Source: Candidatus Enterococcus testudinis
GTDB lineage: Bacteria; Bacillota; Bacilli; Lactobacillales; Enterococcaceae
Length of the DNA: 33,822 nt
Assembly: GCF_002140915.1 (NCBI RefSeq)
Contig: NZ_NGKU01000001.1
Location: forward strand, 1,580,378 to 1,614,199
Reading direction: 5' to 3'
Translations under genes and position numbers: made by a program
Shown: positions 1 to 33,822 of the stretch, piece by piece
Layout of the letters: every line of letters starts with the position of its first letter
How positions within the stretch are numbered: position 1 is the first letter of the stretch
The notes under the pieces: model-generated
The model's input: only the letters and a program-made list of their open reading frames with translations
Told to the model about the DNA's origin: nothing
The model's database searches: none

Positions 1-272
1 ATTTAGTTGTTGCTACTAATGTAACAAAAGCCGATTTTCATTTTTTTTTGAATAATCTTAAAAAAACAGGTTTTTTCAAAATAACATTCCAGATGTATAG
101 TTAATGATGTTCCAAAAATTGCGCAGTTTAAGCGCATGTTTTGCATAAATTATATATGGACAAAGAGGGGATGAAAGAAACAGGTTTACTATTTATTTGA
201 TGTTGCTGGTCATTTTTGCTCGTCACTTTAGCCCAAACATATTTATCAAAAGGAAAGAAGGAAACTGTACTC
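1..272. other. Intergenic region upstream of the WxL locus
   Basis: AT-rich stretch without a convincing gene. It holds an inverted repeat TGCGC/GCGCA around 120-136 and T- and A-rich runs. A purine-rich site (AAAGAGGGG, about 160) precedes a nine-codon ORF (ATG at about 171). I could not settle on a sigma-A promoter: the TATATA-like run near 152 has no good -35 at the right distance. The locus may therefore be transcribed from further upstream, outside the window. Confidence 0.4.
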
Positions 273-1112
273 ATGAAACGCTATCCATTTGCACTAGCTG
301 CAACACTATCCGTTATGTCTTTAAGTAGTGCACAAACAATTTTTGCTGAAGAAACAACGGAGACTACTCCTAAGAACATCGAAACAACAGGTACGATCAC
401 TTTTACACCGGCTGAAGGCCCATCGGTTGTCGTGCCACCAGTAGAAGAACCGGATGTTAACCCTCCTGAAATACCGGATAAAACTGCAGGTCCTTTGGCG
501 ATTGTTCACGCTCCTACACTAAACTTCGGGAAGCAAGAGATTTCTGTTGAAGACAAAACATATGAGATGCAAGCGGAACGAGCAACAACGATGGAGAATG
601 AGGAACAAGCAACAACCAAGGGTGGCGATATTGTCCCCTATGTCAGCTTTGTTCAAGTACAAGATTTACGGGGAACGAACGCTGGTTGGAATCTCAAGGT
701 CAGCTTAAGCGCATTTAAATCAACGGGTACACAAAATGATACACTTGAAGGAGCTGAGCTTACATTTGCAGGAGGAGCTATCAATTATTCTGGAGGAGAA
801 GCGAGTGAACCGAAATTAGCCTATAAGGAGAAACTAGAAATAGAACCAGGTGAAGGAAGCAGCTATGTAATGACAGCTAAATCAGCAAATGTCGAAAAAG
901 AACAGATTGGCGAAGGTGCTGGTGTAACATCATTGATATGGGGGAATCAGGAAGACCTAAACAGTTCATACAATAAAACAAATGATCTTGATAAAGTAGT
1001 TAATAAGTCGATTACTCTCTTCGTACCAGGAAACACCACCAAAGACGCTGCAACCTATACAGCAACCTTAACATGGGAATTAACCAATACACCACCGAAT
1101 GACATCGAATAA
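273..1112 (+). CDS. WxL domain surface protein
   Basis: Secreted cell-surface protein of the WxL family, which binds peptidoglycan non-covalently through its C-terminal domain. The start is set at the ATG at 273, not at an upstream in-frame TTG, because AAGGAAAGAAGG lies about 10 bases before it and the protein then begins with a classical signal peptide (MKRYPFALAATLSVM..., cleavage likely near TIFAEE). A Pro/Glu-rich linker follows (about residues 40-75). The rest is the WxL domain with both hallmark motifs, GWNLKVSL mid-protein and TLTWELTN at the very C-terminus. Length is 279 residues, usual for a short WxL protein. It lies 39 bases upstream of a WxLIP gene, the standard partner in these clusters. 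Confidence 0.9.
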   Translation: MKRYPFALAATLSVMSLSSAQTIFAEETTETTPKNIETTGTITFTPAEGPSVVVPPVEEPDVNPPEIPDKTAGPLAIVHAPTLNFGKQEISVEDKTYEMQAERATTMENEEQATTKGGDIVPYVSFVQVQDLRGTNAGWNLKVSLSAFKSTGTQNDTLEGAELTFAGGAINYSGGEASEPKLAYKEKLEIEPGEGSSYVMTAKSANVEKEQIGEGAGVTSLIWGNQEDLNSSYNKTNDLDKVVNKSITLFVPGNTTKDAATYTATLTWELTNTPPNDIE

Positions 1113-1151
1113 ACACCATAGATATATAAACAAGAAAGGACAATCATCGGC

Positions 1152-2210
1152 ATGCACAAACAAGTTGAAATACGTCATTTACAATTGAACAAACTCATTC
1201 TTTCTTTGAGTGTGCTGATCTTTTTCTTTTTGGGAAACGTGACGATCCACGCTGAAGAAAGTGCAGATTTTTATGTAACACCAATATTACCAACAAGTCA
1301 GCTCTCAGGCACAGAAAGCTATTTCAATGTGTCATTAGCACCGAATGAAAGAGAAACGCTGAAGCTCACACTCATGAATGCCGGCAATACACCGATATCT
1401 ATCAGCGTCACGCCTCATACAGCTTATACAAATAACAATGGCGTGGTGGAATACGGTAGAGATGCTGAAGAACCCAATCAATCATTGGAATGGTCAATAG
1501 ATAAATTGTTGGCAACACCGGGAATCGTTCACCTGAAGGCCAATGAAACGAAAACAATCGACATCACGTTGAAAATGCCAAATAAAGCCTTCGACGGGAT
1601 ATTAACAGGTGGAATCCGACTTCAAAAAGTGGCAGAGTCTACAAAAGAAACAGAAGAAAGCCAACAGCTGTCGATTGATAATGAATTTGCTTATGTGATA
1701 GGTGTCGTAGCAAGAAACAATCAAGAGGAGATTCAAGCTGATTTAACCTTGTTGGATATTCTTCCTGATCAAATGAACTATCGCAATGTCTTCAGCGCAG
1801 TGATCCAAAATAGTTTTCCTGCTTTTGTGAACAAACTATCAGTTGAGGCAAAAATAACACGCAAGGGCAACAGTGAAGTCCTATACCAAGCGACCAAAGA
1901 CGATATGCAGATGGCGCCGAACTCTTCTTTCAACTTTCCAATCCCTCTAATGGGCAACTCTTTTAAAAGCGGTACATATATCGCAGAAATCAACGCATCA
2001 TCCGGAGAGAATACATGGGAATGGCGACAAGAGTTTACGGTTAAATCAGAGGAAGCCAAGACGTTCAATCAAAGCGATGTAACGATCGATCATTCTTTCA
2101 ATTGGTGGCTAATCGTGGTTATCACTGTGATCATTATTTTATTAGGTATTATCGTCGCACTTTTGATCAAACAAAGGAAATTTGACTCTATATCAAAGAA
2201 AAGTGAGTGA
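1152..2210 (+). CDS. WxLIP protein (DUF916 and DUF3324 domains)
   Basis: Membrane-anchored extracellular protein of the WxL-interacting type. A signal peptide covers about residues 1-35. An Ig-like DUF916 region (peptidoglycan-binding, from ADFYVTPILP to about residue 150) is followed by DUF3324 (from EFAYVIGVVA to about residue 305). One C-terminal membrane helix (WWLIVVITVIIILLG, about 318-342) and a basic tail (KQRKF) follow. Length, 352 residues, is typical of the family. It is proposed to tether WxL proteins at the membrane-wall interface, and its place between two WxL genes fits. An AAAGGA site lies 11 bases before the ATG. Confidence 0.92.
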   Translation: MHKQVEIRHLQLNKLILSLSVLIFFFLGNVTIHAEESADFYVTPILPTSQLSGTESYFNVSLAPNERETLKLTLMNAGNTPISISVTPHTAYTNNNGVVEYGRDAEEPNQSLEWSIDKLLATPGIVHLKANETKTIDITLKMPNKAFDGILTGGIRLQKVAESTKETEESQQLSIDNEFAYVIGVVARNNQEEIQADLTLLDILPDQMNYRNVFSAVIQNSFPAFVNKLSVEAKITRKGNSEVLYQATKDDMQMAPNSSFNFPIPLMGNSFKSGTYIAEINASSGENTWEWRQEFTVKSEEAKTFNQSDVTIDHSFNWWLIVVITVIIILLGIIVALLIKQRKFDSISKKSE

Positions 2211-2217
2211 CCAATCT

Positions 2218-4581
2218 ATGCTAGGCAAAATATGTAAAAGAGTCACTGTGAGGATTCTTTTGCTTTCAATCCCTTTACCGATTGCATTGAATACAATTGC
2301 AGCCGCTGAGGAGAACTCAGATTCTACAATAACTTCTCAGCAACCGCAAAGCGAAAAGGAAGAAGGAGAGGAAGCGGCGCAGCTTCCGACTGTATGTACT
2401 TTTGGTTCAGAAGAGATAAGTGGGGTAGAAGGGGCACAACTACCGTTTGAGTTGCAGGCGAATACGCCAGTAACTAATGTGATATTAACGGTACCTGTGC
2501 AGATACAATTAATCAATGCAACAAGTGATGAGCATATAGCCTTATCGAAAGTGTCAGAGACCCAGTGGCAAATCAATACGAGAAGTCCACAAACACAATT
2601 CAATCTCGCGGCTGTGACTGATCAAGCAGGTAATTATGTAATAACAATAGAGGACCAGCAGTTATTGCTTAAAATAACTGCTGGTCCAACTGAAGGACAA
2701 GGCGATGATTCGAAAGCGGAAACCGATGTAAACTTAGAGAGCTCTGCCAACTCAAGTAGTGTCTTTACTGTTGACACGTTTGAAAAACTACAAGCTGAAA
2801 TCAACAATGCGCCAGATAATCAAGAAAAAACGATTCAAATCACTGCGTCTTTTGCTTTTAAACAAACTATAACTATTCCGAAGTATAAAATAATAACACT
2901 GATAGCAGATGAGGAATTCCTTTTGACGAATCCGACTTCTGAATATTGCCGACATCACTTTCACGTTGTCGATGGGCAGCTTACCTTAAAACATCATATT
3001 ACTTTAGATGGTGGCGGTGTCTATTCTATGGGGGAAAGCGGGCTTTTTAGGCTTGCAGGAGGCATCATCCAAAATGGAATTTTAACAGATGAAGGAAACG
3101 CAGTAAATATCGAATACAATGGAAAGATTCAAATAATTGACGGCATCATCCGTCAATCTTCAAGCCCAGCAGTCTATATTTGGACAGGTACTTTAGAGAT
3201 GCTCGGGGGAACGATTGAAAATAATGCGAATGCTGGTGTCTTTTTAGTAGATAAAAACTCAAAGTTTGACATGCGTGATGGACGTATTGCCAACAACAAC
3301 TCAGCAGGTGTACTCATGCGAGGTGGAAATTTCAACATGTTTGGCGGAACAATCAGCAACAATAAAGCCGGACTTCAACTTGCAGCTGGCTATTTTGAAA
3401 TGAATGGCGGTTCAATTGAACAGAATTCCTCAAGTACAACTGGGGGAGGCGTACGGGTAGGAGCAGCTGCCAAAGCAGTTTTTAATAGCGGCGCAATCAT
3501 CAACAATCATAGTGGCATCCATGGTGGCGGGATTGGCTTTGAACATTTGACCAAAGAACAAGTTATCAAAGAGGCGGTCACTTTCAGCGGAAACACATCA
3601 TCCAAAAGTTATCATCCGCCTATTGATGTTGAAACGGTATTTCCAAACATTCTATCACGGAACAGTTCATTAACAACATATACGCATCCATTGAACGGTT
3701 TTGACGTTGGATACATTGCCAGCGATCCGCAATTCATTAACGTTAAAATGAGCAAGAATATCGATAAAGCAGGTTTTTTGAAAATCAATAAACAACCGTA
3801 TACAGAGAACGTTTTGATGGCTACTCATACGTGCACAACGATTGAAGCTATACCGGAAAAAGGCTATGCATTTATTGAATGGCAAGTCACTTCTAGCGAT
3901 GGATCAAAGAGAACTTTGACAAAAGCAAGCACGACATTAGATGTCGAAGATTCCGATGTGACGGTTCAAGCTATTTTTAAACGAATGCCAGTTGCACCTG
4001 TTGACCCTCTCGATCCTGAAACAGATATTAATCCTGAGAATAAACCGGACATCCCCGAAGAACAAGGGCCCCTGAGTATTGACTTTGTTTCTCAATTTAC
4101 ATTTGGGGAGCAAAAAATATCTGCACAGGATGCAGTCTATTATGCTGAACCTCAGAAGATAGCCACGGTTGATCAAAATATCAATCGACCAAACTATGTT
4201 CAAATCAGCGACCGTCGTAGTACCGATGGCGATGGTTGGACACTTTCTGTCACGCAAAACAAACCATTTACGAATGAAAATGGGCATCAATTAAATGGCG
4301 CACTGCTCACTTTGCATAATCAAGCAGTGGTAAGTACTGAATCTGGTGAACGCCCAGAAATCATAAATAAAGATGTAGTTTATTTGGAAGTAAATGCGCG
4401 CTCACCGTTATTATCAGCCGATGAAGCAGCAGGTAAGGGGACGTGGGTCTATCGTTTTGGCGACGAACAAACACAATCTAAAAGTGTCGCACTTTATGTA
4501 CCTATGAAAGCTACACCTCAAAAAGGTACCTATACAACAACGCTTACTTGGGAACTGAGCAACGTGCCGAAAAATGAATGA
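2218..4581 (+). CDS. Large WxL domain protein with parallel beta-helix region
   Basis: Secreted 787-residue surface protein. I prefer the ATG at 2218 over the in-frame TTG at 2182, which lies inside the preceding gene. GTGAGTGA overlaps the end of that gene and the protein then starts with a signal peptide (MLGKICKRVTVRILLLSIPL). After an acidic linker comes a region rich in repeats of the form GGxI..N.A.xG (about residues 250-470), typical of right-handed parallel beta-helices. An InlB-B-repeat-like segment follows (GYAFIEWQV..., about 545-590), then a Pro-rich spacer (PLDPETDINPENKPDIPEE) and a C-terminal WxL domain with GWTLSV and TLTWELSN. The combination suggests a ligand-binding or glycan-interacting adhesin. 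The ligand cannot be read from the sequence. Confidence 0.85.
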   Translation: MLGKICKRVTVRILLLSIPLPIALNTIAAAEENSDSTITSQQPQSEKEEGEEAAQLPTVCTFGSEEISGVEGAQLPFELQANTPVTNVILTVPVQIQLINATSDEHIALSKVSETQWQINTRSPQTQFNLAAVTDQAGNYVITIEDQQLLLKITAGPTEGQGDDSKAETDVNLESSANSSSVFTVDTFEKLQAEINNAPDNQEKTIQITASFAFKQTITIPKYKIITLIADEEFLLTNPTSEYCRHHFHVVDGQLTLKHHITLDGGGVYSMGESGLFRLAGGIIQNGILTDEGNAVNIEYNGKIQIIDGIIRQSSSPAVYIWTGTLEMLGGTIENNANAGVFLVDKNSKFDMRDGRIANNNSAGVLMRGGNFNMFGGTISNNKAGLQLAAGYFEMNGGSIEQNSSSTTGGGVRVGAAAKAVFNSGAIINNHSGIHGGGIGFEHLTKEQVIKEAVTFSGNTSSKSYHPPIDVETVFPNILSRNSSLTTYTHPLNGFDVGYIASDPQFINVKMSKNIDKAGFLKINKQPYTENVLMATHTCTTIEAIPEKGYAFIEWQVTSSDGSKRTLTKASTTLDVEDSDVTVQAIFKRMPVAPVDPLDPETDINPENKPDIPEEQGPLSIDFVSQFTFGEQKISAQDAVYYAEPQKIATVDQNINRPNYVQISDRRSTDGDGWTLSVTQNKPFTNENGHQLNGALLTLHNQAVVSTESGERPEIINKDVVYLEVNARSPLLSADEAAGKGTWVYRFGDEQTQSKSVALYVPMKATPQKGTYTTTLTWELSNVPKNE

Positions 4582-4604
4582 TTGCAGATAGATGCAGATT
4601 TCAT

Positions 4605-4642
4605 AAAAAACGCTTATTATTCTGTTTGAATAAGCGTTTTTT
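4605..4642. terminator. Bidirectional intrinsic terminator after the WxL locus
   Basis: CGCTTATT (4611-4618) pairs perfectly with AATAAGCG (4629-4636). Six A's flank it on the left and six T's on the right, so it works in both directions. It sits between the convergent WxL gene (ends 4581) and the nuclease gene (ends 4649). Confidence 0.9.
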
Positions 4643-4648
4643 CGTATT

Positions 4649-5206
4649 TCATTGTTTATCGTGAATCAAAGATTCTTCTATCATTTTTGTTAATGTTTTT
4701 CGATCCCAAAGTTCTACATGCAGTTTTTTTGATAATTGTTTGGCAGAATCGGTAAAAGAACTATTGGTTAAGACAATGGCTTTGTCGAGAGCATAATAAC
4801 CAATTCCAGCATAAACTTCTTGGATTGCTTTATTACCAACATTCTTTTTCCAACGCTTGCATTGTATTCCATAAGTAACGCCGTTTTTAGAAGCAATCAC
4901 ATCTATTCCTTGATCGCCGTGCGCCTTTGTTTGTCTAATTTTTTGAAATTGATGTTTAGCCAATAAAAATGTCGTATATTCCTCAAATTCATTTCCGGAC
5001 ATCATATCAATAGTTTCTAATTGCGCACTTGAAAAGCGCTTGCGTTTACTCAAAAGGGGATAAAGCCACGTACTCAATCCCAAAATCATTGAACCAATTC
5101 CTATGTATAATAACATATCGTTACTATCATCAAGAAAGTAATAAAGTAAAACTAAAAAAATCCCCACCACAAACAGTTTAAACTTCTCATTATCCTTCTT
5201 CGGCAT
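4649..5206 (-). CDS. Membrane-anchored Mrr-type restriction endonuclease
   Basis: 185-residue protein with two predicted membrane helices (about residues 10-27 and 33-50), a short basic loop and an Mrr_cat domain of the PD-(D/E)XK fold. The active site is visible: GNEFE near residue 73 (the usual helix glutamate), D102 in GDQGIDV, and Q115-C-K117 in GIQCKRW. Mrr-family enzymes cut modified or foreign DNA. Small versions with N-terminal membrane helices are frequent in Firmicutes and may act on incoming DNA. Specificity is unknown. AAAGGAG lies at a normal distance before the ATG. It is a single gene facing the WxL locus, divergent from the small ORFs at 5324. Confidence 0.85.
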   Translation of the reverse strand: MPKKDNEKFKLFVVGIFLVLLYYFLDDSNDMLLYIGIGSMILGLSTWLYPLLSKRKRFSSAQLETIDMMSGNEFEEYTTFLLAKHQFQKIRQTKAHGDQGIDVIASKNGVTYGIQCKRWKKNVGNKAIQEVYAGIGYYALDKAIVLTNSSFTDSAKQLSKKLHVELWDRKTLTKMIEESLIHDKQ

Positions 5207-5323
5207 ATGACACTCCTTTAATCTATGTTTTAGAATATTATATCATAAATCAGCAAACTGATATTATTTTATGATAAAAAAACAAATTAGATTGAAAAAC
5301 ATGGTCCAGATAAATCGGAACTC
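5207..5323. promoter_or_regulatory. Divergent promoter region with nested inverted repeats
   Basis: On the minus strand a TGA-TATAAT extended -10 lies before the nuclease gene, without a clear -35. Two nested inverted repeats overlap it: TATCATAAA (5241-5249) with TTTATGATA (5268-5276), and inside it ATCAG (5249-5253) with CTGAT (5258-5262). The arrangement could be an operator that controls both divergent genes; no regulator is identified. Confidence 0.45.
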
Positions 5324-5548
5324 ATGCTTTATTTAAAAGATTATTTTGTCTATGGATCTGCGAATGCGTTTGATAAACTAACAAAACGCATTCAAAAGCA
5401 AAGCTATAATCTTACAGTCGATGATCTTTCAATGATTTTACAAGGAGTCTATGAAGAATGTTCTAACGCTGGTATCGTCAGCAACTATTCAAAAAATCAA
5501 ATCATAGAGGAATTACACAAAATCCAACATAGAAAGGAATCTGAGTGA
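5324..5548 (+). CDS. Small protein of unknown function
   Basis: 74-residue, probably mostly helical, charged cytoplasmic protein without membrane segments. I do not recognise the family. Its C-terminus (NQIIEELHKIQHRKES) is strongly charged. The stop codon overlaps the start of the next ORF, so the two are probably translationally coupled. The start is uncertain because only a weak GGA lies upstream of the ATG. The pair sits among nuclease and AAA+ genes. A small-partner or toxin-antitoxin role is conceivable, but nothing in the sequence shows it. Confidence 0.6.
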   Translation: MLYLKDYFVYGSANAFDKLTKRIQKQSYNLTVDDLSMILQGVYEECSNAGIVSNYSKNQIIEELHKIQHRKESE

Positions 5549-5811
5549 TCTATATGCAAATCAATGATTTAATCGATCGTTACCAGCAACAAGCAGAAAA
5601 ACTTGAAATCAAATTAAAACGACTAGTAGCAAAAGAAATCAAATCAGCAAACGACCAGCAACGCTTAGGAATCATTCAAGGCCAACTGATGAACATTGAT
5701 ACAGTGATTGATGATTTGCTTGCGCTGGAGCCACAAATGAACCAAACAAACTTTGGTTTGATCATACAAACACTCAAAAGAAGAACTTTAAACAACAATC
5801 AACCAAATTGA
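5545..5811 (+). CDS. Small coiled-coil protein of unknown function
   Basis: 88-residue helical protein. Residues about 5-45 (LIDRYQQQAEKLEIKLKRL...) have heptad-like spacing that suggests a coiled coil. Two starts are possible. GTG at 5545 overlaps the upstream TGA stop and has AAAGGA six bases before it. ATG at 5554 is 15 bases from the same site. I chose GTG for the spacing. It is coupled to the 74-residue ORF. Family and function not recognised. Confidence 0.6.
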   Translation: MIYMQINDLIDRYQQQAEKLEIKLKRLVAKEIKSANDQQRLGIIQGQLMNIDTVIDDLLALEPQMNQTNFGLIIQTLKRRTLNNNQPN

Positions 5812-6111
5812 GTTAAAAAGAGAGGTTTTTGCGTTAAAAAGCAACTAAGAGGGACCCTAAAAGGATAAAAGCAGACTTGTTGGAACCTAAACTTTTTTCA
5901 ATGTAACTTTGTATAATATATATTATGTAAACTAAAATATAAAATTTATTACTTATGATTAAATCTATCCTATTATCCTTAAACCACCCTCTTCTCAGTG
6001 CCATATTTGCTGCATATATACTATAAAATCCATAATTAGCCATTTATGCCAATAAACTTGGATTTTATAGCAAAAAAGTATAAACAGATCAGCAACATTC
6101 ACAACTTAATC
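5812..6111. other. Gene-free AT-rich gap with a 12-base inverted repeat
   Basis: I see no convincing gene here. A 69-codon minus-strand frame (5834-6043) has no ribosome site and biased composition. CTATAAAATCCA (6021-6032) is perfectly repeated in inverted orientation as TGGATTTTATAG (6059-6070), with 26 bases between. It has no U-run and may be a cruciform or a remnant of a small mobile element. Confidence 0.4.
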
Positions 6112-6957
6112 CTACATGCGACTAGCTAATTCTAAATGATTCATGACTGAAGCTTTTCTAATAATGCCCATACCAGGAAACTTGTTTTGCTGAACAGATT
6201 CTTGCAACAATTGTAATCCAAGTGTTTGTGTTGGAAATAATTGTTCATGATCAGCTAATTGAACCATGACTTGGAGAAATTTTTCTTTTTGCGTTGCTAA
6301 ATCTTCATCAGAAACCAAATGTATGATCCGTAAATCATCGAAATCATCTGGAAATAGCCAATGAATCGCAATCCGTTTTGACGGATAACTGGAAGAATAA
6401 TAAATCTTGCTGTCGATTGAAAAATCACAATAGCCTGCAAATCCCAGTGATTCGTAAGTCTTTTTTCGGGAAGAAAATAACTCCGTCTCATATTCGGTAT
6501 AAAAAGAATTCTTGGGCAATCGTGTAAAAGGATCTTCCATAATGATTTTTGGGCCTTGAACATGATTCAACAAACGAAATTCCTTACTTAATAACGTCGG
6601 CAGTTGATTATTTGACCAATCACTTTCTAGAGCGGCCTCAGCTTGATGAATAATAAACATATCTGGCTGTGTTTCATAGGTTTCGATTGGCTGATCAACG
6701 ATTCTTGCTTTGCGTAAAGGAATAGCAGCCAATTCTTGCAATCCGTCATCAGTCAAAAAATCGCCGGCTGAAGGATTATCGATTATAAAACAAGGATGAT
6801 TTTTCTGTGCTAGTAACTCGATGAGTGACCAGAAGGTTTTCGATTGTTTCACTGGCTCAATGATTGGCTGAATACTTTGCGACAGCATATCTGATTCCAA
6901 TAAATTTTTCAGTGCCAATAAATCGTATTGTTTGCCTCGAAAATACGGATAGTACAC
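6112..6957 (-). CDS. sce7725 family protein
   Basis: 281-residue soluble protein that I recognise as sce7725-like from its opening MYYPYFRGKQYDLLALKNL and the IIEPVK motif soon after. The start is taken as GTG at 6957 because family members begin MYYPY.RGKQ and AAGAAGG then lies nine bases upstream. An alternative GTG at 6966 forms a GTGA overlap with the stop of the upstream gene. Either way the two genes are tightly coupled. Biochemical function is unknown for the family. It usually sits next to an sce7726-type protein, and here the neighbour is a nuclease-like protein in that position. The fold may be related to phage 'beta' proteins; this is a weak inference. Confidence 0.75.
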   Translation of the reverse strand: MYYPYFRGKQYDLLALKNLLESDMLSQSIQPIIEPVKQSKTFWSLIELLAQKNHPCFIIDNPSAGDFLTDDGLQELAAIPLRKARIVDQPIETYETQPDMFIIHQAEAALESDWSNNQLPTLLSKEFRLLNHVQGPKIIMEDPFTRLPKNSFYTEYETELFSSRKKTYESLGFAGYCDFSIDSKIYYSSSYPSKRIAIHWLFPDDFDDLRIIHLVSDEDLATQKEKFLQVMVQLADHEQLFPTQTLGLQLLQESVQQNKFPGMGIIRKASVMNHLELASRM

Positions 6958-6962
6958 GCCAC

Positions 6963-7643
6963 TCACCCTTCTTCCTGTTTAGTCAATAAAAACCGTGCTT
7001 CTAACGCGTCATAGGCTGCTCTGGTTGCTGCCAGCTCTTCTTTCAAAGACTCGATTGCTTGACTCTGTGTGTCTTCAATAAATCGATCATAGTAATTGAC
7101 CCCGCCACCAAATAAATCATAGGCTGGTTGGCGTTTCTTTAACTCTTGATACAAGCGTTCGGTCGAAAAAACGCGCAATCCCCGAGCAGTCTGTTTGGCT
7201 TTCCCTACTTCCCTGGCTTGTGCAGTGATCAAGCGAAACAAGAGCGACTTTTCGGATACTTGCAGCGCTTGGCGCTGTGGTTTCTTTTCGACGCTGAAAT
7301 AGCCTTTTCGACCACTATCTTTATCTAGAAACGGATGATATACAAGTACACCGATCGTTGGAAGGATCTGGTCTTTGACTTTCTCGAATAATGCTTGGGG
7401 CAAAACAAAATAATTATAATGACCGATAAAAGAAAGTTTGGCTTTTGAACGAAAATCCGCCAAACTGACTTTCAATTCATAGCAACGCCACTCAAATTCA
7501 TCCTCCGCCGTTAAGCGACAACTGAGGGTATCCACGATCCCTTGGTCATCAGGCATGATGACTTCTTCGACAACGATGTCGCTATTTTCACGACAATAAT
7601 AGTACAGTGCTTCTTCCATTTCGATCGTTAATGCTGTTTTCAC
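6963..7643 (-). CDS. PD-(D/E)XK nuclease-like protein (MmcB/sce7726-like position)
   Basis: 226 residues. The N-terminal half resembles MmcB/DUF1052-like and sce7726-like proteins: an aspartate in GIVDTL (D38), then EWRCYELKVSLADF with E56-x-K58, the signature of a PD-(D/E)XK nuclease core. The sequence around GHYNYFVLP fits the next strand of that fold. The C-terminus (about 185-226) is a predicted coiled coil. The start is GTG at 7643 with a weak site; no better in-frame start is seen. The stop overlaps the start region of the sce7725-like gene. Probable role: DNA-cleaving or DNA-binding part of a two-protein module, perhaps in defence or repair (inference). Confidence 0.65.
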   Translation of the reverse strand: MKTALTIEMEEALYYYCRENSDIVVEEVIMPDDQGIVDTLSCRLTAEDEFEWRCYELKVSLADFRSKAKLSFIGHYNYFVLPQALFEKVKDQILPTIGVLVYHPFLDKDSGRKGYFSVEKKPQRQALQVSEKSLLFRLITAQAREVGKAKQTARGLRVFSTERLYQELKKRQPAYDLFGGGVNYYDRFIEDTQSQAIESLKEELAATRAAYDALEARFLLTKQEEG

Positions 7644-7681
7644 GATACCAACAACTTCTTTCTTGTAGACTCAATAAGTTA

Positions 7682-7710
7682 AGTATAAAACATATGTTCG
7701 CATTTGTGAA
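7682..7710 (-). promoter_or_regulatory. Sigma-A promoter of the sce7725/nuclease pair
   Basis: On the minus strand TTCACA (7705-7710), a 17-base spacer, then TATACT (7682-7687), about 40 bases before the GTG at 7643. The octamer GCGAACAT occurs twice around it, about 35 bases apart. Confidence 0.65.
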
Positions 7711-7863
7711 GGAGTGAGTCAATAAATGTTCGCTAGAGATTGATTTTTAGATTACCTGACCAGTTTTAAGAAAACAGCATGCGCCCACTCCTTTTCCCTT
7801 CAATATACCGATACGCTACAAAAGAAATAACCTATCCTTTGTTTACATAATAATATTATCGAT

Positions 7864-7899
7864 AAAAAACGAGACACACTTTTTCTAAAGTATATCTCG
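7864..7899 (-). terminator. Intrinsic terminator of the AAA+/vWA operon
   Basis: Thirteen-pair hairpin (arms 7870-7882 and 7887-7899, two G-U pairs in the RNA, AGAA loop), followed on the minus strand by six U's. It starts 16 bases after the stop codon of the AAA+/vWA gene and separates it from the sce7725/nuclease pair. Confidence 0.88.
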
Positions 7900-7915
7900 C
7901 TTGTATGTTATACAT

Positions 7916-10180
7916 TTATAAATAGCGCACCAGAAGCTGCAACAGTTGCTGTGGGAATGCTTGCAGATCAGACAAGTCGATGAACCGTTCTGAACCATAG
8001 ATTGATTTGATCACGTCTTTATCTTGGCCGATAGCAGCTGCCAAAAACAGCACGCCTTGACGTTCATAATCGGCAATGACGTGTTGAATATCAGTTCTGG
8101 CTTTTTCTCCAGTATAATCTGGCAATGCTTTAGGTTGTCCGTCGCTGATGTTCAAGAGTAATTTCGTGGTGGCATTTTGCTGACTGACATGATGCGCCAA
8201 GACTCTTAATGCTGCGCCGTCTCGATTATTTTGCCGTGGCTTCATGGTCATTAACTTCTCTTGGACAAAATCATATCCTTCATGGAATTCTTTATACGCA
8301 TACAATGATGTTTTTTCTCGTGGTGAAATATCTGCTGTGTCTCCATAGATCATGAGTGGAATATTGACTTGTTCAGCAAAAGCTGCCAATGCCAAAACCG
8401 CTTGTTGGGCATATTTGATACGATCGTCTCTGATCATTGATCCTGATTCATCGATACGTATCGCTACGGCCAAAGAAGGCATTTCGGTTGGCGGATTCTT
8501 CTTGTCAAAGGTACGCAAGTCTTGATAGACGACTTTGCTGGCATCGAATCGTGTACCGGTATATTGACCTTTTTGGTAATCGGCTCCCCCTTCGTTCTCT
8601 AACAATTCTTGCGTTTGTTTGACTAGGGTGTCGATCACCGGCTGCAATGGTTGAAGTAACTCTTTAGCTGTCTTGCGCATGGTCAGATCAACAGCCGGGC
8701 GATGCACAATCAATCCTTCTTTGGCATGGATCGATTCTTTCAAAGCGCCTCGAGCTGCTTTTGAGGCGTTTGCTTTTTCAGATTTATCGGTTGCTTCAAA
8801 GTCTTCAAGCGTCAATGTGTGATTGGTAAGCGTATTGGTTTCTGATTCGCTGCCAGAAGCAGCCTGTCCTTCTTGACTGGCATTCTCTACATTCTCGAAT
8901 AATGCTGAGGAGTCTTCCTTTGCTGTTGGTTTAGAAAACGTTGTTTCTTCAGATGAGTCAACACTTGCTTCTTCTGTGGAAGCAGGCGTCTCTTCTTCGG
9001 CGGTTATTGCTGTTAAACGCACCTGCTCCTCCGTGATATTTCGGTCTTGCGCTTCGTCAGCTGAAATACGGCGACCTGCGGCTTGTTTAAAATTTTGCAG
9101 CGGTTGTCCATGGATCAATAAGCGCAACTGCGAGAGTAACCCGGAGCTATCGAGAGCGTTTTGCAACAATTGCAGTTCATTTGTGTCGGTCGTCACTTTG
9201 TATAAGACTTTTTGATTGATTGCTTGCATTGGATTTTGCCCTTGTTTGACTGCATTGAGCCAATAAAAATAGGATCGCATGCCAGCTGCCCCTTTAATGG
9301 CATTTGCTTTGGCAGTCACATCCAGCAGTCGAATGATCTCAGCCATTTTTTCCGCAATCTCTTGCTGCTGAAACCCAGTTTTTGCGATACCCCGTGTCAC
9401 CATAACAGCTAATGGCGGGAGATCCATTTTTTCCGCATGCTGCATTCGATCTCGCAGTGATTCATTTAAAGGTCGATTACCTTGATAATTGCGGTTGGTG
9501 GTAATAACTACGACACAATCTGGATGACGTCGAACAAAACCGGTAGGAATATTTAACATGCCATTTTGTTCCAATGCTGAATTCAGCGCGACCAATACTG
9601 ATGCATCGCGAATCACTGTCGGCTCCTGGATCTCTAGAAGATAGCCTTTTTCAAGCGCACGTACGATTTCTGAAGGATAATACTTATAGCGAATCACCGG
9701 GTTTTCTTCAGCGGATTCTATACGCTGGATCAATTCAGCGAATTTCATTTTGGCACGCTCTGGCGTGAGAGAAAAGTGTCCTTCAATCAATCGTAGGATG
9801 TCGTCAAAGCAATCACTTTGATAAATCGCATCTAAAAGATCACTGTCTTCTTCTTGATCGGTGTCGATCACTGGTAACAAAGCACCAAAAATATCTGACT
9901 TATCCATATCGGCAAAACAGGTGATTTTTGTATAGGGCAACTGCAGATCAGCAGATAATGCTTTTGCCAACTGCGTTTTTCCTGAACCAGCATCCCCTTC
10001 TAACAAAATATTGAATAACTTCAACTCAGGATCGTGCCAATTCTCGGCGATTTCCGAAGCAATCCGCAGTTCTTCTTCACTAGTCTGATGACTATCTGGT
10101 TTTTGCCAGATCATCATCTGTTCTAACTTGCTGAAGGTACGCCCTGCTGTCACGGCATAGGGAGAGATGATCGTATCCAT
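7916..10180 (-). CDS. MoxR-like AAA+ ATPase fused to a vWA domain
   Basis: 754-residue cytoplasmic protein. N-terminal AAA_5/MoxR-like ATPase: Walker A GDAGSGKT at 62-69, sensor-1 region VVVITTNRN and an arginine-finger-like SLRDRM. The expected Walker B position reads YLLEIQEP, without the usual DE pair. An acidic Ser/Glu/Thr-rich linker (about 385-490) leads to a C-terminal von Willebrand A domain with MIDAS motif DESGS (577-581) and a later ISDGQP aspartate (about 680). MoxR ATPases with vWA partners act as metal-dependent chaperones that remodel or activate other proteins; here both are in one chain. AAAGGAG precedes the ATG. It is co-transcribed with the 155-residue gene 18 bases upstream. 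The target is unknown. Confidence 0.85.
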   Translation of the reverse strand: MDTIISPYAVTAGRTFSKLEQMMIWQKPDSHQTSEEELRIASEIAENWHDPELKLFNILLEGDAGSGKTQLAKALSADLQLPYTKITCFADMDKSDIFGALLPVIDTDQEEDSDLLDAIYQSDCFDDILRLIEGHFSLTPERAKMKFAELIQRIESAEENPVIRYKYYPSEIVRALEKGYLLEIQEPTVIRDASVLVALNSALEQNGMLNIPTGFVRRHPDCVVVITTNRNYQGNRPLNESLRDRMQHAEKMDLPPLAVMVTRGIAKTGFQQQEIAEKMAEIIRLLDVTAKANAIKGAAGMRSYFYWLNAVKQGQNPMQAINQKVLYKVTTDTNELQLLQNALDSSGLLSQLRLLIHGQPLQNFKQAAGRRISADEAQDRNITEEQVRLTAITAEEETPASTEEASVDSSEETTFSKPTAKEDSSALFENVENASQEGQAASGSESETNTLTNHTLTLEDFEATDKSEKANASKAARGALKESIHAKEGLIVHRPAVDLTMRKTAKELLQPLQPVIDTLVKQTQELLENEGGADYQKGQYTGTRFDASKVVYQDLRTFDKKNPPTEMPSLAVAIRIDESGSMIRDDRIKYAQQAVLALAAFAEQVNIPLMIYGDTADISPREKTSLYAYKEFHEGYDFVQEKLMTMKPRQNNRDGAALRVLAHHVSQQNATTKLLLNISDGQPKALPDYTGEKARTDIQHVIADYERQGVLFLAAAIGQDKDVIKSIYGSERFIDLSDLQAFPQQLLQLLVRYL

Positions 10181-10198
10181 ATTTGTCCACTCCTTTTT

Positions 10199-10666
10199 CT
10201 AATAACCCAAATCTTCGAGTAATCGTTTGAGTATTTTAAATCGCTCGCCGATCAATTCGCCATTTTTTTGTAAAGTATCATAAAACGCCAAGATATCTTC
10301 ATCGAGATCAGGATTGTCGGTATCGACTTCAACGGTCATGCGATTGCCTTGTAGACCGATAATATCTATCAAGGGATTTTCTGGATCATAGAATTTTTCG
10401 TGGCGGTATGCTTCTTGAAAATACAAACTAGATTGGGCTGTCAAAATCGCCATATCTAGAATACGCGTCAATGGTAATTCTTCTGCCGAACACGCATCAT
10501 CATTTTCATGCCAGATTTTGCCAATGATATCATTGGGATTCTTTTCAGGATCGAGACCTAAAGACAGGGACTTTGCATCTGTATGCAATGCATTTCGGCC
10601 ATCGATTTGGTCGTAGTTTTCTACTTTGATGATTGTTTTGTGGTGCTGTTCTTCAGTTGATTTCAC
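10199..10666 (-). CDS. Acidic protein of unknown function, partner of AAA+/vWA protein
   Basis: 155-residue soluble, acidic protein without membrane segments or a motif I recognise. It contains a DLDEDILAFYDTLQKNG stretch and ends in a charged helix (ERFKILKRLLEDLGY). The start is GTG at 10666, with AAGGAG seven bases upstream; no better ATG exists. It is the first gene of a two-gene operon with the AAA+/vWA protein, so it is a candidate substrate or adaptor of that ATPase (inference from position only). Confidence 0.75.
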   Translation of the reverse strand: MKSTEEQHHKTIIKVENYDQIDGRNALHTDAKSLSLGLDPEKNPNDIIGKIWHENDDACSAEELPLTRILDMAILTAQSSLYFQEAYRHEKFYDPENPLIDIIGLQGNRMTVEVDTDNPDLDEDILAFYDTLQKNGELIGERFKILKRLLEDLGY

Positions 10667-10706
10667 GTGAACACTCCTTACACTAAATACATTTGCGGCT
10701 ATTCTT

Positions 10707-10735
10707 AGTATAGATAGTCAGGGAGGGATACTCAA
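10707..10735 (-). promoter_or_regulatory. Promoter of the AAA+/vWA operon
   Basis: Minus strand: TTGAGT (10730-10735), 17 bases, TATACT (10707-10712). Transcription would start about 35 bases before the GTG at 10666. Confidence 0.7.
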
Positions 10736-10787
10736 GCAATACACTTGCTGGTCCGCTGAAAGCATGAAACTATACTTCGTACAAGAT

Positions 10788-10822
10788 AAAAAGCGTCAAT
10801 TAGGCATAATCCTAACTGACGC
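10788..10822 (-). terminator. Intrinsic terminator after degV
   Basis: Twelve-pair hairpin (10793-10804 with 10811-10822, one G-U pair in the minus-strand RNA, six-base loop) followed by five U's on the minus strand. It lies 40 bases beyond the degV stop. Confidence 0.88.
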
Positions 10823-10861
10823 GCTGACCAAAGTGCTCATGTATGTCGAATGATGGCTTGA

Positions 10862-11710
10862 TTATTGGGCTGAAATCGCAATACCTATTGCTTTTTCACC
10901 TAAATGTGTACCGATAACTGGACCAAAATGACCAATCTCGATTTCTGCATTCGGGTATTTCTTTTGTAATTTGTCTTTTTCTTCAATAGCCACAGCCAGA
11001 TTATTGGCATGGATGACATAAAATTTCACTGGGTAAGCAATATCCGCTTCTCGGTGACCAATAATATCTTCGGCACGGGTAAAGGCTTTTTTGCTTGAAC
11101 GTACTTTTTCATGGAGCACGATTTTTCCTTCATCGAAAGTTAAAATCGGTTTGATTTTCAGCAATCCGCCAATCAAAGCTGCACCATTGGTCAAGCGACC
11201 ACCACGAACAAGATTATTCAAGTCATCCACGATCAAGTAGGCATACGTGTTTTCGCGAATAATATCCAAATGTGCCAAAATCTCTGTCAGAGAACATCCT
11301 TGTTTCGATAAATCTAACGCTGCTTCTACCATATGGCCCATTGGCATACTGGTGATTTTTGAATCATAAGGAATAATATTGACTCCCTCAATTTCGTCTT
11401 TGATCCCATACAATGTATTGATAAAACCAGAAATACCACTAGATAGGTGAATACTGATGATCGTATCATATCCACGATCCCGCAGCGAGGTATACAATGC
11501 CATCACTTCCCCTAAAACAGGTTGGGAAGTTGTGGGAAACTCTTTACTATTTTTTAAAAGTGCGTAATATTCATCCGCTTCGATGTCGATCCCTTCATTA
11601 TAGATTTTTCCATCTAAGATAACAGGAATCGGTATAATAAACAAATCTTCATGATTCTTGATCCGTTCCGGCAGATAAGCGGTACTGTCAGTAACAACGG
11701 CTAATTTCAT
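10862..11710 (-). CDS. DegV family fatty acid-binding protein
   Basis: 282-residue DegV (EDD-fold) protein. The family binds a fatty acid and, as FakB, presents it to the kinase FakA. Here a general DegV/FakB-like role is as far as the sequence goes. Visible motifs: VVTDSTAYLP at the N-terminus, FPTTSQP (the TSQP loop), IHLSSGISG, and DDLNNLVRGGRL before GLLKIKPIL. The start is ATG at 11710 rather than 11731, because CGAGGAAAAAGA precedes it directly and DegV proteins begin with MKLAVVTDS-like sequence. It has its own promoter and terminator. Confidence 0.92.
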   Translation of the reverse strand: MKLAVVTDSTAYLPERIKNHEDLFIIPIPVILDGKIYNEGIDIEADEYYALLKNSKEFPTTSQPVLGEVMALYTSLRDRGYDTIISIHLSSGISGFINTLYGIKDEIEGVNIIPYDSKITSMPMGHMVEAALDLSKQGCSLTEILAHLDIIRENTYAYLIVDDLNNLVRGGRLTNGAALIGGLLKIKPILTFDEGKIVLHEKVRSSKKAFTRAEDIIGHREADIAYPVKFYVIHANNLAVAIEEKDKLQKKYPNAEIEIGHFGPVIGTHLGEKAIGIAISAQ

Positions 11711-11749
11711 TCTTTTTCCTCGTTTCAACATATTTCAAACGTCATTAAT

Positions 11750-11777
11750 AATATAGCACAATTTTGCTTGCTTTCAA
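11750..11777 (-). promoter_or_regulatory. Probable degV promoter
   Basis: Minus strand: TTGAAA (11772-11777), a 16-base spacer, TATATT (11750-11755), about 40 bases upstream of the degV ATG. Confidence 0.5.
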
Positions 11778-11800
11778 ATGATTTTCAGAACATTTCCCAT

Positions 11801-13027
11801 TTACTTCTGATTGAAGAAGTTGGTAATTGCTTGCTGATTTGTCTGGAAATCAACCACCAAAACACTGCCTGCTGTCGCCGAATTCCCATACTGCCATGAA
11901 TCATCTACGGGCACCGTCAAGCGATCGATGCCACCTGCACCTCTGGCAATCGATAGGGTGTTTTTCAGCAAGAAGGTCATTGGCAGATCTGTCGTTGCAT
12001 AGCCTAGCACTTTTCCTGCAGCATAGGGAAGCTTGACGATCGAGACTGGATTCTTCATCTCACTGAATAGCGCATCGATGACTTGTTGTTGACGCCGCAC
12101 ACGGCCAAAGTCGCCTTCCTCATCCATTCTGAAGCGGGCATATTGCAGCAATTCAAGCCCGTTCATTTGTTGCTGGCCTTTTTTGATCGCCACTTCTAGA
12201 TTTTTGCTCATATCCTTTTCGGCATTGATTGACACACCGGTTGGAAACAAGGTATCGATCACTTTTTCAAAGGATTGGAAATCAACTTCTGTATAGTATT
12301 TGGTGTCAATCCCAAAATTTTGCGCCAATGTCTGCCTTACCAATTCGGCCCCGCCGAAAGCATAAGCGGCATTGATCTTGTTTTCTCCATAACCAGGAAT
12401 CGTCACTAACGTATCACGCATAAAGGAGACAAGTTTAGGTGTACCGCTTGGTCCATCCAACTGCAGCACCATAATGGTGTCCGCACGACCGGTTTCCCCT
12501 TCTCGACTGTCACTGCCGATCAGCAGCAAATTGTTGCTGCCATCCGCTGATGTCACACCGTTAAATGTCTCTGCATCACCACTTGAAACAGAAGCATCAC
12601 TTTTTGCCACTTGTTGACCAACAAAAAAGGCGCCTACCGAATAAATCAGGATCACTATCAGGACACGGAAGATAATTCTCAAAAACGGGTGTTTTCTGTT
12701 CTTTTTTGTTTTCTGCGTTTTGGCTTTTTGTTTCTTTGCTTTTTTTTGTTGTGTTTGTTGTGGCGCTCTATCCTCATGTTTTCGCTGTTGAGGGGATCCT
12801 TCCTTCTGATAATGGGGAGAATCGTTTCCTCTTGTATGTTGTGCAGCACGTCGCTGACTATGGTCAACTTGATCCTCGTCATAAATGACATCATCCATTT
12901 CTGTTTCATCAGGCAGATTGTTTGGTTGTTGGCGGGTTTTTCTGGCAAAAATACTTTCCTTCGTGGGTTGTTTTTCTTCTTGTGCTAATTTTTTATGTAA
13001 TTGTTTGTTTCGTTCCATCCGACTCAT
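11801..13027 (-). CDS. LytR-CpsA-Psr (LCP) family cell-wall ligase
   Basis: 408-residue LCP protein. These enzymes move undecaprenyl-linked glycopolymers (teichoic acid, capsule) onto peptidoglycan outside the cell. Layout: a long, basic, Gln-rich cytoplasmic tail (about 1-115), one membrane helix (ILIYSVGAFFVGQQVA, about 125-140), then the LCP domain. Key motifs are GSDSREGETGRADTIM, SFMRDTLVTIPGYGENKINAA and FRMDEEGDFGRVRRQQ, which hold the Asp/Arg residues that bind the pyrophosphate lipid and Mg. The start is ATG at 13027, with GGAGG eight to nine bases upstream; the in-frame codon at 13060 lacks a site. It follows the aro operon on the same strand. Confidence 0.92.
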   Translation of the reverse strand: MSRMERNKQLHKKLAQEEKQPTKESIFARKTRQQPNNLPDETEMDDVIYDEDQVDHSQRRAAQHTRGNDSPHYQKEGSPQQRKHEDRAPQQTQQKKAKKQKAKTQKTKKNRKHPFLRIIFRVLIVILIYSVGAFFVGQQVAKSDASVSSGDAETFNGVTSADGSNNLLLIGSDSREGETGRADTIMVLQLDGPSGTPKLVSFMRDTLVTIPGYGENKINAAYAFGGAELVRQTLAQNFGIDTKYYTEVDFQSFEKVIDTLFPTGVSINAEKDMSKNLEVAIKKGQQQMNGLELLQYARFRMDEEGDFGRVRRQQQVIDALFSEMKNPVSIVKLPYAAGKVLGYATTDLPMTFLLKNTLSIARGAGGIDRLTVPVDDSWQYGNSATAGSVLVVDFQTNQQAITNFFNQK

Positions 13028-13123
13028 GACGGGTTTCCTCCAATAAAAAAACTTTCTCACTATAAGGATACCCTACCCGTTACAGAAAGAAAGCTGTTTG
13101 TTCAAAATTTAATCTTTTTCTAG

Positions 13124-13155
13124 GAAAAAACAAAAGTTGCCACAGACAGGCACTT
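13124..13155 (-). terminator. Probable terminator of the aro operon
   Basis: Minus-strand hairpin AAGTGCC (13155-13149) with GGC-A-ACTT (13141-13134), one bulge, followed by TTTTG and then six T's. It is shorter than the other terminators here, so some read-through into the LCP gene is plausible. Confidence 0.6.
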
Positions 13156-13180
13156 CCATTGTAGAGGCTCTTTGTGCACA

Positions 13181-14020
13181 TCAATGAACTTCAGTCACTG
13201 GATACAGACCGAGCAAGTGAACAGTCCCACCTAATAGAGCAATCTCTTCGAATGCATTGGCAATCAATTGCAACGGTTTGTCGATGACGAGATCAATCAC
13301 AAAGAAATATTCTCCCAAACTGGTCTTTGACGGTCGAGATTCGATTTTACTTAAATCGATCCCTCGCCAGCCGAATGCAGCTAATATTTTGTGCAAGCTT
13401 CCGGGTTGATTGGCAGGCAACGTCACAAAAATCGTTGCTTTATCTGCAGATTCTGTCGAAAGATGTGCTTGTTGCTGCTGCATGACCCAGAAGCGGGTTT
13501 GATTAAAAGAAACATCTTGGATATTCTCTGCTTCTACCTTTAATTGATAAGCGGCAGCTGCTTCTTTCGATGCAATAGCCGCGACAGCTTCATTCGGATG
13601 CTCTTTGACATATAAGGCAGCAGTGGTTGTTGAAGCGACAGCCTCTATCACTGCATGTTCATATTTGCGATTGAGAAAATTGGTACACTGTGCCAATGCC
13701 TGCGGATGAGAAATGATCCGTTTGATTGACCGACCAGTACGCAAGTCATTTTCAGCAACGACTAATTGATGATTGATTGGCAAAATAATTTCTTTTTCGA
13801 TGGATAGCTCGGTTGATTTGAATAATGTATCAATGGTCGCATGCACGGAGCCTTCTAAAGAATTCTCATTTGGTACCACACAGCGGTCAACAACACCATT
13901 GATCAGTGCTTGGATACATAATGGAATGGACGGAAAAGGGACGAGCGTATCATGGACAAATGCTTCCTTTGCTGCTAAATACGTAAAAGAATTCTCTGGA
14001 CCCAAATAACCAACTTGCAT
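13181..14020 (-). CDS. pheA: Prephenate dehydratase
   Basis: 279-residue monofunctional prephenate dehydratase: prephenate to phenylpyruvate, the committed step to Phe. The catalytic domain (about 1-180) opens with VGYLGPENSFTY and contains the conserved TRF motif in NQTRFWVM. The C-terminal ACT domain (about 195-275) has GSLHKILAAFGWRGIDLSKIESRPS, whose ESRPS motif binds Phe in feedback-inhibited enzymes. The start is ATG at 14020 (TAGGTGA five bases upstream), not the GTG at 14029 inside aroK. It is the last gene of the aro operon, two bases after the aroK stop region. Confidence 0.95.
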   Translation of the reverse strand: MQVGYLGPENSFTYLAAKEAFVHDTLVPFPSIPLCIQALINGVVDRCVVPNENSLEGSVHATIDTLFKSTELSIEKEIILPINHQLVVAENDLRTGRSIKRIISHPQALAQCTNFLNRKYEHAVIEAVASTTTAALYVKEHPNEAVAAIASKEAAAAYQLKVEAENIQDVSFNQTRFWVMQQQQAHLSTESADKATIFVTLPANQPGSLHKILAAFGWRGIDLSKIESRPSKTSLGEYFFVIDLVIDKPLQLIANAFEEIALLGGTVHLLGLYPVTEVH

Positions 14021-14021
14021 A

Positions 14022-15823
<1,802 letters not shown>

Positions 15824-16909
15824 CTATTTGATCCGACAAGTATATGTCGTTTTTTTGTTGATCAGCTGTTCGGCCAACAGCAAATCGCTTTGATTTTTGA
15901 AAGAAATCTGCAATACACCATTGATTTCTTCACGGCTCTCCAAAATTTTCAGATTGATTAGGGATAACTGATGCTCACCTAGTAGTCCTGTCACTTCCGC
16001 GATCACACCGGAATAATCCGGAACATCTACGAATAAATCATAAAAAGCAGGAATCGCCCCATTTTGGTGAACAGGTAGTTGATCACGGGTTTCTTTGGCT
16101 GATTCAAAAAAAGTGTAGATGGCGTCTTCGTCCTTCGCTTGCAGCCATTGGGAAACAGTGGACATCCGACTTTGCCACTCGTCGATCATCGCAAGTAATG
16201 CCTGTCGATTGCTTAGCAGAATATCCGTCCACATCCGCGGGTCCGAAGAGGCAATCCGCGTGATGTCGCGAAAGCCGCCGGCTGCCAATTGCTGCGCCCG
16301 TGGATGTGTTTGATTGAAGCTGTCCGCTTGATTGACTAGACCAGAGGCAATGATATGAGGCAAGTGGCTTAGCATACCCGTGATTTGATCATGCTCTTCT
16401 GGCGTCAGGGTAACGTATTTCGCCCGTGTCCCTTGAAACAACACTTCCAACTCTGGCAAACGAGTGGTATCACTAGGGGTAAAAATGTAATAGGCATTTT
16501 CAAACAAATCCCCATTGGCTGCTTGGATCCCTGATTTATGTGAGCCGGCCATAGGATGCCCGCCAATAAAATCGAAGGAAAACTGCTGCGCAAATTGACT
16601 GATTTCTGATTTGGTACTTCCGGTGTCTGTCACCAAGACATTTGGCTTCAGGGGCAGTTGACCCAAACGAGCCAAATAGTTTTTGGTGATTTCCACTGGC
16701 AGTGCCAGCAGAATGATATCGGCTTGAACAGCACCATCATCGAAAGAAGCCGGGACTTCAGCAACGAGTTTTGTTTGACGGGCGATCTCATTTGTCGCAG
16801 GACAATGATCCCAGCCCATCAAATAGCTGTCGGGGTGTTCCTTTTTTATACATGTTGCCAGCGATGCGCCAATCAGTCCTAGACCAGCGATCAAAATTCG
16901 TTGATTCAT
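15824..16909 (-). CDS. tyrA: Prephenate dehydrogenase
   Basis: 361 residues. Oxidatively decarboxylates prephenate to 4-hydroxyphenylpyruvate on the Tyr branch. N-terminal Rossmann motif GLGLIGASLA (9-18), active-site region GGHPMAGSHKSG (about 136-147) and the helical domain with LSHLPHIIA. A C-terminal ACT domain (about 290-361, from FVDVPDYSGVIAEVTGLL) suggests Tyr feedback, as in Bacillus TyrA. GGAG lies 11 bases before the ATG. Confidence 0.95.
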   Translation of the reverse strand: MNQRILIAGLGLIGASLATCIKKEHPDSYLMGWDHCPATNEIARQTKLVAEVPASFDDGAVQADIILLALPVEITKNYLARLGQLPLKPNVLVTDTGSTKSEISQFAQQFSFDFIGGHPMAGSHKSGIQAANGDLFENAYYIFTPSDTTRLPELEVLFQGTRAKYVTLTPEEHDQITGMLSHLPHIIASGLVNQADSFNQTHPRAQQLAAGGFRDITRIASSDPRMWTDILLSNRQALLAMIDEWQSRMSTVSQWLQAKDEDAIYTFFESAKETRDQLPVHQNGAIPAFYDLFVDVPDYSGVIAEVTGLLGEHQLSLINLKILESREEINGVLQISFKNQSDLLLAEQLINKKTTYTCRIK

Positions 16910-16947
16910 AGCCCGTGCCTCTCCTTCTTTTTTCGTTGAGATCGATG

Positions 16948-18114
16948 TTAGTAATGTAATAAATATTCGCGGTATTCCTTGACTGCAGCTTGCAATTCAA
17001 CAAATGAATCACTAGGGAACTTTTCTAACAGCTCATTGGCTACAACAGTGGCCACGACACTTTCGCAAACGACACTTGCTGCTGGGACCGCTGTACTGTC
17101 GGAACGTTCTACACTTGCTTTATATGGCTCTTTGCTATCGATATCGACACTTTGCAAAGGCTTGTATAATGTAGGGATTGGTTTCATCACACCCCGTACC
17201 ACGATTGGTTCACCGTTGGTCATACCACCTTCAAAACCGCCTAGATTGTTGCTGCGACGAGTATAGCCTGATTGTTCATCCCATAAGATTTCATCCATGA
17301 CTTTTGACCCTGGCAAGACACCGGCTTCAAACCCGACGCCAAATTCGGCCCCTTTAAAGGCATTGATACTGACTACCGCTTGGGCAATCTTGGCATCCAG
17401 CTTTTTGTCCCATTGAACGTAACTGCCTAATCCAGCAGGAACGCCGCCTACTAAGACTTCCACGACACCACCGATGGTATCACCATTTTTCTTGGTTTGA
17501 TCGATCAATTGCTTGATCTCTTCTTCAACAGAAGGATCAAGGACGCGCACCTCGGAGGCTTCTGAACGCGCTGCAATCTCTTGGACGGTCAATCCATCAG
17601 GGATCGTTGCTTTGATTCCACCCAGCATGGTGACATGTCCAGCAACAGTAATGTCTAACTCTTTCAATAGTTTCTTAGCGATCGCACCAATAGCGACACG
17701 CATCGTCGTTTCTCTGGCTGAGGAGCGTTCAAGAACGTTGCGTAGATCTTGATGGTGATACTTCATTCCACCTACCAAATCAGCATGTCCTGGTCTAGGA
17801 CGTGCGACACGCCGTAATTTTCGGTCTTTTTCTGGCACTTCTTCAATTGCCATGACTTTGGTCCAATTTTTCCAGTCTTTATTTTCAACGACCAATGTCA
17901 CAGGCGAACCTAAGGTCTTGCCATGACGGATACCGGAAGTGATTCTGACTTGGTCTTTTTCAATCAACATTCGACCGCCGCGACCATAGCCTGTTTGTCT
18001 TCTTGCTAATTCATGATTGATATCTTCTGCAGTCAATGGCATTCCGGCGGGTAACCCTTCGATGATCGTCGTTAATTCTGGCCCGTGTGATTCTCCAGCT
18101 GTAATGTAGCGCAT
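16948..18114 (-). CDS. aroC: Chorismate synthase
   Basis: 388 residues. Converts EPSP to chorismate; needs reduced FMN. Signatures: [18 protein letters not shown] at the N-terminus, [25 protein letters not shown] (about 110-122), RSSARETT and the late [19 protein letters not shown] lies nine bases before the ATG. Follows aroB by 18 bases in the operon. Confidence 0.97.
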
Positions 18115-18132
18115 GATAGATAACCTTCCTTC

Positions 18133-19191
18133 TTATACTAAGTAATGTTTGATTGTTTCTGTTGGAATCGTCACAATTTTGGCTTGTCCGATTGCTTCTA
18201 ATAAGATGATTTTGATTTGATTGCCGCGGGCTTTTTTGTCGTGGGTGATTGCTGTAAACAACTTGGAACGATCCACTTCAGGCACAGCGATCGGCAAATT
18301 GAATTTGCTGAGCAATGCCATCAGTTGCTCCGTGGTTCCTTTAGGTGAAAGGCCGATCTCTTCCGCATGGCGCGTAATCATCACCATACCGATCGCCACG
18401 CCTTCACCATGACTCAGACCACCAAAAGCAGCCAACTTCTCTAAACCGTGGCCAATGGTATGACCAAAATTCAGTGTCAAACGACTGCCATGATCAAAGG
18501 GATCTTCTTCGACAACTTTTTGTTTGACCTTCAGGGTCTCTGTGATGATGTAGGCGGCTTGCGACAGCAAATCTCTTTCGTCCTTTACATCATTTAACGT
18601 TTGCCAGAGCTGGAGATCAGCAATTGCAGCGGACTTGATGATTTCAGCAATGCCTTCTCGAACTCTTTGAATAGGCAATGACGCCAACAGTTCAGGATCG
18701 ATCAAGACCCCTTCTGGTTGAGAAAACGTCCCGACTAAGTTTTTAGCAGATTCGGTATTGACGGCTGTTTTGCCGCCAATACTTGAATCAACTTGGGCCA
18801 ATAAACTAGTAGGAATCTGTAAGAAGTGAATGCCGCGCATATAGGTAGACGCTACAAACCCTGCAAGATCTCCAATCACGCCGCCTCCTAGTGCAATGAT
18901 TCCATCACTGCGGGTCATCCCGAATGCTGCTAATTGGTCATACAACGCGGTCGCTTGCAGCAGCGACTTGCTTTTTTCACCTGCTGGCACGACAAGTAAT
19001 TCGGCATCGAATCCATGAGCTGCTAAAGCAGTGATCAGTGCTTCTCCATATAGTGACGCTACATGGCTATCAGAGATAACAGCGACTCTTTGCGACTGCC
19101 ATAACTGATTGACCCATGCGCCGACTTTTTTGAATGCCCCCGCTTCGATGATGATATCGTATGATTGGTCTTTTAAGTTTATGTGTAACAT
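18133..19191 (-). CDS. aroB: 3-dehydroquinate synthase
   Basis: 352 residues. Cyclises DAHP to 3-dehydroquinate with NAD and a divalent metal. Visible: SDSHVASLYG, the NAD-binding GGGVIGDLAGFVASTYMRG (about 100-118), PTSLLAQVDSSIGGKT and the metal ligands in NFGHTIGHGLE and LSHGEGVAIGM. It sits between aroF and aroC. Confidence 0.97.
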   Translation of the reverse strand: MLHINLKDQSYDIIIEAGAFKKVGAWVNQLWQSQRVAVISDSHVASLYGEALITALAAHGFDAELLVVPAGEKSKSLLQATALYDQLAAFGMTRSDGIIALGGGVIGDLAGFVASTYMRGIHFLQIPTSLLAQVDSSIGGKTAVNTESAKNLVGTFSQPEGVLIDPELLASLPIQRVREGIAEIIKSAAIADLQLWQTLNDVKDERDLLSQAAYIITETLKVKQKVVEEDPFDHGSRLTLNFGHTIGHGLEKLAAFGGLSHGEGVAIGMVMITRHAEEIGLSPKGTTEQLMALLSKFNLPIAVPEVDRSKLFTAITHDKKARGNQIKIILLEAIGQAKIVTIPTETIKHYLV

Positions 19192-19222
19192 CTACCTGCA
19201 CCTCGCTATCTATCTGTTGTTT

Positions 19223-20242
19223 TTAAAGTGATTTGATTTCTTTCATTGCTTTTTCCATAATGTTGACTTCTTGCATCATTCTCATGTATGTTTTTTCGTT
19301 CAATGATTGCGGACCATCTGACCAAGCATTGGCTGGATCTGGATGGATTTCAACGATCATACCATCAGCACCAGAAGCAACGCCAGCTCTCGCCATTGGC
19401 GGTACTAGATCCCAGATACCCGTTCCATGACTTGGATCCACGATGATTGGGAAATGGCTTAATTTCTTGATGATTGGCACAGCACTTAAATCGAATGTGT
19501 TTCGTGTTGCTGTTTCGTATGTCCGGATACCACGTTCGATAAAGATGACTTCGCTCTTGTCTTGAACAGCAATGTATTCCGCAGCATTCAACCATTCGTC
19601 GATCGTACCAGAGATGCCGCGTTTCAAGCCGATTGGTTTACCAGTTTTTCCGACAGCTGCCAACAATTTGAAATTTTGCATGTTGCGGGCACCGATTTGC
19701 AGGATATCACTGTAAGCAGCAACCATATCGATATGGCCTTCATCCATGACTTCGGTAATGACCTTCATGCCTGTTTCATCGGCGGCTTGACGAATGTATT
19801 TCAAGCCTTCTTCTTCTAATCCTTGGAAAGCGTATGGAGATGTACGAGGTTTGAAGGCACCGCCACGTAAAACCGTAGCGCCTCCTGCTTTTGCAATACG
19901 GGCACATTCGCGAATTTGCTCAAGCCCTTCAATCGAACAAGGTCCTGCCATTGTAACGAAGTTGCCACCACCGATTTTCACACCGTCTACATCAACGACT
20001 GTATCTTGTGGATGAAATTCACGAGATGTCAATTTGTAGGTATTAGAGATACGGATCGCATCCTCTACCCCTTCGTAACTGCGAAATGCAACATCTTGAA
20101 TCAGACGTGTATCTCCTTTTAAGCCAATGACAACTTGTTCTTTTCCTTGGTTGACTTGAACATCTAAGCCTTCTTTTTTGATTCTTGTTACAACAACATC
20201 TACTTGTTCGGCAGTTGCGCCTGGTTTCATAATAACGATCAT
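19223..20242 (-). CDS. aroF: DAHP synthase, type I-beta with N-terminal ferredoxin-like domain
   Basis: 339 residues. First step of the pathway: PEP plus erythrose 4-phosphate to DAHP. Residues about 1-70 form the ferredoxin-like regulatory domain ([15 protein letters not shown]...) that gives Tyr/Phe feedback in Thermotoga-type enzymes. The TIM barrel follows with [34 protein letters not shown], and VDPSHGTG near the C-terminus with metal ligands. AGGA lies nine bases before the ATG. Enzyme-level feedback here would add to the transcriptional control by the aro leader. Confidence 0.95.
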
Positions 20243-20278
20243 TTTAAATTCCTACTTTCAATTTTTATATTTTTTGGT

Positions 20279-21148
20279 TTATAGCGTGTCTATTAATGCT
20301 CGGACTTTTTCGATCGGCATTTGTTTGCCTGTCCATAATTCAAACGCTGCAGCGCCTTGATAGAGCAGCATGCTTAAGCCATTTGCGGTTTTGGCACCCG
20401 CCGCTTTAGCATCTTTCAACAATTGCGTCTCACGAGGATTATAAATGACATCGTAGACCGCCAATGTCTCTCTCAATAACGTTGTGTCCTTCAAAGGACT
20501 TACGTCTTCGTTTGGTTTCATGCCAACGCCCGTCGCGTTGACCAGCAGTTGACTTTTGGCTAAAGCATCGGCCAAAGCGCCTTGATCATCTAAATCTTGC
20601 AATGATATACGACAACCCGTTTGTTGGGCTATCTCTTGCAATTTTACGTCGATCACTGGATAAAAATCATCTTTGCGATTAAAGACTTGAATCACTTTGA
20701 CCCCATCTAAAGCAGCCTGACTGATGATTGCTGTTGCTGCGCCACCTGCACCGATAACTGTGATCGTCTCACCGATGATCGATACATCAATGGCATCCAG
20801 TGCGCGCATAAAGCCAGTCCCATCTGTATTGTGTCCAACGAGATGTCCCTGTTGATTCACGATTGTATTGATCGCGCCAATCAAGGCAGCGGCTGGCGAC
20901 AGCTCATCTACCAGAGGTACAGCTGCCATTTTGTGAGGCATCGATAAATTGACACCTAACATATCAAGGGTCCGAATGCTCTCGATACTTGTTGCTAAAT
21001 CTTCTGGCTCAACATCAAAAGCAAGATATATTGCATCCGTCGTCGTTTCTGAAAATGACAAATTGTGCATCGCCGGCGAGATACTGTGTCGGGCTGGCTT
21101 TGCAAATAGTGCCGCTAAACGTGTGTGACCAGAAATCATTTTTTCCAT
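20279..21148 (-). CDS. aroE: Shikimate dehydrogenase
   Basis: 289 residues. Reduces 3-dehydroshikimate to shikimate with NADPH. Motifs: KPARHSISPAMHNLSF (shikimate binding, near residues 17-32), LSMPHKMA with the catalytic Lys, GHNTDGTGF, the NADP loop GAGGAATA and NRKDD. Three in-frame Met codons lie close together. I chose ATG at 21148 because AAAGGA is nine bases upstream of it, whereas it abuts the ATG at 21157. It is the first gene of the operon; its ribosome site begins just after the U-run of leader terminator 2. Confidence 0.95.
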   Translation of the reverse strand: MEKMISGHTRLAALFAKPARHSISPAMHNLSFSETTTDAIYLAFDVEPEDLATSIESIRTLDMLGVNLSMPHKMAAVPLVDELSPAAALIGAINTIVNQQGHLVGHNTDGTGFMRALDAIDVSIIGETITVIGAGGAATAIISQAALDGVKVIQVFNRKDDFYPVIDVKLQEIAQQTGCRISLQDLDDQGALADALAKSQLLVNATGVGMKPNEDVSPLKDTTLLRETLAVYDVIYNPRETQLLKDAKAAGAKTANGLSMLLYQGAAAFELWTGKQMPIEKVRALIDTL

Positions 21149-21167
21149 ATCTTTCATTCCTTTCAAC

Positions 21168-21213
21168 AAAAAAAGATGTCCACCGTAAATTGTCAGAATC
21201 TACAGTGAACACC
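21168..21213 (-). terminator. Leader terminator 2 of the aro operon
   Basis: Seventeen consecutive pairs (21213-21197 with 21191-21175, four G-U), loop CTGAC, then seven U's (21174-21168). It ends only about 20 bases before the aroE start. Its 5' arm can pair instead with the 3' arm of terminator 1. Confidence 0.92.
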
Positions 21214-21224
21214 TTTAAACATTA

Positions 21225-21240
21225 CATATCAGCTGATATG
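21225..21240. repeat. Perfect 16-base palindrome between the two leader terminators
   Basis: CATATCAGCTGATATG is fully self-complementary. It lies in the loop that would be closed by helix 4:5 and could form a small RNA hairpin that helps bring strands 4 and 5 together, or be a DNA operator. No regulator is known from the window. Confidence 0.7.
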
Positions 21241-21247
21241 CGAATAT

Positions 21248-21285
21248 AAAAAATAGCCACTATAGATTTTACGATCTACGTGGCT
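21248..21285 (-). terminator. Leader terminator 1 of the aro operon
   Basis: AGCCACGTAGAT (21285-21274) pairs with ATCTATAGTGGCT (21267-21255), 12 pairs with one bulged A, followed by six U's. Strand 21321-21309, upstream, is nearly identical to its 3' arm and competes for the same 5' arm. Confidence 0.9.
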
Positions 21286-21313
21286 GCGAATTCATTACGA
21301 AATGCCCTAGCCA

Positions 21314-21352
21314 TCATAGATACAAACGTGTAGTTTGCATCCATGTCTTCAT
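21314..21352 (-). CDS. Possible second leader ORF (12 codons) in the aro leader
   Basis: MKTWMQTTRLYL-stop begins 10 bases after the stop of the main leader peptide, has one Trp and one Tyr codon, and ends inside strand 2. Only AGGU lies at ribosome-site distance (21364-21361), so it would depend on re-initiation. A ribosome finishing it would block helix 2:3 and favour termination. Speculative. Confidence 0.25.
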   Translation of the reverse strand: MKTWMQTTRLYL

Positions 21353-21362
21353 GAACACAAAC

Positions 21363-21428
21363 CTATCTAAAATAGCTAAAGTAATATTTATTCAGTTGTG
21401 AGGGGTTTGATTGCAATTGTTTTTGCAT
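21363..21428 (-). CDS. aro operon leader peptide (21 residues, Tyr/Phe-rich end)
   Basis: Short ORF starting at ATG 21428, nine bases after GGAG (21441-21438), about 30 bases from the predicted transcription start. It begins MQKQLQSNPS and ends YYFSYFR-stop: five of the last seven residues are Tyr or Phe, while there is none in the first fourteen. These codons lie in and just before strand 1 of the attenuator. A peptide with this end, position and ribosome site is best explained as the sensing ORF for charged tRNA-Tyr and tRNA-Phe. It would not be found by usual gene callers because of its size. Confidence 0.85.
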   Translation of the reverse strand: MQKQLQSNPSQLNKYYFSYFR

Positions 21429-21463
21429 AATAGTTCGCTCCAAACTGATGTAAGATTGACCTA

Positions 21464-21492
21464 AGTATAGGATTTCTCGTGAAAGTTGTCAA
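21464..21492 (-). promoter_or_regulatory. Sigma-A promoter of the aro operon
   Basis: Minus strand: consensus TTGACA (21487-21492), 17 bases, TATACT (21464-21469). It lies downstream of the trpZ stop. No terminator is visible between trpZ and this promoter, so trpXYZ transcripts may also enter the aro leader. Confidence 0.9.
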
Positions 21493-21558
21493 TGATTTTT
21501 TCTGTGTTTTTTCAATTATTTGCATTTTATTGTTAAAAATACTGGTAAATCAACGTTC

Positions 21559-22317
21559 TTAAAGATCATCCTCAAAAAACAATAAAAGTTCTGGTAAGCT
21601 TAGGGCGGCTTTTTCATCCGCAGAAAGATCTTTAACGATTTCCCCTTTGCGTAATAAAATCAAACGATTGCCGTATTTTAATGCATCATCCATTCGATGC
21701 GTGATCATCAAGCAAGTCAGCTGCTGCTCAGCGACTCTATCTGCTGTGATCTGCATCAATTGTTTAGAAGTTTTCGGATCGAGTGCGGCTGTATGCTCAT
21801 CCAAAAGCAAAAGTTTTGGTGTTTGGATGGTCGCCATCAGCAGACTTAATGCTTGTCTTTGACCACCAGATAGATTGCCAGTGGGGGTGTCCAAATGATT
21901 TTCTAAGCCATTTCCAACTTGTTGGCATAATGCGTAAAACGCATCTCGTTGGCTTTGCAATTGCCGCAAATGCAAGTTGCGTTTTTGGCCTCTTTTTTGG
22001 GCCAACAATAAATTTTCAGCCACAGTCATTCGCGGTGCAGTGCCCATTTTAGGATCTTGGAAGACACGGGCCAAATAGCGTGCCCGTTTTTCTTCTGAGA
22101 GATTCGTTACATCTTGATCATCAATCGTGATTTGGCCGCTAGTCAGTGGCAATGTACCAGAGATACTATTGAACAGCGTACTTTTCCCAGCACCGTTGCC
22201 TCCGACTACGGTCACGAATTCACCTGGTTGCAAGGACAAGTCCACCTTGTTCAGCAAGACTTTCTTTTCATGAGGACCGTTGCCGACCACTTTGGTTGCT
22301 TTATTGATCTGTAACAT
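21559..22317 (-). CDS. trpZ: ABC transporter ATP-binding protein (TrpZ-like)
   Basis: 252-residue ATPase. Walker A GGNGAGKST (about 39-47), signature NLSGGQRQAL (about 150), Walker B LLLLDEHTAALD, and switch His in LMITHRMDD. It powers import together with the permease encoded just upstream; its ATG shares one base with that gene's TAA (TAATG), so the two are coupled. Assignment to the TrpXYZ group rests on the substrate-binding and permease partners and the Trp-codon leader upstream. Confidence 0.88.
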   Translation of the reverse strand: MLQINKATKVVGNGPHEKKVLLNKVDLSLQPGEFVTVVGGNGAGKSTLFNSISGTLPLTSGQITIDDQDVTNLSEEKRARYLARVFQDPKMGTAPRMTVAENLLLAQKRGQKRNLHLRQLQSQRDAFYALCQQVGNGLENHLDTPTGNLSGGQRQALSLLMATIQTPKLLLLDEHTAALDPKTSKQLMQITADRVAEQQLTCLMITHRMDDALKYGNRLILLRKGEIVKDLSADEKAALSLPELLLFFEDDL

Positions 22318-23201
22318 TATTCGTCCTCCGTTTCAAAGCCGGTACGCAAGTGCAAGGCTTGTTTTAATTGTGGAATCAGCAGGCAGATCGTCAAGACGAT
22401 AGCTGAGAATATTTTCAGATAGGTTGTATCAAAGCCAGCTTTGATCACAAATAAAATCAGTAATTGATAGATGATACTGCCGATGACAATTGCAATCAAC
22501 CGTTCAACGAGTGTTAGTTCTCCATACAAGACCTCGCCGATAATGATCGAGGCAAGACCGATCACGATGACACCGATCCCTTTGCTGACATCTGCATAGC
22601 CATCATTTTGGGCAATCAACGCACCTGATAAAGCAATCACACCATTGGAGACGATCAAGCCCAAGATTTTCATCCGATCCGTATTGATCCCCATTGATTT
22701 GGCCATTTCTTCATTATCTCCAGTTGCGATGTAGGCCTGTCCGAGGTTGGTATGGAACAAATACAATAGGACACTGCCAATCAAAACGACCATGATCAAG
22801 CCGATGATGACTGTATCATAATAGTTTGGCAAGTGTAAACGGGTAAAAAAGTCTTGGATCTTTGGTTGATTCAACAACGATAAATTTGGTGATTGCATGA
22901 CAAACAGCATCACTGAATTCAGTGCCGACATCACCAAGATGCCCGCTAAGATGACTGGGATTTTGCCTTTTGTATAAAGCAGACCCGTGACACATCCTGC
23001 ACACATCCCTGCCAAAACACCCAGGCAAGTAGCCAATACCGGTGATACACCATGGGTGATTGCTGTCACACAAACAGCACCACCCAGAGGGAAGGATCCC
23101 TCTGTCGTCATATCAGGAAAATTCAAAATCCGATAAGTCATAAAAATACCTAAACCAAGTATGCCCCATAGTAAGCCTTGGCCGATTGCTGAAACGATCA
23201 T
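22317..23201 (-). CDS. trpY: ABC transporter permease (TrpY-like)
   Basis: 294-residue integral membrane protein of the BPD_transp_2 / LivH-like permease type, with about eight hydrophobic segments and the coupling-loop region GDNEEMAKSMGINTDRMKILGLIVSNG (around 175-200). GGAGG lies seven to eight bases before the ATG. It follows trpX by 65 bases and overlaps trpZ. Together the three genes form an importer of tryptophan or related aromatic amino acids. Confidence 0.87.
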   Translation of the reverse strand: MIVSAIGQGLLWGILGLGIFMTYRILNFPDMTTEGSFPLGGAVCVTAITHGVSPVLATCLGVLAGMCAGCVTGLLYTKGKIPVILAGILVMSALNSVMLFVMQSPNLSLLNQPKIQDFFTRLHLPNYYDTVIIGLIMVVLIGSVLLYLFHTNLGQAYIATGDNEEMAKSMGINTDRMKILGLIVSNGVIALSGALIAQNDGYADVSKGIGVIVIGLASIIIGEVLYGELTLVERLIAIVIGSIIYQLLILFVIKAGFDTTYLKIFSAIVLTICLLIPQLKQALHLRTGFETEDE

Positions 23202-23266
23202 TCTATTTCCTCCATTATCTTTTCCGCAACCAGTCTGAAGAAATCAAACTGATCGCGGCTTGTAGA

Positions 23267-24319
23267 TTACTCTGCACTTGATGAATCTGTTGTGTCTTCA
23301 CCATTGACCAATGTTGCGTCGTTTTTGATGCTGTCTGGAATCGTGATCCCTAAGAATTCTGCTTGTTCTTCATTGATGATCGTTTCACCATCGCTGAAGG
23401 TATAGATAGGTGTTGTCGCTGGTTCAGATGTACCATCTAAAATTGCAGCCACCATCTTCCCTGTTTCGACACCAATCGTAAACTGATCTTGGCCAACGGT
23501 TGCCAAACCGCCTTGTTCCACCATAGTATCTACTGAGGTGATGATTGGCGTTTTGGTTTTGTTGGCTTCTCCGACAACGGTCTGCATCGCATTTGCAATT
23601 GTATTGTCTAACGGGATGTATATAAAGTCAACTTCTTGTGCCATTACTTGAACTGTTTGGGCAATTTCATTGCTAGAAGGGACAGCATATTTCTTCGTTT
23701 CCAAGCCATTATCAGCAGCCGCTGCTTCAGCTTCTGCAACTTGGTATTTCGAGTTGTCTTCTGTAGAAGAGTATAAGATACCTACTGTTTTTGCTTCTGG
23801 CATCAGTTCAGTCGCTAATTTGATTTGTGCGCCAACAGGTGCTTTATCCGAGACACCGGTGATATTGCCGCCAGGTTGATCCATATCTGCTACCAGATTG
23901 GCACCCACTGGATCAGTGACTGCGCCCAAAACGATCGGCACATCTTGTGTCACATTCGCCAACGCTTGTGCCGCTGGTGTAGCCACACCTACAAGTACAT
24001 CAGCATTTTTATTTAACAACTGTTGGCTCATTGTTGCCAATTTACTTTGATCTGCTTGTCCGTTTTGGAATTCGATCGTCAAGTTATCCCCTTCTGTGTA
24101 TCCGGACTCTTTTAAACCTTCTTTGATTCCATTCGTAATGGCATCTAGCGCTTCATGACTGACATATTGCAAAATCCCTACCGTTTTTTCGGCCTTTTCA
24201 CTTGTGGGCGTCGTAGCGGCCTGATCATTGCCACGGCTCATCCCTAATTGATAGACCAATGTTGCCCCCAAAAATAGTAAAATAACAATAACTGTTGCCA
24301 TTAATCCTTTGTTTTTCAT
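23267..24319 (-). CDS. trpX: ABC transporter substrate-binding protein (TrpX-like)
   Basis: 350 residues, family ABC_sub_bind (PF04392), as in streptococcal TrpX, whose members bind Trp/Phe. It has an N-terminal hydrophobic segment (about 7-25) without a lipobox Cys, so it is probably a membrane-anchored or secreted protein rather than a lipoprotein. The binding fold starts at TVGILQYVSHEALDAI, with VLGAVTDPVGANLV, NITGVSD and a C-terminal Ser/Asp-rich tail. AAAGGGG lies nine bases before the ATG. The long leader with a Trp-codon peptide and tandem terminators supports tryptophan as substrate. Confidence 0.88.
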   Translation of the reverse strand: MKNKGLMATVIVILLFLGATLVYQLGMSRGNDQAATTPTSEKAEKTVGILQYVSHEALDAITNGIKEGLKESGYTEGDNLTIEFQNGQADQSKLATMSQQLLNKNADVLVGVATPAAQALANVTQDVPIVLGAVTDPVGANLVADMDQPGGNITGVSDKAPVGAQIKLATELMPEAKTVGILYSSTEDNSKYQVAEAEAAAADNGLETKKYAVPSSNEIAQTVQVMAQEVDFIYIPLDNTIANAMQTVVGEANKTKTPIITSVDTMVEQGGLATVGQDQFTIGVETGKMVAAILDGTSEPATTPIYTFSDGETIINEEQAEFLGITIPDSIKNDATLVNGEDTTDSSSAE

Positions 24320-24485
24320 CTTTACGTTCCCCTTTGGTTTTCTATTTTAATATGATTGTTTAATTAAAATCATTGCGTGTCATTATCGTGTTTCATTGTA
24401 TGGTGACTACCCTCCCTACGGTCAGCTAGTACTGTTCATCATCTACTCTGCCTTGCTCCGCTAATCAATCGTAGTGATTCACAGC
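24320..24485 (-). other. Untranslated stretch between leader terminator 2 and trpX
   Basis: About 165 bases of leader RNA after the second terminator. It contains GGGAGGG (about 24415) before an ATG with an eight-codon ORF, but the 14-base spacing is too long to convince. No further terminator is seen. Confidence 0.4.
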
Positions 24486-24518
24486 AAAAAAGCAATTGCC
24501 TTTGATTGGGCAATTGCT
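24486..24518 (-). terminator. Leader terminator 2 of trpXYZ
   Basis: AGCAATTGCC (24518-24509) pairs perfectly with GGCAATTGCT (24500-24491), eight-base loop, followed by five more U's (24490-24486). The strongest terminator of this leader. Its 5' arm can alternatively pair with 24532-24523 (8 of 10 positions). Confidence 0.92.
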
Positions 24519-24529
24519 TGTAAGCAAAA

Positions 24530-24556
24530 GCCGCATAGACGCTTGTCCTATGCGGC
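24530..24556 (-). terminator. Leader terminator 1 hairpin of trpXYZ
   Basis: GCCGCATAG (24556-24548) pairs perfectly with CTATGCGGC (24538-24530), followed by only four U's, so it may be a weak terminator or a pause hairpin. Its 5' arm can instead pair with strand 2 (24580-24571). Confidence 0.7.
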
Positions 24557-24641
24557 GTATAATTCAACTACCAGCATAGATACAGCACTTTAGAGGGTTC
24601 TCTAAAAAGTTGTATCTATGGAATGAGGTCCACCAATACAA

Positions 24642-24695
24642 CTATCTACGCCAGATTTGCCATGAATGAGCTTGCAATGGAATAAATAGTGTCAT
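24642..24695 (-). CDS. trpXYZ leader peptide (17 residues, two Trp)
   Basis: MTLFIPLQAHSWQIWRR-stop, starting at ATG 24695 with a near-perfect AGGAGG (24708-24703) seven bases upstream. Two Trp codons (24662-24660 and 24653-24651) in its last six residues sit in or just before attenuator strand 1. Trp is otherwise rare, so this is the signature of a tryptophan-sensing leader peptide. It ends AGA-TAG, like the aro leader peptide. Too short for routine gene calling. Confidence 0.88.
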   Translation of the reverse strand: MTLFIPLQAHSWQIWRR

Positions 24696-24739
24696 GATTG
24701 TTCCTCCTTTTCCTTTGATCGATTTCTTGATTTGAACTT

Positions 24740-24768
24740 AGTTTAGCGTATCGATAAAAAAACGTCAA
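24740..24768 (-). promoter_or_regulatory. Sigma-A promoter of trpXYZ
   Basis: Minus strand: TTGACG (24763-24768), 17 bases, TAAACT (24740-24745). Transcription would start near 24733, about 38 bases before the leader peptide ATG. Confidence 0.85.
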
Positions 24769-24796
24769 TAGAAATTTGTTCAATTGTCAGATTTTT

Positions 24797-25375
24797 TTAC
24801 TCTTCGTCATCTAACGAACGAATCGTCCACATTGGCAACCGATTAAGCTCGGGAACGAATTCATTTTGTGGATCATCAAATGAGTCAAATGTAAACCGAT
24901 TTTTTTCTACACCTTCCTCATAAAAGACAAAGGTTACTTTGTTCGGGTCCACTTGGTATTGATCAACAAATCCTGCTGTATCATAGACGATTGGATAGTA
25001 ATAGAATGTCCGATTGAGTTCCTCTTCTTGTGCATCGATCAATTGATAGACCTGATCCAAGTCTTCACCATGGGGTTTGCTAAACATGACGGAAATGGCT
25101 TTTGTTTCCTCAATGGTCTGATCTGCTGTTGCATAAGTCAATGGCGCAACTTTTTCGGAAGGCAATTGATTGAAAGCCATACGATCAACCAATGAAGCTT
25201 TGATCTGCTGTTGTGAAAAAAGAATGATTCCTGCAAAAATCAATGCCAATACGATGCCCGCGCTTAAAGTAATCAACGTTCTCCGCTGATTTCGATAGAC
25301 ATCATCAACAAAATCTTCCCACACTGCCATACTCTTTTGTTTCATTGTTTGAAAATAACGAGCGGCTCCTGCCAT
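24797..25375 (-). CDS. Single-pass membrane protein of unknown function
   Basis: 192 residues. A cytoplasmic N-terminus of about 32 residues (ending RNQRR) is followed by one membrane helix (TLITLSAGIVLALIFAGIILF, about 34-54) and an acidic extracellular domain of about 135 residues that ends SLDDEE. I do not recognise the family. The start is ATG at 25375 with GGAGG a few bases upstream. It is monocistronic, with its own promoter, and ends 29 bases before the trpXYZ promoter. Confidence 0.75.
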   Translation of the reverse strand: MAGAARYFQTMKQKSMAVWEDFVDDVYRNQRRTLITLSAGIVLALIFAGIILFSQQQIKASLVDRMAFNQLPSEKVAPLTYATADQTIEETKAISVMFSKPHGEDLDQVYQLIDAQEEELNRTFYYYPIVYDTAGFVDQYQVDPNKVTFVFYEEGVEKNRFTFDSFDDPQNEFVPELNRLPMWTIRSLDDEE

Positions 25376-25432
25376 GAGTCCCCCTCCTTCAAAAAATTTT
25401 TTTTCATTTCAATTAATGTTCTCTTTGGTACA

Positions 25433-25461
25433 ATACTAACAATATGCACTCAACACGTCAA
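25433..25461 (-). promoter_or_regulatory. Promoter of the 192-residue membrane protein gene
   Basis: Minus strand: TTGACG (25456-25461), 17 bases, TAGTAT (25433-25438). It is back-to-back with the DUF1622 promoter. Confidence 0.65.
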
Positions 25462-25466
25462 GAAAC

Positions 25467-25495
25467 TTCACATATTCGGTGGTTTTATGTATGAT
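25467..25495 (+). promoter_or_regulatory. Promoter of the DUF1622 gene
   Basis: TTCACA (25467-25472), 17 bases, TATGAT (25490-25495), about 27 bases before the ATG. Confidence 0.65.
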
Positions 25496-25528
25496 AGAAG
25501 AAAAAAGGTGAAGGAGTAAAGATAACAG

Positions 25529-25915
25529 ATGGCAGATACTTTGATGGATTTAGCCGCCCCAATCTTCAGCATGATCGTGGTATGCTTGAATTTCTTGTCG
25601 ATCTTCGTCCTAGTTTGGGGCGTAGTTATGGCAGGCATTGATTTCATTCGTTATGAATTGACTGAAAAAGACCGCTTGGTGGCCGCTAGAGAAAATAATT
25701 TTATACGTAATTTTCTAGGAAGTTATGTGTTACTGGGATTAGAAATTTTGATTGCTGCAGACATCATTGAAACGATCATTCATCCGACTTTCGAAGACAT
25801 CGTTCGCTTGGCTGCAGTCGTAATTATTCGTACCGTGATCTCCTATTTCTTGAATAAAGAAATCGAACGTGCATTGCAAACGACAGATCATCATTCCATT
25901 AAGAAAGACAAGTAG
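25529..25915 (+). CDS. DUF1622 family membrane protein
   Basis: 128 residues with three predicted membrane helices (about 12-36, 62-80, 88-106), recognisable as DUF1622 by FIRYEL after the first helix and FIRNFLGSYVLLGLEILIAADIIETI. Function of the family is unknown. GAAGGAG lies about 12 bases before the ATG. It is followed by rqcH on the same strand after 108 bases, which include a separate -10 element. Confidence 0.88.
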   Translation: MADTLMDLAAPIFSMIVVCLNFLSIFVLVWGVVMAGIDFIRYELTEKDRLVAARENNFIRNFLGSYVLLGLEILIAADIIETIIHPTFEDIVRLAAVVIIRTVISYFLNKEIERALQTTDHHSIKKDK

Positions 25916-25948
25916 CCGTTGTTCATGGCTTTTGTCTTTCTTTTTCGG

Positions 25949-25954
25949 TATAAT
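25949..25954 (+). promoter_or_regulatory. Probable -10 element for rqcH
   Basis: Consensus TATAAT, 70 bases before the rqcH ATG. The best -35 at 17 bases is TGGCTT (25926-25931), which is weak. Confidence 0.5.
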
Positions 25955-26023
25955 AGACAAGAGATTTTGTTATAGATGACAGCTTTCAAGTGACAGCGAA
26001 AGCATAGAAAAGAGGAACCGATT

Positions 26024-27721
26024 ATGTCTTTTGATGGTGTGTTTACCCATTTAATGGTCACAGAGCTCAACAACCAGTTGATCAATGGCCGTGTCAATAA
26101 GATTCACCAACCTTATGAAAACGAGGTTGTTTTCGTGATTCGTTCGCAAGGAAAAAATCACAAACTATTACTATCTGCCCACCCAACGTATGCCCGTGTG
26201 CAATGCACCACGATGACTTACCAGAATCCGGATACACCGCCTAACTTTTTGATGATGCTGCGCAAATATTTAGAAGGTGCGATCCTTTCAAGTATTGAAC
26301 AAATCGACAATGACCGGGTGATCCATTTCCATTTTACCCGCCGGGACGAGTTAGGCGATCTGCAATCTTTGGTGTTGATCGTTGAGTTGATGGGCCGCCA
26401 CAGCACGATTTTGCTGATGAATAAAGAAACAGGGAAAATCGTCGATACCATCAAACATATCGGCCATTCGCAAAATACCTATCGGACCTTATTGCCCGGG
26501 GCTGAATACATCGCACCACCCAAACAGTCAACACTCAACCCTTTCACTGCTGCGCATACAAAAGTGTTTGAAATATTATCAACAGTGGATCAATGGCATG
26601 CCAAAGCATTGCAGCAACACTTTCAAGGCTTAGGCAAAGATACTGCAGATGAGTTGGTTCTGCGGATCACCACCAATCCCAATGACAAATTGCGGCAATG
26701 GACAGATTTCTTTGATGAAATAAGACATCAGCCCCAACCAAGTTATATCGAAAGCAACGGCAAAGAATTCTTCACCCCTATTCCCTATCGTTCTCTGATG
26801 ACTACCGACAGCCAACACACAGCTTTCGATTCATTGAGTACCCTTCTGGATCATTATTACCATGATAAAGCGGAGCGAGATCGTGTCAAACAGCAAGGTG
26901 GCGAACTACTCAAGAAAATCGAGAATGAATTGAAACGCAATCAAACCAAGTTGCAAAAGCGCCAGCAAACACTCAGTGATTCAGAGAACGCCGAAGCTTT
27001 TCGCCAAAAAGGTGAACTTTTAACAACATTTATGGCACAAGTCCCACGTGGCGCGCAGTCAGTTACTTTAGATAATTACTATGAAGACAACCAACCGTTG
27101 ACGATTGCACTTGATCCGGCCTTGACGCCAAACCAAAACGCCCAAAAGTATTTCCAACGGTATCAGAAATTAAAAAATGCGGTCAAATTGATCCATCAAC
27201 AAATTGCTGAAACCAAAGAAGAAATCGCCTATTTAGAATCGGTATTGGCGCAATTAGAAATTGCTTCACCTACTGATTTGGCCACGATCCGTGAAGAGTT
27301 GATCGCTCAAGGTTATGTCAAAAACCGTAGTAAACAGCGGAAAAAAACGACCCCATCTCAACCGGAACGATACCTTTCTTCAGATGGCATCGAGATGCTT
27401 GTGGGGAAAAATAATCTGCAGAATGACCAGTTGACCTTAAAAACAGCCCGCAAGACTGATATATGGCTGCATACCAAAGATATTCCTGGTTCTCATGTCA
27501 TCATTCGTTCTGATGATCCAAGTGAAGAGACCTTGCTGGAAGCCGCAGAACTTGCCGCCTATTTCTCAAAATATCGTCAATCTGCTCAAGTACCCGTAGA
27601 TTATGTTCAAGTCAAACATATCCGCAAACCCAACGGTGCCAAACCTGGTTTTGTGATCTACGAAAATCAAAAAACGTTGTATGTGACACCGAATGAATCC
27701 ATATTGCAGTTACGACAGTAA
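26024..27721 (+). CDS. rqcH: RqcH (Rqc2 homologue, NFACT protein)
   Basis: 565 residues, the usual length. In ribosome quality control it binds stalled 50S subunits and recruits Ala-tRNA to add C-terminal alanine tails; it was earlier annotated as fibronectin-binding FbpA. The NFACT-N domain carries D97-R98 (IDNDRVI), the pair needed for tailing. A coiled-coil segment spans about 285-420. The C-terminal NFACT-R domain (about 440-560) has DIWLHTKDIPGSHVII and VKHIRKPNGAKPGFVIYENQKTLYV. AGAGGA lies seven bases before the ATG. A strong terminator follows. Confidence 0.96.
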   Translation: MSFDGVFTHLMVTELNNQLINGRVNKIHQPYENEVVFVIRSQGKNHKLLLSAHPTYARVQCTTMTYQNPDTPPNFLMMLRKYLEGAILSSIEQIDNDRVIHFHFTRRDELGDLQSLVLIVELMGRHSTILLMNKETGKIVDTIKHIGHSQNTYRTLLPGAEYIAPPKQSTLNPFTAAHTKVFEILSTVDQWHAKALQQHFQGLGKDTADELVLRITTNPNDKLRQWTDFFDEIRHQPQPSYIESNGKEFFTPIPYRSLMTTDSQHTAFDSLSTLLDHYYHDKAERDRVKQQGGELLKKIENELKRNQTKLQKRQQTLSDSENAEAFRQKGELLTTFMAQVPRGAQSVTLDNYYEDNQPLTIALDPALTPNQNAQKYFQRYQKLKNAVKLIHQQIAETKEEIAYLESVLAQLEIASPTDLATIREELIAQGYVKNRSKQRKKTTPSQPERYLSSDGIEMLVGKNNLQNDQLTLKTARKTDIWLHTKDIPGSHVIIRSDDPSEETLLEAAELAAYFSKYRQSAQVPVDYVQVKHIRKPNGAKPGFVIYENQKTLYVTPNESILQLRQ

Positions 27722-27727
27722 CCATAA

Positions 27728-27767
27728 AAGACCACGTAACAGCCATACGCAGCTGTTACGTGGTCTT
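27728..27767. terminator. Strong terminator after rqcH
   Basis: Sixteen perfect pairs (27728-27743 with 27752-27767), eight-base loop, T-rich on both sides, so it can serve rqcH and the convergent MFS gene. Confidence 0.92.
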
Positions 27768-27805
27768 ATTTTATACAGTGACAACAGAGTCAAGCTAAAG
27801 CTTGA

Positions 27806-29002
27806 CTATGCTTGGATGTTTCTAAAGAAAAACAACGCCAGCAAGCCAAAAGCAACCCCCATCAATGCAGGCGCCACTGGCGCAAAGAGCACATATAACT
27901 GACCGCCAATCAAAGGACCGATCACCCGCGCCAAAGATTGCATCCCTTGGCTGCTGCCTAACACCTTCCCTTGTTCTTGAGGGGTGACCAATTTCGATAA
28001 GGAGCCATTATAAGCCGGAGCAAAAATCGCATCGCCGATACCATAAAGAAACAAGCCCAGCACGAAAAATACTGGTGCCGTGAAGATGCCTGAGAAACAA
28101 ATAAATAGATACCCACTGACCTCACCAATGATCCCCAAGCGAAGAATCGCCTGCTCATTGATTTGTTTAAGCAGCCAAGGCATCAGAAAGCTTTGGGCCA
28201 AAATATCTTGAATGCCAATGATCGAGAACATAAAACCAATCAATGTCGGTGACCAATCAAAGGAATCAATCGTGAATTGAGAGAAGATAGCTTGCAGTCC
28301 CCCTGCTGGAATCCATAAGAGAAATGCAGTAAATACAATCCTTCCAATCCGAGAATGGCTGAAAACAAAGCGAAACTGGCGAAAAGGATTGATGTCCTTT
28401 AGGCTTGATATTCGGCGTAATGCTTTCGGCAAACTTTCAGGTAAATAGAACCAAGCGTATAAACCATTCGCAATGGACACCGCTGCACCAACAAACATCG
28501 GTACTGCATAGCCAAAATGTGCCAGTCCGCCGCCGATTACTGGACCTAAAGCTGTCCCAGCGCCAGCAACTGCACTCATCCAGCCAAAATACTTCGTTCG
28601 CTGCTCAGGTGGCGTACTGTCCGAGAAATACGCATATAGTGTACTGATACTGCCCCCGGTGATTCCTTCGATGATACGACTCAAAAAGAAAACCCAGAGC
28701 GCGCCGCCAATGCCAAACAATACATAGCCGATTCCGCCGCCAAATAGACAAAGAATCAAAATCGGCCGTCTGCCAATTTGATCACTCAATGCCCCCAATA
28801 TTGGGGCTGCCAGAAAGACACAGGCCGCATAGACTGCAGTCAACGCACTAATGATAAATGCTTGTTGACTCGGGTTCTGCACGTATGGTGCGACTAAAAA
28901 AGGTGTAACAGGTGCAATAATCGTAAAGCCGATCCCGCAAAGAAATACCGAGATCAGGCCTAAGGTTAAGACATGTTTAGAAGGTTGTTGTTCGATTGTG
29001 AT
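27806..29002 (-). CDS. MFS multidrug exporter (TetA-like) with non-canonical start
   Basis: Major facilitator superfamily drug:H+ antiporter. The A-motif GALSDQIGRRP follows helix 2. Helices are regular to the C-terminal FFFRNIQA. The first standard start codon (GTG 28882) would give 358 residues but drop helix 1. The reading frame stays open upstream and encodes the missing helix (LGLISVFLCGIGFTIIAPVTPFL), but has no ATG, GTG or TTG there. AAGGA (29016-29012) is nine bases before an ATC at 29002, which I take as the probable start (398 residues). Alternatives are ATT at 29008 or a start-codon mutation. Substrate unknown. Confidence 0.8.
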   Translation of the reverse strand: MTIEQQPSKHVLTLGLISVFLCGIGFTIIAPVTPFLVAPYVQNPSQQAFIISALTAVYAACVFLAAPILGALSDQIGRRPILILCLFGGGIGYVLFGIGGALWVFFLSRIIEGITGGSISTLYAYFSDSTPPEQRTKYFGWMSAVAGAGTALGPVIGGGLAHFGYAVPMFVGAAVSIANGLYAWFYLPESLPKALRRISSLKDINPFRQFRFVFSHSRIGRIVFTAFLLWIPAGGLQAIFSQFTIDSFDWSPTLIGFMFSIIGIQDILAQSFLMPWLLKQINEQAILRLGIIGEVSGYLFICFSGIFTAPVFFVLGLFLYGIGDAIFAPAYNGSLSKLVTPQEQGKVLGSSQGMQSLARVIGPLIGGQLYVLFAPVAPALMGVAFGLLALFFFRNIQA

Positions 29003-29025
29003 AACAATCAGTCCTTTACATTTAA

Positions 29026-29076
29026 TGTTTCCTTGGAAACAAATGTATCATACTGCTTTTTTGTTTCCTAGTCAAC
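29026..29076 (-). promoter_or_regulatory. MFS promoter with two palindromic operators
   Basis: Minus strand: TTGACT (29070-29075), 17 bases, TATGAT (29047-29052). A perfect inverted repeat TGTTTCC-TT-GGAAACA (29026-29041) covers the start region. A related imperfect copy, GTTTCCTAGTCAAC (29063-29076), covers the -35. Paired sites like these fit repression by a dimeric regulator. The MarR protein at 30102-30575 is a candidate, not shown. Confidence 0.8.
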
Positions 29077-29079
29077 AAT

Positions 29080-29110
29080 AAAAAGCCCGCTTCTTCATTT
29101 TTAAAAGCGG
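29080..29110 (-). terminator. Terminator after the ZIP-like gene
   Basis: CCGCTT/AAGCGG hairpin (29110-29105 with 29092-29087 on the minus strand) followed by GCTTTTT. Short stem, twelve-base loop. It lies just upstream of the MFS promoter. Confidence 0.6.
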
Positions 29111-29149
29111 ACAGACATTTTTTCCAATAAAATAAGCAAGAAGACAGAA

Positions 29150-29893
29150 TCAAACAAATACAAATAAAAACCCTGAGCAAAGCGTGCCGATCAAGAAGAT
29201 CTTGATACTTCCCTCCCCACCATCAGGTAACTCAAATTTGATGATATTCATCAACAAAGCCCCTGTGATAATCGCTTCAATTGACACCATCACAAAATAA
29301 GGCAAAACCAGCAACATTGAAAAAATTGCCCCTGCAACAATCGAGCAAACCAGTAAAAAACGGCCAATCTGTGTGAAGCGAATACCATGGTGGTGAAATA
29401 AATGCCAATCGTTCATCAAGAAATGCAAACCAAATGCCACAAAATAGGTCAACACGTAGAAAGGCTCATCTAGAATATTGGCAATCACCAAATAACCAAT
29501 CATAGCATTATAGAGCATATGAAAAGAAATATCTGACCAGAAATAGGCTTTTTCAGCAGATGCTAGATCCTTCTTTGCCAAAACACTGAAACTGCGTTCA
29601 TCTATTTTGTACGCAATATAACTCAGCACCAACCCCAGCAAGACAAGGACATACACGCCATGGGTATATAGGATTCCTGAAGCCCAGCCAAATTCATCGA
29701 TCAAAACAGACTGAAAATAAGCGAGATGCGGCAACAGATGAATAATGGCATAGGACACACCCACACCTGCCGCAAAGGAATGAAAAGCTTGTACATCTCC
29801 TTTCTTGTTCAATAGAAAGATCGATGACAAATGAATCAAGATAAACCCTGTGATCACCAACAAATTGATGATGACCTCTGAACTAGTAAACAT
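29150..29893 (-). CDS. ZIP-like integral membrane protein
   Basis: 247 residues with seven to eight predicted membrane helices. It resembles ZIP metal transporters: FAAGVGVSYAIIHLLPHL (helix 2, His-rich as in ZIP cores), a second His cluster in FGLHFLMNDWHLFHHHGIRF and an acidic residue in VSIEAIITGALLMNIIKFELP, similar to the last ZIP helices. The match is by pattern only, and metal specificity cannot be inferred. AAAGGAG lies seven bases before the ATG. Confidence 0.6.
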   Translation of the reverse strand: MFTSSEVIINLLVITGFILIHLSSIFLLNKKGDVQAFHSFAAGVGVSYAIIHLLPHLAYFQSVLIDEFGWASGILYTHGVYVLVLLGLVLSYIAYKIDERSFSVLAKKDLASAEKAYFWSDISFHMLYNAMIGYLVIANILDEPFYVLTYFVAFGLHFLMNDWHLFHHHGIRFTQIGRFLLVCSIVAGAIFSMLLVLPYFVMVSIEAIITGALLMNIIKFELPDGGEGSIKIFLIGTLCSGFLFVFV

Positions 29894-29949
29894 AGCGACT
29901 CCTTTGCATTCATTAAAGTAATTGTACTATTTAAATAACGTTAGTTTGT

Positions 29950-29966
29950 TTTGGCTATATGCCAAA
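29950..29966. repeat. Inverted repeat upstream of the ZIP-like gene
   Basis: TTTGGC-TATAT-GCCAAA, perfect arms of six, about 60 bases before the start codon. It could be an operator. No U-run follows. Confidence 0.5.
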
Positions 29967-30078
29967 CGACTTGCACAGGGTATATCATACTGATTTTGCG
30001 CAATAAAACGATTGTAACATTCCTTGTTTTAAATAACAACCGCCAAAAGACTGTTTAAAAATACCAGATTTTATGCAG

Positions 30079-30109
30079 AAAAAAAACAGCTAAGTCTTCA
30101 CTTAACTGT
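30079..30109 (-). terminator. Terminator overlapping the marR stop codon
   Basis: Ten-pair hairpin (30109-30100 with 30095-30086, one G-U, GAAG loop) followed by seven to eight U's. The TAA of the MarR gene lies inside the 5' arm. Confidence 0.9.
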
Positions 30110-30575
30110 CCGTCGTCGGCCGGTTGGCTGTTTGATTGTCGAGGTGTTCGCTGTATACAGCCAAAAAATGCAGTAAATCTGCTTTTTGTTGCGCATCCAT
30201 CGTCGCAAAAATCGGTTGATCGCGTTTCCTGAACACTTGATGCAAATCTCGATGGATCTCATAGACTGACTGCCCTTCATCGGTCAAAGCAAACAAAATT
30301 TCCTTTTTGTTCGCAGGTGATTGGTAGCGCGTGATCGCTTGCTTTTTCAATAATTTTTGTGTCAATTTGGTGACCGCGCTGCGGGTCAAAAACAAGGTGT
30401 CTGCAAGTTGGGTGACATTGGGATGTGTCAGATCATGGATTGCTTCTATCAGATGGACCTCTGTTGACGTATAGCCTGCCAATGCCGCTTCCATTTCCTG
30501 CTTATTCAAGGCAGCCATTTTGTTATAGACATCGCGAAAGCCACGTATGATTTTCTCTTCATCAGTATAGGACAT
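30102..30575 (-). CDS. MarR family transcriptional regulator
   Basis: 157 residues. The winged helix-turn-helix spans about residues 38-105: THPNVTQLADTLFLTRSAVTKLTQKLLKKQAI is the HTH, and RYQSPANKKEILFALTDEG is the wing. N- and C-terminal helices serve dimerisation. MarR proteins usually bind short palindromes and are released by a ligand. GAAGGAG precedes the ATG, and a consensus promoter lies directly upstream. The palindromes at the MFS promoter, 1.5 kb away, are a possible target. Confidence 0.92.
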   Translation of the reverse strand: MSYTDEEKIIRGFRDVYNKMAALNKQEMEAALAGYTSTEVHLIEAIHDLTHPNVTQLADTLFLTRSAVTKLTQKLLKKQAITRYQSPANKKEILFALTDEGQSVYEIHRDLHQVFRKRDQPIFATMDAQQKADLLHFLAVYSEHLDNQTANRPTTDS

Positions 30576-30602
30576 CTTCTTGACGCTCCTTCATTTTTTC
30601 CT

Positions 30603-30631
30603 ATTATAAGCCTGATGAAAGGAGATTTCAA
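30603..30631 (-). promoter_or_regulatory. Sigma-A promoter of marR
   Basis: Minus strand: TTGAAA (30626-30631), 17 bases, consensus TATAAT (30603-30608), about 28 bases upstream of the ATG. It overlaps the last codon and stop of the gene remnant upstream. Confidence 0.85.
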
Positions 30632-30798
30632 TGACCGTTAGTGGATTCATTCTTATAACGGCGCCATTGGCCTTCGATTTGTGCAAAAGCAATCAGTAAA
30701 ATGATTTCATAGACAGTAAAAACCAGTAATGGATTGACCGGTAAGTCAACGATTAACGATAGAATCAACAATATTGCGCTACAAATGCTCGTAAAAAA
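30628..30798 (-). pseudogene. Remnant of a small membrane protein gene
   Basis: Open frame of 56 codons with a stop just upstream (TAG 30801-30799) and no plausible start with a ribosome site. The translation looks like a real protein end: a hydrophobic segment (ILLILSLIVDLPVNPLLVF), a second one (YEIILLIAFAQIEG), then WRRYKNES. Probably a gene that has lost its 5' part. It could also be a short gene starting at TTG near 30775. Confidence 0.45.
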
Positions 30799-30869
30799 CT
30801 AGATTTTACTGCTTACTTTGTTGGAAAATTGATCTTGGATTCTTTGATAGACACATGTAAGGATTTAAA

Positions 30870-30965
30870 TTATAAAACTTTTATCCAACAACGTTTTTTC
30901 TTTTTTGAATGCACAAATATCACACAAGTCGCAACACACGCTAGAATAAGTACATTTTTACTCAT
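30870..30965 (-). CDS. 31-residue membrane peptide
   Basis: ATG at 30965 with an excellent ribosome site (GGAGGGAGGGG just upstream). One hydrophobic segment, NVLILACVATCVIFV, is followed by a basic stretch (KKKKR) and ends at TAA 30872-30870. It lies about 50 bases beyond the true end of the metallophosphoesterase, in the same direction, so it is probably the last gene of the pss-psd operon. Small single-pass peptides of this sort often bind larger membrane proteins. Function unknown. Confidence 0.6.
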   Translation of the reverse strand: MSKNVLILACVATCVIFVHSKKKKRCWIKVL

Positions 30966-31013
30966 ATACCCCTCCCTCCAATCAAATACATTTCGAATAT
31001 ACAGCACACGAGT

Positions 31014-32143
31014 TCATTCATTTTTAAAGGTGACTTCAATTTCCACTATCTCACTCACAGTTCCCAATCTAAGTGGAGGTCCCCATGTTCCAACACCAGA
31101 AGATACAATCACTTGTGTATCCCCATCATTTTTTTATACCCATAATCAAGATCGTAAAAAAATTTTGTAAGGACTGAAAAAGGAAATATCTGTCCTCGGT
31201 GTGTGTGCCCTGCTAAAACTAGATCCGCTTTTTCATATTCATTTATCTTAGTTGGTTGATGGTCCATAACTATTATAGGCAAATGATTATATTCTTTAGG
31301 CAAAAGAATGTCGAAATCTTTCCGTTCAACTTTGCCTTGATTTCCGATTGGCGATAAATCTATTATCCCAATCAATGCGATCGTATCATTTATAATCATC
31401 CCTTCTTCTGACAAAATAATGATATCAGATGATTCAAGAAAATCCTTCATATCCTCAAAACTGTTTCCAGCATCATGATTTCCTAAAACCATAAAATTCC
31501 CATAAGTCGAGCTAAGTTTTTGTATGTTATCTCGAATGACTTCCGGTTTGCCTACCGAGTTAAAATTACCATCAAAAAAATCTCCTGCTATCAAAATGAT
31601 ATCTGGTTCTATTGCATTGATTCTTTCTACTATTTTTTCAACGTGCGCAGCTCCATTTACATATCCTAAATGTAAGTCGCTAAACATCGCAACTTTTAAA
31701 GAAGGAATAGTCGAATTTTTATCGATTGCTACTTTATACTGTGTAATGACAATATTTTGTGCAGTTAAGAGCCCATAGACGAATAAGCTGAAGACACTCA
31801 CCACATTGATGATAAACATAGTATATAAAATGGTCGCTGATAATTGAACACCAACGACATGTGTTAAAACACTCATTAAAAGATCTGAAACCACCAGAAT
31901 CATGAAAGCTAGACAAATAAAACCGAACCAATACATGCCAAATGTGCCAAATTTTCCCCAATAAATCTCTTCCATTGTAAATGCAACAATAGTTGTCAAC
32001 GAGCACACCACAAAAATGATTTGAACTATAGAAAAGGACAAAGCAGTAAACTCTGGTTTTATATAACGAAGAAAACGCCATGCAATAAAATTGTTTAAGC
32101 AAATATAAATAGCAGAAATAGCAAACAGTGCTAAAGTTCTCAC
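31014..32143 (-). CDS. Membrane metallophosphoesterase, frameshifted at an A7 run
   Basis: Four N-terminal membrane helices (about 1-130) and a calcineurin-like phosphoesterase domain with all metal-binding motifs: DLHLG (about 156), GDFFD (about 187), GNHD (about 221) and GHTHRGQ (about 305). The start is GTG at 32143, eight bases after GGAGG, and overlaps the psd stop (GTGA). In the main frame the protein ends early at 31109, after MMGIHK. A -1 shift at the run of seven A's (minus strand of 31129-31135) continues for 38 family-like residues (NDGDTQVIVSSGVGTWGPP..., stop at 31014). It is either a recent mutation, slippage-controlled expression, or a sequence error. Confidence 0.8.
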
Positions 32144-32979
32144 GATGAACACCTCCCCAATACTTGAAAGACCTCAATGGGTGACTCGATGTTTCGCTTT
32201 GAATCAGATAGGTATGTATCTACCCCTTTCAAATGATTTTTTTTAAAAAGTAGAATAATCATAGATCCCCCAAATTCGAAATATCCCTTTTCTTCAAACT
32301 TTGAAAAGAAGGAAAATTCAGCATGGTTTTTTATTCTACCAATCAACATTGCGCCAACCTCGATTTGAATCACTTTACCAAAAAATCTAGTCTCCATCAC
32401 AGTTAGTTCTCGGCTATTCTCATGAAAAACAGGCAAATGTTCCATGGCAATTGGTTGTACGGTATGCAATTTTCCTCCTATTTTTTTTCGAAATATTATT
32501 TTTCCGTCCTCAAAGTAATGGAATCGATGATAATGTTTTGGTGTCAATCGAAAAATGCAAGCAATACCACCTTCAAATTCTTGCGCTAAGATGTCATCAT
32601 CAAGTAATCGAGAAAGTGAGTAGTGTGCTTTTTTTATGGTGAAGTGTTCTTTATTAATTGGTTTAACCAACAGGTGTCCTTCGCAAGGTGCATAAAATAG
32701 ACCATCTTTACTTATTGCTGGGTCTGGCTGTTCACGCAGCTTTCGAATAAAGAAATCGTTAAATGAGGTGTATCTTTTTTTGACATACTTATTTTTATTT
32801 ATATTGTTTTTATTCACAAATAATGGAATGAATATTCTTGACACATTAGAAGATAATAATTTACCGATTAGTATCGATAATTGAGGACGAACAAAAAATT
32901 TCAAAATGACTCTTCCTATGATGGTTTCATACAAATACGCCGCTAGTGAAATGTTAAGTTGAGTGCTTGTTTTCGCCAT
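32140..32979 (-). CDS. psd: Phosphatidylserine decarboxylase
   Basis: 279-residue proenzyme that cleaves itself to form a pyruvoyl cofactor and converts phosphatidylserine to phosphatidylethanolamine. Recognisable: RRYTSFNDFFIRKL, YAPCEGHLL, FRLTPKHYHRFHYFEDG (catalytic His region), VGAMLIGRI. The C-terminal processing site reads FGGSM (GGS at 237-239), where LGST or GGST is usual; the Ser that becomes pyruvoyl is kept. It overlaps pss by 26 bases upstream and the phosphoesterase by four bases downstream. Confidence 0.9.
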   Translation of the reverse strand: MAKTSTQLNISLAAYLYETIIGRVILKFFVRPQLSILIGKLLSSNVSRIFIPLFVNKNNINKNKYVKKRYTSFNDFFIRKLREQPDPAISKDGLFYAPCEGHLLVKPINKEHFTIKKAHYSLSRLLDDDILAQEFEGGIACIFRLTPKHYHRFHYFEDGKIIFRKKIGGKLHTVQPIAMEHLPVFHENSRELTVMETRFFGKVIQIEVGAMLIGRIKNHAEFSFFSKFEEKGYFEFGGSMIILLFKKNHLKGVDTYLSDSKRNIESPIEVFQVLGRCSS

Positions 32980-33550
32980 AAGATCTCACTCTTTTCAGTT
33001 GTATATTTATTTTAGGAATTTTGATTGGCACGACAAAGGCAACGGCAACAAGAATTAGAAAATAAGATAAATGATTGTTTATTTTCCATGGAAGCATAAG
33101 TATTCTGTAGATTGGAAGTAAAATACTTATGCTCGTTACCGGCAGACCTAGATAAAATGTACGTTTATATGAATTATCTTGTATTCGACTTATTGTTTCT
33201 GTCACATTGAAATAAGCCAAACGAATCATACCTGCTAATATTAGCATTAGACCGACGCTAATATTAAATTGGGAATATCCTTCAATTGAGAGAACAATGA
33301 CTACAGGAAGAATACAAAAACTAATCATATCAGATAGGCTATCAATTTGAATGCCATACAATTTTTCTTTTAGCGTTCGATCTTTTTTTGTGTTTGCAAC
33401 TACTCCATCAAATGCATCACAGCATCCTGCTAAAACAAGGAAAATGAATCCGATGACTTGATTCCCTTTGATCACGCTTAGACTTCCCAATAAACCACAA
33501 AACAAGTTGCAGTATGTAAGGATAACCGTATAATCATAATAACCTAGCAT
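32954..33550 (-). CDS. pssA: CDP-diacylglycerol-serine O-phosphatidyltransferase
   Basis: 198-residue integral membrane enzyme of the CDP-alcohol phosphatidyltransferase family, which makes phosphatidylserine. The family motif is present as DAFDGVVAN...YGIQIDSLSD (about 45-80). All the metal-binding Asp are there, but Asn replaces the Arg of DGxxAR. About six membrane helices. GGAGGAG lies about ten bases before the ATG. With psd directly behind it, the two enzymes form a complete PS-to-PE route. Confidence 0.88.
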   Translation of the reverse strand: MLGYYDYTVILTYCNLFCGLLGSLSVIKGNQVIGFIFLVLAGCCDAFDGVVANTKKDRTLKEKLYGIQIDSLSDMISFCILPVVIVLSIEGYSQFNISVGLMLILAGMIRLAYFNVTETISRIQDNSYKRTFYLGLPVTSISILLPIYRILMLPWKINNHLSYFLILVAVAFVVPIKIPKINIQLKRVRSYGENKHST

Positions 33551-33608
33551 ATTTACACTCCTCCTTCAAAATTGTTAACTCCATGGTGATGTTTAACGGA
33601 GATATTTT

Positions 33609-33683
33609 TTAAGCGACTTTTTTATTACTTGTTTTCTTCTTAACTAACGCAATCAGAAAGTATGTAGTAATAAGAATTTTCAT
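33609..33683 (-). CDS. Possible 24-residue peptide
   Basis: MKILITTYFLIALVKK... with a short hydrophobic start and a Lys-rich tail. The ATG overlaps the stop of the partial ORF upstream (ATGA). No clear ribosome site; it may be chance. Confidence 0.25.
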   Translation of the reverse strand: MKILITTYFLIALVKKKTSNKKVA

Positions 33684-33822
33684 AAGCTTATTTTCGTTAA
33701 TTCGATATTTAATCTTGGTTCGAATGCTAGTTGAAACATGTGTATCTTGAGTTTTTCCGACTTAACAACTGGGGCTATTCCCAAATTATTCCAGAAAAGT
33801 TTGACTAATATAATCTGTATCA
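33680..33822 (-). CDS. C-terminal end of a gene cut by the window edge
   Basis: Open frame that runs in from the window end and stops at TGA 33682-33680: 46 residues including LVKLFWNNLGIAPVVKSEK and FEPRLNIELTKISL. The composition is protein-like and it lies in the direction of the pss operon. Too short to assign a family. Confidence 0.4.
   Translation of the reverse strand, partial: IQIILVKLFWNNLGIAPVVKSEKLKIHMFQLAFEPRLNIELTKISL

What the first reader, a model, noticed from the sequence alone, without database searches (positions are those of the whole stretch)
21168..21492. Ribosome-mediated Phe/Tyr attenuator in front of a Gram-positive aro operon
Seen: consensus promoter, a 21-codon ORF with GGAG at nine bases, ending YYFSYFR-stop, and helices 1:2 (17 of 18 positions), 2:3 (12 pairs) and 3:4 (12 pairs plus U6) that exclude each other. 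Known: enterobacterial pheA and trp leaders work this way, while Firmicutes usually control these genes by T-box or TRAP. Inferred: Tyr/Phe starvation stalls the ribosome over strand 1 and allows read-through into aroE. I do not know of a description of this leader.
Basis: partly seen in the sequence, partly recalled or inferred. Interest (0 to 1): 0.93.

Follow-up and report, generated by a model that had tools for sequence, protein, structure and literature searches.

The report
Leader-peptide switch controlling aromatic amino-acid genes
In front of the genes that make phenylalanine and tyrosine, this Enterococcus carries a tiny gene rich in those two amino acids, and sequence comparison indicates that a ribosome running short of them there keeps the downstream genes switched on; related switches with tryptophan, leucine or histidine sit before matching genes in other Firmicutes and had been catalogued as a small RNA or as unexplained riboswitch candidates.

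Summary
Observation confirmed; interpretation supported and extended. The minus-strand leader (about 21457-21168) has a promoter, a 21-codon ORF ending YYFSYFR, exclusive helices and terminators before an aroE-DAHPS-aroB-aroC-tyrA-aroA-aroK-pheA operon. The RNA itself is known: it matches Rfam sRNA_2410, and relatives are in print as riboswitch candidates (trpB motif; by description also gbs1262/gbs2033); none of these texts, as searched, names a leader peptide. Related elements have one: 171 of 172 RF02863 hits (Phe/Tyr; one masked), 71 of 71 RF04312 elements of Lactobacillales (70 Trp, one Phe/Tyr), 46 of 47 Clostridial ones (Phe/Tyr, Leu, His). Codons track the gene behind: His hisS, Trp trpB/trpX, Phe/Tyr aro genes. 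Binding proteins behind Trp leaders carry the Trp-ligand Gln (59 of 59), those behind Phe/Tyr leaders Tyr (79 of 79). Folding with a masked ribosome puts the antiterminator maximum over the cognate codons in Lactobacillales, not in Clostridia. A second terminator follows; strand 4 of the first is complementary to strand 5 of the second, suggesting a relay. A Trp version lies in the window before trpXYZ. No expression data for this leader; the mechanism is inferred. Class: new variant of leader-peptide attenuation.

The parts
21464..21492 (-). promoter of the Phe/Tyr leader, TTGACA-17-TATACT
   Evidence: 11 of 12 matches
21438..21441 (-). Shine-Dalgarno GGAG of the leader ORF
21363..21428 (-). 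leader ORF MQKQLQSNPSQLNKYYFSYFR-stop
21363..21380 (-). strand 1a (last Tyr/Phe codons), pairs with strand 2
21350..21363 (-). strand 1a' at and behind the stop codon, pairs with 1b
21332..21345 (-). strand 1b, pairs with 1a' or with 2 (the latter is P1 of the trpB motif)
21305..21323 (-). strand 2, pairs with 1a, 1b or 3
21274..21285 (-). strand 3, pairs with 2 (antiterminator) or 4 (terminator 1)
21255..21267 (-). strand 4, pairs with 3 or with 5
21248..21253 (-). U-run of terminator 1
21197..21213 (-). strand 5, left arm of terminator 2; 11 pairs with strand 4
21175..21191 (-). strand 6, right arm of terminator 2
21168..21174 (-). U-run of terminator 2
21185..21379 (-). match to Rfam RF02863 sRNA_2410, 75.1 bits, gathering 61
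20279..21148 (-). aroE, shikimate dehydrogenase (start ATG 21148 chosen by its SD; the mechanical ORF starts at TTG 21169)
19223..20242 (-). DAHP synthase
18133..19191 (-). aroB
16948..18114 (-). aroC
15824..16909 (-). tyrA, prephenate dehydrogenase
14525..15814 (-). aroA
14022..14528 (-). aroK, shikimate kinase
   Evidence: best models below their cut-offs
13181..14029 (-). pheA, prephenate dehydratase
24740..24768 (-). promoter of the Trp leader, TTGACG-17-TAAACT
   Evidence: read from the sequence
24642..24695 (-). Trp leader ORF MTLFIPLQAHSWQIWRR-stop, AAAGGAGG before it
24530..24654 (-). strands of the Trp element: 1a 24654-24642, 1a' 24644-24633, 1b 24621-24609, 2 24584-24571, 3 24556-24545, 4 24540-24530
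   Evidence: RF04312 match 24622-24519, 44.3 bits, below gathering 59
24484..24519 (-). second terminator of the Trp element (5 24519-24509, 6 24500-24490, U-run)
23267..24319 (-). trpX, tryptophan ABC transporter binding protein (NF041285, 461.6 bits, cut-off 390)
22317..23201 (-). ABC permease (PF02653)
21559..22317 (-). ABC ATPase (general ABC similarity; listed models below their cut-offs)

Best explanation
It is a ribosome-mediated transcription attenuator that senses the supply of charged tRNA-Phe and tRNA-Tyr. A ribosome translates the 21-codon leader behind RNA polymerase. If Phe or Tyr is short it stalls on the YYFSYF codons: strand 1a is covered, 1a' stays free and holds 1b, so strand 2 is free and pairs with 3; 4 is then free to pair with 5, neither terminator 3:4 nor 5:6 forms and the aro operon is transcribed. 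If both amino acids are plentiful the ribosome reaches the stop codon and covers 1a and 1a'; 1b pairs with 2, 3 with 4 and 5 with 6, and transcription ends at one of two terminators. Without translation the outcome is open: the most stable whole fold ends in both terminators, but in the RNA cut after strand 3 the window's own elements still favour 2:3. Shown by sequence: ORF, codons, helices, terminators, their conservation and the match of codon to gene. Inferred: stalling, read-through, order of folding, relay.
For: Leader ORF with a good SD in 131 of 132 Enterococcaceae RF02863 hits, the window's own included (the other is masked by N), and in 38 of 40 hits outside the family, the last two with a weak SD; strict form 168 of 171 against 0.04% in shuffles, 0 of 172 on the other strand. 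Genes behind, by tblastn: 99 binding protein, 72 aro genes (a few at 27-31% identity), 1 unassigned. Double-change cells with the largest of 100 shuffles in brackets: aro set (62) 1a':1b 9 (8), 1b:2 5 (3), 3:4 18 (11), 4:5 21 (12), 5:6 131 (51); binding-protein set (93) 1a:2 8 (2), 1a':1b 16 (6), 1b:2 9 (7), 3:4 56 (32), 4:5 22 (10), 5:6 112 (42). With a masked ribosome the mean probability of 2:3 in aro leaders is 0.69-0.85 with the A-site at codons -3 to -8, 0.34 at the stop, 0.35-0.37 at -10 to -14; best cognate codon above the stop in 169 of 171 Phe/Tyr and 66 of 69 Trp elements; cognate above other sense codons in 121 of 124 and 57 of 66 genomes. Blocking 1a' lowers 0.79 to 0.50 and 0.62 to 0.25. 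Codon follows gene: one change on a tree of 138 binding proteins, at least 37 in shuffles; ligand residue Gln in 59 of 59 Trp-leader and Tyr in 79 of 79 Phe/Tyr-leader proteins (residues from PMC6816091). In Clostridia His, Leu and Phe/Tyr leaders match gene classes in 46 of 46. Published RNA-seq saw a short and a long transcript at two S. agalactiae elements that by their description are relatives (PMC4448216); sRNA_2410 gave two transcripts on Northern blots (PMC5593968, passages).
Against: Helix 2:3 hardly varies in the Phe/Tyr sets (2 double-change cells each, shuffle maxima 1 and 2), and 1a:2 in the aro set does not exceed its shuffles (1, maximum 1). In the Trp set 2:3 exceeds the shuffles with the window's pairing (22, maximum 16) but not with that of L167 (13, maximum 17), and 4:5 barely does (40, maximum 37). 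RF02863 starts inside the last leader codons (FSYFR), so that part of the conservation is built into the search. Without ribosome 2:3 is 0.72, 0.85 and 0.76 in the three elements of the window's genome, above 0.5 in 55 of 171 Phe/Tyr elements, and at the stop above 0.5 in 27 of 171; in the window's Trp element codons upstream of the Trp codons score as high (0.80-0.93) and only the stop and the two codons before it are low. In Clostridia cognate codons exceed the stop (31 of 45) but not other sense codons (19 of 45). The read-through fold of the window is less stable with 4:5 than with 5:6 (-37.8 against -48.4 kcal/mol), so the relay would have to be kinetic. Folding was at equilibrium on cut RNAs. 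Streptococcal leaders have a weak SD. S. suis trpX is reported to use a T-box (PMC9382623). No expression data for this leader.
Confidence: 0.9

Rival explanations
1. It is a metabolite riboswitch whose aptamer binds an aromatic amino acid or precursor, as proposed for gbs1262/gbs2033 and for the trpB motif.
For: Two published groups classed relatives so (PMC4448216; PMC11109978); short and long transcripts seen by RNA-seq in S. agalactiae.
Against: Does not explain an ORF with SD in nearly every member or codons that follow the gene, including His and Leu. The conserved strands are accounted for by exclusive helices. PMC11109978 itself does not exclude a classic attenuator.
Confidence: 0.04
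2. A trans-acting small RNA (sRNA_2410), made from its own promoter, with the ORF incidental.
For: Rfam files it as sRNA; expressed, two transcripts on Northern (PMC5593968).
Against: A gene of the aro or binding-protein class lies behind 171 of 172 elements by tblastn; two transcripts fit two terminators. A terminated leader could still act in trans as a side role.
Confidence: 0.03
3. A leader-peptide attenuator in which the nascent peptide itself, with the conserved QLN before the cognate codons, helps the ribosome stall, possibly by sensing free amino acid (TnaC-like, recalled).
For: QLN is kept in 143 of 171 Phe/Tyr leaders, with other synonymous codons than the commonest in 32 of the 143; (Q/K)LN also stands before the cognate codons in many Trp, Leu and Clostridial leaders.
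Against: The cognate codons are kept and exchanged with the gene, as tRNA sensing needs; R and S near the end lie in paired strand 1a. QLN is mostly one nucleotide sequence (CAACTGAAT, 111 of 143), so an RNA role is possible.
Confidence: 0.1

Closest known systems
E. coli/Salmonella trp, pheA, his leader attenuators (recalled)
   Same: Short ORF with cognate codons, ribosome-set choice between antiterminator and intrinsic terminator, amino-acid biosynthesis downstream.
   Different: Strands 1a and 1a' around the stop codon plus 1b give a deeper strand series; a second terminator whose left arm pairs with strand 4; found in Firmicutes. Sequences were not compared.
His leader peptides in Firmicutes (PMC2965389, PMC9413887; passages)
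   Same: Leader-peptide attenuators in Gram-positive bacteria, before hisS/hisZ or his operons.
   Different: The passages seen report His only; here Phe/Tyr, Trp and Leu as well, and Clostridial hisS leaders match the trpB-motif model below its gathering score.
Rfam RF02863 sRNA_2410 (PMC5593968)
   Same: The window element is a member by score (75.1 against 61).
   Different: Filed as a small RNA of E. faecium; here read as the attenuated 5' part of transporter and aro mRNAs; 'leader' does not occur in the paper's main text.
Rfam RF04312 trpB motif (PMC11109978) and gbs1262/gbs2033 elements (PMC4448216)
   Same: P1 corresponds to helix 1b:2, the second hairpin to terminator 3:4, with an antiterminator in the right shoulder of P1. 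Identity with the gbs elements is inferred from their description, not from their sequences.
   Different: Proposed there as riboswitches; leader ORF, strands 1a and 1a' and the second terminator lie outside the Rfam model.
T-box riboswitch
   Same: Senses tRNA charging and controls the same kind of genes; reported for S. suis trpX (PMC9382623, passages).
   Different: No T-box match at gathering score in the window; sensing here is through a translated ORF.

Membership tests
Ribosome-mediated (leader-peptide) transcription attenuator | short ORF with ribosome-binding site ahead of the structure | tested here: met
Ribosome-mediated (leader-peptide) transcription attenuator | cognate codons placed so that stalling there favours the antiterminator and the stop codon does not | tested here: met
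   window: 0.94-0.97 at aromatic codons -3 and -5 to -7, 0.69 at Phe -2, 0.40 at the stop; sets. In Clostridia only partly
Ribosome-mediated (leader-peptide) transcription attenuator | mutually exclusive antiterminator and intrinsic terminator | tested here: met
   2:3 itself nearly invariant in the Phe/Tyr sets
Ribosome-mediated (leader-peptide) transcription attenuator | codons match the product or substrate of the downstream genes | tested here: met
Ribosome-mediated (leader-peptide) transcription attenuator | read-through rises on starvation for the cognate amino acid and needs leader translation | not testable with these tools
   no expression data for this leader
Rfam RF02863 sRNA_2410 | covariance-model score at or above gathering | tested here: met
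   75.1 bits against 61
Rfam RF04312 trpB motif | covariance-model score at or above gathering | tested here: not met
   Phe/Tyr element 27.7, Trp element 44.3, gathering 59; 52 of 295 Lactobacillales genomes have a match above it
T-box riboswitch | match to a T-box covariance model | tested here: not met
   only RF02863 reaches its gathering score in the window
Metabolite riboswitch | ligand-binding aptamer that controls termination without ribosomes | not testable with these tools
   would need in vitro transcription
TRAP-controlled leader | series of NAG triplets binding TRAP | not tested
   -

The most novel reading that the evidence does not exclude
The window's Phe/Tyr leader belongs to one modular family of ribosome-mediated attenuators spread over Lactobacillales and Clostridia, in which the sensing codons are exchanged (Phe/Tyr, Trp, Leu, His) to suit the gene behind, while a common strand series is kept; in many members a second terminator is coupled to the first by a 4:5 helix, giving an all-or-none relay. 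The orphan trpB-motif and gbs1262/gbs2033 'riboswitches' and sRNA_2410 would all be such attenuators, and the leader codons would reveal the substrates of unassigned transporters.
Probability: 0.7. Interest if true: 0.88.

Novelty: new variant of a known kind. Interest (0 to 1): 0.82.

Why it matters
It gives a mechanism to RNAs so far listed as a small RNA and as orphan riboswitch candidates (the trpB motif alone has over 900 representatives by its authors' count), so ligand hunts for them may be aimed at the wrong thing. It indicates that classical leader-peptide attenuation is common for aromatic amino acids in Lactobacillales, where T-box and TRAP would have been expected. The leader codons predict transporter substrates (Phe/Tyr for binding proteins like the one at L001, which scores below the TrpX cut-off, for one clade of sodium-dependent transporters and for BrnQ-like carriers), which can be checked directly. 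The coupled double terminator is a design I do not know from the enterobacterial cases.

Tried and rejected
T-box: no match at gathering score in the window. sRNA as sole function: disfavoured by its placement before cognate genes. RF04312 over the whole phylum: 5 of 398 genomes at E <= 0.001; of the three new loci L263 has a Phe leader (..IFFNNHFR), L264 and L265 look by eye like ordinary terminators. Weak RF04312 hits in the window's own genome (L034, L035, L037, L038, L040): no cognate leader, taken as ordinary terminators. Two of 115 matches of the leader pattern in the genome collection (L313, L329) have no ORF and are taken as chance. A first ribosome-mask run used over-long hairpins and was redone. 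Pairing of the SD region with the QLN codons as reason for that motif: only 29% of 72 aro and 7% of 96 other leaders pass p <= 0.05, so not adopted. Fusobacterial members, mentioned in both riboswitch papers, were not reached.

Limits of sampling: elements were found with Rfam models. One search read 132 of the hits, whose printed list was cut. Outside Enterococcaceae I took the 39 best RF02863 hits and one more by hand (L222); of RF04312 the 30 loci returned, the next 20 by score, and 20 picked by hand from lower scores, mostly outside Enterococcaceae. In Clostridia 47 of the 67 hits listed were read. The filters look for the codons themselves and are no evidence alone; one search is the controlled count. 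In Clostridia the gene classes were set up after the leaders had been seen. Covariation sets drop elements without a second terminator (Phe/Tyr) and identical sequences: 62 of 72 aro, 93 of 99 binding-protein, 70 of 71 RF04312-type elements. Sequences are related, so counts and p-values are not of independent events. Organism names were printed for 80 of the 115 stretches.

Full report
WHAT IS THERE. On the minus strand a near-consensus promoter (21492-21464) precedes a 21-codon ORF (21428-21363) with GGAG nine bases before the ATG and the ending YYFSYFR-stop. The genes behind it are aroE, DAHP synthase, aroB, aroC, tyrA, aroA, aroK and pheA, that is, the common pathway plus both the Tyr and the Phe branch, which fits mixed Tyr/Phe codons. 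Strand coordinates are in the parts table; RNAduplex gives 16, 14, 11, 12, 12, 11 and 17 pairs for 1a:2, 1a':1b, 1b:2, 2:3, 3:4, 4:5 and 5:6.

WHAT IS ALREADY NAMED. Rfam RF02863 (sRNA_2410) covers 21379-21185 at 75.1 bits, gathering 61. The family comes from an E. faecium small-RNA study (PMC5593968, passages read), which saw two transcripts on Northern blots. RF04312, the trpB motif, matches weakly (27.7 bits); its authors call it a strong riboswitch candidate, did not test most candidates, and do not exclude a classic attenuator (PMC11109978, passages). PMC4448216 (section 10 read) describes elements before two paralogous ABC operons of S. agalactiae and before aroFBC-tyrA of E. faecium as new riboswitch families, with short and long transcripts in RNA-seq; that these are the same elements is my inference from the description. 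'Peptide' does not occur in its main text, nor 'leader peptide' in PMC11109978. Seven paper searches listed no paper whose title, abstract start or looked-up passages report an aromatic leader peptide in Lactobacillales; the library holds open-licence papers only, so this is not proof of absence. His leader peptides in Firmicutes are known (PMC2965389, PMC9413887; passages).

HOMOLOGUES. RF02863 occurs at E <= 0.001 in 101 of 105 Enterococcaceae genomes and in 158 of 295 Lactobacillales; RF04312 in 160 of 295. Of 132 Enterococcaceae elements read 131 have the leader, mostly ending YFSYFR, the last one being masked. Of 40 hits outside the family 38 pass the SD filter and two streptococcal ones have the ORF with a weak SD. 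RF02863 begins within the last codons, so the FSYFR part is favoured by the search; start, SD and the codons before it are not.

TRP VERSION. RF04312 starts about 20 bases behind the leader stop codon, so the leader is no part of that search. Of the 30 loci, 29 pass the SD filter with Trp near the end, mostly W..WRR; of 40 more, 37 have Trp, two fail that filter and one (L261) has a Phe/Tyr leader, and behind L261 lies the Phe/Tyr-type binding protein, not trpX. With a looser filter all 71 elements, the window's own included, have one, 70 Trp and 1 Phe/Tyr; strict form 68 of 71, shuffles 0.33%. Genes behind are mostly trpX-like, or trpB (L148, L155 and L241 over the TIGR00263 cut-off; L159 and L249 by eye); for L144 and L170 no gene was found in the stretch held, and L141 has a reverse transcriptase. 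The window's trpX exceeds the NF041285 cut-off.

CODON FOLLOWS GENE. On a tree of 138 binding proteins (243 elements, 162 with a hit, 161 long enough, then dereplicated) leader type changes once; shuffled labels need at least 37 changes. The window's trpX is nearest to 3lft and the L001 protein to 6hni; PMC6816091 (passages) reports Trp and Tyr bound in these, and names Gln284 of SP1069 against Tyr279 of CD0873 as a selector of side chains. At that place all 59 Trp-leader proteins have Gln and all 79 Phe/Tyr-leader proteins have Tyr; the window's trpX has Gln. The second selector (Glu263 of CD0873) is not kept: mostly Ser in the Phe/Tyr set, Val in the Trp set.

CLOSTRIDIA. In the family of G710, RF04312 hits (none above gathering) were found in 16 of 79 genomes and in 45 of 225 at order level. 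Of 47 elements read, 46 have a leader: His before hisS or a hisZ-like gene 7 of 7, Leu before one clade of sodium-dependent transporters 6 of 6, Phe/Tyr before another clade 21 of 21, before BrnQ-like carriers 5 of 5 and before PF02653 permeases 7 of 7; one element has neither leader nor gene. The permease leaders are the weakest, with two to four Phe/Tyr codons.

STRUCTURE TESTS. Covariation counts with shuffles and slid controls are (Phe/Tyr; Trp). In the Phe/Tyr sets every helix except 2:3 exceeds its largest shuffle by more than one double-change cell in at least one set; 2:3 has 2 cells in each (maxima 1 and 2). In the Trp set 1a:2 (25, maximum 20), 1a':1b (31, 12), 1b:2 (29, 11) and 3:4 (78, 32) exceed the shuffles; 2:3 does with one pairing scheme (22, 16) and not with another (13, 17). 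A strand that must pair with two or three partners can hardly vary, which is expected of such a switch but is not proof. Second terminators with U-run are present in 162 of 172 Phe/Tyr elements, first ones in 69, and 55 of 71 RF04312-type elements have two or more. Duplex energy of the region before terminator 2 with its left arm averages -13.1 kcal/mol against -7.5 for shuffled arms, p <= 0.025 in 70% of 162.

RIBOSOME POSITION. RNA cut after strand 3 was folded with the bases under a ribosome kept unpaired. In Phe/Tyr leaders the mean probability of 2:3 is high only with the A-site at codons -3 to -8; it is 0.34-0.38 at the stop, 0.38-0.43 without ribosome and about 0.3-0.37 further upstream (codons -10 to -14). 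In the 38 WxxW leaders it is 0.59-0.64 at -3 to -6 and 0.20 at the stop, 0.47 without ribosome; the other 33 have a flatter curve. These are the places of the cognate codons. The window's Phe/Tyr element follows the curve except that it gives 0.72 without ribosome; its Trp element is low only at the stop and the two codons before it. Blocking 1a' in the stalled state lowers 2:3, so 1a':1b contributes. In Clostridia the curve is weak: 0.24 at the stop, 0.29 without ribosome, 0.46-0.48 at -4 to -6, 0.36-0.38 further upstream, and cognate codons do not exceed other sense codons.

JUDGEMENT. The leader works like a classical attenuator and meets the defining features that sequence can test; the starvation response is untested. 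It is a member of RF02863 by score, not of RF04312. The relay and the modular-family reading are inferred.

Noticed in passing
window 24768-24484 (-): Second attenuator of the same kind, Trp leader MTLFIPLQAHSWQIWRR and two terminators, before trpX; the transporter operon ends just before the Phe/Tyr leader.
   Followed up: yes
L001:1400-1760: Third copy in the same genome: leader MLLSTSTPQLNSFYFSYFR before a paralogous binding protein that scores below the TrpX cut-off (327.7 against 390).
   Followed up: yes
L381, L391, L406, L415, L417, L418, L423: Clostridial hisS or hisZ-like leaders with HHH or HHHH match the trpB-motif model below gathering.
   Followed up: partly
L384, L389, L396, L397, L401, L424: Leu leaders (LLLLANL and LLLVAEL types) before one clade of sodium-dependent transporters; predicts leucine transport.
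   Followed up: partly
L385, L410, L419, L421, L422; also L289, L365 by eye: Phe/Tyr leaders before carriers of the branched-chain (BrnQ/livcs) family; predicts an aromatic substrate.
   Followed up: partly
leader codons about -12 to -9 of many elements: A (Q/K)LN motif precedes the cognate codons in many Phe/Tyr, Trp and Leu leaders; synonymous variants occur. Unexplained; possible nascent-peptide role.
   Followed up: partly
L141: Trp leader followed by a group II intron-type reverse transcriptase ORF instead of trp genes (by eye).
   Followed up: no
L217, L222 and streptococcal loci: Leader ORF kept but with a poor Shine-Dalgarno sequence.
   Followed up: partly
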